A DNA stretch of 64,000 bases, taken from contig NZ_CALPDB010000001.1 in assembly GCF_943193155.1 (NCBI RefSeq), positions 434,001-498,000 of the forward strand, given 5' to 3'. The notes beneath the pieces were generated by a model that was not told the origin of the DNA, did not search any database, and worked only from the letters and a program-made list of their open reading frames with translations. This DNA is from Veillonella intestinalis. Its GTDB lineage: Bacteria > Bacillota > Negativicutes > Veillonellales > Veillonellaceae. Position numbers and translations under genes: made by a program. Below are positions 1 through 64,000 of the stretch, one piece after another; the stretch's first letter is position 1, and the number at the start of each line of letters is the position of its first letter.

Positions 1-226
1 TTTGTCTATATTATACTAATTCTCCAGAGAGTTACAAAAGTCCTTTTTATTTTTTAAAAATTTTTTAATTTTTTTCAACTTTTTTAAATTAAACAAATCT
101 AGCTGTGCTTAATTCTTATTTTTCAGTAATATATCCAAATCCAAATTGTAATTACAGTATATATACAAGTCTGTTATATGATAATTAATAATTATCATAC
201 CTCTATAGATTTTTAGGCAAAATAAA

Positions 227-250
227 AAAGACCAGCCTAGGCTGGTCTTT
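227..250 (-). terminator. Intrinsic terminator of the cold-shock gene
   Basis: Perfect 24-bp palindrome (AAAGACCAGCC / GGCTGGTCTTT), followed on the minus strand by a T-rich run. It lies 12 bases past the cold-shock gene's stop codon. Confidence 0.85.
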
Positions 251-262
251 CAGTGTAGTTAT

Positions 263-460
263 TTATGCATTAGTGACATTCGTAGCCTGTGGGCCGCGTT
301 CACCATCAACGATTTCAAAGTTTACTTCTTGACCTTCATTCAAGGATTTGAAACCATCTTCTTGAATCGCGGAGAAATGTACGAATACATCGCCACCGTC
401 TTCTCTTTCAATAAATCCATAACCTTTTTCTGCACTGAACCACTTAACTTTACCGAGCAT
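263..460 (-). CDS. Cold-shock protein, CspA family
   Basis: A 65-residue single OB-fold protein that binds single-stranded RNA/DNA and acts as an RNA chaperone in the cytoplasm. Both RNA-binding motifs are visible: RNP1 (KGYGFIE, about residues 12-18) and RNP2 (VFVHFS, about 25-30). Length and the start MLGKVKWF are typical of the family. An AGGAGG ribosome site precedes the ATG. It is monocistronic, with a strong terminator just downstream, and its upstream leader has two hairpins (see the leader entry). Which Csp paralogue it is cannot be told from sequence alone. Confidence 0.95.
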
Positions 461-554
461 AAAAAATTCCTCCTAAAAAATCCCTGCATTAGAGTACCTA
501 TAGTACCCTTCAACTATGTTAGCATAGTAAGTGTTAAAAAACAAGGATATTATA
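461..554 (-). promoter_or_regulatory. Structured 5' leader and -10 box of the cold-shock gene
   Basis: On the minus strand a TATAAT -10 box (549-554) is followed by a leader of about 85 nt. The leader has two hairpins: ACTATG-loop-CATAGT (513-528) and GGGTAC-loop-GTACTC with one G-U pair (492-508). An AGGAGG site lies just before the ATG. No good -35 is seen at 17 bp. Long structured leaders are known thermosensors in csp mRNAs; that role is inferred here. Confidence 0.5.
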
Positions 555-893
555 CCGTATATGCATTATAAGTATACATACAATTATTTATGGCACTATT
601 ATGCAAAATTAAACATCTTGTTGATTCTCAATTTGACTTTATCATTTTATAAAGTCCTACAAATGTTGAAACTATAAGGTTCTTGCGACTAACCTCAGAT
701 TTTCAAATCAAAAATTCATAGGCTATACTAATAACAATTTAACATGTAATTTTAAATCAAAACAGTTATAAATTATTACTATTTATTCATCTTAATTCAG
801 TGAACCAAAAGTTCGCTTTATTCTTTTTATACGCACACTTTATCTTATTCATAAAATAAAAATTTTAATAACTTTTATTTATAAATTTTAAAA
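555..893. other. AT-rich intergenic region without recognisable gene
   Basis: No open frame with a ribosome site was found. The only structure seen is a small inverted repeat, GACTTTAT-6 nt-ATAAAGTC, at 635-656, lacking a clear T-run on either side. Confidence 0.5.
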
Positions 894-922
894 ATGACGT
901 CTTTCAAAAAGAAAGACGTCAT
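894..922 (-). terminator. Intrinsic terminator of the amino-acid ABC operon
   Basis: Perfect 12-bp stem (ATGACGTCTTTC / GAAAGACGTCAT) with a 5-nt loop, directly after the ATPase gene, followed on minus by a T/A-rich run. Confidence 0.85.
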
Positions 923-930
923 CATATACT

Positions 931-1650
931 TTATAAAATTTTAGACAAAAACAATTGTGTACGCTCATTTTTTGGATGCTCAAATACATCAACTGGCGTT
1001 CCTTCTTCTAAAATCTTACCTTCATCAACAAAAAGAACACCTGTTCCTACTTCTTTCGCAAAACCCATTTCATGAGTTACTACGACCATTGTCATACCTT
1101 CGTTAGCCAATTCCTTCATTACATCTAGTACTTCACTAACCATTTCAGGATCAAGCGCCGAGGTTGGTTCATCAAAGAGCATAACTTTAGGTTTCATAGC
1201 TAAAGCACGAGCAATAGCCACACGTTGTTGTTGTCCCCCAGATAGCTGTTCTGGATAAGCTTGCGCTTTATCTTTTAGACCTACTTTTTCAAGCAATTCT
1301 AAAGCAACGGCTTCTGCTTCCTCCTTAGAACTATTACGAATTTTTTGCGGTGCGAGCGTAATATTATCTAAAACCGTCATATGAGGGAATAAATTAAAGC
1401 GTTGGAATACCATCCCCACTTCAGCGCGTACATGATTGATGTTTTCTTTATTATTCAAATTCATGCCATCAACAATAACATCACCAGTCGTAGGTTCTTC
1501 TAAATAATTCATACAGCGTAATACTGTACTTTTACCAGATCCAGAAGGACCGATAATAACAACCACTTCTCCGCGCTCAACATGAAGATTAATCCCTTTT
1601 AATACTTCATTTTTGCCAAAGCTTTTATGTACATCTATCATCTTAATCAT
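931..1650 (-). CDS. Polar amino-acid ABC transporter, ATP-binding protein (GlnQ/HisP type)
   Basis: A 239-residue cytoplasmic ATPase that powers uptake of a polar amino acid. It has the full nucleotide-binding set: Walker [10 protein letters not shown] (about residues 34-42), signature [15 protein letters not shown] (about 135-149), Walker [13 protein letters not shown] and the switch His in VVTHEMG. Length matches the GlnQ/HisP family. Its ATG overlaps the permease stop by 4 bases (ATGA), so the two are translationally coupled. Two binding proteins are encoded upstream. The substrate (Gln, His, Arg or Cys, for example) cannot be told from the ATPase. Confidence 0.95.
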
Positions 1651-2303
1651 TTGATATTATATCTCCTTTCAAGGAAGGCTACTAACTGTGAAATACTCAA
1701 TGTCATTACTAAGTAAATGATTGCCACAGCTGTCCAAATCTCAAAAGAGCCATAGGTACGAGCAATGATAAGCTGACCACGACGAGTTAATTCTTCAAAA
1801 CCAATAACAGATACTAAGGAAGTATCTTTCATCATAGCAATAAATTCATTACCAAGTGGTGGAATAATTGCTTTAAAAGCTTGTGGCATTACAATATACC
1901 GCATTGTTTGGGCCCAAGTTAAACCTAAGGAGCGACCAGCTTCCATTTGACCTTTATCAATAGATTGAATACCAGCACGGAAAATTTCAGATACATACGC
2001 ACCAGAGTTAATACTACATGCTGTAACAGCTGCTACATAAGGATTGATAGATTGACCGATTACCATAGGCAAGGCAAAATAAATCATAAAAATTTGCACT
2101 AATAATGGTGTTCCACGGAATAATTCTACATAGCATTTGACTAGCATACGAATAACTTTAAAACGTGATAAATTAGCTAATGCAGCAATCATACCAATAA
2201 AAAAGCCACAACCTACAGCCATTACTGTAATCTGAATTGTAATGACGGCCCCTTGTAATAATATGGGAATATTATCCCAAATTAAACTCCAATCAAAACT
2301 CAT
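1647..2303 (-). CDS. Polar amino-acid ABC transporter, permease (HisM/GlnP type)
   Basis: About 218 residues with several hydrophobic helices. It carries the EAA-type coupling loop of the family ([22 protein letters not shown]), which contacts the ATPase. I chose the ATG at 2303 (MSFDWSLIW) because a GGAAAGGG site precedes it; an in-frame ATG 12 codons further upstream has no such site. One permease gene suggests a homodimer. It is preceded by its own consensus promoter (2417-2445) and a leader hairpin, so it can be made independently of the upstream binding-protein genes. Confidence 0.92.
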
Positions 2304-2387
2304 AATTAACCCTTTCCTTTGTATGCATAATAATTGCAATCCTAAATAAATAACCTAACAGTTCTATTTAAATTAATAACAAGTAAT

Positions 2388-2409
2388 GCATAGAATTTCA
2401 TTTCTATGC
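2388..2409 (-). other. Hairpin at the 5' end of the permease-ATPase mRNA
   Basis: Stem GCATAGAA / TTCTATGC with a 6-nt loop. It lies immediately after the predicted transcription start of the promoter at 2417-2445 and lacks a T-run. It is better read as a leader stem (possibly protecting the mRNA) than as a terminator, though weak termination of the aminotransferase transcript is possible. Confidence 0.5.
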
Positions 2410-2416
2410 TTACGTA

Positions 2417-2445
2417 ATTATAATTGTATTTTTATACAATGTCAA
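2417..2445 (-). promoter_or_regulatory. Consensus sigma-70 promoter for permease-ATPase
   Basis: TTGACA (2440-2445), 17-bp spacer, TATAAT (2417-2422): a perfect match to the housekeeping consensus. It lies just after the aminotransferase stop codon. The spacer contains the inverted repeat TTGTAT-4 nt-ATACAA, a possible operator. Confidence 0.8.
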
Positions 2446-2448
2446 TAG

Positions 2449-3639
2449 TTATTTAATCATAGATTGATATGCTTTGCCTAATCGTTTTACAGCTTCTTGT
2501 AATTTTTCCGGTTCTAGACCAGTAAAATTAAGTCTTACAAAGCTTGCAGAAGGTGAATTTACAAAGAATGGCGTCCCCGGAATAACTAACACATTTTCTT
2601 TTATAGCCGCTTGAAAAAAAGCATATTCATTAATAGTCGCTGGCAATTTTAGCCACAAGAAAAAACCTCCTTCTGGTACAGTAAAGGTAAATTCAGGTAA
2701 TTCCTCTTGTAAGGTAGCCACTAAGGTATTACGCCGCTCTTTATAAACTGTATTCATAGAAGCAACATGGTCATCATAAGAATATATATTCATAAATTCT
2801 GCCGCAATGGCATGATCTGGCAATGAACTATGAATATCACAACATTCTTTTACTAAATTAAGATTAGTAATGAGTGTTTCATCACCACTCAACCAGCCAA
2901 TTCGTAGGCCAGGACTTAATGTCTTGGACAAACTGCCCATAAATAAGACTTGCCCTTTTTTATCATACGCTGCCAAAGCACGTCGATAAGTATTAGTATA
3001 AGTAATCTCACCGTATGGATTATCTTCTAATATAATAATATTATATTCATTGACTAAATCAATGAAAGCTTGTCGTCGCTCATCACTCCAACAAAGACCA
3101 GTAGGATTTTGATAATCAGGGATTACATAAATAGCTTTAATAGAATTATCTGCTTCTAAAGTTTCTTTTAATAGCCCTAGATTCATCCCTTGTGAATCAC
3201 AAGGAATTCCTTTTACAGTAGCTCCTGTCATAGCTAAACAATTCTTAGCATCAATAAAGGTAGGATCTTCTACAAGTACAGTATCACCTACATCTAATAA
3301 TAATCTTGCCGCAATATCTAAGGATTGCATAGAACCACTAGTAATTTGAATACATGCTGGTGATGTAGTAACGCCATATTTACTCATAATATCAACGAGC
3401 TTTGCTCGTAAAGCCAGCCACCCCTTAGTGTCACCATATTGTAATACATCTTGACCAACTTCAGCAAAAACTTTACTAGCAACATGACTTAGCGCTTGAG
3501 TAGGAAATAATTCAGCCGCTGGTACCCCTTCGCCCAGCGATAATATATCCCCTATACCGGCTGCTTCATCTTTTAAGGCAGCTATAGCTGAACGCTCTAA
3601 CTCTTTTGCTCGTTTTGCATATAAATCCTTATATTCCAT
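2449..3639 (-). CDS. PLP-dependent aminotransferase, class I/II (2-aminoadipate/MocR-type fold)
   Basis: A 396-residue fold-type I aminotransferase that moves an amino group between an amino acid and a 2-oxo acid using PLP. Seen: IPDYQNPTG (PLP-contacting Asn), LEDNPYGE (Asp/Tyr contacts), SLSKTLSPGLRIGW with the Schiff-base lysine, and the substrate-binding Arg in FVRLNFTG near the C-terminus. It lies between the binding-protein genes and the permease-ATPase genes, suggesting that it metabolises the imported amino acid. Two more paralogues lie at 10564 and 55271. The amino-acid specificity is not known. Confidence 0.9.
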   Translation of the reverse strand: MEYKDLYAKRAKELERSAIAALKDEAAGIGDILSLGEGVPAAELFPTQALSHVASKVFAEVGQDVLQYGDTKGWLALRAKLVDIMSKYGVTTSPACIQITSGSMQSLDIAARLLLDVGDTVLVEDPTFIDAKNCLAMTGATVKGIPCDSQGMNLGLLKETLEADNSIKAIYVIPDYQNPTGLCWSDERRQAFIDLVNEYNIIILEDNPYGEITYTNTYRRALAAYDKKGQVLFMGSLSKTLSPGLRIGWLSGDETLITNLNLVKECCDIHSSLPDHAIAAEFMNIYSYDDHVASMNTVYKERRNTLVATLQEELPEFTFTVPEGGFFLWLKLPATINEYAFFQAAIKENVLVIPGTPFFVNSPSASFVRLNFTGLEPEKLQEAVKRLGKAYQSMIK

Positions 3640-3697
3640 ATATATTAGTTCCTTACACTGTAATCCAATAATAATTTAAAATGTAGTAATGACACTT

Positions 3698-4462
3698 TTA
3701 TTGAATATCGCCAAACCATTTTTGTTGTAACTTATCGTATTCACCATTAGCTTTTAATGTTTCAAACGCTGCATTCATTTTATCCAATAATTCCTTATCC
3801 TCTTTGCGAACTGCAATAGCAATCGTATGATCCTGCAAGCCTACTGGCACAATTCGTAAGTCTTTCATATTTAATTTAGTAATATAGTATTTAGCCACAG
3901 GCTCATCTAACATTACAATATCAACACTATTATTACTCAAGTCTTGTAACATATTAGGAATCGCATCAAATTCTTTCACCGTAGTTCCTGGTTTACTCTG
4001 TGCTAACATAGCCCCAGTAGTACCAATTTGAGCTGCCACTCGCTTGCCGGCAATATCCTCTTCACCATTAATATTAGTTTCATTATTACGAACTACCATG
4101 ACTAATTTCACGTGATAATACGGATTCGTAAAATTAACTTTCGCTTCCCGTTCTTTCGTTACTACTAAACCAGAGGCAATAGCATCAATTTGTTTACTTT
4201 GTAAAGCCGGAATTAATCCATCAAAGCCCATACTCACAAATTTTGCTTCATAGCCCATTTCTTTTGCCAAGGCATTACTTAAATCTACATCAAAGCCTTT
4301 ATATGTCTCACCTTCAGCAAATTCAAACGGCGGATAGGTAGTTTCTGCAGCAAAAGTAATGACTTTTTTATCACTACTACCTGTATCACTTCCACAACCT
4401 ACAACTAATGCACTAAATGCCATCACAGTACCTACAATCGCTAACCCTTTTTTCCAATTCAT
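3698..4462 (-). CDS. Amino-acid ABC transporter substrate-binding lipoprotein (SBP family 3), copy 2
   Basis: About 254 residues. It has a lysine-containing signal peptide and lipobox (VVGC), so it should be a lipoprotein. The family-3 fold is clear: ITFAAETTYPPFEF near the N-terminus, GFDVDLSNALAKEMG, IASGLVVTKEREAKVNFTNPYY and GTTGAMLAQ. The start at 4462 (MNWKKGL) has an AGGTGG site; the longer frame upstream does not. It resembles the protein encoded just upstream (4622-5443) and is separated from it by a hairpin, so the locus has two binding proteins for one permease, possibly with different ligands. Confidence 0.92.
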   Translation of the reverse strand: MNWKKGLAIVGTVMAFSALVVGCGSDTGSSDKKVITFAAETTYPPFEFAEGETYKGFDVDLSNALAKEMGYEAKFVSMGFDGLIPALQSKQIDAIASGLVVTKEREAKVNFTNPYYHVKLVMVVRNNETNINGEEDIAGKRVAAQIGTTGAMLAQSKPGTTVKEFDAIPNMLQDLSNNSVDIVMLDEPVAKYYITKLNMKDLRIVPVGLQDHTIAIAVRKEDKELLDKMNAAFETLKANGEYDKLQQKWFGDIQ

Positions 4463-4512
4463 ATGATTACCACCTATCTTTTTAACACGTATACAAATAC
4501 CACTCATAAAAG

Positions 4513-4554
4513 AAACAGTACTACACTAAAACTGACTTAAGTATAGTACTGTTT
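4513..4554 (-). terminator. Hairpin/partial terminator between the two binding-protein genes
   Basis: Stem AAACAGTACTA / TAGTACTGTTT around a 20-nt loop, followed on minus by a short T-rich stretch (TTTCTTTTA). It may attenuate transcription between the two genes. Confidence 0.6.
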
Positions 4555-4621
4555 ATCTGTTACTATGGTATCAAATTTATTTTAATTTTACAATGAAACC
4601 CCTATAGCTTTACTGCAATCA

Positions 4622-5443
4622 TTAATTGCCAGACCATTCTGTTGGCATATCTGCAGGTGCATCTGTTTTAAACCATTTTTGATAAATAGCATTTAATTCA
4701 CCATCTTGTTTCATGTCAGCAATGGCTTTATTTACAGCAGCTTGTAATTCTTTATTATCTTTAGCAAAAGCAAAACCGAAATATTCTTTAGTATTAGGAT
4801 ATGGAATTACTTTTACATCTTCATTAGTGTGTTTAGATGCATAGTATTGAGCTACTGGTAAATCTAACACAGCAGCATCAACACTGCCTTTATTTAATTC
4901 TAATAAAGCATCACTACTGTGGTCAAACTGTTTTAATGTAGTATTCGCAATTTTGGCCGCTAAATCAGCGCCGGTAGTCCCCATTTGAACAGAAATATTT
5001 TTACCTTCTAAATCTTGTAGTGTATTAATATTCGAAGATCCTTTAACCACTACAGCCATACCAGATTCATAGTATGGAGAAGCAAACAATACTTTACCTG
5101 CTCTTGCTTTGGTGATTGTCATACCAGAAGCAGCCATATCAATGTCTTTATTACCTAGACTAGGAATCAAAGCATCAAAGGATACATTTTTAAATTCCAC
5201 ATCTGCATTCATTCTTTTTGCAATAGCTTTAACCATCTCAATGTCAAAGCCTGTCAAATCCTGTGATTTTTCATCTTTAAATTCAAATGGCACGAAAGTA
5301 GCATTAGTCCCAACTTTAATTACTTTTTTGCCATTGTCAGCTTGTGTGCTTGCTGTATCACTACCACAACCTGCTACTAAAGCCCCCATGGCCAAAACTG
5401 CCATACCGGTAATCATAAGTTTCTTCATCTTCTGTGTAAACAT
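4622..5443 (-). CDS. Amino-acid ABC transporter substrate-binding lipoprotein (SBP family 3), copy 1
   Basis: A 273-residue binding protein with signal peptide and lipobox LVAGC (Cys at about residue 26). Family motifs: IKVGTNATFVPFEF, GFDIEMVKAIAKRM, MAASGMTITKARAGKVLFASPYY and QMGTTGADLA. It delivers an amino acid to the permease/ATPase pair. The start MFTQKMKK has an AGGAG site 8 bases upstream. It is the first gene of the locus and lies behind a promoter embedded in a large palindrome (5519-5554), so its expression is probably repressor-controlled. The ligand is unknown. Confidence 0.93.
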   Translation of the reverse strand: MFTQKMKKLMITGMAVLAMGALVAGCGSDTASTQADNGKKVIKVGTNATFVPFEFKDEKSQDLTGFDIEMVKAIAKRMNADVEFKNVSFDALIPSLGNKDIDMAASGMTITKARAGKVLFASPYYESGMAVVVKGSSNINTLQDLEGKNISVQMGTTGADLAAKIANTTLKQFDHSSDALLELNKGSVDAAVLDLPVAQYYASKHTNEDVKVIPYPNTKEYFGFAFAKDNKELQAAVNKAIADMKQDGELNAIYQKWFKTDAPADMPTEWSGN

Positions 5444-5518
5444 AACTCCATCTCCTACTCTTTACTGTATAATAATAAGTTCAAACTCTCTCTTTATCTG
5501 AGTTTCTCTAATTGGTAT

Positions 5519-5554
5519 GACATGATTATACATAACAATGTATAATCATGTCAA
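5519..5554 (-). promoter_or_regulatory. Promoter within a 15-bp-arm palindrome (probable operator) upstream of the binding-protein gene
   Basis: On minus: TTGACA (5549-5554), 18-bp spacer, TATAAT (5525-5530). The same bases form a perfect inverted repeat (GACATGATTATACAT, 4-nt gap, ATGTATAATCATGTC; 5519-5552). Both promoter hexamers lie inside the arms, so a dimeric repressor bound here would block RNA polymerase. Confidence 0.75.
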
Positions 5555-5589
5555 TAGGTAAATGAATAAAAATTCAGAAAAATTTGCAT

Positions 5590-5822
5590 AAAAATAAAAG
5601 ACAGCTAAAAAGCTGTCTTTTATATACGGCTGACCTGGTCTTTGCCCCCACACTCGCCTACTGGAAGGTTCGCTCCTAAGCCTCTCGCTCCCCACTACTA
5701 CTTCTCTCGATTTTATCGGTAGGTCTTACATCTAAGCCGCACCATGCTCATAATGTCGTTGCATTACTTACGTGGATCGTTTTGCCTGCGACTGGCCTCG
5801 ACTTTCAACCACAGACCCGTAT
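5590..5822 (-). ncRNA. Free-standing structured RNA, about 230 nt; family not identified (6S-like candidate)
   Basis: No open frame, but a complete transcription unit: strong promoter (5829-5857), predicted start at 5822, terminator at 5596-5621. The predicted ends pair: AUACGG with CCGUAU, then CUG/CAG and UGGU/ACCA. Inner hairpins include GUAAUG/CAUUAU, CGAU/AUCG and a CUUA/UAAG stem. The region is richer in G and C than its flanks. A rod closed by its own ends is typical of 6S RNA, but I cannot recognise a 6S consensus. T-box, lysine, SAM, TPP and cobalamin riboswitch, tmRNA, SRP and RNase P signatures were looked for and not seen. The next gene has its own promoter, so this looks like an independent sRNA rather than a leader. 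Confidence 0.65.
5596..5621 (-). terminator. Intrinsic terminator of the structured RNA
   Basis: Perfect stem AAAAGACAGCT / AGCTGTCTTTT with an AAAA loop; on minus the stem runs into TTTTATTTTTA. Confidence 0.88.
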
Positions 5823-5828
5823 GAAGAA

Positions 5829-5857
5829 ATTATACGCAAAGAATTTTACTTTGTCTA
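5829..5857 (-). promoter_or_regulatory. Strong promoter of the structured RNA
   Basis: TAGACA (5852-5857), 17-bp spacer, TATAAT (5829-5834) on minus; start predicted about 7 bases on, at the A of AUACGG (5822). Confidence 0.75.
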
Positions 5858-6092
5858 TACAAAAATTATATGACAAATTTATATTTTACACTTGCTACTT
5901 TCGTTAGTTAAAGGATTCAATCTTTATAAAGCCCTTGTTCAGTGTATTCTCTTTTAGTTTCTCAAAATCCTTTCATCTTTGCCATAACTAACTATACTTA
6001 GATAGCAACATAGACCTATACCCAAAAGTGCAATAATATTGTATAATGTGTTTACTTGTTAAATGGGGACACAAAGGGAAGGACTCAGTATT
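5858..6092. other. Divergent intergenic region before the HD-GYP gene
   Basis: AT-rich, no open frame seen. A TATAAT (6042-6047) preceded by TTG may be an extended -10 for the plus-strand gene; no matching -35 is convincing. Confidence 0.4.
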
Positions 6093-6695
6093 ATGTTTAT
6101 GTTATCTTTAATGCAGCCATCAGGCTTATATGAATTGGAGCAAGATAGCTTAGAAGCCATTAGCGCCCAATTACTTCAGATGATTCGCATGAAAAGCTAT
6201 GAGCTTTATACACATTCCATCAATGTAGCCAATTATTCTGTCAGTATTGCCGCTAAACTAGGGCTACCAGCCAACGAAATAGAACAAATTAGACATGGTG
6301 CATTACTGCATGACGTGGGATTACTTATGATGCCTTCTACAGTTTTAAAAAAAGCACCATTCTTCAATCGGCAAGAAATGTCTAAATATCGTCAACATCC
6401 TGCGAATGGGGCAAACATGATTGAAAACTATCCATGTTGCCAACCAATAATTCCTTATATTCGCTATCACCATGAACGTTGGGATGGTTCTGGTTTTCCA
6501 AAACATCTTTGCGGTAGTAATATTCCATTGGGGGCCCGTATTATTGGTATAGCTGATTATTATGACTCTGCAATCAATCCATCTACAGAGTCCTGGTCTA
6601 AAAGTAAGAAAACAGCGAAGCAAGAATTATTCAGCGGATCTGGCATCTATTTCGATCCTGATTTAGTTAAAGCTTTCATTGAAATTATCGGTTAA
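6093..6695 (+). CDS. HD-GYP-like HDc domain protein
   Basis: About 200 residues, the only plus-strand gene in the left half besides rpsT. It is a metal-dependent phosphohydrolase of the HD superfamily. The HD pair is in HGALLHDVG. The diagnostic C-terminal block is HHERWDGSGFP...IPLGARIIGIAD, which is the HD-GYP motif with Phe in place of Tyr. HD-GYP proteins degrade cyclic di-GMP; whether this short stand-alone form does is an inference. The start at 6093 has a GGGAAGG site 10 bases upstream; an ATG 10 codons earlier has none. No receiver or GGDEF domain is attached. Confidence 0.85.
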   Translation: MFMLSLMQPSGLYELEQDSLEAISAQLLQMIRMKSYELYTHSINVANYSVSIAAKLGLPANEIEQIRHGALLHDVGLLMMPSTVLKKAPFFNRQEMSKYRQHPANGANMIENYPCCQPIIPYIRYHHERWDGSGFPKHLCGSNIPLGARIIGIADYYDSAINPSTESWSKSKKTAKQELFSGSGIYFDPDLVKAFIEIIG

Positions 6696-6731
6696 AGTAT
6701 ATACAAACATATAAATATCCAATTCATACAT

Positions 6732-6761
6732 AAGCAGTCTACAAAAGTAGACTGCTTTTTT
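6732..6761. terminator. Bidirectional terminator between the HD-GYP and comF-like genes
   Basis: Perfect 11-bp stem AAGCAGTCTAC / GTAGACTGCTT with an AAAA loop and a T6 run on plus. It touches the stop codon of the opposing gene, so it can serve both converging transcripts. Confidence 0.88.
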
Positions 6762-7440
6762 AATGCCCCCCTGCTAAGGCTAGTCCCATAACTTCTGCCG
6801 CCCCATATTCAGTCACTAATATTTTAGCAGCGGCTTCTAAGGTAGCACCTGTTGTAAATATATCATCAACTATCATTATTCGTTTATCTTTTAAACACTT
6901 TGATTTTTCTACCTCTGGTATAGCTGTAAAAGCATGTTTCATATTTTCATGGCGCTCAGTTCGCCCTAAAGAAAACATAGCCTGTGTAGAATCTACTTTA
7001 TGTAAAGCCTCTAACCATTGCCAATGACATGGCGGCTTTGTTATTTGTTTAGACACTGCCTGAACCCATTTCTTAAATAATATATCCACTTGATTATATC
7101 CTCTTATTCGGCGCTTAGAGTCACTAACAGGTATAGGCACTACATAATCAGCAGTCAATATGTCCTCATCTAAGGCAAGCATAAATGAATACAAAAAAGG
7201 AGCGGCCCCTATGGCTCGCTCCTTTTTTCCTTGAAACTTTATATCTCGTAATATACTTTTAAGACCCTTATCATAATGTCCTATTACATATGCATACGCC
7301 AAATCCTCTCCAGCGAGATCTGTAACTTTACGAACATCATATAATTCTTCAAAACAAATTTTACACCACTCACCCTCATGCCACACATCTACACCACAAC
7401 TAGGACAAGTTGGTGGATATAAAAAATCACGCCACTGCAC
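6760..7440 (-). CDS. comF: ComF family phosphoribosyltransferase-like protein
   Basis: 226 residues. N-terminal zinc-binding pairs (CPSC...CKIC, about residues 14-32) are followed by a type I phosphoribosyltransferase fold with the PRPP-binding motif IMIVDDIFTTGAT near residue 190. ComF proteins are needed for uptake of single-stranded DNA in naturally competent bacteria. It begins directly after the recD2 stop codon, so the two are co-transcribed; aroK, recD2 and comF form one operon closed by the terminator at 6732. No other com genes are in the window. Confidence 0.88.
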   Translation of the reverse strand: MQWRDFLYPPTCPSCGVDVWHEGEWCKICFEELYDVRKVTDLAGEDLAYAYVIGHYDKGLKSILRDIKFQGKKERAIGAAPFLYSFMLALDEDILTADYVVPIPVSDSKRRIRGYNQVDILFKKWVQAVSKQITKPPCHWQWLEALHKVDSTQAMFSLGRTERHENMKHAFTAIPEVEKSKCLKDKRIMIVDDIFTTGATLEAAAKILVTEYGAAEVMGLALAGGH

Positions 7441-9585
7441 TTATATCACTCCCTGCAAGCGCTCTTTAAAAAGACTATAACGAGCTATACCGCTTTGAGT
7501 CCCTACAGCCTTTTGAATAGCCCCCTTTGTACCAATCACAATTACTTTATTACGTGCTCGTGTCACAGCTGTATATAAAAGGTTTCGCTGTAACATTTGA
7601 TGATACGTAGGAATAAAAGGAATAATTACTGTTCCATATTCACTGCCTTGACTTTTATGTACTGTAATAGCATAGGCTAACATAAAAGATACCATATCTT
7701 CCATAGGCACTTTTACTTCTTTGTCCAAAAAGCGAATAGATACTTCTGTCTTAGAAATAGCAAAAATAACACCTATTTCTCCATTAAAAACTTCCAGCTC
7801 ATAATTATTTAATACTTGAATTACTTTGTCACCCACACGATACACTTGACCATTAATTTTAACTTCACTACGCAAGGTTGATTTTTTATTTAAAGCCTCT
7901 TGAATGTTTTTGGAAATAGCTACACTCCCTGCTACACCACGTCTCATGGGGGAAATAATTTGCACATCTAATTCATCTTCTGTACTAGCTAAGGATTCTT
8001 TATAAGTACTTACAAGGCGGTGCATCATATCTGTCACACTGCGCACTTCTATAAAAGTAAACTCGCCCGCTGATGTCAACTCAGGCATTTTTCCATGGTT
8101 AATATCATGTGCATTTGTTACTATCCGATTCCCTTCTTTTTGGCGAAATATAGTATTTAATCGCACATAAGGAATTACTTCACTATCCAACAAATCACGT
8201 AATACAAAGCCAGCGCCAATAGGTGGCAACTGATCTACGTCACCAACTATAATTACATACGCTGACTCTGGAATAGCTGCTAGCAAAGAATAATAAAGCT
8301 GTACATTTAACATAGATGCTTCATCTACAATGACTACATCAGCTTCAAGCAAATTATCTTCATTCTTGGTAAAATCATAAGAATCACTTCCTTGAACTGG
8401 CATTAAAAGGCGATGAATCGTAGTCGCTTCATATCCAGTGGCCTCAGTCAATCGCTTAGCCGCACGCCCTGTAGGTGCACAAAGTAAAATACGATTTTGC
8501 GAAGTTTGTTGAAACGCTTCTACAAGCGCCTGTATAATCGTCGTTTTGCCTGTACCTGGCCCCCCCGTAATCAGTGCCATTTTATTTTGAAGCGCCAATT
8601 GAATAGCTTCTTTTTGAGCATCACCTAATTGAATTTGCTTATGCAACTCAAATTGCTCAATAAAACTTGTTAGGTCCAAAGAAATAACAGCCCCATCAGC
8701 CATTAATTGTTGCGTCAAATAGGCAGCTTCTGACTCAGCATGATAAATATTAGGACTATATACATACAGTAATCCCTCATGTTCTACACCAATAATTTGC
8801 CCATACTCTAACAATTCTTCAATGCGGGCAGCAGTTTCTTCCGCATAACCACTTAACATATCAAAGACTAGGCCAATTAATTCATCTACTGGCATACAAC
8901 TATGTCCATTATCACTAATATTACGTAACGTATAGATAACGGCAGCTTCAATTCGTCGCTCATCATCAGGTGCTACATCAAGGGCTGATCGTAAAGTATC
9001 TGCCATAGAAAAAGAAATTGTACTATCAATATCCATTAATCTAAATGGATTATCTTCTAATACTTGTATGGCTGCACCGCCATAGGTAGTATACAATGTA
9101 CGGCTCCAGCGTGAACTGAGGCCTGCCCCTTCTAAAAATCGATTAATTTCTTGCAAAACACCTTCGCCGCGCAACGAATTATACAAGTCGTCCTTTACAC
9201 TTTTTCGCAAACCAGGAACAGCTAATAATTCTACAGGATCCTCAGCTCGCAGTACCTCGAGTAATGCTTCATCAAAATACGCTACAATCTTGTCAATTGA
9301 CTTCTCGCCTAGGCCACGTACACCTAAGTTAATTAAATACTGTTTGGCCCCATACAAAGTATCAGGTTTTAGTCGTTCAATTGTATTGGTTTCAAATTGG
9401 CGACCATATTTTTTATGGGTAATATAACGACCGGTTAATTCTAAATCGTCCCCTTCTTTAGGAGCTTCTAAATTAGCAGTACAAACGATTCGTTCTTCAT
9501 TATAATCTTCTATAAGAAATACACAATAGGAATTTGTTTCATTGTGATAAATTAATCGTTGCACAATGCCCCGAATTGTTTCCAT
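7441..9585 (-). CDS. recD2: ATP-dependent DNA helicase RecD2
   Basis: 714 residues, cytoplasmic superfamily 1B 5'-3' helicase of the RecBC-independent RecD2 type. An N-terminal OB-like and helix-hairpin-helix region (LAVPGLRKS, about 120-130) is followed by Walker A GGPGTGKTT (about 340), Walker B VVIVDEASM, GDVDQLPPIG and the late motif AITVHKSQGSEYGTVIIP plus YTAVTRARN. The start METIRGIV overlaps the preceding stop codon by one base (TAATG). It probably acts in repair and replication-fork processing; a role beside ComF in handling incoming DNA is inference. Confidence 0.94.
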   Translation of the reverse strand: METIRGIVQRLIYHNETNSYCVFLIEDYNEERIVCTANLEAPKEGDDLELTGRYITHKKYGRQFETNTIERLKPDTLYGAKQYLINLGVRGLGEKSIDKIVAYFDEALLEVLRAEDPVELLAVPGLRKSVKDDLYNSLRGEGVLQEINRFLEGAGLSSRWSRTLYTTYGGAAIQVLEDNPFRLMDIDSTISFSMADTLRSALDVAPDDERRIEAAVIYTLRNISDNGHSCMPVDELIGLVFDMLSGYAEETAARIEELLEYGQIIGVEHEGLLYVYSPNIYHAESEAAYLTQQLMADGAVISLDLTSFIEQFELHKQIQLGDAQKEAIQLALQNKMALITGGPGTGKTTIIQALVEAFQQTSQNRILLCAPTGRAAKRLTEATGYEATTIHRLLMPVQGSDSYDFTKNEDNLLEADVVIVDEASMLNVQLYYSLLAAIPESAYVIIVGDVDQLPPIGAGFVLRDLLDSEVIPYVRLNTIFRQKEGNRIVTNAHDINHGKMPELTSAGEFTFIEVRSVTDMMHRLVSTYKESLASTEDELDVQIISPMRRGVAGSVAISKNIQEALNKKSTLRSEVKINGQVYRVGDKVIQVLNNYELEVFNGEIGVIFAISKTEVSIRFLDKEVKVPMEDMVSFMLAYAITVHKSQGSEYGTVIIPFIPTYHQMLQRNLLYTAVTRARNKVIVIGTKGAIQKAVGTQSGIARYSLFKERLQGVI

Positions 9586-10352
9586 TACCGTACCACATTA
9601 GGCAATGCTGCTACAATTTCCTCTACGGAATCAGCAATTGTACTCGCATTTTGTACCTTTACATGGCAAACTTTCTCATATAAAGGATATCGCTCTTCAT
9701 ATAAACGGAAAATATATTCAATGCTTTCTTTTAATAAAGGACGAATTTCCATGTCTAAATCATCAAGAATTTGAGTTACATCACGATGAATAAACACTAC
9801 AAAGCCAGATTCACGCATTAAATTAACAGTGTCTTCAGATAATACGGTGCCACCACCAGTAGCGATAACAGCTGGCATCTTATGATTTACAATATCAGTA
9901 ATGGCTTCAAATTCATCTTTACGGAAAGCATCTTCGCCATCATAGATAATGATATTTTGAATGGACTTACCTGTCTTTTCTTGGATAACAGCATCCAAAT
10001 CATAAAATTCCATTCCTTGATGTTGAGCTAATGCTTTACCTACTGTTGTCTTACCAGCGCCTGGCATACCAATCAAGAAAATATGTTGTTGCATATGCTG
10101 TTTCTGACAAGTTTTGCTAATATCTAAAATCGATTCTACAAATTGATTAACATATCCTTTTAGATCACTAGCTTCTACATAGCTTAATGTCTTAGCCAAC
10201 ACTTCTTGTTCTCTTTGAGGCTCATATATACTAATATTTTCAGCTTCTTTTATACGAGCAATCTCTAAAATAACCTGTAAACGTTCTTCAAAGGTTTTAA
10301 CTAATTCTTTATCTATAGCATCAATTTTTTGACGTGCTTCTTGTAAATTCAT
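9585..10352 (-). CDS. aroK: Bifunctional chorismate mutase (AroQ class) - shikimate kinase fusion
   Basis: 255 residues. Residues 1 to about 80 are an all-helical AroQ-type chorismate mutase domain (ARQKIDAIDKELVKTFEERL, then IYEPQREQEV with the catalytic-helix pattern). Residues about 92-255 are a shikimate kinase: Walker A GMPGAGKTT (about 95-103), DLDAVIQEKTG, FRKDEFEAI, GGGTV and the LID arginine in RPLL. The enzyme joins two non-adjacent shikimate-pathway steps (shikimate to shikimate 3-phosphate; chorismate to prephenate). Typical single shikimate kinases are about 170 residues. An AGGAG site precedes the ATG. Confidence 0.93.
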   Translation of the reverse strand: MNLQEARQKIDAIDKELVKTFEERLQVILEIARIKEAENISIYEPQREQEVLAKTLSYVEASDLKGYVNQFVESILDISKTCQKQHMQQHIFLIGMPGAGKTTVGKALAQHQGMEFYDLDAVIQEKTGKSIQNIIIYDGEDAFRKDEFEAITDIVNHKMPAVIATGGGTVLSEDTVNLMRESGFVVFIHRDVTQILDDLDMEIRPLLKESIEYIFRLYEERYPLYEKVCHVKVQNASTIADSVEEIVAALPNVVR

Positions 10353-10489
10353 ACTTACCTCGCTCCTACATAGCTATACGGTACCATTAATAGAGAAGAA
10401 CATTTGTATCTTCTCATGCCCTTATATTTTACCATATTCCCTAATTTTCTTGTAGCATTAAGAGGGAATTTCCTAACAAGGCAAAATAA

Positions 10490-10532
10490 AATGACCCTTA
10501 CGCATATCCTCATGGACTCTGTAAAGGTCATT
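10490..10532 (-). terminator. Intrinsic terminator of the aminotransferase gene at 10564
   Basis: AATGACC...TTAC pairs with GTAA...GGTCATT with one internal mismatch and a 20-nt loop; on minus it ends in TTTTATTTTG. Confidence 0.7.
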
Positions 10533-10563
10533 AACAATTATTTGCTACAGCTTTAAGGTAAAC

Positions 10564-11751
10564 CTATTTATTTAAATTCTCATTCAAAACATCAGCAATT
10601 CGCTTAATACCATCACGAATAGTCGCTTCATCATTACAAGAATAATTTAAGCGGAAGAAATTCGTATTACCTTCTGATGTAAAGAAAGCTTCCCCAGGAA
10701 CAAAGGCAACTTTACGCTCGATACATTGCTGTAAAATATCACGGGATTTTAAATGCTCTGGCAACGTACACCAAATGAATAAGCCTCCTTCTGGATAGGT
10801 GTGAGTGACCTCCTTAGGAAAGAATTCATCAATGGCTTGTAACATAGCATCACGACGAGAGCGATATAATTTTATAATACTTTGTACATGAGCATCAAAA
10901 TCAAAATTTTGTAACCAAGCTTCGCAAATACGTTGTGAAAATGGTGCTGTAGATAAATCCATATTTTGTTTTAACAAGTCACACTTTTCAATAAATAATG
11001 GATTCCCCGCAATCCAGCCTAAGCGGAAACCAGGAGCGAACGTTTTTGAAAAAGTCCCCAAAGAACAAACTAAGCCCTTCGTATCAAAGGTATTAAGAGA
11101 TGGTAAATACTCCCCTTCATAACGAAGTTCACCATATGGATTATCTTCAATAACGGGTACTTCAAATTCATCCACAACTTTCATGAATTCTTCCCGTCGT
11201 TCACGCGACCAAGTAATGCCAGTTGGGTTCTGAAAATCTGTTACCACATAAATTAAACGTACCGTATGTGTTTCCAAAGCTTTACGTAGCTCCGAAATAA
11301 TCATACCTTGTCCATCGCCTGGAATTTCAACATAATTAACCCCACTTAAATTAAAAGCGGTAATAGCCCCTAAATAAGATGGTTTTTCCACAAGTACAGT
11401 ATCACCTGTATTGCAGAATAAGCGACATAACATATCTAATCCCTGTTGCGAGCCACAAGTAATTAAAATATTGTCTTTAGTAAAATTAGTTTTAACAATG
11501 CGATTCATACGCTTTGCAATACTGTCCCTAAGAGGTTCATAACCAAGTGAAGGGCCATACTGCAAGGCTTTACCAGCATCACCATTTAAGACGATTTCCG
11601 TAGCCTTTCTAATCTCTTCAGCTGGAAATGATTCTTCCGCTGGCAACCCTCCAGCAAATGAAATCATATCTGGCTGCGCAATAAGCTTTAAAATATCTCC
11701 TGTATCTGAGTGCTTAATTGCATTAACTGCATCTGAAAAACGTATAGCCAT
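10564..11751 (-). CDS. PLP-dependent aminotransferase, class I/II (second paralogue)
   Basis: 395 residues, same family and length as the enzyme at 2449. Motifs: VTDFQNPTG, IEDNPYGE, GTFSKTFAPGFRLGW (PLP lysine) and FFRLNYS (substrate Arg). It starts MAIRFSDAVNAIKHSD with an AGGAGG site and is a single-gene unit with its own near-consensus promoter and terminator. Likely a branched-chain, aromatic or 2-aminoadipate aminotransferase; not resolvable by eye. Confidence 0.9.
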   Translation of the reverse strand: MAIRFSDAVNAIKHSDTGDILKLIAQPDMISFAGGLPAEESFPAEEIRKATEIVLNGDAGKALQYGPSLGYEPLRDSIAKRMNRIVKTNFTKDNILITCGSQQGLDMLCRLFCNTGDTVLVEKPSYLGAITAFNLSGVNYVEIPGDGQGMIISELRKALETHTVRLIYVVTDFQNPTGITWSRERREEFMKVVDEFEVPVIEDNPYGELRYEGEYLPSLNTFDTKGLVCSLGTFSKTFAPGFRLGWIAGNPLFIEKCDLLKQNMDLSTAPFSQRICEAWLQNFDFDAHVQSIIKLYRSRRDAMLQAIDEFFPKEVTHTYPEGGLFIWCTLPEHLKSRDILQQCIERKVAFVPGEAFFTSEGNTNFFRLNYSCNDEATIRDGIKRIADVLNENLNK

Positions 11752-11783
11752 AATGATAACCTCCTTAAATTATTGTAGTTTTT

Positions 11784-11834
11784 ATCATACTCTTATCATA
11801 GGTAAATGTCAACTAAAAATATACAACTGTGTAT
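11784..11834 (-). promoter_or_regulatory. Promoter of the second aminotransferase gene, with upstream palindrome
   Basis: TTGACA (11807-11812), 17-bp spacer, TATGAT (11784-11789) on minus. Just upstream is a 16-bp inverted repeat, TATACA-4 nt-TGTATA, at about 11819-11834, in the place where an activator or repressor could bind. Confidence 0.7.
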
Positions 11835-11891
11835 AAAGAATGGACATATTTTATTATGCACTTTATAAGATTTTTTTATGATAAAAATCAA

Positions 11892-11928
11892 AAGCGCCTG
11901 TAAAGATTCAATTCTTTAACAGACGCTT
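11892..11928 (-). terminator. Terminator of the nusA-infB-ribF operon
   Basis: Imperfect 14-bp stem (AAGCG-CTGT-AAAGA / TCTTT-ACAG-CGCTT) with T-rich sequence (TTTTGATTTTT) after it on minus, 58 bases past ribF. Confidence 0.75.
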
Positions 11929-11985
11929 AACTGCTTTTTCATTACTTTCAGAAATAATATTACCCTTATAAGTAATGAAGTCGTT

Positions 11986-12918
11986 TTATTTATTTTTAAA
12001 GAACTCCTTAGCCTGCTGTTCATCAATCTTCATCTGACCAATTAATTCATCTAAGGAATTAAACCGCTGTTCTGGACGCAATAATTGCCAAAATTCAACC
12101 GTTGCTTCATGGCCATATACCATTTGATTAAAATCAAAAAGATGAACCTCAAAACGGTGATATTGATTTTCAAAGGTTGGATTATCTCCTAAGTTCCCTA
12201 CTCCTTCATACCATTGACCATCAAGAAATACACGATTCACATATACTCCATCAGGTGGCAAGGTAAGTTCTTTAGGAAATAAGAAATTCAGTGTAGGAAA
12301 CCCTAAGGTGCGCCCACGCTGATCCCCTTCAATTACTACTCCACGAAACATGTAGGGTCTGCCCAATAAGGCTTTAGCAAAGGCTAAATCCCCTTTACGA
12401 ACAGCTTGTCGAATTAATGTACTGGATACATGTTCTTGTACTTCTTGGCATTGTGCTAATGACAGCGCGTGTACAACAATCGGTCTATCTTGTAATAACT
12501 GTTGAATTAAAGCAGGCGTTCCTTTGCCGCCAGCACCAAATGTAAAATTTTGTCCTACTACAAAAGCAATCACATTATTATGAGCCGTCAAGGCTACTAC
12601 AAATTCCTCAGCCGGTATAGCTAATAATTCTTTAGTCATTGGCAAACACAATACATAATCAACACCAAGGTCGTGTAAAATTTCACCTTTCAACACAGCC
12701 TGTAAAAGCATGGTCGGACAACGAGATGGATTTAAAATATGCAAAGGGTGATGATCAAAGGTCACCACTACCGTACTAGCCTTCGCCGCCTTTGCTTCAG
12801 CTACAGCACGCTGTATTACCGATTGATGACCACGATGAAGGCCATCAAAGGTACCTAATGCATAGACAATATTAGTGTTTAATTGTTGTAACTCTGCAAA
12901 GGACGTTAAAATCTTCAT
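11986..12918 (-). CDS. ribF: Bifunctional riboflavin kinase / FAD synthetase
   Basis: 310 residues. The N-terminal FAD synthetase domain has the nucleotidyltransferase motif GTFDGLHRGHQ (about 22-32) and the ISSTLIR-type block (VSSTLIRQAVRKG). The C-terminal flavokinase domain has GRTLGFPTLNF and PPDGVYV. It makes FMN and then FAD from riboflavin in the cytoplasm. Last gene of the nusA operon, 10 bases after truB, as in many Firmicutes. No FMN riboswitch is visible in front of it. Confidence 0.96.
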   Translation of the reverse strand: MKILTSFAELQQLNTNIVYALGTFDGLHRGHQSVIQRAVAEAKAAKASTVVVTFDHHPLHILNPSRCPTMLLQAVLKGEILHDLGVDYVLCLPMTKELLAIPAEEFVVALTAHNNVIAFVVGQNFTFGAGGKGTPALIQQLLQDRPIVVHALSLAQCQEVQEHVSSTLIRQAVRKGDLAFAKALLGRPYMFRGVVIEGDQRGRTLGFPTLNFLFPKELTLPPDGVYVNRVFLDGQWYEGVGNLGDNPTFENQYHRFEVHLFDFNQMVYGHEATVEFWQLLRPEQRFNSLDELIGQMKIDEQQAKEFFKNK

Positions 12919-12928
12919 ACATCAATTC

Positions 12929-13807
12929 CTATAAAAAAATATTTTTTACTACTTTTAAGGTACTTTCCGTACCCTCTACTATACCAAAGAAACCATTTGA
13001 GCTATAGGCACAATATAATTGTTGTGCTACCCCTTCAAAATTGGCAATAGCTTCATAAGGCCATTGCTTGCCTTGTTTTAACGCTAATAAACCAGCTTCA
13101 GATACCTGAACTATAGGCATATGACTTAATGCCGACTCTGTAGGCAAAACACAGGTCTCCCCACGCTCTAGCAATTCCTCCGCTGTAATAGCTTGCTCTA
13201 TTGTATAAGCACCAACAGCAGTACGAGCTAGTTGTGTCATAGTTCCTGGAATACCTATGGCTGTTGTAATATCACGTAATAAAGCTCTAATATAAGTACC
13301 TGCCGAACAAGTTACTCGTATTGTAAAATAAGGATACGCATAGGCTAATAATTGGCATTCATAAATAGTAATAGTGCGACTGGGCAGCGTAAACGCAACC
13401 CCTTCACGAGCCAATTCATAGGCACGACGACCATTGACTTTTATTGCCGAATATATTGAAGGTTGCTGACTTTTCTCACCAATAAAAGAATGAATCACAT
13501 CTTCCAATCTTTGCCAAGACGGCACATCGTTGGGCACGACTTCCTCCTGCAAAGGTATGCCTGTACTATCTTCAGTATCAGTACCATAACCAAAGCGACA
13601 TTCTGCTACATAGGTTTTAGCTACATTTTCAGTATATTCTATAATACGCGTAGCTTTACCTACGAAAATAGGTAATACACCATAGGCCAATGGATCTAAT
13701 GTCCCACTATGACCAATACGACGCTCTTTTAGAATACGTCGACAAATGCCTACAGCATCATGACTCGTGATCCCTGGTGGTTTCAAAAACGGAAATACGC
13801 CATCCAT
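12929..13807 (-). CDS. truB: tRNA pseudouridine-55 synthase
   Basis: 292 residues. It converts U55 of the tRNA T-loop to pseudouridine. The catalytic aspartate lies in GHSGTLDPLAYGVLPI (Asp38), and the N-terminal block is FLKPPGITSHDAV. Its ATG overlaps the nrnA stop codon by one base (TAATG). Length is typical. Confidence 0.96.
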   Translation of the reverse strand: MDGVFPFLKPPGITSHDAVGICRRILKERRIGHSGTLDPLAYGVLPIFVGKATRIIEYTENVAKTYVAECRFGYGTDTEDSTGIPLQEEVVPNDVPSWQRLEDVIHSFIGEKSQQPSIYSAIKVNGRRAYELAREGVAFTLPSRTITIYECQLLAYAYPYFTIRVTCSAGTYIRALLRDITTAIGIPGTMTQLARTAVGAYTIEQAITAEELLERGETCVLPTESALSHMPIVQVSEAGLLALKQGKQWPYEAIANFEGVAQQLYCAYSSNGFFGIVEGTESTLKVVKNIFL

Positions 13808-14745
13808 TAATGAATCACCGCTATTAGTTGTGCTATCGCACCAGCTATATCTGCCTGAATCGTACAGCCAGCAGCTTTTACATGGCCACCACCACCAAAT
13901 TGGCTAGCAATAGCATTTACATCAGTTTCTTTGGCACGTAAACTTACCCGTGTCGTTTTTTTATTTACAGCTTTTAATAAAATAGCTACATCAACTGTAT
14001 CAACATTACGAATCAAATCAACATAACCATCTGTATCATCCCCTACTTTAGCCATTAATGCTTCATCAAGGGCAATAACTGCGACTTTTCCATCCTTAAA
14101 AAACTGAATAGTCTGTAAGGCTTCTTTCATAACTTCAATGCGCGCTATGGTAGTCACTTCTACATGTTCTGAAACAATATTAGGCTGTGCCCCACAAGCT
14201 ACGCAAAGAGCCCCCATTTTTAAGGTTTGCTCCGTAGTGTTACTAAAGCGGAAGAACCCACAATCTGTGGCAATCGCCATATATAAAGCATTGGCCATAG
14301 ACGCAGTAATCTTCCAGCCCCAGCTATCACACAGATAAGCTAAAATTTCACCAGTAGCAGCAAAGTCAGGACAGAGGAATAAAGCCTCAGCAAATTGGCT
14401 ATTAGAAATGTGATGATCAATATTATAAATAGGTGCTTTACAATAAGTACCAACTTCACCAATACGCTCAAACGTACTGGCATCGAGCACTAATAACATA
14501 TCTGCATCCCAAGTAGTCATTTCCTTAGGCTGCTTAATTTTATCGCTATGTGCTAAAAAGCTGTATTTAGCAGGCACTATATCATCGACTACCATAGTAA
14601 CGTTTTTGCCTTCATTAGTGAGTGCTTCATAAAAGGCTACCATGGAGCCAATAGCATCTCCATCTGGATGAACATGAACGGTTAAAATAATATGCTGTGC
14701 ATCATCTAATGCAACTTTTAACTGTTCTTTAGTTATGGCTGCCAT
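13807..14745 (-). CDS. nrnA: DHH/DHHA1 phosphoesterase, NrnA type (nanoRNase / pAp phosphatase)
   Basis: 312 residues. It degrades 2-5 nt RNA remnants and 3'-phosphoadenosine 5'-phosphate. DHH domain: VHVHPDGDAIGSM and NIDHHISNSQF; DHHA1 domain ends with FGGGGHVKAAGC. I chose the ATG at 14745, with an AAGG site 9 bases before it; an ATG three codons upstream sits on top of that site. It overlaps rbfA. Position in the infB operon next to rbfA is the usual one. Confidence 0.94.
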   Translation of the reverse strand: MAAITKEQLKVALDDAQHIILTVHVHPDGDAIGSMVAFYEALTNEGKNVTMVVDDIVPAKYSFLAHSDKIKQPKEMTTWDADMLLVLDASTFERIGEVGTYCKAPIYNIDHHISNSQFAEALFLCPDFAATGEILAYLCDSWGWKITASMANALYMAIATDCGFFRFSNTTEQTLKMGALCVACGAQPNIVSEHVEVTTIARIEVMKEALQTIQFFKDGKVAVIALDEALMAKVGDDTDGYVDLIRNVDTVDVAILLKAVNKKTTRVSLRAKETDVNAIASQFGGGGHVKAAGCTIQADIAGAIAQLIAVIH

Positions 14746-15094
14746 TGTCTTCATCCTTTTTTATATCTTGTAACAAGGACTCAATATGCATACTATAATC
14801 TAAAGATGTATCGGCATCAAAAGAAATTTCAGGTACATAGCGGAGACGTAATACTTTACCTAATTCGCTACGTACATGACCAGCTGCATGCCGTAAAGCC
14901 TGCAAAGAAGCCTTTTTTTCTTCATCTTTACCAAATAAACTTACATAAATAGTTGCTTGTCGTAAGTCCCCCGTCACTTCTACATCAGTAACAGTGACAA
15001 AGCCGATGCGTGGGTCTTTAAGACCACGCATCAACATGCTACTCACTTCTTGTTTTATAAATTCTTGTAATTTACGTACACGTACGTCGCTCAT
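14729..15094 (-). CDS. rbfA: 30S ribosome-binding factor A
   Basis: 121 residues with a KH-type fold; helps mature the 16S rRNA 5' end in 30S assembly and cold adaptation. Signature blocks: RVRKLQEFIKQEVSSML, KDPRIGFVTVTDVEVTGDL and RYVPEISFDADTSLDYSMHIE. AGGAGG precedes the ATG. Follows infB by 9 bases. Confidence 0.96.
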   Translation of the reverse strand: MSDVRVRKLQEFIKQEVSSMLMRGLKDPRIGFVTVTDVEVTGDLRQATIYVSLFGKDEEKKASLQALRHAAGHVRSELGKVLRLRYVPEISFDADTSLDYSMHIESLLQDIKKDEDNGSHN

Positions 15095-15103
15095 TGAGGC
15101 CTC

Positions 15104-17617
15104 CTAAATCTGTGGCGCAATTTCTTCCATTGTGAAGGCTTCAATTACGTCGCCTTCTTTAATATCACGGTAACGCTCAATGGAAATACCACATTCAAAA
15201 CCACTCTTCACTTCTTTTACTTCATCTTTAAAGCGACGTAAGGAATCAACTTCCCCTTCATGAACAACTACACCATCACGAATTAAACGAATTTCAGATT
15301 TATTCGTAATCTTACCTTCTGTAATATAAGAACCAGCAACAATTGCTTTTGGTGTAGAAATTACTTGTCGTACTTCAGCACGACCAAGAATTACTTCTTT
15401 AAATTCTGGTGTTAACATACCACGCATAGCGCTTTCTACGTCATTAATAGCATCATAAATAACGCGATATGTACGAAGATCTACGCTTTCTTTCTCAGCG
15501 GCTTTACGAACCACAGCATCTGGACGTACATTAAAGCCAATAATAATTGCATTAGAAGCAGAAGCTAACATTACGTCAGATTCATTAATAGCACCTACAG
15601 CCGCATGAACAATAACAATGCGCACTTCTGGGTTTTTAATAGCTTCTAAGGACTGGCGTAATGCTTCTACAGAACCTTGTACGTCAGCTTTAATAATAAT
15701 ATTTAAATCTTTTAATTCACCTTGTTGAATTTGGTTGAAAATATCATCTAAGGTTACTTTATGCGTAGCCCCTAATTCAGCAATACGTTGTTTTTCCACA
15801 CGTTTTTCTGCAATAGTACGTGCTTCGTTATCATCAACGGCATCCATGATTTCACCAGCTTGTGGCACATCAGAAAGACCTAGTACTTCTACTGGCATAG
15901 ATGGGCGGGCTACTTTAACTTTTTCGCCTCGTTCATTGGTCATAGCACGGACTTTACCATAAGCAACGCCAGCAATGATATTGTCACCTACACGCAAGCT
16001 ACCTTTTTGTACTAATACTGTACATACAGGACCACGGCCTTTATCTAACTTGGCTTCAATAACCACGCCTTGAGCATTACGATTTGGATTAGCTTTTAAT
16101 TCCATCACTTCTGCAACAAGCAAGATATTTTCTAATAAATCATCAATACCTTGACGTTGTTTAGCCGATACAGGCACCATTATGATATCGCCACCCCATT
16201 CTTCTGGGATTAAACCATGTTCAGCTAATTGCTGTTTTACATGGTCAGGGTTAGCACCTGGTTTATCCATTTTATTAATCGCTACAATAATAGGCACATT
16301 AGCGGATTTAGCATGGTTAATCGCTTCAATAGTTTGTGGCATAACACCATCATCGGCAGCTACTACTAATACAGCAATATCTGTTGACTGAGCACCACGC
16401 AAACGCATAGCTGTAAATGCTTCATGGCCAGGTGTATCTAAGAAGGTAATCTTATTCCCTTTATAGCGAACCATATACGCACCGATATGCTGCGTAATAC
16501 CACCAGCTTCCGAAGCCGTTACATTAGTCTGACGGATTACATCCAATAAGGAGGTTTTACCATGGTCAACATGACCCATAATAGTAACAACGGCTGGACG
16601 AGGTTGTAAGCTTTCTGGAGAATCTTCAATTTCACGAATTTCAGTAGGATCTTCTTCTGGTGCAGCTTCAGAAACATTAACACCAAACTCTTCTGCTACA
16701 ATAGCAGCCGTTTCGAAATCAATTTCTTGATTGATTGTCGCCATTACACCTAAAAGCATAAGTTTTTTAATGATTTCACTCACTTCGCGGCCCATAGTTT
16801 CAGCCAATTCTTTAACTGTTAATGTTTGGCCAATTTCAATGTGAGTAGCAATCATTGCTTCTGCTTTACGTTTTTCTTCTTCTTTATGTTGGCGATTTTG
16901 TTCATTACGCTGTTTTACGCGATTCTTGCTTTTTGCCAAAGAGGTAGATAATAAAGACTGCGGGCGGTTACCATTGCGATTCTTTTTATCTTTTTTATTG
17001 CGACGATCATTGTTATTATTGCCATCACGATTGCTACGAGCATCTTTATTATTGCGATTATCACGGGTATCACGATTATTTTTCCGATCATTAGGACGTT
17101 CGTTACGGTCATTGCGATTATTTGTTTCGTTCTTCTTATCCGCATGACGAGTATTATTGCGATCTTGCCCTTTATTGTCATTGCGATTATCTTGACGTTG
17201 GCCAGCTTGATTAGTTTTATTAGCTGGTTTCTGATTGCGAGACTCTTGCTTATGCTCAGACCCTTTGTGAGTTTGACCAGCTACTTTACGGTTCTCTGGT
17301 TTCTGACCATCTGTTTTATGACCTGCAGCTTTATGAGTATCCTGCTTCTTAGGCTGCTCTGCTGTTTTATGAGCTGGTTTTGAATTAGTTTTAGGTGCTT
17401 CAGCTTTAGGGGCTTCAACTTTCGTAGCAGCTTCTACTTTTTTAGGTACAGAAGTATCTGCTTTCTTAAAATGCTTTTCTACTAAAGCTACACCGGCTTC
17501 ATCTAAACCACTAGCTGGCGTTTTTGATTCATAACCATTGCGGCTTAAGAAATCTATAATTCGTTTATTTTCTACATTTAGTTCTTTACTTAAATCACGT
17601 ATTCTTTTTTTTGACAT
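15104..17617 (-). CDS. infB: Translation initiation factor IF-2
   Basis: 837-residue GTPase that loads fMet-tRNA on the 30S subunit. Order: N-terminal IF2N motif ([19 protein letters not shown]), a low-complexity linker (about residues 55-215) very rich in Asn, Asp, Arg, Lys, Gln, a second IF2N region, G1 GHVDHGKT (about 348), [12 protein letters not shown], then the C-terminal fMet-tRNA-binding domains ([16 protein letters not shown]). The polar linker is unusually N/D/R-rich, with short RN/DN/KN repeats. Confidence 0.97.
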
Positions 17618-17633
17618 CTACATGCCCCCTTAA

Positions 17634-17939
17634 TCAATTATCTATTTCCTTGAGCATTGCTTTGGCAAATCCCGCGTCATTAACGAGAACAATAGCTCGT
17701 TGTTCTTTTCCGATAGCTTGCCCTAATTCAGCCTTTGTTAATACCTCACGTAAAGGAACCTTATGCTGTTGAGCTAGCCAATTATATTTTTCAGCATTAT
17801 TTTTTGCACAATCTAAAGCTAATATAGCCAATGGGATATTCCCTCGTTTGATAGCTTTTTCTGCTACAAAGTCGCCTGATAATAATTTACCGGCCCTCTG
17901 TGCCATGCCTAATAAGTTTTTAAGTTTAATACTATCCAT
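17634..17939 (-). CDS. ylxQ: YlxQ-family L7Ae-like RNA-binding protein
   Basis: 101 residues with the L7Ae/L30e fold: NLLGMAQRAGKLLSGDF and GNIPLAILALDCA. L7Ae proteins bind kink-turns in RNA. It has the conserved position between ylxR and infB; it was once called a ribosomal protein. Ribosome site is weak, so translation may be coupled to ylxR, 8 bases upstream. Confidence 0.9.
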   Translation of the reverse strand: MDSIKLKNLLGMAQRAGKLLSGDFVAEKAIKRGNIPLAILALDCAKNNAEKYNWLAQQHKVPLREVLTKAELGQAIGKEQRAIVLVNDAGFAKAMLKEIDN

Positions 17940-17947
17940 AAGCCCGT

Positions 17948-18220
17948 TTATTCCTTAGTTGGAAATAATTCAGCTCGTAAATTTTCATATATATCTGCAG
18001 AAACAGCACGTTTCAAAGAACGCTCTAAGCGCTTAGCCTTATAGGCTGTTTCAAAGCAGTCTGTCTTTGGCTCTATATAAGCGCCACGACCTGCGGCCTT
18101 CCCCGTCCGGTCGATAGTGATAACCCCTTCTGGAGATGCTACAATGCGCAACATGTCTTTCTTATTTCGAAGTTCGCCACAACCTACACAAATGCGCATT
18201 GGTGGTGATTTCTTCTTCAT
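17948..18220 (-). CDS. rnpM: YlxR (RnpM) family RNA-binding protein
   Basis: 90 residues, DUF448. Diagnostic start RICVGCGELRNKKDMLRIV and GRGAYIEPKTDCF. In Bacillus this protein binds RNase P RNA and modulates it; established for the family, inferred here. Starts on the nusA stop codon (TAATG). Confidence 0.92.
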   Translation of the reverse strand: MKKKSPPMRICVGCGELRNKKDMLRIVASPEGVITIDRTGKAAGRGAYIEPKTDCFETAYKAKRLERSLKRAVSADIYENLRAELFPTKE

Positions 18221-19314
18221 TAAGCCTCACCATCCTCTGTTAGGATAAATTCGGAGGAGTCAGCTGTACTTGGTTCTTCTGTATCAGCTTGAGTTTCACT
18301 CTTAATATCAATCTTCCAATTAGTCAATTTAGCTGCTAATCGAGCATTTTGCCCTGCTTTGCCAATGGCCAATGATAATTGATAATCAGGCACTACAACG
18401 CGAGATGTTTTCTCTTCTTCATCCACCTCTACAGAAATAACCTTAGCCGGACTTAAAGAGTTTGCAATATAAATAGCTGGATCTTCATCCCATTTTACAA
18501 TATCAATTTTCTCATCATGTAGTTCATCCACAATATTCTGAACGCGCTGACCTTTAGGACCCACACAAGCGCCTACAGCATCAATTGTTTCATCACGAGA
18601 CACTACAGCGATCTTAGAACGCATTCCTGGCTCACGAGCTACTGATTTAAGTTCAATAACGCCCTCATAAATTTCAGGCACTTCCAATTCAAATAAGCGC
18701 TTTAATAATCCAGGATGTGTACGGCTAATCATAATCTGTGGCCCTTTAGTCGTTTTCTTAACTTCCACAATATAGCATTTGATACGATCGCCTGCTTTAT
18801 ATGTTTCCGTTGGAATTTGTTCAGCTGGTGGTAAAATAGCTTCCGTTTTACCTAAGTCGACAAATACATTACGCCCTTCAACGCGCTGAACAAGACCTGT
18901 AATAATATCGCCTTCACGGCTGAAATATTCTTCGTAAACAATGCTGCGTTCTGCTTCTTTTAAACGTTGAATTAACATTTGTTTTGCTGTATGAGCCGCG
19001 CTACGACCAAAGTTTTTAGGCGTCACATCTACTTCAACAATATCGCCTACTTCAAAGCGCATATCTTTTTGTTGTGCCTCAACTAAAGCAATTTCTTTTT
19101 CAGGATCTGCTACTTCAGCTACTACAGTTTTCTTAGCAAATACTTTATATTCACCGGTTTCACGATTTAATTCTACATATGCTTCCTGATTAGAGCCTGG
19201 TTCTTTACGATAAGCCTGCAATAATGATGCCTCTAAGGACTCAAACACCACTTCTGGTGAAACACCCTTCTGCTTTGTTAACACCATAACTGCCTGTACT
19301 AATTCTTGACTCAC
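18220..19314 (-). CDS. nusA: Transcription termination/antitermination factor NusA
   Basis: 364 residues: N-terminal RNA-polymerase-binding domain, S1 domain (about 135-200, GDIITGLVQRVEGRNVFVDLG), then KH1/KH2 (VGACVGPKGQRVQNIV; LAIGKAGQNARLAAKL). It lacks the C-terminal acidic repeats of E. coli NusA, as usual in Gram-positives. The start codon is GTG, fixed by GGAGG 8 bases upstream. Second gene of the rimP operon. Confidence 0.96.
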   Translation of the reverse strand: MSQELVQAVMVLTKQKGVSPEVVFESLEASLLQAYRKEPGSNQEAYVELNRETGEYKVFAKKTVVAEVADPEKEIALVEAQQKDMRFEVGDIVEVDVTPKNFGRSAAHTAKQMLIQRLKEAERSIVYEEYFSREGDIITGLVQRVEGRNVFVDLGKTEAILPPAEQIPTETYKAGDRIKCYIVEVKKTTKGPQIMISRTHPGLLKRLFELEVPEIYEGVIELKSVAREPGMRSKIAVVSRDETIDAVGACVGPKGQRVQNIVDELHDEKIDIVKWDEDPAIYIANSLSPAKVISVEVDEEEKTSRVVVPDYQLSLAIGKAGQNARLAAKLTNWKIDIKSETQADTEEPSTADSSEFILTEDGEA

Positions 19315-19342
19315 TGATTATTCCTCCAATATCCTATTAGTT

Positions 19343-19801
19343 TTAAAATTCAAAATGCAATCGAATCTGAGCAATCGCACTACGTTCTAATTCAATCGAC
19401 GTTTCACCTACCATAATGGTAATTGTCGTATCCGTAAACCCAGCTAATGCACCAGTATATTGTTTTTTCCCATCCACTGGCTTAAATAGTTGTACATCAA
19501 CATCGGCGCCATTATAGCGTACAAAATCTTTGTCCTTTTTAAGCACTCGATCAAGTCCTGGAGAAGATACTTCTAACAAATAATTCTCTTTAATGGGATC
19601 TTTTGCGTCCAGTACTTCGCTCAACTTTTCACTAACTAGCTGACAGTCATCAAGGTCAACTCCGCCTGGCTTATCTAAGTAAACGCGCAAATACCAATCT
19701 CGTTCACGAACGTATTCCACATCTACTAATTCCATATCAGTACCTTCTACAATACCTTCCACAATAGAGGACACAAACTCTTCGACGGCTTCTCTTTTCA
19801 T
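19343..19801 (-). CDS. rimP: Ribosome maturation factor RimP
   Basis: 152 residues; needed for 30S assembly. Typical blocks: VEGTDMELVDVEYVRERDWYLRVYLDK and YLLEVSSPGLDRVL. I place the start at 19801 (MKREAVEEF) because AAAGGAGG lies 8 bases upstream and the family is about 150 residues. A longer frame would read back through the ribosome site and into a terminator. First gene of the nusA-infB operon. Confidence 0.94.
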   Translation of the reverse strand: MKREAVEEFVSSIVEGIVEGTDMELVDVEYVRERDWYLRVYLDKPGGVDLDDCQLVSEKLSEVLDAKDPIKENYLLEVSSPGLDRVLKKDKDFVRYNGADVDVQLFKPVDGKKQYTGALAGFTDTTITIMVGETSIELERSAIAQIRLHFEF

Positions 19802-19884
19802 GGTCATCGCCTCCTTTAATATGATGTAACACTTGTTATCCATGGCTATGCGTATCACTTGCATAGAGTTTTTACTATAAAGTA

Positions 19885-19908
19885 AAGAGTGAGCCAAGGC
19901 CCACTCTT
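19885..19908 (-). terminator. Terminator upstream of the rimP operon
   Basis: Stem AAGAGTG-GCC / GGC-CACTCTT with one mismatch and a 2-nt loop; on minus followed by TTTACTTTA. It closes the transcript of the unknown gene at 19969 and separates it from rimP. Confidence 0.65.
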
Positions 19909-19968
19909 CTAAAAAAGCTTATATCAAATCACGTATATTATATCATGAACACTGCAAAAACACAAATA

Positions 19969-20631
19969 CTACAAACGATTTTCCAAGTCGATTAAAACAC
20001 GCTCTAATTGTGTTGTCAATTTTTCTTCCAATTCTGGAATTGTTACCGCATCAAAATCGTGATTAATTTCTGGATAATTATGACGACGCAACTCTACAAA
20101 GAATTCATCGCGTAGTACATTATAGAAAAGGAGCAGTCCCGACGACTCCTGAGACTTACAATACTCAGCAATAATAAAAGAACCATTAATCATACAAATT
20201 CCATTACTGGGCGCAATATCTCGAGTAAAACTGCCTATGGATTCAGGTAATACAGAATCATAGACCCAATCAACTAAGCCTTTTTGCTTATACGCATAAG
20301 TGAACATTTGCTGCGGTTCTACCAAACGCTTAGTAATACCGTCTATCCCACGTTCACGTAATACGGCCTCAAATTCACCCCAAGTGTTGCAAACAAAGTT
20401 AATGTCTACAAAGGAAAATAAAGGCATAACCACATGAACAGTAAAATCATTGACCTCTTTATCATATACAGCTTCCCAACGCCAGCCTAAAGGATTTTCA
20501 TAGTGAAAAAAACGAAAACCTAAGACTTCATCTTCCGCTATATCCACTACTAATGTGAAATCTCCAATAGTAGTAGGAAGCCATGAAAAATCATATATTC
20601 TATCTTTACACTCTGCTATTATATCAGCCAT
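19969..20631 (-). CDS. Protein of unknown function, 220 residues
   Basis: I do not recognise this family. It is soluble by appearance: no signal peptide or membrane segment, acidic, rich in aromatic residues (FRFFHYENPLGWRWEAVYD). The C-terminal 30 residues look helical (IPELEEKLTTQLERVLIDLENRL). An AAGGA site lies about 11 bases upstream of the ATG. It is a single-gene unit between the lytic transglycosylase gene and rimP, with a terminator behind it. The clean codon use and ribosome site support a real gene. Confidence 0.75.
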   Translation of the reverse strand: MADIIAECKDRIYDFSWLPTTIGDFTLVVDIAEDEVLGFRFFHYENPLGWRWEAVYDKEVNDFTVHVVMPLFSFVDINFVCNTWGEFEAVLRERGIDGITKRLVEPQQMFTYAYKQKGLVDWVYDSVLPESIGSFTRDIAPSNGICMINGSFIIAEYCKSQESSGLLLFYNVLRDEFFVELRRHNYPEINHDFDAVTIPELEEKLTTQLERVLIDLENRL

Positions 20632-20694
20632 TAAGAGAACGTCCTTTCTTAACGATTTAATAGATGAAAAATATCTATTAGAGTCTATGGCATA

Positions 20695-21261
20695 CTAATC
20701 TCGTTTCACGGAATAAAGAGATTCATAATGCTCTTGATTCTTAAGCACAGTAGCCACATATTCACGCGTTTCAGGGAACGGAATTTCATCAATGGTATCA
20801 AAATCAGAATTCCAACCATATTGAGTCATCCACTCTTCCACATGCCCACGCCCTGCATTATAAGCAGCCAGCGCTAATACTTTATTGCCTTTAAACTCGT
20901 CTAATAAATACGCTAAATACCATGTCCCTAACTTAATATTAGTTGCCGGCTCGCGAATATCACTATCTGTTAATTTAGCTTCATTACGTTGTTCAGCAAT
21001 CCAATGGGCTGTTTCTGGCATAAGTTGCATTAAACCTAAAGCACCTGGTGCTGATTCAGCATGTTCATTAAACTTACTTTCTGCTAATATAACACCAGCC
21101 ACTAAGGAATAAGGCACCTTATTTTCTTGTGCTGCAGCGTATACAAGTTCACTATGTTCTAAAGGATATGCATAGGTGCGCGCTAAATATGGCTCACCTA
21201 CCCAAAAGTAATATCCTCCTAAAATGACCATACACCAGGCAAAAAATGTAGAGCCTCTCAT
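20695..21261 (-). CDS. Membrane-anchored lytic transglycosylase (SLT domain)
   Basis: 188 residues. An uncleaved N-terminal hydrophobic segment (about 6-22) anchors an SLT domain facing the peptidoglycan. The catalytic Glu is in VILAESKFNEHAES (about residue 61), followed by GALGLMQLMPETA and LALAAYNAGRGHV, the family's signature blocks. It cleaves murein glycan strands to 1,6-anhydro ends. Its ATG overlaps the coaE stop by 4 bases; it is short, as in Slt domains of YjbJ type. Confidence 0.92.
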   Translation of the reverse strand: MRGSTFFAWCMVILGGYYFWVGEPYLARTYAYPLEHSELVYAAAQENKVPYSLVAGVILAESKFNEHAESAPGALGLMQLMPETAHWIAEQRNEAKLTDSDIREPATNIKLGTWYLAYLLDEFKGNKVLALAAYNAGRGHVEEWMTQYGWNSDFDTIDEIPFPETREYVATVLKNQEHYESLYSVKRD

Positions 21262-21872
21262 GAATCCTCCTTAGCAAATAAATGACCTTTCGCTTGCCAT
21301 AAATCTGCTAGCTGAGTCATTAAATCTTCTAACGTTCCATTATTATCAATTATTACATGACTATATGCCTTTTTATCAGCTAATGGCATCTGACTAGCAA
21401 TCCGAGCCTTCGCTTCAGCTTCCGTAAATCCATTACGAGCCATTAATCTATCTTTTTGCACATCTGGCTCCAATGATACTAGCCATACTTCATCCATATC
21501 CTTATACCAATTTGTTTCAATAAGTAAAGGAATATCATAAATAGCCGCTTCATGGCCCGCGTTAGCAAACTCACTTGCTAACTCTTCAATTCGTTCATGA
21601 ATATAGCGATGTAAAATTTGATTTAACTCACGCCGTTTCTCTTCATTATTAAATATAATAGCCCCTAATTTAGGCCGATCTAAGGTGCCATCCCCTTGTA
21701 ATATGCTGGGGCCAAAATGAGCCACTAATTCTGCTAAACCAGCTGTACCAGGTTCTACGACTTCACGAGCCACTACATCAGCATCAATAATAGGCGCCCC
21801 TTTTTGGGCTAACCATTCTGAAACAGTACTCTTACCAGATGCAATACCACCAGTTAATCCAATTTTATACAT
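21258..21872 (-). CDS. coaE: Dephospho-CoA kinase
   Basis: 204 residues; phosphorylates the 3'-hydroxyl of dephospho-CoA, the last step of coenzyme A synthesis. P-loop GLTGGIASGKST (about 5-16), DADVVAREVVEPGT and the LID region QKDRLMARNG are present. AGGAG lies 5 bases before the ATG. Confidence 0.95.
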   Translation of the reverse strand: MYKIGLTGGIASGKSTVSEWLAQKGAPIIDADVVAREVVEPGTAGLAELVAHFGPSILQGDGTLDRPKLGAIIFNNEEKRRELNQILHRYIHERIEELASEFANAGHEAAIYDIPLLIETNWYKDMDEVWLVSLEPDVQKDRLMARNGFTEAEAKARIASQMPLADKKAYSHVIIDNNGTLEDLMTQLADLWQAKGHLFAKEDS

Positions 21873-22007
21873 ACAATCTCCTACTGTGAAGATTAATTAT
21901 TATATAATTCTGCCACCATATCTATACTAAGTCATATTATGTACTGACAGTCATACTAATTAATACTAAAAATATTCACTAACAGAAATATACTATACCT
22001 ACTAATT

Positions 22008-22832
22008 TTATTTTTGACAATGGCCACAAAATACAGTATGGCGGCCACGTAATGTCATATCTTGTAATGGTCGTTTACAAACTAAACAAGGTTTGCCACC
22101 ACGACCATACACAAGCAAATAGTCTTGATTTTGTCCTTTATTACCAGCACCATTTTTATAATCTCTGAAACTAGTGCCACCACGCGCTAAACTATCACGC
22201 AATACTTTTCGTAACGCCCGATGTAAGGCTTTCACTTCCTTTTCAGTAAGTGAATCTGCCGGCCGTGTAGGTAATACATGCGCTAAAAATAGTGCTTCAT
22301 CTGCATAAATATTGCCGATGCCCGCTACATACTGTTGCCCTAATAGAAAAGGTTTAATAGGCATACTGCTACGGCGTGTTAACTCATATAGTTTACCACT
22401 CGTAAAGGATTGACTCAAGGGCTCCAGTCCCATATGTAAATAAGCTTTTAAATCAATTTGCTTAGGGGATTCGAAAATATATAAAGCCCCTAAAGTACGC
22501 ACATCGCCATAGGCTAGTAGAGTGCCATCAGTAAAATGAAATAAGATACGATCAAATCGTTCTATTTCAGCTTGAGGTCTAAAGATTAAACGCCCTGTAA
22601 GCTTTAAATGAATAATAAGCTGTAAAGAAGTATTTTGAAAGGTAATAATAAGATATTTACCTCGCCGTTTTACTGCTTCAATGGTCTGTCCTACTATAAG
22701 TTCTTCTGCCATAGGCGCTGGACAATTTCGCCACATACGGGGCAGCAAAGACTCTACGGACGCCACAGTCTTACCTGCTGTATGTTCGTGAATATATCGC
22801 TTTATTAATTCTACCTCTGGTAACTCTGGCAT
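22008..22832 (-). CDS. mutM: Formamidopyrimidine-DNA glycosylase (Fpg)
   Basis: 274 residues; removes 8-oxoguanine and formamidopyrimidines and nicks the abasic site. The catalytic N-terminus PELPEVE is exact (Pro2, Glu3). The H2TH region contains QQYVAGIGNIYADEALF, and a C-terminal zinc finger (CLVC...CGHC) closes the protein. Directly downstream of polA, a repair pairing common in Firmicutes. Confidence 0.95.
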   Translation of the reverse strand: MPELPEVELIKRYIHEHTAGKTVASVESLLPRMWRNCPAPMAEELIVGQTIEAVKRRGKYLIITFQNTSLQLIIHLKLTGRLIFRPQAEIERFDRILFHFTDGTLLAYGDVRTLGALYIFESPKQIDLKAYLHMGLEPLSQSFTSGKLYELTRRSSMPIKPFLLGQQYVAGIGNIYADEALFLAHVLPTRPADSLTEKEVKALHRALRKVLRDSLARGGTSFRDYKNGAGNKGQNQDYLLVYGRGGKPCLVCKRPLQDMTLRGRHTVFCGHCQK

Positions 22833-22877
22833 CCTATCACCCTACTTCTTTCACTAGCTTATAATCTATAACACGTA

Positions 22878-22915
22878 TACTCTATTATTTTACATCTACT
22901 CTATTATTTTACATC
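22878..22915. repeat. Tandem 19-bp duplication over the 3' end of polA
   Basis: TACTCTATTATTTTACATC occurs twice without a gap or mismatch (22878-22896 and 22897-22915). The second copy holds the last codons and stop of polA, so the first repeats the same D-V-K-stop coding sequence beyond the stop. Confidence 0.9.
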
Positions 22916-25552
22916 CGCCCAATTCGTAGCACTATGTACATCCACAATAAGTGGTACAACCAATTCTACCACGCTGTCCATAATATCTGCTAATAAGGTT
23001 TCTACAATGGCTTCTTCTGCTTTTACTACTTCTAATACTAATTCATCATGTACTTGTAAAAGTAAACGAGATGTGAGCTTCTCCGCTTCTAATCGCTGTG
23101 CCACTTGATTCATAGCCAATTTAATAATATCTGCTGCACTACCTTGAATAGGCGTATTCATAGCAGTACGTTCTGCAAAAGAACAACGATTAAAATTACG
23201 ACTATTAATATCTGGTAATGCTCGTACGCGGCCAAACATAGTACGTACTGACCCCGTTTCATGAGCCTCCGCTACCATAGCATCCATATATTCTTTAACT
23301 TTTGGATAACGACTAAAATATAAGTCAATATATTCTTTGGCTTCCCCTCGGGTAATACCTAAATCGCGGGATAGACCAAAATCACTGATACCATAAATAA
23401 TCCCAAAGTTGACAGCCTTTGCATGAGAACGCTCTGTAGGCGTTACCTCCTCAATAGACTTGCCTAATACTTCAGCGGCTGTAAAACGATGAATATCCTC
23501 ACCATCTAAAAAGGCTTTAATGAGTGCAGGGTCTTCTGACAAATGGGCCAAGATTCGCAATTCAATTTGAGAGTAGTCAGCGCTTACCAAAGTGTCATAG
23601 CCTTCACCAGGCAAGAATAACGCACGAATTTCACGGCCTTTTTCAGAACGGACAGGAATATTTTGTAAATTAGGATCAGAACTACTTAAACGACCTGTCG
23701 CTGTAACCATCTGATTAAAGGTACTATGAATACGTTCCGTCTTAGTATTAATCAGTGGTTTTAAGCCTTCTAAGTACGTGGAAATCAACTTAACTACTGT
23801 ACGATATTTTAATATTAGTTCAATAATAGGATGATCATTACGCAATAAATCCAATACTTCTGCATTGGTAGAATATCCAGTTTTTGTCTTTTTAATAACT
23901 GGCAAATTTAGTTTTTCAAATAAAATAACCCCTAGCTGTTTAGGTGAATTAATATTAAATTCTTCACCCGCTTCTTTGTAAATCGCCTCACGAAGTTCAT
24001 CCGCTTCTTTTTCAAAGAGTGCTTGCGTTTCTTCTAACGCCGCTTTGTCAATATAAATGCCATTTTTTTCCATCACCAATAATGTACGAATTAATGGCAA
24101 TTCAATAGTTTTATATAAATCCCAAAGGCCATTATCAGTTAATACTTCAACAGCTACGGACTTCATATCGACTAAAGCGTTTACAGTAGCTACAAACTCT
24201 ACATCATCACCACTTGCAGGTACTACAGGCGCACCAAAACGTTCACATAAATAAGAGATACCATAGTTAGTGCGCGTTGGATCTGCTAAATAGGCCATTA
24301 AGGTTATATCCCAAACTCGAGGCTCTTTAGATGTATCAAATAAATCAAGCGGGCCTGGTGTCGTTTCACCCGTTACCTCCATAAGAAGTTTAGCATCTTC
24401 CGTTACAATGCCAGCCGCCTTTTGTAACATAGAAGCCACTAATTCTTTTATTGCTTCTGTACTACCATCTAATTTAGCAACTGCTTCACCATTACTTACA
24501 TAGACTGTATCAATCGTTCTAAATGGATGGCTACCAGCTGTTTTTAAATGAAATGCTAATACCTTATTTGTATAAAAATCAGCACTTACTTCAGTTTCCC
24601 CTAAAGTAGTCACTGTTTCTTTTGTATCTATCGGTGAATCTGCAAAAGCGGCAAATAAAGACTCACTATCAGATGGTGCTGGTGCTGTAATCCCCATGGC
24701 TTTAATAAGACGTGGCGTTACATTATGAAAACCTAATCGATCAAACAAAGGCACAATTTCTGTTTCATGAGCCGCTGTTACAAAATCCTCTAGCGTATAG
24801 TCTAAATCCATGTCAGTTTTAATCGTTGCTAATGTACGAGATAAAAAGGCCAGCTCTTTATTATCTGATAGTTTTTCTTTTAACTTACCTTTAATGCCAT
24901 CAATATTTTCATACACACCTTCCAATGTGCCATATTCAGTTAGCAATTTAAGAGCCGTTTTTTCACCAACACCTGGCACCCCTGGAATATTATCTGAACT
25001 ATCACCCATAAGGGCTTTCATATCAATTACTTGCTCTGGACCATAACCATATTCATCAGCCATTGTATCAGGACGCACTTCGAGCATATCACTAATCCCT
25101 TTTTTCGTTAAATACACAGTACTATGCTCATCCACAAGTTGTAAACTATCCCGATCCCCAGTAATAATATATACAGCTGTATCCTTACTGCCTAATTTTT
25201 TACTCAAGGAGCCAATAATATCGTCCCCTTCATAGCCTTCTTGCTCGATAACTGAAATTCCTAAAGCTTCTAGTACTTCACGAATAAGTCCAAATTGAGG
25301 ACGTAAATCATCTGGCGCATTAGGCCGATTCCCTTTATAATCAGCATATAGTTCTGTACGAAATGTTTCTTTCCCTTTATCAAAGGCAACCGCTACATAA
25401 TCAGGTTGTAAATCATTATATAATTTCACAAGCATTGTTAAAAAGCCATACACCGCATTCGTTGGTACACCTAGGGCATTGCTAAGGGGTGGCAATGCAA
25501 AAAAAGCACGGTATAACAAGCTACTACCATCTATAATCATTAATTTTTTCAT
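22904..25552 (-). CDS. polA: DNA polymerase I
   Basis: 882 residues. N-terminal 5' nuclease (MIIDGSSLLYRAFFALPPL; EGYEGDDIIGSL; DNIPGVPGVGEKTA), a middle 3'-5' exonuclease-like domain (about 300-480), and a C-terminal polymerase with motif A DYSQIELRILAHLS, motif B RSHAKAVNFGIIYGIS and motif C LQVHDELVLEV. The middle domain lacks a visible DxE metal-binding motif, so proofreading is probably lost, as in Bacillus-type enzymes. Role: gap filling and Okazaki-fragment processing. Confidence 0.96.
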   Translation of the reverse strand: MKKLMIIDGSSLLYRAFFALPPLSNALGVPTNAVYGFLTMLVKLYNDLQPDYVAVAFDKGKETFRTELYADYKGNRPNAPDDLRPQFGLIREVLEALGISVIEQEGYEGDDIIGSLSKKLGSKDTAVYIITGDRDSLQLVDEHSTVYLTKKGISDMLEVRPDTMADEYGYGPEQVIDMKALMGDSSDNIPGVPGVGEKTALKLLTEYGTLEGVYENIDGIKGKLKEKLSDNKELAFLSRTLATIKTDMDLDYTLEDFVTAAHETEIVPLFDRLGFHNVTPRLIKAMGITAPAPSDSESLFAAFADSPIDTKETVTTLGETEVSADFYTNKVLAFHLKTAGSHPFRTIDTVYVSNGEAVAKLDGSTEAIKELVASMLQKAAGIVTEDAKLLMEVTGETTPGPLDLFDTSKEPRVWDITLMAYLADPTRTNYGISYLCERFGAPVVPASGDDVEFVATVNALVDMKSVAVEVLTDNGLWDLYKTIELPLIRTLLVMEKNGIYIDKAALEETQALFEKEADELREAIYKEAGEEFNINSPKQLGVILFEKLNLPVIKKTKTGYSTNAEVLDLLRNDHPIIELILKYRTVVKLISTYLEGLKPLINTKTERIHSTFNQMVTATGRLSSSDPNLQNIPVRSEKGREIRALFLPGEGYDTLVSADYSQIELRILAHLSEDPALIKAFLDGEDIHRFTAAEVLGKSIEEVTPTERSHAKAVNFGIIYGISDFGLSRDLGITRGEAKEYIDLYFSRYPKVKEYMDAMVAEAHETGSVRTMFGRVRALPDINSRNFNRCSFAERTAMNTPIQGSAADIIKLAMNQVAQRLEAEKLTSRLLLQVHDELVLEVVKAEEAIVETLLADIMDSVVELVVPLIVDVHSATNWADVK

Positions 25553-25659
25553 AAAACACCTCTCACGGATAGGAACTATACTGTATGAAAACTTTCCTGT
25601 CTATTATATCTTAAACTATTATATCACAAATATATAACAAAACTAATCCTTCAAAGGTA

Positions 25660-25688
25660 TTGCACAACCATACGCTCTATGCTATAAT
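25660..25688 (+). promoter_or_regulatory. Promoter of rpsT
   Basis: TTGCAC (25660-25665), 17-bp spacer, TATAAT (25683-25688) on plus; transcription start expected near 25695, about 34 bases before the start codon. Confidence 0.65.
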
Positions 25689-25728
25689 TATTCAGGTATA
25701 TTATTGTAATCATAAGGAGGTGACTCAA

Positions 25729-25989
25729 TTGCCAAATATCAAATCCAGTATTAGAAGCGTAAAAACAGACGCTGAACGTCGTGCGAAAAACTCCGCTGTG
25801 AAATCTCAAATTCGTACAGCTACACGCAAAACGGTTGAAGCTGTAGAAGCTGGCGCAGTAGAAGATGCTAAAAAAGCACTTGTTCAAGCTACTAGCGTAA
25901 TTGATAAAGCAGCCTCCAAAGGCGTTCTTCATAAAAACACAGCAGCTCGTAAAAAATCCAACTTGGCTGCTAAAGTGAATGCTTTATAA
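25729..25989 (+). CDS. rpsT: 30S ribosomal protein S20
   Basis: 86 residues, Lys/Arg/Ala-rich helical protein that binds 16S rRNA. Sequence (M)PNIKSSIRSVKTDAERRAKN and the C-terminal ...HKNTAARKKSNLAAKV are diagnostic. The start codon is TTG: AAGGAGG lies 8 bases upstream, and reading further upstream would cross the promoter. S20 genes often use weak start codons, which fits autogenous control. Single gene with its own terminator. Confidence 0.96.
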   Translation: MPNIKSSIRSVKTDAERRAKNSAVKSQIRTATRKTVEAVEAGAVEDAKKALVQATSVIDKAASKGVLHKNTAARKKSNLAAKVNAL

Positions 25990-26001
25990 TTCTAAGGCAC
26001 T

Positions 26002-26035
26002 AAAAGCGTTGTAACCTAGTTACGGCGCTTTTTTT
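26002..26035 (+). terminator. Terminator of rpsT
   Basis: Stem AAGCG-GTAAC / GTTAC-CGCTT with short internal loop and a T9 run on plus. Confidence 0.88.
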
Positions 26036-26049
26036 AATTTGTGCATATA

Positions 26050-26093
26050 AAAAGGAACTACTCTCAAATATTAACTGAGACGTAGTTCCTTTT
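26050..26093 (-). terminator. Terminator of the deoB transcription unit
   Basis: 12-bp stem AAAAGGAACTAC / GTAGTTCCTTTT with a 20-nt loop; on minus it ends in CCTTTTTATATG. Faces the rpsT terminator. Confidence 0.75.
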
Positions 26094-26109
26094 GTCATTT
26101 CGACTCTTA

Positions 26110-26415
26110 TTATTTCTTCAAATCCCCATGCATAATGCAACGGAATAAATTAAGCGCTACAGCTACTGGCTGACCAGCTTCAAGCGCCGTTGTAGCTTGG
26201 CCTAAAGCGCGACGAAATACAGCATGCACTTCCTCTGTGCCAGATTGACTCACAGCGTTTACATCTAACTCCATAATATATTTAAATAGAGCATGCAATT
26301 CTGTACTATCCATACCTTGTGCTTTAGCTACTTCAGTTTGCTGCTTTGCCCAATCATAGCGTGCTCTTTCTTGTGGATCCGTAGGAATTTCTTTCTTATT
26401 ATGTGTACAACTCAT
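26110..26415 (-). CDS. Small protein of unknown function, 101 residues
   Basis: Not recognised. Soluble and mainly helical by composition; three cysteines (positions 3 and about 93 among them); N-terminus MSCTHNKKEIPTDPQERARYDW. GGAGG within the end of deoB serves as its ribosome site, and the ATG follows the deoB stop by one base, so the two are almost certainly co-translated. A function linked to nucleoside use is possible but is inference only. Confidence 0.75.
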   Translation of the reverse strand: MSCTHNKKEIPTDPQERARYDWAKQQTEVAKAQGMDSTELHALFKYIMELDVNAVSQSGTEEVHAVFRRALGQATTALEAGQPVAVALNLFRCIMHGDLKK

Positions 26416-26416
26416 A

Positions 26417-27592
26417 CTATTTTGCCTCCTTAATACATTCTAAAAAACTTGTGCCCATATGACCAACCAGTCCAAAATTATCTAATATAGTCTGCCCCAC
26501 ATCAGCAAAAGTATCACGGTCCCCTAACGCAACAGGTCGACGTAAACCCTTCCAATAACCTAATAGGGGCACTAATTCACGAGTATGATCTGTGCCAGCC
26601 CATGTAGGATCATTTCCATGATCTGCCGTAATTAATAGTAAATCCTCAGGCTGTAATAATTCTATAAAACCGCCTAACTGGTAATCAAAGTCTTCCAAAG
26701 CGCGCTTATAGCCTATTACATCACGACGATGGCCATAGAGGCTATCAAACTCAACTAAGTTAATCATCATAAGGCCTTCTTTAAAAGTACCTCCTAATAA
26801 ACGAGCAGCTTCATTCATGCCATGTGCATTCGATTTTGTTGGATAGGATTCACTAATACCTACATTAGCATAAATATCACCAATTTTACCAACGCCAATA
26901 GTTTGTAGCTTATGCTGCTGTAAAATTTCCCAATATAAGGTTTTCTCTGGCATACGACTATAATCATGACGATTAGCAGTTCGCTTAAAATGACCTAATT
27001 CACCCACAAAAGGTCGTGCAATAATACGCCCCACGTAATAATCACCAATACATACTTTTTCACGAGTAATCTTACAAATGCGATACAACTCCTCTAACGG
27101 AATAATATCTTCGTGTGCCGCAATTTGAAATACTGAATCAGCTGAAGTATACACAATAGGCTTGCCTGTCTTTATATGCTCAGCTCCTAAACGCTCTATA
27201 ATTTCAGTACCAGAAGCCACTTCATTACCTAAATATCCATATCCGGTTTCACGCGTAAAGGCATCCATCACTTCCTTAGGAAAACCTTCGTAAAATGTGG
27301 GAAATGGCACCTCTACAGGATGACCTAATAATTCCCAATGACCACTAGTCGTATCTTTCCCTTTACTCTTTTCATGAAGACGACCAAATAACCCTTGTAC
27401 GGGTTCTTCATCACGCTGAATATCAGAAATTTCTGCTAAACCTAAACGTTTTAACGTAGGACAACGTAACACCCCACCGACTTTTTCAATATGGCCAATA
27501 GTATTAGCACCTTCATCACCAAATAAATTAGCATCTACGGCGTGACCAATACCAACACTGTCCATGACAATTAAAATTATTCGTTTAAACAT
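26417..27592 (-). CDS. deoB: Phosphopentomutase
   Basis: 391 residues, alkaline-phosphatase superfamily, Mn-dependent. Interconverts (deoxy)ribose 1- and 5-phosphates in nucleoside salvage. Metal-site motifs: VMDSVGIGHAVDA near the N-terminus and TADHGNDPTWAGTDHTRE near the C-terminus; KGKDTTSGHWE carries the phosphorylated Thr. Start at 27592 (MFKRIIL) has GAGG 7 bases upstream; the alternative TTG overlaps that site. Confidence 0.95.
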   Translation of the reverse strand: MFKRIILIVMDSVGIGHAVDANLFGDEGANTIGHIEKVGGVLRCPTLKRLGLAEISDIQRDEEPVQGLFGRLHEKSKGKDTTSGHWELLGHPVEVPFPTFYEGFPKEVMDAFTRETGYGYLGNEVASGTEIIERLGAEHIKTGKPIVYTSADSVFQIAAHEDIIPLEELYRICKITREKVCIGDYYVGRIIARPFVGELGHFKRTANRHDYSRMPEKTLYWEILQQHKLQTIGVGKIGDIYANVGISESYPTKSNAHGMNEAARLLGGTFKEGLMMINLVEFDSLYGHRRDVIGYKRALEDFDYQLGGFIELLQPEDLLLITADHGNDPTWAGTDHTRELVPLLGYWKGLRRPVALGDRDTFADVGQTILDNFGLVGHMGTSFLECIKEAK

Positions 27593-27675
27593 AGTACGCC
27601 TCAATTCTTATTTACGTCACTACAACTTTCTATTACTTTACATTATGTAATATTAGGCCTTATTGCTACTATCAG

Positions 27676-28209
27676 TTATTTAAGATAGGGCATGGCTAAT
27701 GCTAAAGCAGCCAAAGTTTTGCCATCTTTAATTTCTTCGTTACGAATCGCTTCCATTAATTCGTTTAAAGTATAATATTCAAGCTCTACATACTCATCTT
27801 CATCCCAATGAGTCTGCCCTTTGCTTAACTCTTTAGCAATAAACAAATGAATAATTTCATTACAAAAACCTGGGCTAGTAGCAATAGGTCCTAAAGAAAT
27901 CCATTCTGCTGCTTTATAGCCTGTTTCCTCTTCTAATTCACGCTTAGCACAAGTCAGCGGATCTTCCCCTTTATCTAGTTTACCGGCAGGAATTTCTAAT
28001 AAACCACAATCTAACGCATAACGGAACTGACGTTCCATAACAATGCGCCCTTTTTCATCAATAACTACAATGGCACTGGCTCCCGGATGATGAACAACTT
28101 CACGCCAGGCTTCTTTACCATTTACTTCCGCCACATCAAAAGTAACTTTGATTAATCGCCCATCAAATTTCATTTCTGAAGATATTTGTTTTTCTTTATG
28201 TATACTCAT
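27676..28209 (-). CDS. NUDIX hydrolase, ADP-ribose pyrophosphatase type
   Basis: 177 residues. The Nudix box GKLDKGEDPLTCAKRELEEE plus TGY is complete (G x5 E x7 REUxEExGU). The preceding EIPAG and following GPIATSPGFCNEIIHLF match the NudF/ADP-ribose pyrophosphatase group, which hydrolyses ADP-ribose to AMP and ribose 5-phosphate. AGGAG precedes the ATG. Its product, ribose 5-phosphate, is also the product of the next gene, deoB. Confidence 0.92.
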   Translation of the reverse strand: MSIHKEKQISSEMKFDGRLIKVTFDVAEVNGKEAWREVVHHPGASAIVVIDEKGRIVMERQFRYALDCGLLEIPAGKLDKGEDPLTCAKRELEEETGYKAAEWISLGPIATSPGFCNEIIHLFIAKELSKGQTHWDEDEYVELEYYTLNELMEAIRNEEIKDGKTLAALALAMPYLK

Positions 28210-28377
28210 ATATACGCTCCTACTAAGCCCTATACGTTATAAAAAGTTAACGCAAGCACTATTTTACAACAATTTACGACTAAATAAACTTACAATCTCT
28301 ACACTGTAAAATTACAAAATTGAAAGGTATTCTCTATTTATTGTAACATACTACAACCAAAGGTAAAGGAAAAATAA

Positions 28378-28462
28378 AAATACTCCTCAGAGTATGTTCA
28401 TTTCTTATTACTTATGCAATAAAGCAAAATAGATAAGAACAGAACTCACTCTGGGAGTATTT
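28378..28462 (-). terminator. Terminator of pnp-dut
   Basis: Long hairpin: AAATACTC...CAGAGT and GAAC arms pair with GTTC and ACTCTG...GAGTATTT across a large loop. On minus it is followed by TTTTATTTTTCC. Confidence 0.7.
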
Positions 28463-28468
28463 GTTTAA

Positions 28469-28918
28469 TTAATTATTACCTGTGCTACCAATGCCACCAG
28501 TACGAATACCTGTAGCATCATCATCACTAGTAATTAAATATTTAGAGAAAATACCTTGCGCCACTCGCTCACCTTTTTCAAGACTTACTGCTTCTTGCCC
28601 CATATTAATAAGAGCAATTAAAATATGGCCTTCATTTTCTTCATTGTTGTAATAATCACTGTCAATAATCCCAGTGCTATTTACTAGCATGAGATGCCGC
28701 TTAATGGCCATACTTGAACGAATATGAATCGCCAAGTATTCATCATAATTCATAAAGGCCTTAAGACCTGTAGCAACTAACTTCATTTCACCAGGGTTAA
28801 TTGTCACAGCCTCGGCACATTCAATATCATACCCTGCACTTTCCGTTGTTTTACGTCTAGGTAATGCAATATCTTTATCATCATACTGCGAGACAACTTC
28901 AAATCCACGTATATCCAT
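28469..28918 (-). CDS. dut: dUTP diphosphatase (dUTPase)
   Basis: 149 residues, trimeric dUTPase; hydrolyses dUTP to dUMP. Motif 1 SAGYDI, motif 2 RSSMA, motif 3 NSTGIIDSDYYNNEENEGHI (the usual G-V/I-I-D-x-D-Y is followed by a short extra NNEEN insertion), motif 4 KGERVAQGIF and glycine-rich motif 5 RTGGIGSTG. Lies 27 bases after pnp. Confidence 0.93.
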   Translation of the reverse strand: MDIRGFEVVSQYDDKDIALPRRKTTESAGYDIECAEAVTINPGEMKLVATGLKAFMNYDEYLAIHIRSSMAIKRHLMLVNSTGIIDSDYYNNEENEGHILIALINMGQEAVSLEKGERVAQGIFSKYLITSDDDATGIRTGGIGSTGNN

Positions 28919-28945
28919 CTAACGACTCCTCTTTCAATCGGTAGT

Positions 28946-31015
28946 TTATTTCAAACAATCTTTACGAGACAAATTAATACGACCTTGTTTATCAATTTCG
29001 ATAACTTTGACCATAATTTCATCGCCTACGTTAACAACATCTTCTACATTTTCTACACGCTCTTTAGCCAATTTAGAAATATGTACTAACCCTTCTTTAC
29101 CAGGTAATACTTCAACAAAAGCACCAAAGTTCATAAGGCGTGTTACTTTACCAAGGTATACTTCGCCTACTTCTACTTCTTTTGTCAAATTAGTAATAAT
29201 TTCAATCGCTTTATTAGCAGATGCTTCTTCTACAGCGGCAATAAAGATCGTACCATCATCTTCAATATCAATTTTGGCACCCGTTTCTTCAATAATGCTG
29301 CGAATTACTTTACCACCTTGACCAATAACATCACGAATCTTATCTGGATCAATATGCATTGTAATAATGCGAGGTGCCCACGGTGACATATTGCCACGTG
29401 GAGCCTCAATAACAGCTAACATTTTACCCATAATGTGCATACGACCTTTATGAGCTTGTTCTAATGCTTCTTTTAAGATTTCACGGGACAAACCAGAAAT
29501 TTTAATATCCATTTGGATAGCTGTAACACCTTTTGCCGTACCAGCCACTTTAAAGTCCATATCCCCTAAAGCATCTTCCATGCCTTGAATATCTGTCAAA
29601 ATGGTATAATGTTCACCTTGTGTAACAAGACCCATCGCAATACCAGCTACTGGTGCTTTAATAGGTACCCCTGCATCCATTAAGGATAAGGTACTACCAC
29701 ATACAGACGCCATAGAGCTGGAACCATTAGATTCCAATACTTCAGACACTAAGCGCATAGCATATGGGAATTCTTCTTCTGTTGGTAAAACAGCTAGTAA
29801 AGCACGTTCCGCTAAAGCACCATGACCAATTTCACGACGACCTGGCCCCCGAGAGGAACGAGCTTCACCTACAGAATAAGATGGGAAATTATAATGATGA
29901 ATGTAGCGTTTTTCTGTTTCAATACCAATACCATCAATAGTTTGTTTTTCAGATAATGGAGCTAATGTACAGATATTAAGTACTTGTGTTTGGCCACGAG
30001 TAAATAAACCAGAACCATGAGTCCGAGGCAATACACCAACACGAACGCTAATTGGACGTACTTCATCTAATTGACGACCATCAGGACGAATTTTTTCTAC
30101 CGTAATCATATGACGCACAATTTCTTTGGTCATTTTTTCAAGAGCCATAGAAACATCAGCCATATTGTCTGGGTAGATTTCTTCAAAATGAGCCTTTGTA
30201 TCAGCATATACTTCATCTTGTTGAGCATCACGTTGCTGTTTATCAGCACAACGAACAGCTTTATCTAATGCATCATGAGCATATTCTTTAACAGCTGCTA
30301 AAATTTCTTCGTTAAGCGCATGGGTTGGCAATACACGTTTTTCTTTGCCCGCTACGGCTACCATTTCTTCTTGGAACGCTACAATGCGTTTAATTTCTTC
30401 ATGAGCTGCCATGATAGCATCTAACAATACGTCTTCAGCTACTTCCTGAGCGCCACCTTCAACCATCAAAATAGCATCTTTAGTACCAGCAACTACTACA
30501 TTTAAATCACTCGCTTCTAATTGTGCTACAGTTGGGTTAATCACAAAAGTGCCACCAACACGGCCAATGCGAACCCCGGCAATTGGGCCAGCCCAAGGAA
30601 TATCAGAAAGCGCTAATGCTGCGGAAGCACCAATCATGCCGCAAATTTCAGGGGCATTATCTTGGTCTACAGACAGTACAGTAGCACATACATGTACATC
30701 ATTACGGCAACCTTTATCAAATAATGGGCGAATCGGACGGTCAATTAAACGACTATGAAGAATCGCCGTTTCTGGCGGACGTCCTTCACGTTTTACAAAG
30801 CCACCAGGAATACGTCCTACAGCATACATTTTTTCTTCATAATCAACGGTCAATGGGAAGAAGTCAATATCTTTTGCTTCTTTAGATGCTGTAGCAGTTA
30901 CTAACACTACTGTATCACCATAACGCACTAAGGCTGCACCGCCTGCTTGTTTTGCAAGTTCCCCTGTTTCAATAGTAAGGGTACGACCTGCAAGGTCCAT
31001 TTGGAATTGTTCCAT
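28946..31015 (-). CDS. pnp: Polyribonucleotide nucleotidyltransferase (PNPase)
   Basis: 689 residues, trimeric 3'-5' phosphorolytic exoribonuclease. Two RNase PH domains (first: [21 protein letters not shown]; second: [18 protein letters not shown]...[19 protein letters not shown] with [10 protein letters not shown]), then KH ([23 protein letters not shown]) and S1 ([23 protein letters not shown]). GGAGG precedes the ATG. Follows rpsO, the usual Firmicute order. Confidence 0.97.
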
Positions 31016-31159
31016 TCCGATTCCTCCTCTGAATCACTCTTCTACAATTTTTACATTCTATCTTATTGTAAAGGATTATAGGATAAAATAAAAGTCTTTT
31101 TCGTACTTTTATTAGAATAAGTCTCTATTTTTCTTACTCTATACTAAAATACATATAAA

Positions 31160-31181
31160 AAAAGCGGCCAAGGCCGCTTTT
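31160..31181 (-). terminator. Terminator of rpsO
   Basis: Perfect 10-bp stem AAAAGCGGCC / GGCCGCTTTT; on minus the T-run is TTTTTTTATA. Part of transcription may read through into pnp. Confidence 0.88.
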
Positions 31182-31192
31182 AAGTTACGCAA

Positions 31193-31459
31193 TTATTTAC
31201 GTAAGTTTAATTTTTCAAGAATTGCACGGTAACGTTCAATATCTTTACGACGAAGGTAGTCAAGCATATTACGACGTTGACCAACTAATTTTAAAAGACC
31301 ACGACGGGAGTGATGATCTTTTTTGTGTTCCTTCAAATGTTCAGTAAGATATAAAATGCGGTTAGTTAAAATCGCAATTTGTACTTCTGGAGACCCAGTG
31401 TCACCTTCATGAACAGCAAATTCTTTGATGATAGCTTGTTTAGCTTCTGTAGTTAACAT
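31193..31459 (-). CDS. rpsO: 30S ribosomal protein S15
   Basis: 88 residues; binds the central domain of 16S rRNA. Diagnostic: [43 protein letters not shown]. Start at 31459 (MLTTEAK) has AGGAGG 8 bases upstream; the in-frame extension upstream has no site and is not part of the family. Confidence 0.97.
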
Positions 31460-31556
31460 TTTGTTTCCTCCTAAAAATAAAAACCTCGTCAAGCCAAAGT
31501 AAACGTTGGAGATTCGCATACTTCGCTTGCGTTATAGTGCTCTTTGCACCTCAATC

Positions 31557-31585
31557 AGTATACTATATAGACTAGTACTTGTAAA
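31557..31585 (-). promoter_or_regulatory. Promoter of rpsO
   Basis: TTTACA (31580-31585), 17-bp spacer, TATACT (31557-31562) on minus. The -35 lies inside the first unit of the 33-bp tandem repeat. Confidence 0.65.
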
Positions 31586-31658
31586 GGATTACTTGAATAT
31601 AATTCTAGTACTTGTAAAGGATTACTTGAATATAATTCTACTACTTGAATATAATTCT
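31572..31658. repeat. 33-bp tandem repeat (2 copies plus a partial third)
   Basis: Units at 31572-31604 and 31605-31637 are identical (CTAGTACTTGTAAAGG...); a shortened third copy keeps only CTACTTGAATATAATTCT (31641-31658). It fills the gap between the ABC ATPase gene and the rpsO promoter. Confidence 0.9.
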
Positions 31659-31683
31659 GCGATCCTCTTTAACTGATAATACC

Positions 31684-31704
31684 TACTTGAATCTGATTCA
31701 AGTA
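31684..31704 (-). terminator. Inverted repeat after the TrpX-type ABC operon, possible terminator
   Basis: TACTTGAATC-T-GATTCAAGTA, 10-bp arms with one central base, 15 bases past the ATPase stop. There is no good T-run, so it could instead be an operator or repeat-derived element; its arm TACTTGAAT also occurs in the adjacent tandem repeat. Confidence 0.45.
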
Positions 31705-31718
31705 TTCTATCGACTATC

Positions 31719-32513
31719 CTATTTAGCCCCTAGTACCATGCGGTCACTCACGGTATCACCGGCTACTTCAAAGCGTTCTAATAAATCTTGAACCGTCAAT
31801 TTCTTCTTTTCTTCGCCTCGTACATCAAAGATAATTCGACCATTATTCATCATAATTAATCGATTACCAAAACGTAAAGCATCACGCATATTATGAGTAA
31901 TCATAAGAGTGGTAAGGTTATGCTCTTGTACTAACTTATCAGTAAGATTTAATACATTTTCTGCTGTCTTAGGATCAAGAGCTGCCGTATGTTCATCTAA
32001 TAATAATAACTCAGGGCGCAACATGGTAGCCATAAGCAAGGTAATAGATTGACGTTGACCACCACTTAAGAGCCCCATACGAGCTGTTAAACGATCTTCT
32101 AACCCTAAACCCAATAAAGATAAACGCTCTCTAAATAGTTCGCGCTCTTTTGGCACGAAAGCCCATTTCAAGCCCATTCGTTTACCACGGCGTAGTGCTA
32201 ACAACAAGTTTTCTTCAATCTGCATATTACCAGCAGTCCCCAACATGGGATCCTGGAATACACGACCAATAAAAGCCGCTCTTTTATATTCAGGCATCTT
32301 AGTAATATCTGTATCATTAATATGAATGGACCCAGAATCTACAGGAAATACACCAGCAATCGAATTCAATAAGGTACTTTTACCAGCCCCATTACCACCA
32401 ATAACAGTAGCAAAATCACCTGATTCTAAACGCAAATCTACTCCGTGAAGGGCTACTTTTTCATTAACCGTCCCCTTAAAGAACGTTTTTACAATTTGTT
32501 TCACTTCTAACAT
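31719..32513 (-). CDS. ABC transporter ATP-binding protein of the TrpX/Y/Z type
   Basis: 264 residues, cytoplasmic ATPase. Walker A GGNGAGKST (about 37-45), signature LLSGGQRQSITLLMA, Walker B LLLLDEHTAALDP and the switch His in MITHNMRDAL. The DEHTAALDP form is typical of the TrpZ-like ATPases paired with a TrpX binding protein. Last gene of a three-gene operon. Confidence 0.92.
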   Translation of the reverse strand: MLEVKQIVKTFFKGTVNEKVALHGVDLRLESGDFATVIGGNGAGKSTLLNSIAGVFPVDSGSIHINDTDITKMPEYKRAAFIGRVFQDPMLGTAGNMQIEENLLLALRRGKRMGLKWAFVPKERELFRERLSLLGLGLEDRLTARMGLLSGGQRQSITLLMATMLRPELLLLDEHTAALDPKTAENVLNLTDKLVQEHNLTTLMITHNMRDALRFGNRLIMMNNGRIIFDVRGEEKKKLTVQDLLERFEVAGDTVSDRMVLGAK

Positions 32514-32526
32514 AGGTAGGCCCTCC

Positions 32527-33396
32527 TTATCGACTCTGCCATTTTGCCTTTAATGTCGGTAAAGACAAAGCAATAGCAACTAACACGGCAGTAAATAATT
32601 TCAAGTCATTTGGTGGCATACCTAAGTATAATACAACAGCAATAACAATACGATATACTACAGAGCCAAGCACTACAGCCACTAAATTTTTTACGAAAGA
32701 TTTTGTGCCAAAAAGAACCTCACCAATGATAACAGAGGCTAAGCCAATAACAATCGTACCAACGCCCATACCGACATCGGCATACCCATTACCCTGTGCG
32801 ACTAAAGCACCAGCTACGGCTACAAAGGCATTAGATAATAACAAACCTAGAACAATCATTGAATCTGTATTCACACCTTGAGCACGAATCATTTGTGGAT
32901 TAACCCCAGTGGCACGAATAGCAGCCCCAATTTCCGTTCCAAAGAACCAAAATAGGAAGATGCCTGTAATAATGGCAATTAATAAACCTACAAGGGCTAG
33001 TGCCCAAGTGGCAGAAATATTCATAGATTCAAAATAGGTATAAATCGTCTTCATACGCAATAAAGAAACATTCGCTTTCCCCATTACATGAAGGTTGACA
33101 GAATATAAAGCAATCATTGTTAAAATCCCTGCCAATAGAGCGGGAATTTTTAATTTAGTATGCACCCAGCCAGTCACTACACCAGCTAACATACCTCCTA
33201 CGGCGGCGCCCAAAATCGAAAGAATAGGATTAACGCCTGCTACAATCAAAGTTACCGAAATGGCCGCCCCTAAAGGGAAACTTCCTTCCACTGTTAAATC
33301 GGCAATATCCAATACTCTAAAAGTAATAAATACACCAATGGCCAACAATGACCATAATAACCCCTGACCTAAGGTTGAAATAATTAGGTTTTCCAT
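32527..33396 (-). CDS. ABC transporter permease of the TrpX/Y/Z type
   Basis: About 289 residues with 8-9 hydrophobic helices, of the branched-chain/sugar permease superfamily (FRVLDIADLTVEGSFPLGAA; GNGYADVGMGVGTIVIGLASVIIGE). Start at 33396 (MENLII), with GGAGG 5 bases before; the alternative ATG 4 codons earlier overlaps that site. Member of the operon with the binding protein and ATPase. Confidence 0.92.
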   Translation of the reverse strand: MENLIISTLGQGLLWSLLAIGVFITFRVLDIADLTVEGSFPLGAAISVTLIVAGVNPILSILGAAVGGMLAGVVTGWVHTKLKIPALLAGILTMIALYSVNLHVMGKANVSLLRMKTIYTYFESMNISATWALALVGLLIAIITGIFLFWFFGTEIGAAIRATGVNPQMIRAQGVNTDSMIVLGLLLSNAFVAVAGALVAQGNGYADVGMGVGTIVIGLASVIIGEVLFGTKSFVKNLVAVVLGSVVYRIVIAVVLYLGMPPNDLKLFTAVLVAIALSLPTLKAKWQSR

Positions 33397-33418
33397 ATAT
33401 TCCTCCATCTATAAAAAG

Positions 33419-33438
33419 AAAAAGGCCGAAGCCCTTTT
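33419..33438 (-). terminator. UUCG hairpin between binding-protein and permease genes
   Basis: On minus: AAAAGGGC-TTCG-GCCTTTTT, a stable tetraloop followed by CTTTTTAT. It probably reduces read-through so that the binding protein is made in excess of the permease. Confidence 0.7.
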
Positions 33439-33447
33439 CTTTTTGAA

Positions 33448-34428
33448 TTATTTACTTGCTTCCGCTAATACATCAGCTGGAAGGGTAATACCAAGACGTT
33501 TAGCTACGTCTTCATTAATAACAAGTTTAAATTCTTTCTGACTTTCAATTGGCATATCACTTACTTTGGCTTCGCCAGATAAGATTTTAGCCCCCATTAA
33601 GCCAGCTTGGAAGCCTAATTGATAGTAATCAACGGAATAAGTTGCAAGACCACCAATTTTAACAATATTATCTTCACCTGGGAATACAGGAATTTTAGCT
33701 TCATCAGTAATTTTTACTAAATTAGGCATAGCCGATGCCACTACATTATCAGTTGGCATATAAATAGCTTCTACCCCTTGTGAAACCAGATTCTGAGCAG
33801 CTTGTTGAATATCATTTACATTCTGAACTGTTGCTTCTACTACTTCAAGACCTTTTGCTTTAGCATGAGCTTTCATACGTTCTGCTTGTAATTGTGAGTT
33901 AACTTCACTAGCACTGTAAATTAAGCCTACTTTTTTGGCATTTGGTAATACACGAGTAATTAAATCTACTTGTTGTTCTACCGGATTCATATCAGTAGTG
34001 CCACTTACATTAGTACCTGGTTTTTCATTACTATTTACTAATTTAGCTTGTACATAATCAGTAATAGCAGTTCCTAAAATAGGAATATCTTTTGATGCAT
34101 TTGCCATAGCCTGTGCTGATGGTGTTGCAATCGCTAAAACTAAATCTTCTTTATCTGATACAAAGCGTTGCGCAATACTATTTAAATTAGATTGATCTGC
34201 TTGGGCATTTTGTTGGTCAATTTTGACATTATCTTTATAGCCCTTAGAAGCTAATCCATCTACAAAGCCCTTATTAGCCGCATCTAAAGCAGGATGTTCT
34301 ACCAGTTGAATAACCCCCACTTTGTACGTCTTATCTGCACCACTACCATTGTCACTACCGCAGCCACTAAGCAAACCTACAGCCATCAAAGCTGTGGCAG
34401 CAGCCACTACTACACGTTTTTTCCACAT
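33448..34428 (-). CDS. ABC transporter substrate-binding lipoprotein, TrpX family
   Basis: 326 residues. Signal peptide with lipobox LLSGC (Cys at about 23). The body matches the TrpX family: YKVGVIQLVEHPALDAANKGFVDGL, IATPSAQAMANASKDIPILGTAITD, VGLIYSASEVNSQLQAERMKAHAKAKG, YMPTDNVVASAM. Family members bind tryptophan or related aromatic compounds; the ligand here is inferred only. Its promoter overlaps a palindrome (34492-34528). Confidence 0.92.
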   Translation of the reverse strand: MWKKRVVVAAATALMAVGLLSGCGSDNGSGADKTYKVGVIQLVEHPALDAANKGFVDGLASKGYKDNVKIDQQNAQADQSNLNSIAQRFVSDKEDLVLAIATPSAQAMANASKDIPILGTAITDYVQAKLVNSNEKPGTNVSGTTDMNPVEQQVDLITRVLPNAKKVGLIYSASEVNSQLQAERMKAHAKAKGLEVVEATVQNVNDIQQAAQNLVSQGVEAIYMPTDNVVASAMPNLVKITDEAKIPVFPGEDNIVKIGGLATYSVDYYQLGFQAGLMGAKILSGEAKVSDMPIESQKEFKLVINEDVAKRLGITLPADVLAEASK

Positions 34429-34485
34429 ATAAAATGCTCCCTTCTACCATACTACATGTATCCACCTACACGGGATATTGCATTT

Positions 34486-34528
34486 ATTATAGCTTGTTTC
34501 CTATTCTATTTCAATAGGAAATACAAGC
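34486..34528 (-). promoter_or_regulatory. Promoter with overlapping operator-like palindrome for the TrpX-type operon
   Basis: On minus: TTGAAA (34509-34514), 17-bp spacer, TATAAT (34486-34491). An interrupted inverted repeat covers spacer and -35: GCTTG-TTTCCTATT, 7-nt gap, AATAGGAAA-2 nt-CAAGC (34492-34528). A repressor bound here would compete with RNA polymerase. Confidence 0.7.
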
Positions 34529-34599
34529 AAATTTCACATTTTTACCATAACCAATTTAGATATGAATTATCAGTTATAACACCACTACAAATATTACTA

Positions 34600-34968
34600 C
34601 TATTTTAAATAACCATTACGGCGCAAGGCTTCGTCCCATTCAGCTTCTTTAAAGCCTACTAGTACAGTATCTTCCAATACTAGAATAGGCCGTTTCACAA
34701 GCATACCATTAGTAGCTAACAGAGCCAATTTCTCATCTTCATTCATAGCCGGTAAACGATCTTTAATATTTTCACTGCGATACACTTGACCAGACGTATT
34801 AAAAAACGCCTTTACCTCTTTGCCACTTTTAGGCTGCCATAAACCTAATTCTTCTACAGTAGGATTTTCTTCTTTAATATTCCGAGCCGTAAACTCAATG
34901 TTATGACTTTCTAAATATTTTTTTGCTCGTTTACAAGTCGTGCATGTAGGATATTCTACTAATAACAT
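34600..34968 (-). CDS. ArsC/Spx-family thioredoxin-fold protein
   Basis: 122 residues, the arsenate-reductase-like family. The N-terminal redox motif is CTTC (PTCTTCKRAKKYLE), followed by the conserved Lys-Arg-Pro region (MLVKRPILVLED). CxxC and short length fit both Spx-type regulators and YffB-like proteins; arsenate reduction is not implied, as no ars genes are near. Start overlaps the upstream stop codon (TAATG). Confidence 0.85.
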   Translation of the reverse strand: MLLVEYPTCTTCKRAKKYLESHNIEFTARNIKEENPTVEELGLWQPKSGKEVKAFFNTSGQVYRSENIKDRLPAMNEDEKLALLATNGMLVKRPILVLEDTVLVGFKEAEWDEALRRNGYLK

Positions 34969-35321
34969 TAGCTAACTACCTCCTTCATTACCTCTTGGAT
35001 GCTCTCTAAGGTAAAGCCATTAGCCGCTAACACATATTCTTCTAGTTTACCACGCTCGATAGCCATTTTCATAACAGGAATTTCAAAAGGATCAAGTAAA
35101 ACAGTCAGTAATATTTCACCAGTTTTAAAATAGCCGACTACCCCTTGCCCTTCTTCTGGATCGAGAGTTTCACGCTTTACCTCTTGGCAATATTTTGCCA
35201 TAACATCCTCTGCGGCGGTCGCACATTCTTCACGATCTTTTAAATACTGTTGTGCTTTATCTTCTTCAATGTCAAAAATATCAATTCGTACCGTCCGCTT
35301 TTCTTTATTTGCTTCTGTCAT
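34968..35321 (-). CDS. Small acidic protein of unknown function
   Basis: About 117 residues, not recognised. Acidic, no membrane segment; reads MTEANKEKRTVRIDIFDIEED with a C-terminal helical part (LESIQEVMKEVV). Start chosen at 35321, where ATG overlaps the aminopeptidase stop by one base (TAATG), which indicates translational coupling. Sandwiched between an M18 aminopeptidase and an ArsC/Spx-like gene, all in one operon. Confidence 0.75.
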   Translation of the reverse strand: MTEANKEKRTVRIDIFDIEEDKAQQYLKDREECATAAEDVMAKYCQEVKRETLDPEEGQGVVGYFKTGEILLTVLLDPFEIPVMKMAIERGKLEEYVLAANGFTLESIQEVMKEVVS

Positions 35322-36718
35322 TATAGGCTCGCTTCCTCTCCTGCTGCCTGTAAAAAGGCTACATAGCATTTTTTAGCTTCATACACATCAGCTTTACTTG
35401 TTACTTCCCACGGCGCGTGCATACTTAATACAGCCACACCACAGTCAATTACATTCATACCGTAAAGAGCCATGATATACGCAATCGTACCGCCGCCACC
35501 GAGGTCAACTTTACCAAGTTCAGCTGTTTGAAAATTAACTTGATTATCATCCATAATACGACGAATAAAGCCCATATATTCCGCATTCGCATCATTAGAG
35601 CCAGCTTTACCGCGCGCACCAGTGAATTTATTAAATACTACCCCCTTACCAAGAAAGGCTGCATTCTTTGCTTCAAAAGCGGATGCATATAAAGGATCGT
35701 AGCCAGCACTTACGTCAGAAGATAGCATACGACTCCGCTCCAAAGTGCGACGAACTGCCAATGGTGAATTATGGCCAACCATAGCTAATAATTCTGCCAC
35801 TACATTTTCAAACCAACGAGATTGCATCCCCGTAGCACCAACAGAACCAATTTCTTCTTTATCCACTAATAACGTACAAGTTGTGCGTTTTACAGAGTCT
35901 ACTTCTAACATAGCGGCTAATGAAGTATAAGCACAAACGCGATCATCTTGTCCATAAGCTAGAATCATGCTACGGTCAAATCCCATTTCACGAGCACGAC
36001 CAGCTGGTACGATTTCTAATTCAGCAGATAATAAGTCTTCTTCCGTAAAACCATATTCTTTTTCAAAAATATCACTTAAAAATTTTGTAACCCCATCTTT
36101 CAATTCCCCTTTAACAGGTTGGCTGCCAATAAGTAAATCCAAGTTTTCCCCTTCAATAACTTTATTAGCTTTTTTCTCCATCTGTTCTTGCCCCAAATGT
36201 GGCAATAAGTCAGTAATGCAAAATACTGGATCCGTATCTTTTTCACCAATCGCTAACGGAATAACAGTACCATCTTTTTTGACAACTACGCCATGTAAAG
36301 CTAATGGCATAGCTACCCAGTGATATTTTTTAATACCACCATAATAATGAGTGTCAAAAAATGCTAAATTGCTATTTTCATAGAAAGGATTTTGTTTTAC
36401 ATCAAGACGGGGAGAGTCAATATGAGCGCCTAAAATATTAAAACCTTGTTCTAAAGATTCATTGCCAATATTAAACAAGGCAATAATTTTTTTCATATGA
36501 ACCGCATAGATTTTATCGCCTGCTTTAATAGGCTGCCCTGCTTTTTGTAAATCTTTTAAATTTTTATAACCCTTCGCCTCTGCTTGACGAATTGTTTCAT
36601 CAATACATTCACGCTCTGTTTTACCAATATCTAAAAAGCGCATATAATCTTGACACAACGCTTCTATTGCTTTTGTGTCAGCCTCTGTATATTCATGCCA
36701 TGCATATTTACGTTCCAT
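35321..36718 (-). CDS. M18 family aminopeptidase (aminopeptidase I type)
   Basis: 465 residues, zinc-dependent, removes N-terminal residues from peptides in the cytoplasm. Metal and active-site blocks: GAHIDSPRLDVKQNP, DDRVCAYTSL, DKEEIGSVGATG (catalytic Glu) and SSDVSAGYDPLY. The clostridial-type M18 subgroup is about this length. A second, different M18 enzyme is at 51139. Confidence 0.93.
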   Translation of the reverse strand: MERKYAWHEYTEADTKAIEALCQDYMRFLDIGKTERECIDETIRQAEAKGYKNLKDLQKAGQPIKAGDKIYAVHMKKIIALFNIGNESLEQGFNILGAHIDSPRLDVKQNPFYENSNLAFFDTHYYGGIKKYHWVAMPLALHGVVVKKDGTVIPLAIGEKDTDPVFCITDLLPHLGQEQMEKKANKVIEGENLDLLIGSQPVKGELKDGVTKFLSDIFEKEYGFTEEDLLSAELEIVPAGRAREMGFDRSMILAYGQDDRVCAYTSLAAMLEVDSVKRTTCTLLVDKEEIGSVGATGMQSRWFENVVAELLAMVGHNSPLAVRRTLERSRMLSSDVSAGYDPLYASAFEAKNAAFLGKGVVFNKFTGARGKAGSNDANAEYMGFIRRIMDDNQVNFQTAELGKVDLGGGGTIAYIMALYGMNVIDCGVAVLSMHAPWEVTSKADVYEAKKCYVAFLQAAGEEASL

Positions 36719-36803
36719 TGTATCATCCCTTCCTAATTAGTATATAAACTAATATTTAATATCTATAATAAACAACTATCAAAATAATTGTAATTGACCA
36801 CTT

Positions 36804-37784
36804 TTATTTACTTTCTTTTTTCTTTTGAGCTGACAAACGTGCTAAATAGGCTTCCTCTTTAATACGGTTCTGCTCAGTACGTTCTGCATATAAAGTCTGC
36901 AATTTTTCTGGCGCTTCTGTAAGCATCTTCGTCACATAATACCGCAATACATTACCCCGTTTCATATATTTACCAATGCGCCAATGAACAGCTAATAAGC
37001 CATGATTACGACAACGACCTAAACTAATAAATTTATCACCACTAAGGCGTTGTATTTTTTCCAAAGCCAGTAAGGTTTGACACTGAGGACAATGGGCATG
37101 ACGTACACGGCTATCATGTAATACTGTACGCTTATCTGCAAAATTTTCATAAATAAAAAAACTCAAGGCTTCGGGAAAGTATGCTGGTGAATAAGTATGC
37201 TTAATAATCTCATCATATTGAGCAATGCCCTCAGCTAAAGGAATTGCTTTACATACGCGGCCAGTAAAAATAGAATCATTTAATGCATCATGAGCTGGTA
37301 AATCATCTTTGGTAATAGCCAACTCTTCTAAAGCTTTACTTAACGCAACTTGCTGTGTATTACCATGTTGCAAATGGGCAAAAATTAATTGCGCGTCATA
37401 CCAAGTATGCTTAATGCGACTAGGCAAACCAAAGAGACGCAAATTTTCCCGTAACATCACAATATCGTCAGAGCCCCAGGTAAGTAAGACAGCATTAGAG
37501 CCACACCAAGTTTCAAAACTCCGATAGGCCTGCGCAAATGAAACGCCCAAAGCTAAGTCAGCAGCTGAAATATGAGTCAACTTTTCCACATGCTTATGCA
37601 TGCGCGTTAGATACTGTGGTTTGATAAGCATACTAAAGGTATCAATTAACTCTAGATTAGCATCTAATTTAACGGCACCAATTTGAATAATTTCGCCTGA
37701 TACAGGTAAACCCGTCCGTTTCATAAAGCTAATATCATTCGCAAAGGGCTGATTCCATTCCAAATCGAAAATTACATACTCCAT
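36804..37784 (-). CDS. DEDDh-type 3'-5' exonuclease (DnaQ/KapD-like)
   Basis: 326 residues. Exo I is FDLEWNQPF (Asp-x-Glu), Exo III HDALNDSIFTG with the catalytic His. After the exonuclease fold (about 1-180) there is a C-terminal extension with HCPQCQ and GRCRNHG, a possible zinc site. Substrate not known. It is the last gene of the heptose gene run, its ATG overlapping the previous stop (TAATG). Confidence 0.85.
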   Translation of the reverse strand: MEYVIFDLEWNQPFANDISFMKRTGLPVSGEIIQIGAVKLDANLELIDTFSMLIKPQYLTRMHKHVEKLTHISAADLALGVSFAQAYRSFETWCGSNAVLLTWGSDDIVMLRENLRLFGLPSRIKHTWYDAQLIFAHLQHGNTQQVALSKALEELAITKDDLPAHDALNDSIFTGRVCKAIPLAEGIAQYDEIIKHTYSPAYFPEALSFFIYENFADKRTVLHDSRVRHAHCPQCQTLLALEKIQRLSGDKFISLGRCRNHGLLAVHWRIGKYMKRGNVLRYYVTKMLTEAPEKLQTLYAERTEQNRIKEEAYLARLSAQKKKESK

Positions 37785-38839
37785 TACGCTTCCTCATTCC
37801 CGGTTTCACAGAGTAGCGACTGTGCTGCCTCAATGACGGACTGAGTGGAAATAACACTAACCCCTTTATAATTACCTTCTTTTATAATCTGTTTCATACT
37901 CTTACCTACTTCATAGGTATCCATAGATTCTAAGACAACACAGTTTTGCGTATATGGTCCATAAAATTTAGGATTAGACGGCCCATAGAGTGCTACTAAT
38001 GGTACATGTTGGCTCACCGCTACATGCATTGGTCCAGAATCATTGGTTATAAACAAGCTACAACGCTTAATAGCTGCTGTAAGCTCACCAAGACTAAACT
38101 GTCCAGTAGCCACAACAGGTTTATGATGCATATGAACGACTACAGAATCTACCATATCTACATCCATAGGGCCACCAAAGAATATCACTTTATACCCTTT
38201 GTCACAGAAATAATCAGCCACTTGAGCAAAACGCTCTTGAGGCCAACGTTTCTCTGGCACAGCACTCCCTACATTAAAACCAATAACAGTATCTACTTCA
38301 GAAATTCCATGTTTCTGATAAAACGCATCAACTGTCTGTTCCCATTCAGGACAAGTATATATTTCTAAGCCTTTATTAGAGGTATCCTTTACTCCCAATT
38401 GTTCAAGAACATTAATATACATATCAGCCGCATGCCTCGTTTTACGATCAAGCCGTGTATATTTTGCCATGAATGGACGGAATAAAAAGTGACTCATTCC
38501 CGTTGTAATCTTCCCCCGTAAAGCCCAAGCAAAGAAACTAGTCCGTTCATTAGGGTGAAGATTTATAACAATATCTGGTTGCCCTCCAGATTGGCGCACA
38601 TATTTAGCAATATTTTGTAAAGCGGCAATACTATTATCCCGTCCTTTTTTATCAATACATACTATACGGTCAATATTGGGATTATATTGCATTACTTCCT
38701 TTAATTTTCGGTCCATTACAAATGTAATGTGACTATCTGGCGCTGTTTGGCGTAGTACGTGTAAAAAAGGTGTTGTCAAAATAACGTCCCCTAAATGCAT
38801 TAAGAAGGTGACTACGATTCGTTTATGATTTAACTCCAT
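37784..38839 (-). CDS. Glycosyltransferase family 9 (heptosyltransferase II/III type)
   Basis: 351 residues, GT-B fold, GT9. N-terminal VTFLMHLGDVILTTPFLHVLR and C-terminal LFITNDSGPMHVAVS...VALYGPSNPKFYGPY are diagnostic. It adds heptose (or a related sugar) from ADP-heptose to the LPS inner core at the inner membrane. Follows a waaC-like gene by 14 bases. Confidence 0.9.
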   Translation of the reverse strand: MELNHKRIVVTFLMHLGDVILTTPFLHVLRQTAPDSHITFVMDRKLKEVMQYNPNIDRIVCIDKKGRDNSIAALQNIAKYVRQSGGQPDIVINLHPNERTSFFAWALRGKITTGMSHFLFRPFMAKYTRLDRKTRHAADMYINVLEQLGVKDTSNKGLEIYTCPEWEQTVDAFYQKHGISEVDTVIGFNVGSAVPEKRWPQERFAQVADYFCDKGYKVIFFGGPMDVDMVDSVVVHMHHKPVVATGQFSLGELTAAIKRCSLFITNDSGPMHVAVSQHVPLVALYGPSNPKFYGPYTQNCVVLESMDTYEVGKSMKQIIKEGNYKGVSVISTQSVIEAAQSLLCETGNEEA

Positions 38840-38853
38840 ACAAACCTCCTTTA

Positions 38854-39867
38854 TTAAAGTAGGGCTTTAGCTGTATCCCACACTTGATCAATTGAAATTT
38901 GAGCCATGCAAGCTGGATCATCCACAAGAGGATTTTCTGGCGTTGCCTTTGAAGTCGGTGATACAATGCAATGCACATGCTCACCACCATAGGGACCAGT
39001 CCGCTCAGGTGAAGTTGTACCATATAAGCCTATCAAAGGTCGTTTCAAAGCATTGGCAATATGCAAAGGACCTGTATCAGCACTAATAAATAACTTGGAG
39101 CGTCGAATAAGTTCAATTAATTCTTCTAAATTCGTTTGTCCCGTCATATCAATAACAGCTTCACTACTAACTTGCGTTTTAATTGCTTGCGCCTTTTCTT
39201 TATCATTCTCAGCACCAATTAAGACTACATACTGCTTAGCTGCCACCAATCGCTTTGCTAACTCACCAAAAGAATCAATGGGCCATTCTTTTACAGACCA
39301 ACGTGCACCAGGTGCTATCACTACATAATCATGACCGTGTGGAAGGCCCGCTTCACTTAATTTTGCTTCACAACTAGTAGCTGCTGCTGGAGATTCCTTA
39401 ATAGGAAACTCAACCCCAGCCACAGTGCCGCCAAGGGCTCGCACGGTGTCCAAATAACGCTCAATAACATGACCATATTTATGAGGACCCTCTAACCCTT
39501 TATTAATAAGCTTACTACCTTCACGTAGTTCCCAGTATCCATACTTTTCGTTAGCACCCGATAAGGCTGCTACAATAGCACTTTTAGCTAAACATTGTAA
39601 GTCTAGACACATATCGAACTGATAACTATGTAATACTTTGCGTAAAGACCATAAATACCCTAAGGATTTCAATTTTTTCTTATCAATAAATAGAACCTCG
39701 TCTAACCAAGGCTTCCCTGGCAAAGGACCACTAAATTGTTCATGCACTGCCCAGGTAATATGCGCCTCAGGCCAATTCTTACGAATCGCATATAAAGTGG
39801 GCAATGCATGAATAACATCACCAAGGGAACTCATTTTTACAATTAAAATGCGCTTATAATCTTTCAT
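38854..39867 (-). CDS. waaC: LPS heptosyltransferase I
   Basis: 337 residues, GT9. ILIVKMSSLGDVIHALPTLYAIRKNWP is the WaaC-type N-terminus; FISADTGPLHIANALKRPLIGLYGTTSPERTGPYG is the ADP-heptose-binding block. Transfers the first L-glycero-D-manno-heptose to Kdo. Overlaps the gmhB stop by 4 bases. Confidence 0.92.
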   Translation of the reverse strand: MKDYKRILIVKMSSLGDVIHALPTLYAIRKNWPEAHITWAVHEQFSGPLPGKPWLDEVLFIDKKKLKSLGYLWSLRKVLHSYQFDMCLDLQCLAKSAIVAALSGANEKYGYWELREGSKLINKGLEGPHKYGHVIERYLDTVRALGGTVAGVEFPIKESPAAATSCEAKLSEAGLPHGHDYVVIAPGARWSVKEWPIDSFGELAKRLVAAKQYVVLIGAENDKEKAQAIKTQVSSEAVIDMTGQTNLEELIELIRRSKLFISADTGPLHIANALKRPLIGLYGTTSPERTGPYGGEHVHCIVSPTSKATPENPLVDDPACMAQISIDQVWDTAKALL

Positions 39868-40394
39868 TTGACCGTCCCATTCGTTACATTTTCTCGCTGC
39901 TGTAAAATAGGCAATAAAAATTCTTCTAAATTAGTACCTTCAAATAAGTAACCCGTTAACCCCGCTGCTTCAGCAGCAGCTACATCAGACGGCTTGTCAC
40001 CGACCATAAAACTTTTCGTTACATCAATATCATAATCGGCCATAGCTTGTAATAACATGCCTGGCTTAGGTTTACGGCAATCACAGTCCTTAGTAAAAGT
40101 AGCTATAGTCCCCTTTACATGATGCGGACAATAATAAAAATGAAGGATAGAAGCCCCCTGCGCTTTCAGGCGGTGATTAATTTCTGCATGTAATTTATTC
40201 ATATCAGCTTCTGTATAGTACCCACGAGCAATACCACTTTGATTCGTTACAACAATTAAGTCATAACCCGCTTTTACAGCGGCTGCTAAAGCTTCTGGAG
40301 CACCAGCAACAAATTGTAAATCTTCTACTCGGTATAAGTAATTTACATCAACATTAATTACGCCATCACGATCTAAAAATAAAACCTTACGCAT
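39864..40394 (-). CDS. gmhB: D-glycero-beta-D-manno-heptose 1,7-bisphosphate 7-phosphatase
   Basis: 176 residues, HAD phosphatase. Nucleophile motif LDRDGVINVD (Asp8, Asp10), zinc loop CPHHVKG...CDCRKPKPG and motif 4 VGDKPSDVAAAEAAG. Removes the C7 phosphate in ADP-heptose synthesis. 46 bases separate it from hldD, with AGG-rich ribosome site. Confidence 0.94.
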   Translation of the reverse strand: MRKVLFLDRDGVINVDVNYLYRVEDLQFVAGAPEALAAAVKAGYDLIVVTNQSGIARGYYTEADMNKLHAEINHRLKAQGASILHFYYCPHHVKGTIATFTKDCDCRKPKPGMLLQAMADYDIDVTKSFMVGDKPSDVAAAEAAGLTGYLFEGTNLEEFLLPILQQRENVTNGTVK

Positions 40395-40440
40395 AGGCTC
40401 CCTTTCCTAACAATTATCGTACATAGATTATATCTAATAA

Positions 40441-41406
40441 TTACCGAACATAGCCTTCATTATTATCCAATAATTCACAATATTCAGCTACGGCCTCTTC
40501 TAAATTAGTAAATCCTTTATCATAGCCAACACTCATAAGCTTAGTTGTATCTGCTTCTGTATAGCTTTGATATTTCCCCTTCAACACTTCTGGGAATGGT
40601 ATATAGCGTAGAGAGCCAGAACCATTATAAGCAATGACGGCTTTCATAAAGCGATTAAAGCTTTTAGCTTCACCAGTGCCACAGTTAAAAATACCACTAA
40701 TTTCAGGGTGTTCCCAGAAGAAGAAATTAACATTCACAACGTCTTTTACATAAATAAAATCGCGAACTTGTTCACCATCACCATAGCCATCAGTACCTTC
40801 AAACAAAGTGATTTCACCTGTTTCACGAAGCTTATAAAACATTTGGCGCACTAAAGAAGCCATATTCCCTTTATGATTTTCATTTGGACCAAATACATTA
40901 AAATAGCGCAACCCAACTACTTGAGATTGCAATTGTCCCTCAAAGCGACGCAAATAACGATCAAAGAACAATTTAGAATATGCATATGGATTCAATGCTT
41001 CTTCGCATTCTGGCTTTTCCGTAAATCCCTGCGTGCCATGACCATAAGTAGAAGCAGATGATGCATAAATAAAAGGTACACGTCGTTCTTGGCAATAATG
41101 GAATAAATTCTTTGTTCCTTCAAAGTTATTGTGCATCATATAGCGCCCATCATAATTCATAGTATCTGCACAAGCACCTTCATGGAAAATAACTTCAATA
41201 GGACCAATATCAAATGTGTTGGCAGCCACCGCTTCATCAAAGTCTATACAATCTACATAATCATAGAAATCTAACATTTGTAAATTGCGGATTTTACTAC
41301 CATCTGTTAAGTCATCTACAATTAAAATATCATTACGGCCTCGTTCATTCAATTGTTTTACAATATTACTGCCTATAAAACCAGCGCCACCAGTAACAAT
41401 AATCAT
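40441..41406 (-). CDS. hldD: ADP-L-glycero-D-manno-heptose 6-epimerase
   Basis: 321 residues, extended SDR. NADP-binding GGAGFIGSN (6-14), catalytic Tyr-Lys in NPYAYSKLFFD. Converts the D,D- to the L,D-ADP-heptose, the donor used by WaaC. Overlaps the hldE stop by 4 bases. Confidence 0.95.
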   Translation of the reverse strand: MIIVTGGAGFIGSNIVKQLNERGRNDILIVDDLTDGSKIRNLQMLDFYDYVDCIDFDEAVAANTFDIGPIEVIFHEGACADTMNYDGRYMMHNNFEGTKNLFHYCQERRVPFIYASSASTYGHGTQGFTEKPECEEALNPYAYSKLFFDRYLRRFEGQLQSQVVGLRYFNVFGPNENHKGNMASLVRQMFYKLRETGEITLFEGTDGYGDGEQVRDFIYVKDVVNVNFFFWEHPEISGIFNCGTGEAKSFNRFMKAVIAYNGSGSLRYIPFPEVLKGKYQSYTEADTTKLMSVGYDKGFTNLEEAVAEYCELLDNNEGYVR

Positions 41407-42884
41407 AATAATCCCTCCTGCACTAAGGCCTTAATTTTCTCTATAATTCCTGTAGTGGAATAGCCCTCTTTGAATGGCAAAATAATAACTTTATCCACAA
41501 ATTCACAGCCAATCACTTGATCTACCGAATAGTCGCCACCTTTGACCAAAATATTAGGCCGTAATTCATGTAATAGTTCTGCCGGCGTATCTTCTTCAAA
41601 TACAACAACTCCATCAACAAAGCCTAAAGCCCCCATTAACTCCGCTCGCGATGATTCAGAATTAATAGGTCGTGCCGAGCCTTTTAAGCGCTTCACAGAG
41701 GCATCAGAATTAAGTCCTACCACTAAATGGTCCCCTAAACGAGCGGCATCCCGCAAGTACGAAAGATGTCCACTGTGTAAAATATCAAAGCATCCATTGG
41801 TAAAGACCACGGTATGGCCTTCATTTTGCCATTGACGAATTTTAGCCGCCATTTCTTCACGGCTATAGGCCGTAATCGGGTCAGCCTGACGATGGCGAAT
41901 CGCCTCCCACAAATCAAGTAATTCTTGACGATGAATGGGATATGTTCCTACTTTGGAGACGACTACGCCTGCCGCTGCATTAGCTACATGCAAAGTACCA
42001 CGCACAGTTAACCCAGCCGCCATAGCTGTTATAATCATAGCCACTACTGTATCACCAGCCCCACTTACGTCAAAAACGTCTTGTTGGGTTGCTGGATTAT
42101 GCCATACTTTCCCTTCTTGGCTTACAATAGTAATGCCTTTTGCAGAACGGGTAGCTACTACATAATCAAAGGATACTTGAGCAAGCGTTTCTTTCGCAGC
42201 TGTCACAATGGCTTCATCTGTATTATCTAAAGAACGGCCTATATATTCACTTAATTCCTTCACATTCGGCGTAATAAAAGTAGCACCACTGTATTTAGAC
42301 CAATCATTCCCCTTAGGATCTACAATCGTCTTAATACCTTTAGCATTCGCCATAGTGATGACAGCCTTTAATACAGCAGGTGTACAAACGCCTTTACCAT
42401 AGTCAGAAATAACAATCCCATCTAAGCCTATTTCACATAATTCGCTTAACCAAGCCAATAATTGCTTCGCCTCTTGCTCAGACACAGCCTCTGGTTCTTC
42501 AAAATCTAACCGCATCATTTGCTGACGGCCACCTAAAATCCGCATTTTAGTAGTAGTTTGACGGCTAGAAAGACGTAAAACACCTTCATGATTAATATGT
42601 TCTGTTTCTAGTAAATGTGTCAGTAAATCACCATGACTATCAGTGCCGGCAACACCGCCAAGAAATACATGGCAATCTAAATTAGCTAAATTATTAGCTA
42701 CATTAGCAGCCCCCCCCAACACTTCTTTTACATCAGTAACGCGATTAACAGGCACTGGTGCTTCCGGGGAAATTCGGCCTACATCACCAAACACATAGCG
42801 GTCTACCATAATATCACCAATAACGGCAATGCGAAGTTCTGGCAATTTATGTGTCAAAAACTCATTAATTGTTTTACTTATCAT
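41403..42884 (-). CDS. hldE: Bifunctional heptose 7-phosphate kinase / heptose 1-phosphate adenylyltransferase
   Basis: About 493 residues. N-terminal ribokinase-family domain (VLGGAANVANNLA; DVSGAGDTVVAMI with catalytic Asp) and C-terminal cytidylyltransferase-type domain (FTNGCFDILHSGHLSYL). It does two steps of ADP-heptose synthesis. The start at 42884 (MISKTINEF) overlaps the end of gmhA by 11 bases. Confidence 0.95.
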   Translation of the reverse strand: MISKTINEFLTHKLPELRIAVIGDIMVDRYVFGDVGRISPEAPVPVNRVTDVKEVLGGAANVANNLANLDCHVFLGGVAGTDSHGDLLTHLLETEHINHEGVLRLSSRQTTTKMRILGGRQQMMRLDFEEPEAVSEQEAKQLLAWLSELCEIGLDGIVISDYGKGVCTPAVLKAVITMANAKGIKTIVDPKGNDWSKYSGATFITPNVKELSEYIGRSLDNTDEAIVTAAKETLAQVSFDYVVATRSAKGITIVSQEGKVWHNPATQQDVFDVSGAGDTVVAMIITAMAAGLTVRGTLHVANAAAGVVVSKVGTYPIHRQELLDLWEAIRHRQADPITAYSREEMAAKIRQWQNEGHTVVFTNGCFDILHSGHLSYLRDAARLGDHLVVGLNSDASVKRLKGSARPINSESSRAELMGALGFVDGVVVFEEDTPAELLHELRPNILVKGGDYSVDQVIGCEFVDKVIILPFKEGYSTTGIIEKIKALVQEGLL

Positions 42885-43458
42885 ATTCTTCTTCCACCAA
42901 CTCACAGATTATATGGCCTACCAAAATATGCATTTCTTGAATACGAGCTGTTACTTTTGACGGAATAGGCAAGGTAATATCACAAATCTCCTTAAGCTTG
43001 CCGCCCCCTTCACCTGTGAAAGCAATCGTATGCATACCTGTATCACGCGCTTTAAGAGCTGCCTGCACTACATTACCACTATTACCAGACGTAGAAATAC
43101 CAATTAATACATCACCAGCTCGTCCCAAGCCTTCAACTTGACGGGCAAATACTTCTTCATAACCATAGTCATTCGCTACAGCAGTCAAAATTGAGGTATC
43201 TGTAGTTAAGGCAATAGCCGCCAAAGAACGACGTTCTTTTTGAAAACGACCAATCAATTCAGCCGCTAAATGTTGTGCATCTGCTGCAGAGCCACCATTA
43301 CCACAAAACAACACTTTATTACCAGAAGCTAATGCCGTTTTACAACGTTCTGCAATGAGCTGAATAATCTCCATTTGTTCCATTGTCTGACCAAATACAT
43401 CTAAATGGTCCGTGAACCGTTCTGCAATTAAAGGATTAATTTCGCCTGCTAATTCCAT
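42874..43458 (-). CDS. gmhA: Sedoheptulose 7-phosphate isomerase
   Basis: 194 residues, SIS domain. FCGNGGSAADAQHLAAELIGRF and LIGISTSGNSGNVVQA are the family blocks. First step to ADP-heptose, from the pentose-phosphate intermediate sedoheptulose 7-phosphate. AGGAGG lies 7 bases upstream of the ATG. Confidence 0.95.
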   Translation of the reverse strand: MELAGEINPLIAERFTDHLDVFGQTMEQMEIIQLIAERCKTALASGNKVLFCGNGGSAADAQHLAAELIGRFQKERRSLAAIALTTDTSILTAVANDYGYEEVFARQVEGLGRAGDVLIGISTSGNSGNVVQAALKARDTGMHTIAFTGEGGGKLKEICDITLPIPSKVTARIQEMHILVGHIICELVEEEYDK

Positions 43459-43470
43459 ACTAGCCTCCTA

Positions 43471-44400
43471 TTATAATATCGTCTGCAATAGACGTTCTGC
43501 ATTCTTACTGAAAATTTTATCTGTGTCAGCCTCACTAAGACCAGCAGCCCGAAAGGCATCATGTAAACGTGGCATTTCACTGGCATCAGCAATTTCTGTA
43601 TCAGGCCGAATTCCATCAAAGTCAGTCCCCAACGCAACTACATCAGAGCCGCCTATATTGCGTAAATATAAACCATGACGAACAATGTCAGCAATTTGGC
43701 TAACTCGGTTCGTTCCTAAAAAAGCTTGTGCAAAATTAAGACCAATTACACCACCTTTATTAGCAATCAAACGAATTAAATCATCCGTTAAATTCCGTGG
43801 GTGGTTCGTCAAAGCTCGCGCATTAGAATGGGATGCAATAAAAGGTTTAGTAAGAATTTCACCTAATTGAAATGTGCCTGCATCATTTAGATGTGAACAA
43901 TCCACAATCATGCCCAGTTCTTCCATATACTGAACAAATTCAATCCCTCTTGGTGTCAACCCTTTACCTTCATGCTCTTTACCATTTGGATAGGATAAGC
44001 CATTAGGAAAATTCCAACTAATAGTGATTAAACGAACTCCATCATCATACGCTTTTTTTAATCGCTCTAAAGAGCCCTCAAAAACGCCGCCCTCTTCCAC
44101 TGATAATAAAGCACTAATTTTACCAGATTCACGAGCTGTCACAAATTCATCATAAGAACGAACATGCACAATATCATCAGCATACCGTGTCATCTGTTCG
44201 TTAAAAATTTGACGCATCGCTTCATAACGGCCATAAGGATCTGCTTCTTGATCTAATTCTACAAAGAGTGCAAAATCTTGAAGTGTATAGCCACCTTTTT
44301 TTAATCTTGGAATATCAATTTTCCACGGATTCTGCGCTAAATCCCCTTTATCAGGATGGTCAATGAGCATCATTATAGTATCGCAATGTAAATCTATCAT
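43471..44400 (-). CDS. Membrane dipeptidase (renal dipeptidase family, M19)
   Basis: 309 residues, amidohydrolase fold with binuclear zinc. [12 protein letters not shown] (zinc HxD), [37 protein letters not shown] and GTDFDG are present. Hydrolyses dipeptides. No signal peptide, so it is probably cytoplasmic. Between nrdR (4-base overlap) and gmhA, and so co-transcribed with LPS genes for no obvious reason. Confidence 0.93.
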
Positions 44401-44861
44401 TTGGACTCCTCGTGATTGCGTAAATCTTTTAACACGGCAACAAAGGCTTGCACATCTTCAAAATTACGATATACCGATGCAAAACGCACATAGGCTACTT
44501 CGTCTATATCTTTTAATTCTTTAAGAACTAAATCACCAATTTCAGAAGATTTAATTTCCTGCTTTGATTGATTACGTATAGCATCCTCTACATTTTTAAC
44601 TACATTTTCTAAGGTCTCACGAGGGATGTTTCGTTTATTACAAGACCGTAATAAACCATTCAATAATTTACTACGATCAAACATCTCATAACTTCCACTC
44701 GATTTAATCACCATAATTGGTACATCTTCAATTACTTCATATGTGGTGAAGCGACGCCCACAGGATAAACATTCACGGCGACGACGAATGCTATTATCAT
44801 CATCAGTAGCACGAGAATCTGTAACTTTATTTTCTGTATGCTTACAATACGGACATCTCAT
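44397..44861 (-). CDS. nrdR: Transcriptional regulator NrdR
   Basis: 154 residues. N-terminal zinc ribbon CPYC...CLSCGRRF followed by an ATP-cone ([26 protein letters not shown]). Represses ribonucleotide reductase genes in response to ATP/dATP. RNR genes are not in the window. Its AGAGG site is 7 bases from the ATG; first gene of the run that leads into LPS genes. Confidence 0.95.
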
Positions 44862-44885
44862 GAGTACACCTCTTTTCTCTATAAA

Positions 44886-44901
44886 AACCTATAATTAGGT
44901 T
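44886..44901 (-). terminator. Short hairpin upstream of nrdR
   Basis: AACCTA-4 nt-TAGGTT, followed on minus by TTTTATAG. It could terminate the transcript of the gene at 44924; alternatively it is part of the nrdR promoter region. Confidence 0.45.
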
Positions 44902-44923
44902 ATATTGTTATATTAACTTCTTA

Positions 44924-45844
44924 TTATTTTGACAAAACATAAGCTTTACTATTATTAGCAATTTCATCGATAAATTGATCTAACATTTCATAACGCTTAC
45001 GATACATATTGCGTTTATGAGTTTTAGCTGTTTCATAGGTTTTTCGTTCTTCTGCTAGTGGAATCCGAAAATACTTACTATCTTCCGGACATACTGCGCC
45101 GCCTAATTCTTCCCAAAATGGGTCAAATTGAACTTTTTTAGAACGATTACCTCGAATTAAATGGCTATTAGTATAGAAACCTTCATCAGAAATGGCATAT
45201 AAGGAAGAAATTCCCATATTAGTAGCAAGTTGACGCATCAAGAAGAACATAAAATTCTTTGGTCTATAACTGTGCATCTTTTTCGTAATTTTTTTAGCTT
45301 TTTCTAAACCATTTGGAGACCCTTGAATTGTACCAATCCAAATACAAGGTTCACCATTAAATCCATGACCTAGGCGGAAATTAATATGATACACCCATTC
45401 GCCATCATAATTTAAAAATAAACTTAAAAAACCTTCTTTACGTTGACCCGTATGAAACCAAAGTTCACTTTTTAAATTTAATTCCTCATTCTCCCAAATA
45501 GTAATGGCATGGCTCACATCAGGATTATACATCTCAGTAATAGCCTGTGCCTGAAAATATTGAGGTAACATATCAAAGTGTTCTTTAATAGCTTCTAAGC
45601 GCTGTTGTGCCGTAGAGTTTTTAAATAAAAACACACGATTAATCACTTCATAAATACCTTCATGCCGTGATAACAAATTAGGTAATGGAGCATAGGTATC
45701 AAAATACTCTATTAATTCTGTTAGTTGCTTCTTATTTTTATAAGAGCGACCTACAAATAATGTAATCCGTCGCTTTTCACGCCAGCTCTTATAACCATAA
45801 ATAGAACGACCTAAGGCCCATTGTTTTTTTGCATATGAAAACAT
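44924..45844 (-). CDS. VirK/YbjX family protein (DUF535)
   Basis: About 306 residues matching the DUF535 family: RRITLFVGRSYKNKKQLTELI, GEPCIWIGTIQGSPN, RPKNFMFFLMRQLA, FWEELGG. Family members in enteric bacteria are linked to virulence and outer-membrane modification, but no reaction is known. Start at 45844 (MFSYAKKQW) has AGGAG 7 bases upstream; the GTG five codons earlier overlaps that site. Confidence 0.85.
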   Translation of the reverse strand: MFSYAKKQWALGRSIYGYKSWREKRRITLFVGRSYKNKKQLTELIEYFDTYAPLPNLLSRHEGIYEVINRVFLFKNSTAQQRLEAIKEHFDMLPQYFQAQAITEMYNPDVSHAITIWENEELNLKSELWFHTGQRKEGFLSLFLNYDGEWVYHINFRLGHGFNGEPCIWIGTIQGSPNGLEKAKKITKKMHSYRPKNFMFFLMRQLATNMGISSLYAISDEGFYTNSHLIRGNRSKKVQFDPFWEELGGAVCPEDSKYFRIPLAEERKTYETAKTHKRNMYRKRYEMLDQFIDEIANNSKAYVLSK

Positions 45845-46068
45845 ACTTACACTCCTCACATCTACCTATTACTACATTGCACTACATTGTATTATCTTTT
45901 AATGTGTTCTCTCCTTCTATCAATAGTTTGCCATTTTATATGCCCCGAAGAAAAATACACAAATTATCAATATCTTGTATTCTTAATTTTTTAAAACGCC
46001 TTATATGGTAAAGGGTTTCTAATCTATTGTAACACGAAATGGCGAAAAGAACTATCAAAGTCCATAGA
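45845..46068. other. Intergenic region upstream of the DUF535 gene
   Basis: AT-rich; no gene seen. Only notable item is the short direct repeat ACTACATTG at about 45872-45890. A minus-strand promoter for the DUF535 gene should lie here but none is convincing. Confidence 0.4.
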
Positions 46069-46101
46069 AAAAAGACTGTTACTTTATGTAACAGTCTTTT
46101 T
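46069..46101 (-). terminator. Terminator of the cupin gene
   Basis: Perfect 14-bp stem AAAAAGACTGTTAC / GTAACAGTCTTTTT with a 5-nt loop and a T-run on minus. Confidence 0.85.
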
Positions 46102-46184
46102 ATAAATATCTTAATTAGATACTAGTCTTGTTAACAGTAATTTTCTTTTTCCTCAACCGTCAATTATAGTCAATTTAACATAAA

Positions 46185-46673
46185 TTATTTCTTAACTACC
46201 GCCAAATACTGTTCGTCACTTACTGGTTCGAGCCACTCTGTACTTGTATTCTCACCAGGCACTTCAATAGCTAAATGAGAAAACCAATGTTCCCCATCAG
46301 CACCATGCCAATGCTTTACACCCGCTGGAATGGTAATCACAGTACCTGTTAAAATCTCTTGAGGTTCTTCACCCCACGCTTGATAAAAACTACGACCGCC
46401 TACACCAATTAAAATTTGTCCGCCTCCTTTATCACCATGATGAATATGCCAATCATTACGACATTTAGGCTCAAAGGTCACATTATAAATCCCCAACGAC
46501 TTAGTTTCAATAGGTGCTAAATAACTAGTACCAACAAAATATTGAGCAAAGGCGACATTTTCTTCCCCTATAGGGAATATCATAGACTTTGCATGTTCAC
46601 CTTCTGTTGTAGCAACAGTTATAGGAAGTCCATTAATATTAGTATATTCTTTTTTATTTGTGTTCATAGCCAT
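46185..46673 (-). CDS. Cupin-domain protein
   Basis: 162 residues, single cupin barrel. Motif 1: CRNDWHIHHGDKGGGQILIGVGG; motif 2: GVKHWHGADGEHWFSHLAI, giving a His-rich metal site. Looks like the small cupins related to quercetinase-type and carboxymuconolactone-linked proteins; substrate unknown. GGAGG lies 6 bases from the ATG. Its promoter is of the MerR-regulated type, so it is probably induced by an electrophile, metal or redox stress. Confidence 0.88.
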   Translation of the reverse strand: MAMNTNKKEYTNINGLPITVATTEGEHAKSMIFPIGEENVAFAQYFVGTSYLAPIETKSLGIYNVTFEPKCRNDWHIHHGDKGGGQILIGVGGRSFYQAWGEEPQEILTGTVITIPAGVKHWHGADGEHWFSHLAIEVPGENTSTEWLEPVSDEQYLAVVKK

Positions 46674-46729
46674 TCATATCCTCCATTTTTACATTAGCTA
46701 AATACATAAGGTATATTATTCATATACTT

Positions 46730-46760
46730 ACACTACACCTTGAAGTTAACTTTAAGTCAA
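46730..46760 (-). promoter_or_regulatory. MerR-family-type promoter of the cupin gene
   Basis: TTGACT -35 (46755-46760), TAGTGT -10 (46730-46735), 19-bp spacer, with a near-perfect inverted repeat CTTGAAGTT / AACTTTAAG (46739-46756) inside it. A spacer 2 bp too long with a centred palindrome is the hallmark of MerR-regulated promoters (e.g. AdhR/NmlR type). Confidence 0.75.
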
Positions 46761-46782
46761 GTGTCAAATAAAAACTATAAAA

Positions 46783-46806
46783 AGAAGAGGCCCTAGGACC
46801 TCTTCT
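46783..46806 (-). terminator. Terminator of the pyruvate carboxylase gene
   Basis: Stem AGAAGAGG-(T)CCTAGG-CCTCTTCT with short loop, T5 run on minus; about 80 bases past the stop. Confidence 0.8.
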
Positions 46807-46882
46807 AAATTAGCATGAACACAATATCCACAATATTGATGTTATATATTCATACATGATTCAATTATTTGAAATATACCTA

Positions 46883-49800
46883 TTAAGAGTTAGAACGGTC
46901 TTGAATCTTAATCAAGCAATCGCCACTTTCAATACGACTACCTTCACGCACATATACTTCGCCAACGATACCATCGATAGGTGAAGTAATGGTAGTTTCC
47001 ATCTTCATTGCTTCTGTTACGATTAAAGGTTCTCCCTTCAAGACGCTTTGACCACTCTTAACGAGAATCTTAACAACGGAGCCAGATAAAGTAGCACCCA
47101 CTTCACCAGGTTGTGTTTTATCCACTTTATGACGTACCACACCCGTTGTCTTAACATGTTTATCACGCACTTTAATATCACGTGGCTGACCATTAAATTC
47201 AAAGCTAATAATACGATTACCATCTTCATCCACTTCACTAACATGGATTAATTTAATAATCAACATTTTACCTTTTTCAATGGTTACATGAATAGACTCA
47301 CCACGGCGCATACCAAAGAAGAATGTTGGTGTATCTAGTACAGAAATGTCATCATAATCACCATTAAATTCTACATAATCACTATATACTTTTGGATATA
47401 AGCAATAGGCAATAACATCTTCATCAGTAGCGGGAGACCCCATATCAATCAATTTCTTACGAACATCTTCAAAATCAACTGGTTCTAAGGAAGCTCCTGG
47501 GCGACCTTTCAATGGCTTCTTACCTTTTAAAATGATTTTCTGTAATTTTTCAGGGAAACCTTGATAAGGAACTCCTAAATATCCTTGGAAGAATTCTACA
47601 ACGGATTGTGGGAAGTCTAATGTTTCCCCTTTATTGTAAATATCTTCTTCTGTCAAATCATTTTGAACCATGAATAAAGTCATATCACCTACAACTTTAG
47701 AGGATGGTGTTACTTTGATAATATCACCAAACATCATGCTAACTTGATGATATACAGTCTTAACTTCATCCCAGCGATCACCTAAACCAACACTCTTAGA
47801 TTGCTGTTGTAAGTTAGAGAATTGACCACCTGGCATTTCATGTTGATATACTTCAGTGCTAGGGTATGGATTTGTTTTATCTACGCCTTTATAGTATGGA
47901 CGGATGGAAGCAAAATAATGAGACATGTGTTCCATATAGTTTGCATCCATTTCAGGCTGACGTTCATGACCAGATAAACCATAATATAAAGAGTTCATGC
48001 TAGGTTGGCTTGTACCATTAGCAAAAGCAGAATACGCTACGTCAACTACATCAACACCAGCATCAATAGCACGACCATAACTATAAATGGCATTGCCCGC
48101 CCCTTCATGAGTATGTAAATGAATAGGTAAATCAACAGCATCTTTTAACGCAGATACTAAGTTATAAGCAGCTTGTGGTTTTAAAAGGCCTGCCATATCT
48201 TTAATAGCAATGATATTAGCACCCGCTTTTTCCACTTCTTTTGCCATCTTCACATAGTAATCTAAATTATATTTTGGACGACTAGCATCTAAAATATCGC
48301 CTGTATAGCATAAGGAAACTTCCGCAATCTTATTCTGATTACGTACTTCATCAATAGCTACATGCATATTATCTAAGCTATTCAAGCTATCAAATACACG
48401 GAATACATCAACCCCATTAGCAGCTGCTAATTTAATAAATTGACGCACTACATTGTCTGGATAGCTAGTATAACCTACTGCATTAGCACCGCGAAGCAAC
48501 ATTTGCAATAATACATTTGGTACTTCTTTGCGGAACATGCGAAGTCGTTCCCATGGATCTTCATGTAAGAAACGATACGCTACATCAAATGTAGCACCGC
48601 CCCAACATTCTAAAGAGAATAGATTAGGTACCCCACGAGCTGCTTCACCAGCTACACGAGCCATATCGACTGTACGCAATCGAGTTGCAAATAAAGATTG
48701 ATGCGCATCACGCCAAGTTGTATCTGTGAAATATACTTGTTTCTGTTCCATCAACCATTTAGAGAAACCTTCTGGTCCTAATTCATCAAATTTTTGTTTT
48801 GTCCCAGCTGGTGGTTTAATAGAAAGCAATGGTGGCATCTGAATTGGTTCAAAATCAGGTACATCTTGATGACCCAAACCTTGATAGCCATTAACCGTAA
48901 CATCAGCAATATAGCGCAACATTTTAGTACCACGGTCACGCACTTGTTTAAAGACAAACAATTCAGGATGTTCATCAATAAAGTTTACATTGCAAGTACC
49001 TGCAATAAATTCTGGACTTTCCAATACATTAATCAAGAAGTGAATATTTGTTTTAACACCACGGATACGGAATTCACGTAAACAACGTAGCATTTTTTGA
49101 ATAGACTCTTCTGGTGTTAAGGCCCAAGAAGACGCTTTTACTAACAAGGAGTCGTAATAAGGCGTAATAACTGAACCAGTAAAGGCGTTACCACCGTCAA
49201 GACGAATACCAAAACCGCCGCTTGAACGATAAGCAACTAATTTACCAGTATCAGGCATAAAGTTATTGCTAGGATCTTCTGTTGTAATACGACACTGAAT
49301 AGCCTGACCATTACATTCAATTTTATCTTGTGTAGGAATGCCTACTTCTTCATCAAATAAGGAATATCCTTCAGCTACACGAATTTGAGTGTGAACAATG
49401 TCGATACCTGTAATTAACTCAGTAATAGTATGTTCTACCTGAATACGAGGGTTAACTTCAATAAAGTAGAAATTACCATCATTAGTAACAAGGAATTCTA
49501 CCGTACCAGCCCCTACGTATTTAACATTTTTCATAATTTTAACAGCCGCATCACAAATGCGTTGACGAGTTTCAAGTGGCAATGCAAAGGCTGGTGCTAT
49601 TTCAACAACTTTCTGATGGCGTCGTTGTACAGAACAGTCACGTTCATGCAAATGAACTACATTACCATGACTATCCCCCATAATTTGAACTTCAATATGT
49701 TTAGGTTCAACAATGAGTTTTTCAACATATACTTCATCGTCACCAAAGGCCATCTTAGCTTCTGATTTAGCACGATCATAAGCTTCACGCAATTCACCCA

Positions 49801-50329
49801 TGGATTCAACAGCACGCATACCACGGCCGCCACCACCATTAACAGCTTTAATCATTAATGGGAAACCATGCGTTTTAGCAAACTCTTCGAGTTCTTCAAA
49901 ATTATTTAAAGGCCCATCACTACCTGGAATCATAGGAATACCAGCTAGTTTGGCCTGAATACGTGCATTTACTTTATCCCCAAACATTTCTAAATGCTCT
50001 AAGCGAGGACCAATAAAAATAATCCCTTCTTCTTCACATCGCTTAGCAAAACGGGCATTCTCTGCCAAGAAGCCGTAGCCAGGATGAATAGCATCAACAT
50101 CATGTTCATGGGCAATGCGAATGATATCTTCAATATCTAAGTACGCATCAACTGGTTTTTTACCACGTCCTACTAAGTAGGCTTCATCCGCTTGATTGCG
50201 GTGCAAAGAAAGCGAATCCTCTTTTGAATAAATGGCTACTGTGCGAATTCCCATTTCATTGCACGCACGGAATACGCGAATAGCAATTTCACCACGATTG
50301 GCAACCAATACAGATTTAATTTCTTTCAT
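46883..50329 (-). CDS. pyc: Pyruvate carboxylase
   Basis: 1148 residues, full-length single-chain form. N-terminal biotin carboxylase (VANRGEIAIRVFRACNEMGI; GGGGRGMRAV ATP-grasp), central carboxyltransferase (DTTWRDAHQSLFATRLRT; HLHTHEGAGNAI), C-terminal biotinyl domain with TEAMKMETT (biotin Lys at about 1109). Makes oxaloacetate from pyruvate and bicarbonate. In lactate-fermenting Veillonella this feeds the malate-succinate-propionate route. Monocistronic. Confidence 0.97.
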   Translation of the reverse strand: MKEIKSVLVANRGEIAIRVFRACNEMGIRTVAIYSKEDSLSLHRNQADEAYLVGRGKKPVDAYLDIEDIIRIAHEHDVDAIHPGYGFLAENARFAKRCEEEGIIFIGPRLEHLEMFGDKVNARIQAKLAGIPMIPGSDGPLNNFEELEEFAKTHGFPLMIKAVNGGGGRGMRAVESMGELREAYDRAKSEAKMAFGDDEVYVEKLIVEPKHIEVQIMGDSHGNVVHLHERDCSVQRRHQKVVEIAPAFALPLETRQRICDAAVKIMKNVKYVGAGTVEFLVTNDGNFYFIEVNPRIQVEHTITELITGIDIVHTQIRVAEGYSLFDEEVGIPTQDKIECNGQAIQCRITTEDPSNNFMPDTGKLVAYRSSGGFGIRLDGGNAFTGSVITPYYDSLLVKASSWALTPEESIQKMLRCLREFRIRGVKTNIHFLINVLESPEFIAGTCNVNFIDEHPELFVFKQVRDRGTKMLRYIADVTVNGYQGLGHQDVPDFEPIQMPPLLSIKPPAGTKQKFDELGPEGFSKWLMEQKQVYFTDTTWRDAHQSLFATRLRTVDMARVAGEAARGVPNLFSLECWGGATFDVAYRFLHEDPWERLRMFRKEVPNVLLQMLLRGANAVGYTSYPDNVVRQFIKLAAANGVDVFRVFDSLNSLDNMHVAIDEVRNQNKIAEVSLCYTGDILDASRPKYNLDYYVKMAKEVEKAGANIIAIKDMAGLLKPQAAYNLVSALKDAVDLPIHLHTHEGAGNAIYSYGRAIDAGVDVVDVAYSAFANGTSQPSMNSLYYGLSGHERQPEMDANYMEHMSHYFASIRPYYKGVDKTNPYPSTEVYQHEMPGGQFSNLQQQSKSVGLGDRWDEVKTVYHQVSMMFGDIIKVTPSSKVVGDMTLFMVQNDLTEEDIYNKGETLDFPQSVVEFFQGYLGVPYQGFPEKLQKIILKGKKPLKGRPGASLEPVDFEDVRKKLIDMGSPATDEDVIAYCLYPKVYSDYVEFNGDYDDISVLDTPTFFFGMRRGESIHVTIEKGKMLIIKLIHVSEVDEDGNRIISFEFNGQPRDIKVRDKHVKTTGVVRHKVDKTQPGEVGATLSGSVVKILVKSGQSVLKGEPLIVTEAMKMETTITSPIDGIVGEVYVREGSRIESGDCLIKIQDRSNS

Positions 50330-50435
50330 GAGACTTCCTCCTCAACTTTGTTACCTCTCTACATTGTAGAAGTATTCCCTCCAGAATACAACCTTTATAT
50401 TTCATGTATACACAATACATACATGAGATAACCTG

Positions 50436-51131
50436 TTAGTAATAGGTAATTAAAAGGCCTATGAAATACAAGGCTTCTAATACCATAACAATCCCCATTA
50501 AACGCTTGAACCAAAGAATACCCGTTCGGTAATTAGGTCGCGTTACTAATTTAGCTAGCCGTTCTAAACGATTCGTCAACCAAAATACAGGGATTAAATA
50601 TCCAATAATAAAGGATATGATTAACATTGATGCCAATTTCCAACCAGCAATCGCAATCGTAGCAACTAACCAGATATAAATTGGCAACCGATCATATCGC
50701 CATGAAAGACCGACTAACAAGCCTTGACGAACTATGGCTAACGTCCGCTGCCACGGTGTACCACGTCGTTCTAAACGTCGCTCTTCACGCCCTCGCAGTG
50801 GTGAAGGATGAATAAAAGCAACCCATTCAAAAGCTTGTAAAGCCATGACGACTAATAAAACAGCCCATATTATATAAGCTGCACCACCAATACTATACGG
50901 CCCTAAGATCCAAGATCCTAATACCCCTACTACTATAATAGAGGCCGCCATACCAATGGCAAAATAAATACGTTTATAAATGTGCCCAGCTAAGCGTGGC
51001 AAAATAGTTGCCACTGTTTCTGGCACTAATGACATGCCTAGCCCAGCTAGAAAAATTAATATAATTAAAATGAGCTTACCATAGGGCGTATTTAGGGCGT
51101 CTGTAATAAGCACTGTATACTCTGTTAACAT
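50436..51131 (-). CDS. Integral membrane protein of unknown function
   Basis: 231 residues with about six hydrophobic segments (roughly 18-36, 55-75, 80-100, 150-165, 170-190, 210-228) and a basic cytoplasmic loop (REERRLERRGTPWQR). I do not recognise the family; the layout recalls small transporters of the LysE/CcdA type, but no CcdA cysteines are present. AGGAG precedes the ATG; located 7 bases after the M18 aminopeptidase gene and so co-transcribed with it. Confidence 0.75.
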   Translation of the reverse strand: MLTEYTVLITDALNTPYGKLILIILIFLAGLGMSLVPETVATILPRLAGHIYKRIYFAIGMAASIIVVGVLGSWILGPYSIGGAAYIIWAVLLVVMALQAFEWVAFIHPSPLRGREERRLERRGTPWQRTLAIVRQGLLVGLSWRYDRLPIYIWLVATIAIAGWKLASMLIISFIIGYLIPVFWLTNRLERLAKLVTRPNYRTGILWFKRLMGIVMVLEALYFIGLLITYY

Positions 51132-51138
51132 AGGACTC

Positions 51139-52476
51139 CTATCGTAAAAACGCTCTCATTAAGCTTTCCAACGCTTCCTGGTCATTAGTCCCCATCGTTT
51201 CACGAGCCGAATGCATCGCCAAAATAGGAACGCCCACATCCATGGTACGCATAGCCATCAATGCAGATGAAATTGAACCTACTGTAGATCCACCAGGAAT
51301 GTTTGAACGATTAACATATATTTGATATGGAATTTGATTTGTCTCACACAAAGCCTTTACGGTTGCCATAGCCCAGGCATCACCAGCATAAGACTGACTA
51401 GCCGCGACCTTCAAAACTAATCCTTTATTAAGAACAGGCACATTAGTAAGGTCATTCTTTTCTGGATAATTAGGATGATAGCCATGTGCTACGTCCGCTG
51501 AAATCATAAAGCCGCCAGCCATATCTGCATAGCATTCTTCCTTAGTATAACCCATAGCCATATAGATTCGCTCTACAATTTGACTTAATACGGTAGAAGC
51601 ACCACCTTGCTTCGTCCGACTCCCTACTTCCTCATTATCGAATAAGGCTATAAGGCGTAAGCCCTCTGCATCGCTAACCTGAGCGGCTAATAGCCCTTCT
51701 AAACAAGCCATACAGGACGTCAAATTATCAATACGTGGCGAACTAATAAATTCTTCATAACGCCCAAAGGTAGTGCCCCCTTCTACAGGGTACAAGGTCA
51801 ATTCATAGGATAAAATATCTTCCACAGGCCGTTTCACCTGTTCGCTTAAAAATTGCAACCATGCATCAGCTTCCGCTGAATCGTCATCAGCATTTATTCC
51901 CGAACTACCGTCTACACCACTGACAGTAATAGGTTCTGCTCCTTCTGACATCATAAAAAGAGGCATCATATGAAGTTGCTTATCTAAAGCAACCCCATTA
52001 TTAATCTCACGATTCATATGAATAGCCAAATTAGGAATTGTCAATAAAGGCCGAGCTATATCAATATAATGTAATTCTGGGTGAAATGGATCATTAGACC
52101 GTGTCACTACTACACCAGCCATAGATAAAGGCCGATCTAACCAAGTATTTAATATCAAACCACCATAAGCTTCTACATTTAACTTGCCATACCCTTTAGT
52201 TTCCACTAAAGGATTCGGTTTCACCCGTAAAGCAGGAAAATCAGTATGAGCCGATGCAATGCGTAAAGAGTCTCGCATATCACTGCCAAGATGAAACGCA
52301 ATTAACGTTGTATCATATACTCTAATAAAATAGTCACCTTCACTAAGTGACCAAATATCTTCTAATTGTAATTCTTTAAAGCCATGAGCCAATAAAATAT
52401 CAGCACTCGCCTTCACGGTATGATACGGCGATGTGCTATTATCTATATAATCTAATAATCTTGCTACTGTTTTCAT
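51139..52476 (-). CDS. M18 family aminopeptidase (ApeB/aspartyl aminopeptidase type)
   Basis: 445 residues. Zinc and active-site blocks: SAHTDFPALRVKPNP, SPRIDNLTSCMACLEGL, LFDNEEVGSRTKQGG (catalytic Glu), SADVAHGYHPNYPEKND and the late His in LAMHSARE. The eukaryote-like ApeB/DAP subgroup, different from the M18 enzyme at 35321. Prefers acidic N-terminal residues in known members; inferred here. Confidence 0.93.
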   Translation of the reverse strand: MKTVARLLDYIDNSTSPYHTVKASADILLAHGFKELQLEDIWSLSEGDYFIRVYDTTLIAFHLGSDMRDSLRIASAHTDFPALRVKPNPLVETKGYGKLNVEAYGGLILNTWLDRPLSMAGVVVTRSNDPFHPELHYIDIARPLLTIPNLAIHMNREINNGVALDKQLHMMPLFMMSEGAEPITVSGVDGSSGINADDDSAEADAWLQFLSEQVKRPVEDILSYELTLYPVEGGTTFGRYEEFISSPRIDNLTSCMACLEGLLAAQVSDAEGLRLIALFDNEEVGSRTKQGGASTVLSQIVERIYMAMGYTKEECYADMAGGFMISADVAHGYHPNYPEKNDLTNVPVLNKGLVLKVAASQSYAGDAWAMATVKALCETNQIPYQIYVNRSNIPGGSTVGSISSALMAMRTMDVGVPILAMHSARETMGTNDQEALESLMRAFLR

Positions 52477-52538
52477 AGTTCACCTCATATGTTCAACTAT
52501 AAAGCTATTATAGCACAATTGCCATTAAAACGAAAAAG

Positions 52539-52551
52539 AAGGCTTGCCTTC
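52539..52551 (-). terminator. Terminator of the DASS transporter region
   Basis: Small stem GAAGG-CAAG-CCTTC with TTTTTCGTTTT behind it on minus; a larger alternative pairs AAGGCTT with AAGCCTT (52598-52604). Confidence 0.6.
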
Positions 52552-52688
52552 CACGGATTGTAAATAACGGTGATACTACTACAATCAACAAAGAAGTAAG
52601 CCTTCGTTTATACTCTTTTATACTCTTTTCAAAATTCAAGTAACTATCAATTCACTACCTAATTAATACATCTCTGACAAACTTAATA

Positions 52689-54089
52689 CTACCAAAGACC
52701 TAATACTTTCCACCAAACGGAACCAAGACCTAACCAAATAATTAAGTTTACTACCGATGCAATAAAACCAAGACGCCACCACGTATTTTGTGTCATATAG
52801 CCTGCATTGAAGCAGATTGGCGATGGTCCCGCCGCATAGTGTGTCAAAGACATACACAAGTTGGAGAAAAAGGCAAATGCAAACATAGCTAAGTATGGTG
52901 GTGTACCAGCACTAATAGCTACCGCTACAAATACTACATACATAGCTGTAATATGTACTGTCAAACTTGCGAAAATATAATGGGAATAAGTATACACTAA
53001 TAACAAAATTAAGAAGGCTGCTACCCAACTAATACCTTGTACTTCAGCACCTACCATATCCGCAAACCATGGAATAAAACCAAGTTTATTAAGCTGAGAC
53101 GCTAAAGCCATCATAGTCCCCATCCAAATTAAGGTATCCCAGCCACCTTTTTCTTCAGTTACATCAGACCAAGTCAATACTTTAGAAATTAAAAGAATGC
53201 TTACCCCTAATAAGGCTACTGTAGTCGCATTTAAACCAGTAAATTGACTAGTGGCCCATAAAATCAAAGATAAAATAAATACGCCAAGCATTACTTTTTC
53301 TGCAAAACTCATAGCCCCTAAGCCTTTTAATTCTTCAGCAATATGAGCTTGAATTTCACGAGTATCTTTTAACTCTGGTGGATAGATAAAGTATAAAACC
53401 AATGGCATAACGATTAAGGCCACAAGCCCTGGCACAATAGCCGCCATAGCCCAGTCACCCCAAGTAATAGTATACCCAAAGGATGCTGCAATTAAAGACG
53501 CCACTAAAGTATTCCCTGCCATAGAGGTCATAAACATAGCCGACGTAATCGTATTCCCTTGGTAAATCGTTTGGATTAAGAAGGCCCCAATTTTGCGAGC
53601 AGTAGGACCTGGTTCAGAGCCAAAGGCCGATGCCAACGATTTAGTAATAGGGAAAATAACACCACCCGCACGAGCTGTATTAGATGGTGTAGCTGGTGAT
53701 AAAATAAAATCACTAATAACTAACGCATAAGATAATTTCAAAGAATTACTACCTACTGCAGTAATCAAAGTATACGCAATACGCTTACCTAAGCCAGTCT
53801 TAATAAAGCCACGGGAGAATAAAAAAGCTGCTACAATCAACCAAATGGCTGTATTGGCAAAGCCTGCTAGGCCATCACCAATTTTTAATGTATTAGTCAC
53901 TGCGGAAACAACAATACTAATAATAGATAAGGCCCCAATTGGCAATGGTTGTAAAATAAAACCTAAAATTGTCCCTGCAAAAATAGCAAATAAATGCCAA
54001 GCTTGCGGTTTTAATCCCTCTGGTACTGGAGAAAACCATATGGCTACCCCCACCACAATTGGAATAATCCAAGACATATACTTTTTCAT
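52689..54089 (-). CDS. DASS-family dicarboxylate/anion transporter (CitT/SLC13)
   Basis: About 466 residues with 11-12 membrane helices. DASS motifs: SPATPSNTARAGGVIFPITKS and the second clamshell SHYIFASLTVHITAMY plus LSLTHYAAGPSPI (SNT-like). These carriers move malate, succinate, fumarate, 2-oxoglutarate or citrate, often by exchange. With pyruvate carboxylase nearby it may serve in dicarboxylate exchange during propionate fermentation (inference). Start 54089 (MKKYMSW) has AGAGGG 7 bases before it. Confidence 0.9.
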   Translation of the reverse strand: MKKYMSWIIPIVVGVAIWFSPVPEGLKPQAWHLFAIFAGTILGFILQPLPIGALSIISIVVSAVTNTLKIGDGLAGFANTAIWLIVAAFLFSRGFIKTGLGKRIAYTLITAVGSNSLKLSYALVISDFILSPATPSNTARAGGVIFPITKSLASAFGSEPGPTARKIGAFLIQTIYQGNTITSAMFMTSMAGNTLVASLIAASFGYTITWGDWAMAAIVPGLVALIVMPLVLYFIYPPELKDTREIQAHIAEELKGLGAMSFAEKVMLGVFILSLILWATSQFTGLNATTVALLGVSILLISKVLTWSDVTEEKGGWDTLIWMGTMMALASQLNKLGFIPWFADMVGAEVQGISWVAAFLILLLVYTYSHYIFASLTVHITAMYVVFVAVAISAGTPPYLAMFAFAFFSNLCMSLTHYAAGPSPICFNAGYMTQNTWWRLGFIASVVNLIIWLGLGSVWWKVLGLW

Positions 54090-54147
54090 GAACACGCCCT
54101 CTTTCTGATAACAACTTTGTTACTTGAATAATGTGTTATATAAAAAA

Positions 54148-54191
54148 CACAGGCTACTCTTCTTTCATAATTTAAAGATGAGCAACCTGTG
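54148..54191 (-). terminator. Terminator of the Mrp gene
   Basis: CACAGGCT-ACTC-TTCTTT pairs with AAAGA-GAG-CAACCTGTG with small mismatches; on minus it ends in a T6 run. Confidence 0.75.
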
Positions 54192-54214
54192 ATAAGAGTC
54201 CGACTATTAATTAC

Positions 54215-55042
54215 CTATTGTGGCAATTCAACGGATTCTAAGTTCGTTTTGTCAATCTCTTCTAACTTACCGGCATCACAAAGAGCTGCTACGTTTGGAT
54301 CAATTGGTAAACGACCTAATAATAACAAACCATATCGTTTCAATACATCGTCAATATGACTGTCACCAAAAATTTTATAATCTTTACCATTATCTGGACA
54401 ATGGAAGTAGGAGAAGTTTTCTACAACCCCAATGATTGGAATCTGCATAAGTTCAGCCATTTTTACAGCTTTTTCTACAATCATAGATACCAAATCTTGT
54501 GGTGAAGTTACAACTACAATCCCATCCAAGGATAAAGACTGGAATACTGTTAAGGCTACATCACCTGTTCCTGGTGGCATATCTACAAATAGATAATCTA
54601 AGTCTTTCCAGATTACATCTGTATAGAACTGTTTCACCACATTGCCCACAATAGGACCACGCCATAATACAGGATCAGTTTCGTTCTCTAATAAAAGGTT
54701 AACCGACATTACATCGATACCACCTTCTGACGTTAGCGGATACATCCCCAATTCGTCAACATGAGCCTTGCCTTTAATACCAAATACTTTAGGAATTGAT
54801 GGACCTGTAATATCGCCATCAAGAATCCCTACTTTAAAACCACGACGCGCCATAGTAATGGCCAATAAAGACGTTACTAAGGATTTACCTACGCCACCTT
54901 TACCACTGACTACGCCAATAACGTGTTTAACACTGCTTAATTCATTAAGTTTTGCCGTCAAATCTGGCGGGGTTTGTTGAGCACTACCGCAAGATGAAGC
55001 TGACGAGCAACCGCTGCAGCCACCTGAACTGCCACATGCCAT
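54215..55042 (-). CDS. apbC: Mrp/ApbC-type Fe-S cluster carrier ATPase
   Basis: About 275 residues. P-loop GVVSGKGGVGKS (deviant Walker A) and the CxxC-bearing region FSYFHCPDNGK (only one Cys kept) of the Mrp/NBP35 family, plus DMPPGTGD. The N-terminus is a Cys/Ser/Gly tail (MACGSSGGCSGCSSASSCGS) with four Cys that may bind a cluster. Carries Fe-S clusters to target enzymes. Start 55042 preceded by AGGTG. Confidence 0.9.
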   Translation of the reverse strand: MACGSSGGCSGCSSASSCGSAQQTPPDLTAKLNELSSVKHVIGVVSGKGGVGKSLVTSLLAITMARRGFKVGILDGDITGPSIPKVFGIKGKAHVDELGMYPLTSEGGIDVMSVNLLLENETDPVLWRGPIVGNVVKQFYTDVIWKDLDYLFVDMPPGTGDVALTVFQSLSLDGIVVVTSPQDLVSMIVEKAVKMAELMQIPIIGVVENFSYFHCPDNGKDYKIFGDSHIDDVLKRYGLLLLGRLPIDPNVAALCDAGKLEEIDKTNLESVELPQ

Positions 55043-55150
55043 AATCAACACCTACTTTCAATCAGCTATTGCTGTTACATATATATAATTAGTGAAGACA
55101 TATATCTTCTTTTAAAGTTTAGCATATTAATCGGCTTTTTTCAATATAAT

Positions 55151-55195
55151 AGAGCGCAAGCCTATCATAACCTTCGGTCATATGTCCTGCGCTCT
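55151..55195 (-). terminator. Hairpin after the third aminotransferase gene, probable terminator
   Basis: AGAGCGCA / TGCGCTCT outer stem and an inner TAT-ACC / GGT-ATA part; on minus followed by TATTATATT, so the T-run is interrupted. Confidence 0.6.
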
Positions 55196-55270
55196 CATAA
55201 TCATATATATTTTACTTTTATCTACCGTAGTATTATTTACTTTTATTATTTGCTTTTATTTAGTAATTTA

Positions 55271-56467
55271 TTATTTTACAAATTCCTTTGTCAATTGCCC
55301 TACAATCGTCATGCCTTTAACGATATCTTCTTTGGATGGATACGTAAAACTGAAACGAAAAGATTGCCCTGCTGGCACACCGTCAGCAGCAAACGCCGCC
55401 CCTGGTACAATCCCTACCTTATGTTCCATACAAGCTTCAAAGAACGCATCACAGTCTACCCCTTCAGGCATTGTCATCCATAGGAACATGCCACCTGTCG
55501 GTTCTACAAAGTGAATTTTATCACTACCATGTTCGCGGAATGTCGCCATCATTAAGTCCGCTTTTTCTTTATAAACCTTAGCTACATGTTGAATTTGCGC
55601 ATCATAATCAAGCACATCTAATAAACGAGACACAACTCGCTGTGTAACTAGTGGCATTTGTCCATCTGAATTATTTTTAAGTGCTTGAATCGCTTCAATC
55701 GCTTGTTTAGGACCATATAAAAAGCCTACGCGCAAGCCAGCAGACAAGGTTTTCGAATACGAACCTGCATAAATAACACGATTATCCGTGTCCATTTCTT
55801 TAAAAGTAGGCACACTATAATCAGTAAAACTAATTTCCCCATATGGATCATCTTCATAGATGAATAAATTATATTTAGCCGCTACTGCATAAATTTCTTT
55901 ACGCCGCTCCAAAGGCATAGTAATGCCTGTAGGATTTTGAAAATTAGGAATTAAATAAATATAACGACCCTTACCTGATTTTGCCCGTTCTGCTAACGCT
56001 TCTGGAATCATACCTTTATCATCCATTGGAATGCCAATTGCCTTAGCCCCTACATTACGAACGGCCGTAATGCCATTAGTAAATGTATAGGCATCCATAT
56101 ATACTTCATCACCAGCTTCACAAAGTGTACGCGGTACTAGTCCTAAATCTTGACCAGCACCAATGGAAATAAGCAGCTGTTGCCCTTCACTGGGCATATG
56201 TCTAACGGTAATTAAACGGTCTACTGTCTGCTGAGCTAACTTTGCATCACCTGCCATAGGCCCATATTGTAGTAATTCAATAGGATTATTATTTACTACA
56301 TAGTCAAAAGCTTCTTGAATGGCCTTCACTGGAATCGCTTCTGATGCAGGATTACCAATACCAAAACTAATAAAGCCAGGAATCCCTGCACCTCGTTCAA
56401 ATACTTTGCGAATGAAATTAGGACCCTTTAACATTGCTTTTTCAGGAATTTGAAATGTAAAACTCAT
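55271..56467 (-). CDS. PLP-dependent aminotransferase, class I/II (third paralogue)
   Basis: 398 residues, family of the genes at 2449 and 10564. IPNFQNPTG, YEDDPYGE, GSYSKTLSAGLRVGF (PLP lysine) and FRFSFTYP (substrate Arg) mark the active site. AAGGAG precedes the ATG; single-gene unit. It is the most divergent of the three, with Asp in place of Asn in the EDNPYG block. Specificity unknown. Confidence 0.9.
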   Translation of the reverse strand: MSFTFQIPEKAMLKGPNFIRKVFERGAGIPGFISFGIGNPASEAIPVKAIQEAFDYVVNNNPIELLQYGPMAGDAKLAQQTVDRLITVRHMPSEGQQLLISIGAGQDLGLVPRTLCEAGDEVYMDAYTFTNGITAVRNVGAKAIGIPMDDKGMIPEALAERAKSGKGRYIYLIPNFQNPTGITMPLERRKEIYAVAAKYNLFIYEDDPYGEISFTDYSVPTFKEMDTDNRVIYAGSYSKTLSAGLRVGFLYGPKQAIEAIQALKNNSDGQMPLVTQRVVSRLLDVLDYDAQIQHVAKVYKEKADLMMATFREHGSDKIHFVEPTGGMFLWMTMPEGVDCDAFFEACMEHKVGIVPGAAFAADGVPAGQSFRFSFTYPSKEDIVKGMTIVGQLTKEFVK

Positions 56468-56522
56468 GTAACTCTCTCCTTTAACCTACTATGCTACTTC
56501 ACTACTATTAACTATATGACAC

Positions 56523-56546
56523 AAGCGTGCCCCTAAGAGCACGCTT
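56523..56546 (-). terminator. Hairpin between the TVP38 gene and the third aminotransferase gene
   Basis: Perfect AAGCGTGC / GCACGCTT stem with an 8-nt loop; on minus the tail (GTGTCAT) is not T-rich, so termination is uncertain. Confidence 0.5.
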
Positions 56547-56598
56547 ATGATAATATGATTATTTATTTTACTATGAAATGCTATACTTGGCTACACAA

Positions 56599-57327
56599 TT
56601 AAGAAATTTCTTTCTTTTCTTTATTTTCAGATTTTCCTTGTTCACGCTTTTTCATCCACCGTTTATAACCAAACCAAGCAATAATATACACAACAGTGGC
56701 GCCCACAATAACTATTGTCAATCGGTCTAAATGCTCATGAAGCATTACTGCATCATGCCCTACCACAACCTCTAATGCAGTAGATGGGAACTTGCCAATT
56801 AAATTAGCAATGGCATAGTCACGAAGGCTGATACGACTAATAGCTCCTAAGGCTGTAATAATCCCTGATGGAAAATACGGAATGGTCCGGGCAAAAAGCA
56901 TAACAGCTAAGCCATTATTACTACTGAAATCATCTACTTTTAATAAAAATTGGCTCTTTTGAATTAACTTTTCGGCAGAATCACGCAAAAAATAACGCAT
57001 AATCATAAAACTAATAATAACGCCCACCGTTTCAGCTAACCAGGAAATAATAATCCCCGGAATTAGACCAAAAATCAAGCCATTTGCTGTAGAGAAAAAT
57101 ATAGATGGTAAAAAACCTGCTATATTAATGATTACATCAAGAATAAAGCTAATAACAATAGCCCAAGCGCCATAACTTTGTAATACTTCAGCTATGTGTT
57201 GTACATCACCAGTCCCTAATAAATCAACCATATCAGCATAGAATCCAGGCACAAATACTTCAATACTGCCTAGCAATACTACAGCTAATATAGTAACCAT
57301 TACTTTGATTTTAGTTTCAGCTTTCAT
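56599..57327 (-). CDS. TVP38/TMEM64 (DedA-superfamily) membrane protein
   Basis: 242 residues, about six hydrophobic segments. Family blocks: ILDVIINIAGFLPSIFFSTANGLIFG, FARTIPYFPSGIITALGAISRISLRDYAIANLIGKFPSTALEVVVG. DedA-superfamily proteins act in lipid (undecaprenyl phosphate or phospholipid) transport across the membrane; role here inferred. Basic C-terminal tail. AAGGA precedes the ATG. Confidence 0.88.
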   Translation of the reverse strand: MKAETKIKVMVTILAVVLLGSIEVFVPGFYADMVDLLGTGDVQHIAEVLQSYGAWAIVISFILDVIINIAGFLPSIFFSTANGLIFGLIPGIIISWLAETVGVIISFMIMRYFLRDSAEKLIQKSQFLLKVDDFSSNNGLAVMLFARTIPYFPSGIITALGAISRISLRDYAIANLIGKFPSTALEVVVGHDAVMLHEHLDRLTIVIVGATVVYIIAWFGYKRWMKKREQGKSENKEKKEIS

Positions 57328-57392
57328 ATATAGTCCTTAAAATAAAAAGATACGAAGAAAATTTACTCAATTTTCGCCAAATATCAACAAAA

Positions 57393-57430
57393 AAACCTTC
57401 TATAGTACAATATTGTATCATAGAAGGTTT
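57393..57430 (-). terminator. Terminator of the first autotransporter locus
   Basis: AAACCTTCTAT-TAC / GTA-ATAGAAGGTTT stem with a 6-nt loop and a T7 run on minus. Confidence 0.85.
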
Positions 57431-57485
57431 TCTCTTAATAGTATTATATTAAGTTGTTATATTTTGTTTAAAAATTATTAAACAA

Positions 57486-59672
57486 TTATAAACCTACTTT
57501 AGCTACTAATTGTTCAATAACTTTACGTTGTGCTTGAAGTTCAGCATCTTGAGCTGCTAAACGATTCTGTTGCTCTGCCACAGTACTTTCTAAATTAGAA
57601 TTTTTAGCACGAAGATCTTGCACTTCGGAATTTAACTGACGAACTGCGTCTGGAGCATTTACACGTACGCCTTCACCTTTTTGGCCAAAGCGAACAGACA
57701 CACCAGCATTCACCATTTTTTCGTCACCAAGTGTACCACCAAGGCTGAAAAGTAAATCTTCATTAGCTTGGTAGAAACCACCTAAAGCTACAGCTTGTTC
57801 ACCTTTATAATTACCAAAACCTGCAGCTACTGTAAATTTGTCATTTTCATCAAATTGAAGCGGATGTAAAGCAGCTAATGCAGCAGCCGAAGCGCCCACT
57901 TTATCTACACGTCTGTCTAGTTTATTTACACGATTATTAACAGAGTTTACATTGTCATTAAGGGTTGTAACATCATTTTCTAAATTGTTTACACGATCAG
58001 TTACTTCACCAACTTGAGCATCTACAGTATTTACACCTAATTGATCTTTAAGTTTACTTACTGATTCATCAGATAATGCTAAATTAGATCCATCAATGTT
58101 AGCCTTATTATCAAGCTCAGGTTTAACAGCCGCTTTGATAGCGTCGTCCGATACATTCACAGCATAAGTTTTTGCTTCTCCATCAGTACCATCGTTAACA
58201 ACTTCAACTGTTGTATTAGCGCCATCTACAAGTGTTACAGAATCTTTAGCTAAGTCTTTAATATGGTCATCAGTTGCTTGACCTGCTACTACACCTTCTA
58301 CAGCTTTATCAATGGCATCTTGTAAAGTATTACCTGTCACAAAGCCAGTGTCACCAGCACCTAAGTCAGTTTTTAGTGCTTCATAATCAAAAGCCACTTC
58401 ATAGTTAGTGCTATAAGCTACATCATTAGGTTTTGGTTGTACGGAAATGTATTTGCTATCTTTTTCAGCTGTAACAGTCACTGCTTCACGAGCTAAGTCT
58501 TTAACTACATTCTTACCCTCTGCTGTAATATTACCTAAGTCAGTGTTCACTTTATTATCTAAATTTTGATTAATAGTATAAATATCACCTTGGATAGTAT
58601 TAATATCGCCTTTTGCTTGAGCTACATCATCTTTTACTTTAGAAATATCCCCTTGAATAGTAGAGATACTACCCTTATCACCTGTCATAGCGTCAACTTT
58701 AGTGGCAATATCATGTAATTGGCTGCCATTTACGGCATCAGTGGAATCCTCCGCAATGCGACCAGGTGCTACATGAGTAATTGTATTACCACCCATATCT
58801 AAACCGGTGCTAGTCAATTTTACAGTCTTTGTATTGCCCTCTACGACACTACTTAATGTAAGACTACCATCTGTCAAAGTTAAATTTTTATTTAAATCAA
58901 CAAGGAATTCTTTACCTGTAGAGCTATTAGTTTTCGAATCATCTAAAATTAAATTGCCAGAAGTGCCTACAGTTACAGTTTCTACGCGATCTAGCTTAGT
59001 TTTTACGCCATCACTAAGACCTACTTTATAATTTGTTACACCAGTTTCTGACGTTGTATCAGGAGCAACAGAAACTAATACTGTATCAGCACTTGTCACT
59101 TTAATAGCTTCTACAGCAGTGTCCTTAGCAAGAGCTGTAAGCTTTGCTTCCCCTTCTTGAGTTAAATTACTTAAAGAAGTATCGGCTGTATTAGCAATCT
59201 TATTTTTAATGCCATCTGCTAAATCTAATGTATATGTAGTTGTAAGAGTATCTGTGTCTGAATTAGTAGTTAATTTTAAAGATTCAGAATTAGCTGCTAC
59301 TACAGCTTTTTCTGCACTAAGTTTATATACTGTGCCCACTGCATCTGGTGTATTAGCAGTTACATCTTCTACTGTAACATTTGTATTAGCATCAGCGAAA
59401 CTTACACGAGCATTTTTAAGCTGTGCCACATTCACTGCATCTGTGTCAGCTGTACCGGCTGCTACACCAGTGATTTGACGTGTAATACCTGTTGCGGTAT
59501 CGCCAATGGCAATGGCCCCTTCAGTAGCTTCCCAAGTAGACACTAAAGCGGCATATTCTTTAAACTCTTTGCTGTCATAATAAGCTTTACGCGCTTTAGT
59601 AATATCCACTTCAGCTTTACTTCTTTCTTTAGTTAAGTCACTAACTTTTATTAATTTCTTGCTTCTGCTCAT
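57486..59672 (-). CDS. Trimeric autotransporter adhesin, stalk and membrane anchor (C-terminal fragment of a frameshifted gene)
   Basis: 728 codons. It contains neck motifs (DTDAVNVAQL, STDAVNGSQL), long coiled-coil stalk segments, a YadA anchor (VGASAAALAALHPLQF...GVSVRF) forming a trimeric outer-membrane barrel, and then an unusual 66-residue C-terminal coiled coil ending VAKVGL. There is no signal peptide and no ribosome site before its first ATG, so it cannot be made and exported by itself. It continues the head protein encoded just upstream in the +1 frame; the two overlap at 59641-59672. One adhesin of about 1060 residues is the natural reading. Confidence 0.85.
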   Translation of the reverse strand: MSRSKKLIKVSDLTKERSKAEVDITKARKAYYDSKEFKEYAALVSTWEATEGAIAIGDTATGITRQITGVAAGTADTDAVNVAQLKNARVSFADANTNVTVEDVTANTPDAVGTVYKLSAEKAVVAANSESLKLTTNSDTDTLTTTYTLDLADGIKNKIANTADTSLSNLTQEGEAKLTALAKDTAVEAIKVTSADTVLVSVAPDTTSETGVTNYKVGLSDGVKTKLDRVETVTVGTSGNLILDDSKTNSSTGKEFLVDLNKNLTLTDGSLTLSSVVEGNTKTVKLTSTGLDMGGNTITHVAPGRIAEDSTDAVNGSQLHDIATKVDAMTGDKGSISTIQGDISKVKDDVAQAKGDINTIQGDIYTINQNLDNKVNTDLGNITAEGKNVVKDLAREAVTVTAEKDSKYISVQPKPNDVAYSTNYEVAFDYEALKTDLGAGDTGFVTGNTLQDAIDKAVEGVVAGQATDDHIKDLAKDSVTLVDGANTTVEVVNDGTDGEAKTYAVNVSDDAIKAAVKPELDNKANIDGSNLALSDESVSKLKDQLGVNTVDAQVGEVTDRVNNLENDVTTLNDNVNSVNNRVNKLDRRVDKVGASAAALAALHPLQFDENDKFTVAAGFGNYKGEQAVALGGFYQANEDLLFSLGGTLGDEKMVNAGVSVRFGQKGEGVRVNAPDAVRQLNSEVQDLRAKNSNLESTVAEQQNRLAAQDAELQAQRKVIEQLVAKVGL

Positions 59673-60684
59673 CAGTTTGTGCTGTTTTTATTAGACTCTC
59701 TTTTAAGTTTTTTATCTGTGTATTAATCTTTGTAAGATTTTCATGATACGCTGCTTCTTTAGTTACATAATCTGCTTTTAATGGTTCTACTTTAGAGGTT
59801 AAATCGGCCAATTTAGTTTTATCTGCCTCAGATAAGCCTGTAATTTCATTATGTGATTCCAATGCTGCATTCGTTGCTGGATTATAGCCTAAAATACCAG
59901 CTGCTGTATTGGTAACAGATAGTTCACCTAATGCTACACTGCCCATAAGACTTGCCTTCGAGTTCATCCCCAAAGCAATAGTGCCCATTTCAGTACTATT
60001 TGCTTCTGAACCAATGGCAATACTACCATAGCCGTTAGCCTTACTGCGATCACCACCAGCAAAACCATAGTACGCTTGGCTTTTAGCCATATGACCTACC
60101 GCTACAGAGCGACGCCCAGCCGCTTCTGTAGTATAGCCAAGTGCTACACCATATTCACTATAAGCCTTGGCTGCTGGGCCAATAGCTAGTGTATTACCGG
60201 CTCCTGCCACAGATGCTGAACCAATAGCAATGCTGGCTAATTGAAAGGTTTTTGCTGCTACCCCAATAGCAATAGCACTACCGCCATAACTATCTGGTTT
60301 ACTTAAATCAGTTGGGATCCCCATGGTTTCAGCACGTTCACCAATGGCAATATCATTTCCTCGTTTAGCCATACTTTGATGGCCCAATGCTACAGTTGAT
60401 TTACCTTCTGCCTTAGCTTTTCCACCAATAGCAATAGCATCTGTACCAGTAGCACCATCATTATCGTAATTTGTTCCTGACGCTTTTTCAGTAGTATTAA
60501 TACTTACATATTTTAATTGTGTACTGTCAGTTGTACTATCAACAGTATTTGCTGCTTTGCCAGCTGTGGCAGTATTTGTTGCTGTCGTAGCGGCCTGAAC
60601 ACCGAATGCCGATAAACCTACAGTCCCTACTAATGTAGCAGTAACTAGTTTAGATAAAAGTTGTTTATTTTTATTACACTTCAT
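59641..60684 (-). CDS. Trimeric autotransporter adhesin, signal peptide and head (N-terminal fragment of a frameshifted gene)
   Basis: About 347 codons. Signal peptide of about 31 residues ending VQAA, then a YadA-type head of degenerate 14-16-residue repeats (AIAIGGKAKAEGKSTVALG, NDIAIGERAE, SIAIGSASVAGAG, GVALGYTTEAAG, TIALGMNSKAS) and the start of a coiled coil (NLTKINTQIKNLKESLIK). It stops at TAG/TGA just where the stalk frame begins. Start 60684 has GAGGG 7 bases upstream. Without the anchor the head would be released, so the pair is probably a broken, phase-variable or mis-sequenced gene. Confidence 0.85.
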   Translation of the reverse strand: MKCNKNKQLLSKLVTATLVGTVGLSAFGVQAATTATNTATAGKAANTVDSTTDSTQLKYVSINTTEKASGTNYDNDGATGTDAIAIGGKAKAEGKSTVALGHQSMAKRGNDIAIGERAETMGIPTDLSKPDSYGGSAIAIGVAAKTFQLASIAIGSASVAGAGNTLAIGPAAKAYSEYGVALGYTTEAAGRRSVAVGHMAKSQAYYGFAGGDRSKANGYGSIAIGSEANSTEMGTIALGMNSKASLMGSVALGELSVTNTAAGILGYNPATNAALESHNEITGLSEADKTKLADLTSKVEPLKADYVTKEAAYHENLTKINTQIKNLKESLIKTAQTDEQKQEINKS

Positions 60685-60821
60685 CACTTTACCCTCACTT
60701 CTAAAAAACTAACTAACTTAAATTCCATTACAATTAACTCTTCACCAATTAAACTTCTAGAGACTTTCCATTTAATAAGTCAAGATAATATATTAATGAA
60801 ATTTTCATATAACATTGCTTA

Positions 60822-60850
60822 ATAATAGTACAAATTCTAAAAATGGTCAA
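60822..60850 (-). promoter_or_regulatory. Promoter of the first adhesin gene
   Basis: TTGACC (60845-60850), 17-bp spacer, TATTAT (60822-60827) on minus, giving a leader of about 130 nt. Confidence 0.65.
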
Positions 60851-61123
60851 CCTAGAATGGACACTTATAAAAACCTATTGTGCGTTACAATTACACAAAT
60901 ATAAAGATTATTTATAAATTTAATTTTCTTACTTTCCATAAAAGCTCATATTTACAAAGATTAATAAGAACTATTAACTATCATATTAAATATATGATTA
61001 ATTTATAACTAAATCATATGTTTTTCACGAATTGAATAATTAAATTAAATCAAAATTTTTATGTATAGATTTATTTAATGCAAGTATTAAATATTCATGA
61101 TATTTCAACAATTACTAAAGACA

Positions 61124-61164
61124 AAAAAAGAGGAACTCGCATATATAGCAAGTTCCTCTTTTTT
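61124..61164 (-). terminator. Terminator of the second autotransporter gene
   Basis: AAAAGAGGAACT-GC / GC-AGTTCCTCTTTT stem with a 7-nt loop and one bulge; on minus the T-run is TTTTTTTGT. Confidence 0.85.
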
Positions 61165-61221
61165 ACTTAACTTTATATTATCAATAGCGACAAACTATTA
61201 TAATATAAAATTTGTGTTATT

Positions 61222-64000
61222 TTACATACCAACTTTAGCCATTAATTGTTGAATCAATGCACGTTGTTGTTCTAATTCAGCCTGTTGTGCACTTACTTTA
61301 TCATTTAATGCTTTATTGGTTGCTTCGAATGATTTTTCCTTTTCAGCCATTTTATCATTCAATGCTTTATTTTGTTCTTTTAAAGATGCTACTTCATTAG
61401 TTAACTCACGGAAGGATGTGTTATTAGGGTTACGATAAATGTCATCACCTTTGTCACCAAACTTCAAGGATAAACCAATGTTGAACATAGTTTCATCCCC
61501 AAGTGTACTGGACACGCTGAACATAGTGTCAGCATTTGGACGATAGAAACCACCAAGTGCAGCAGCGCCTTGACCTTTATAGCTACCCATAGCTACTGCA
61601 GCAGAGAATTTATCATCTGGATTGAATTCTAATGGATGTAAACCAGCAAGCGCAGCAGCACCAGCGCCTACTTTGTTCATACGGCTGTCAAGTTTAGCCA
61701 TGCGGTTATTCATTTGGCCCATGCCATTGTTTACAGCACCTACAACATCATTCAATTCTCTATCAAATTGTCCTTTGCTAATAGCATCACCAGGATTAAC
61801 AGCTTCGCCAATATTGCTTACTGTATTGCCACCCATATTGATACCTTCGCCAGAAATGCTAACGCCGTCCTTACCATCTTTACCTTTAATGGTAATGCCG
61901 TCATTATTAATAATCGTTTGATTATCACCATTACCAACAGTAATGCTATTGTTTACATTTAAGTCGCCAATAGTTGCCTTTTCAGCTGTTAACTCTTTTG
62001 TTGTTACTAAGTTTAAACCAGTAATATCTTTTGACAACTGAATGGATAAGTTATTATCTTTAGCAACAACACCAATATTGCCAGTAGTTAAGTTATCTGT
62101 CTTAGCACCGCCAGTCACATTGATTACTTGGCCTAACTTAGCTGTAGCAGAGCCACTATCACCAGCAAAATTGCGGCCCCCATTGCTAATTGCTTCACCA
62201 ATGCCATTGATCTTATCCGCCACATCACGTAATTGACCTTCAGTAGCAGCACGATCTTCTACAATACCTTTTTCTTCTGGCTTCCAAGTTGTATTATCAA
62301 GGCCTGTAATGTAATTTCCTTTTTCAGCAGGAAGAACATCAGCGCCATCAGCATTTTTAGCAGTTACTTCTTGTTGGCCAATTACAACACCCGCTTGACC
62401 ACCAATAGAGATTTTATCACCAAGAGATACTTTTACGCCTTTTTTCGCATCATTAGCATCTACAGCTTCAACTTTAACGCCAGTTTCTGCATCACCATGA
62501 ACATTAAGATTTCCTTTTTCATTTACAATAAGACTAATATTTTCAGTATTTTTATTAATCTGATTCTTTACTTCTTGCTTTAAATCAACTTGAATATCAT
62601 TACCTTTACCAACTACGCTTACATCGCCCTCTCCTACAAAATTAATAATAGAGCCTTTAGTAATAGTATTAACCTTAGAACCATTTACTTGTAAATCCCA
62701 AGTACCAGCAGTGTCAATCTTCTGCTCCAGTATCGTCTTAAGGCTGTAGATTTGTTTCCCTGTTATAGCGTCTGTTGATTTTTCATTAATATCGCCTGCT
62801 TTAACATTGGTAATCTTAGTATCGCCCATGTCAATGCCATTGTTGTTGATAGTTACTTTACCGCCAACAGTTACACTTGTATTAGCTGTTACACTATCTA
62901 ATGTAATATTGTTGTTTAAATTGTATTTAACTACGCCATTATCTTCTACTACAGCCGTGGTGTTCGTTCCATTTGTGAAATCAAAACCACTGGCTAAGCT
63001 TACAGATTTAGCATCAGCACCATTAGCTTTGTACGCCATATTTACTTTATCTGTTTTAACGGATAAATCGTACACAGCATGATTATCTATGGTATCCACT
63101 GTTTTTGATACGTCTACTGTTCCATTGGTAGACTTAACTTCGGTTTTAGCACCGCTTACAGAATTGTTAATTTCTGTCTTAAGATCGAAAATTTGGTCCC
63201 CTGTTACGGCGTCTTTAGAACCATCTGCAATCTCTCCTGGTCTCACATTGGTAATCTTAGTATCACCCATGTCGATGCCATTGTTGTTGATAGTTACTTT
63301 GCCGCCAACAGTTACACTTGTATTAGCTGTTACACTATCTAATGTAATATTGTTGTTTAAGTTGTATTTAACTACGCCATTATCTTCAACTACAGCCGTG
63401 GTGTTCGTTCCATTTGTAAAATCAAAACCATTAGCTAAGCTGACAGATTTAACATCAGCACCATTAGCTTTGTACGCCATATTTACTTTATCTGTTTTAA
63501 CGGATAAATCGTACACAGCATGGTTATCTGTAGTATCTACTGTTTTTGATACGTCTACCGTTCCGTTGGTAGACTTAACTTCAGTTTTAGCACCGCTTAC
63601 AGAATTGTTAATTTCTGTCTTAAGATCGAAGATTTGGTCCCCTGTTACGGCGTCTTTAGAACCATCTGCAATCTCTCCTGGTTTAACATTGGTAATCTTA
63701 GTATCACCCATGTCAATGCCATTGTTGTTGATAGTTACACCACCAGTGTATGTTCCATCTTCACCTTTAGTGGAACCAACATTAATGCTCTCAAGTTCTG
63801 TTAAATTTTTGGCCAATTTAACATGTAAACCAGTAGTGTTGCCTTCAGCATCAGTATCTGCTACAACAGCAATATTATTTTCGGTAGTAGTTGTTGCACC
63901 ACCTTTAATATCAAGTTGTTGGTTAAGCTTCTTAGCAATTACTTTATTATCATCGCCAGCAAACTTTAGACCATCTTCTAAAGTAGCTACTTCAGTAACA
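61222..64000 (-). CDS. Trimeric autotransporter adhesin, 5'-truncated by the window edge
   Basis: At least 925 codons, open to the right edge (the visible 5' end reads VTEVATLEDGLKFAGDDNKV), so the true start lies outside the window. The part present has stalk repeats with neck motifs (GEIADGSKDAVTGDQIFDLK, GDAISKGQFDRELNDVVGAV), two near-identical 147-residue repeats, a YadA anchor (VGAGAAALAGLHPLEF...GLSLKF) and a 78-residue C-terminal coiled coil ending MAKVGM. Surface adhesin of the outer membrane. A TTG near 63816 is an internal codon, not a start. Confidence 0.92.
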   Translation of the reverse strand, partial: VTEVATLEDGLKFAGDDNKVIAKKLNQQLDIKGGATTTTENNIAVVADTDAEGNTTGLHVKLAKNLTELESINVGSTKGEDGTYTGGVTINNNGIDMGDTKITNVKPGEIADGSKDAVTGDQIFDLKTEINNSVSGAKTEVKSTNGTVDVSKTVDTTDNHAVYDLSVKTDKVNMAYKANGADVKSVSLANGFDFTNGTNTTAVVEDNGVVKYNLNNNITLDSVTANTSVTVGGKVTINNNGIDMGDTKITNVRPGEIADGSKDAVTGDQIFDLKTEINNSVSGAKTEVKSTNGTVDVSKTVDTIDNHAVYDLSVKTDKVNMAYKANGADAKSVSLASGFDFTNGTNTTAVVEDNGVVKYNLNNNITLDSVTANTSVTVGGKVTINNNGIDMGDTKITNVKAGDINEKSTDAITGKQIYSLKTILEQKIDTAGTWDLQVNGSKVNTITKGSIINFVGEGDVSVVGKGNDIQVDLKQEVKNQINKNTENISLIVNEKGNLNVHGDAETGVKVEAVDANDAKKGVKVSLGDKISIGGQAGVVIGQQEVTAKNADGADVLPAEKGNYITGLDNTTWKPEEKGIVEDRAATEGQLRDVADKINGIGEAISNGGRNFAGDSGSATAKLGQVINVTGGAKTDNLTTGNIGVVAKDNNLSIQLSKDITGLNLVTTKELTAEKATIGDLNVNNSITVGNGDNQTIINNDGITIKGKDGKDGVSISGEGINMGGNTVSNIGEAVNPGDAISKGQFDRELNDVVGAVNNGMGQMNNRMAKLDSRMNKVGAGAAALAGLHPLEFNPDDKFSAAVAMGSYKGQGAAALGGFYRPNADTMFSVSSTLGDETMFNIGLSLKFGDKGDDIYRNPNNTSFRELTNEVASLKEQNKALNDKMAEKEKSFEATNKALNDKVSAQQAELEQQRALIQQLMAKVGM
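62801..63736. repeat. 441-bp tandem repeat inside the second adhesin gene
   Basis: Two complete copies (62801-63241 and 63242-63682), about 95% identical by eye, and the first about 54 bp of a third (63683-63736). Each copy codes for 147 residues beginning around INNNGIDMGDTKITNV. A more divergent relative lies to the left of 62801. Confidence 0.9.

Follow-up and report, generated by a model that had tools for sequence, protein, structure and literature searches.

The raiA motif, also described as ModT, is a family of structured noncoding RNAs. The raiA RNA of C. acetobutylicum has a compact double-pseudoknot fold that was solved by cryo-EM (PMC11751092). In C. difficile, ModT is a very abundant trans-acting RNA; when it is lost, c-di-GMP rises through DccA and sporulation is impaired (PMC11706538). 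The usual neighbors of raiA RNAs are comFC, binding-protein genes, and raiA (PMC11477304). The window analyzed here, meaning the whole stretch of 64,000 nt, encodes a Veillonella RNA that has helices P1 and P3-P8 and both pseudoknots in common with the RNAs of C. acetobutylicum and C. difficile. It also shares with the clostridial loci comFC, a binding-protein gene, the raiA gene, and a promoter and terminator of its own. What sets it apart from the clostridial systems is a divergent HD-GYP-like gene alongside; unlike C. difficile, the Veillonella host has no Spo0A, GGDEF, EAL, or PilZ. The RNA family and the genomic locus are already known, and the family is expected in this host. The locus is ordinary because its context of comFC, periplasmic binding protein, and raiA gene is as described for the family. 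Taken as a whole, it is highly probable that this is a free-standing, trans-acting raiA RNA with the cryo-EM fold, and that it functions beside or upstream of the clostridial pathways.

Family membership and fold

Comparison with Rfam covariance models (cmscan) placed a raiA motif/ModT RNA (RF03072) at 5621-5825 on the minus strand, complete over model positions 1-209. The score was 196.2 bits against a gathering score of 101.3 (E = 2.6e-52), and this was the sole match above gathering score in the whole window. An earlier note on this DNA had described a structured RNA of unknown family in which no known class could be recognized; the significant full-length match resolves its identity. The structured RNA at 5825-5621 is almost certainly the raiA motif (ModT) noncoding RNA of Veillonella. 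The note's first candidate, 6S RNA (which binds RNA polymerase as a long hairpin resembling an open promoter), has negligible probability, since the likeness is confined to a similar length and a closing end helix, cmscan listed no RF00013 match at the site up to E 1 where the raiA model scores 196 bits, and the covarying structure consists of two pseudoknots and several side domains rather than a single long bulged hairpin. Matches to mir-5882, SpF10, RefA9, STnc50, and IS128 at the site were far below their gathering scores and were set aside as chance (palindrome, terminator).

RF03072 is present as one copy in 59 of 60 relatives of the order, covering 13 of 13 genera, and in 0 of 14 control genomes. 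Veillonella parvula SKV38 is among the carriers of the RNA. A search of viral contigs found no raiA RNA with the conserved 5' motif. The HD-GYP-like protein encoded next to the RNA has 100% identity to a protein of Veillonella sp. R32 and 96-97% identity to proteins of V. seminalis and V. ratti, so the window belongs to a Veillonella from this group.

The cryo-EM topology (PMC11751092) was written out as P1a-c, P3a-b, P4-P8, pk1, and pk2 over an alignment of 58 sequences, of which 54 are distinct, with about 80% mean identity. In the 54 distinct sequences, 98.2% of cells were paired, compared to 32-43% when the topology was slid by 1-3 columns, and 24 pairs had changes on both sides. The covariation score was 0.328, compared to 0.03-0.06 for the slid controls. 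P4 and P8b are invariant in the alignment and so are uninformative on pairing. In P3b, pair 31-41 changes from C-G to U-A and G-C. Unpaired residues of the RNA are also very highly conserved.

Both pseudoknots are visible in these changes. Pseudoknot 1 joins the P3 loop (RNA nt 33-39; 5787-5793, minus strand) to the pk loop (RNA nt 85-91; 5735-5741, minus strand), with 96.6% of cells paired and one pair changing on both sides. Pseudoknot 2 joins the pk loop (RNA nt 82-83; 5743-5744, minus strand) to J4-1c (RNA nt 182-183; 5643-5644, minus strand), with 98.1% of cells paired and both pairs changing on both sides (U82-A183 to C-G and G83-C182 to A-U). Compensatory changes, which the earlier note had proposed looking for, thus extend to both pseudoknots, and the interior is indeed more branched than that of 6S RNA, as the earlier note had supposed. 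The residue numbering of the cryo-EM study (G20, A28, A33, A43-A46, A57, A58, U82, G84; PMC11751092) fits the first 90 nt of the Veillonella RNA with no offset.

The nested Rfam topology also covaries as a whole, and most of its helices are common to the cryo-EM topology. It was rejected at the pairs that distinguish it, which break (C52-G83 in 15 of 54 sequences and 29-175 in 26 of 54); the alternative pairs of the cryo-EM topology covary. Because the cryo-EM pairs covary and the pairs specific to Rfam fail, the Veillonella RNA very probably folds as the clostridial RNA does. The Rfam nested consensus of RF03072 does not include the pseudoknots or the P3/P4 seen by cryo-EM.

Transcription unit and neighboring genes

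The whole unit of promoter, structured RNA, and terminator occupies 5857-5594 on the minus strand. The promoter (TAGACA-N17-TATAAT, 5829-5857, minus strand) has 11 of 12 consensus matches. Its -10 box ends at 5829, and a start approximately 7 nt downstream falls near 5822, which is the A of AUACGG. That motif is the 5' strand of P1a (5817-5822, minus strand); it pairs with the 3' strand CCGUAU (5624-5629, minus strand), and the helix has several compensatory changes. An intrinsic terminator with a 13-bp stem and a U tail follows at 5594-5623 on the minus strand. These positions bear out the earlier note, which had placed the promoter exactly there, had paired the same two ends, and had put the terminator at 5596-5621. 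Its description of a noncoding island also holds, with zero ORFs of at least 60 aa in 5502-6062. The minus strand folds at -71.3 kcal/mol, compared to -60.1 kcal/mol for dinucleotide shuffles (z = -2.7).

This arrangement is constant in the family. Among 28 Veillonellaceae genomes, a promoter with 11 of 12 matches lies directly 5' of the RNA in 28, and the terminator is kept directly 3' of it in 28. The downstream transporter gene has a separate promoter at 5554-5525 (12 of 12 matches). Since the RNA has a promoter and terminator to itself and the transporter gene a separate promoter, the RNA is free-standing. It would be transcribed from its own sigma-70 type promoter, beginning with the first base of P1 near 5822, and the transcript, predicted to be about 210-235 nt long, would end at the intrinsic terminator near 5594. 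Our literature search found no record of a Veillonella raiA RNA transcript. A perfect 16-bp inverted repeat, TGACATGATTATACAT-TGTT-ATGTATAATCATGTCA, lies at 5518-5553 of the window and overlaps the promoter of the binding-protein gene; its right arm alone is kept in close relatives.

The neighbors are those the earlier note had named, an HD-GYP gene on one side and an amino-acid transport operon on the other. The first gene of that operon encodes a periplasmic amino-acid-binding protein (4622-5443, minus strand). The raiA gene lies on the same strand as the RNA approximately 5.7 kb downstream, just outside the window (C1:433685-433954). A gene for a comFC-like phosphoribosyltransferase with DZR_2 and Pribosyltran domains is at 6760-7440 on the minus strand. 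Between it and the RNA, the HD-GYP-like (HD_5) gene at 6063-6695 on the plus strand is divergent from the RNA and is the sole gene of its kind in the genome. Among the Veillonellaceae, 27 of 28 genomes have it next to the RNA, as do all 4 genomes of a sister family (f3). The usual HD-GYP motif is HDxGK. The Veillonella protein keeps the HD and HHE residues and has leucine at the position of the lysine.

Relation to c-di-GMP and sporulation

Regulation of c-di-GMP and sporulation, as by C. difficile ModT, is another reading of the Veillonella RNA. Membership of the same RNA family and the deletion phenotype (PMC11706538) favor it, as does the divergent position of the genome's only HD-GYP-like gene. 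Against it, Pfam profiles found no GGDEF, EAL, or PilZ domains in the genome, which is 99.96% complete (a highly diverged cyclase would escape these profiles), and Spo0A is present in 0 of 60 relatives of the order. GGDEF matches occur in 13 of the 60 relatives; the 28 Veillonellaceae have one, which is 52 positions long. Across the phylum, 32 of 348 genomes have a raiA RNA above cut-off and 10 of the 32 lack GGDEF, an overlap read by eye from two listings of genomes that are not phylogenetically independent. Families f14 and f112, in which Spo0A is retained, have members among the carriers without GGDEF. Four carriers in the phylum survey lack Spo0A, and all are within the order of Veillonella. 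This reading is therefore very improbable for Veillonella.

Because neither Spo0A nor GGDEF is encoded, the Veillonella raiA RNA would not act through Spo0A or GGDEF-made c-di-GMP. The core function of the family is very likely independent of c-di-GMP and sporulation, and the conserved job of the RNA should lie upstream of, or beside, the Spo0A and c-di-GMP pathways. Some link to a nucleotide signal may nonetheless exist, as the HD-GYP-like neighbor keeps its HD and HHE motifs. It is unusual to find a phosphodiesterase-like gene where no cyclase is encoded.

Cis-like arrangements and mode of action

T-box leaders (RF00230) have a fold unrelated to that of raiA RNA; they are absent from the Veillonella window and follow the raiA RNA in two sister families (f2 and f3). 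No terminator lies directly 3' of the raiA RNA in any of the 15 loci of these families. In 14 of the 15, a T-box leader begins on the same strand some 10-50 nt past the end of the RNA (L002, L004, L015, L031, L058, L059, L062, L063, L066, L068, L069, L072, L075, and L080), the fifteenth locus not having been scanned at low threshold. Where tested, the gene after the T-box is cysS in f2 and cysE in f3, and the gene following cysE in f3 is cysS-like by its start. Read by eye, the f2 T-box appears to be transcribed from the raiA RNA promoter, and f3 has a separate promoter-like site between the raiA RNA and the T-box.

A short form of the motif occurs in two other families of Bacillota. In families f38 and f85 (L088-L107), the phylum search gave ten raiA matches that are 113-120 nt long and score 42-59 bits, all below the Rfam cut-off. 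Their alignments keep P1, P3, and the pk1 strands and lack P6-P8 (P4 and P5 were read by eye). In all ten, the start codon of a treble-clef gene, whose protein opens MAFQDK (PF13451), comes 44-48 nt after the inner end of P1's 3' strand. An apparent amino-acid transporter operon, judged by sequence start only, follows that gene in eight of the ten loci. Pairing between the P1 3' strand and the start-codon region could give a helix of 8-9 bp at every one of the ten loci, with 88 of 90 cells paired and one pair changing from G-C to A-U between f38 and f85. This helix is contained in the predicted minimum-energy fold of each short leader, and its energy is better than that of every, or almost every, shuffled sequence and alternative window of the gene. 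The short variant has the layout of a cis-acting translational switch in two families. In such a switch, the P1 3' strand would pair alternately with the P1 5' strand or with the start codon. No earlier description of a short cis-like variant was found in the literature searched, outside of which are Soares et al. 2024 (PNAS) and Weinberg et al. 2017 (NAR).

Full-length raiA RNAs precede the same treble-clef gene in families f6, f24, f30, and f108. The distance from RNA end to gene is nearly constant at 33-38 nt over 13 loci (L113, L115, L117, L118, L120, L121, L123-L126, L128, L130, and L131). A GAGGG ribosome-binding site is conserved between RNA and gene, and there is no terminator. Where tested in these full-length RNAs, the start-codon helix was mostly no better than in shuffled sequences or other windows; the exception was a set of three genomes from the same genus. 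Because the helix of the full-length RNAs is mostly at chance level, the switch reading applies only to the short variant.

For the Veillonella RNA itself, a cis-acting riboswitch of the downstream amino-acid transporter is improbable. Rfam types RF03072 as 'Cis-reg; riboswitch', the binding-protein gene follows the RNA on its strand, and the short variant resembles a cis element. However, the RNA ends at its own terminator (5623-5594), the transporter gene starts from its own promoter (5554-5525), and no expression platform joins them. The spacing from RNA end to gene is 178 nt here, against about 250-340 nt in those relatives that were inspected, and the clostridial RNA complements in trans (PMC11706538). 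The separate terminator, together with experiments in two clostridia, suggests a stable and abundant RNA, and action in trans is likely in Veillonella.

The functional steps proposed here rest on clostridial work. A trans-acting ribozyme, serving for instance in the maturation of tRNA or rRNA, is the main rival to binding. Earlier authors proposed catalysis (PMC11751092, PMC11706538), and the very high conservation of unpaired residues and the compact, rigid fold agree with it. Catalytic activity is unreported in the literature examined, and a position ahead of a start codon, as in the short variant, would be more fitting for a sensor than for an enzyme. We consider a ribozyme unlikely and, with moderate confidence, infer that the raiA RNA binds a ligand or a protein. 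Most likely it would be a ligand- or protein-binding RNA that aids exit from exponential growth. A broader and rather doubtful proposal is that the raiA core is a ligand sensor, that the short core of f38 and f85 is a translational switch, and that the Veillonella RNA is a trans relative that responds to that ligand and is unconnected to c-di-GMP and sporulation.

The value of the present finding is comparative. Since the Veillonella genome has no Spo0A, GGDEF, EAL, or PilZ, the c-di-GMP and sporulation route of C. difficile would not be the conserved job of the RNA. Veillonella may be a clean organism for study of the conserved function because the RNA is nearly universal there and the recorded mechanism cannot operate. 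If the proposed reading of the short leader-type raiA elements is true, they would offer a testable cis assay or reporter for the ligand of the whole family.
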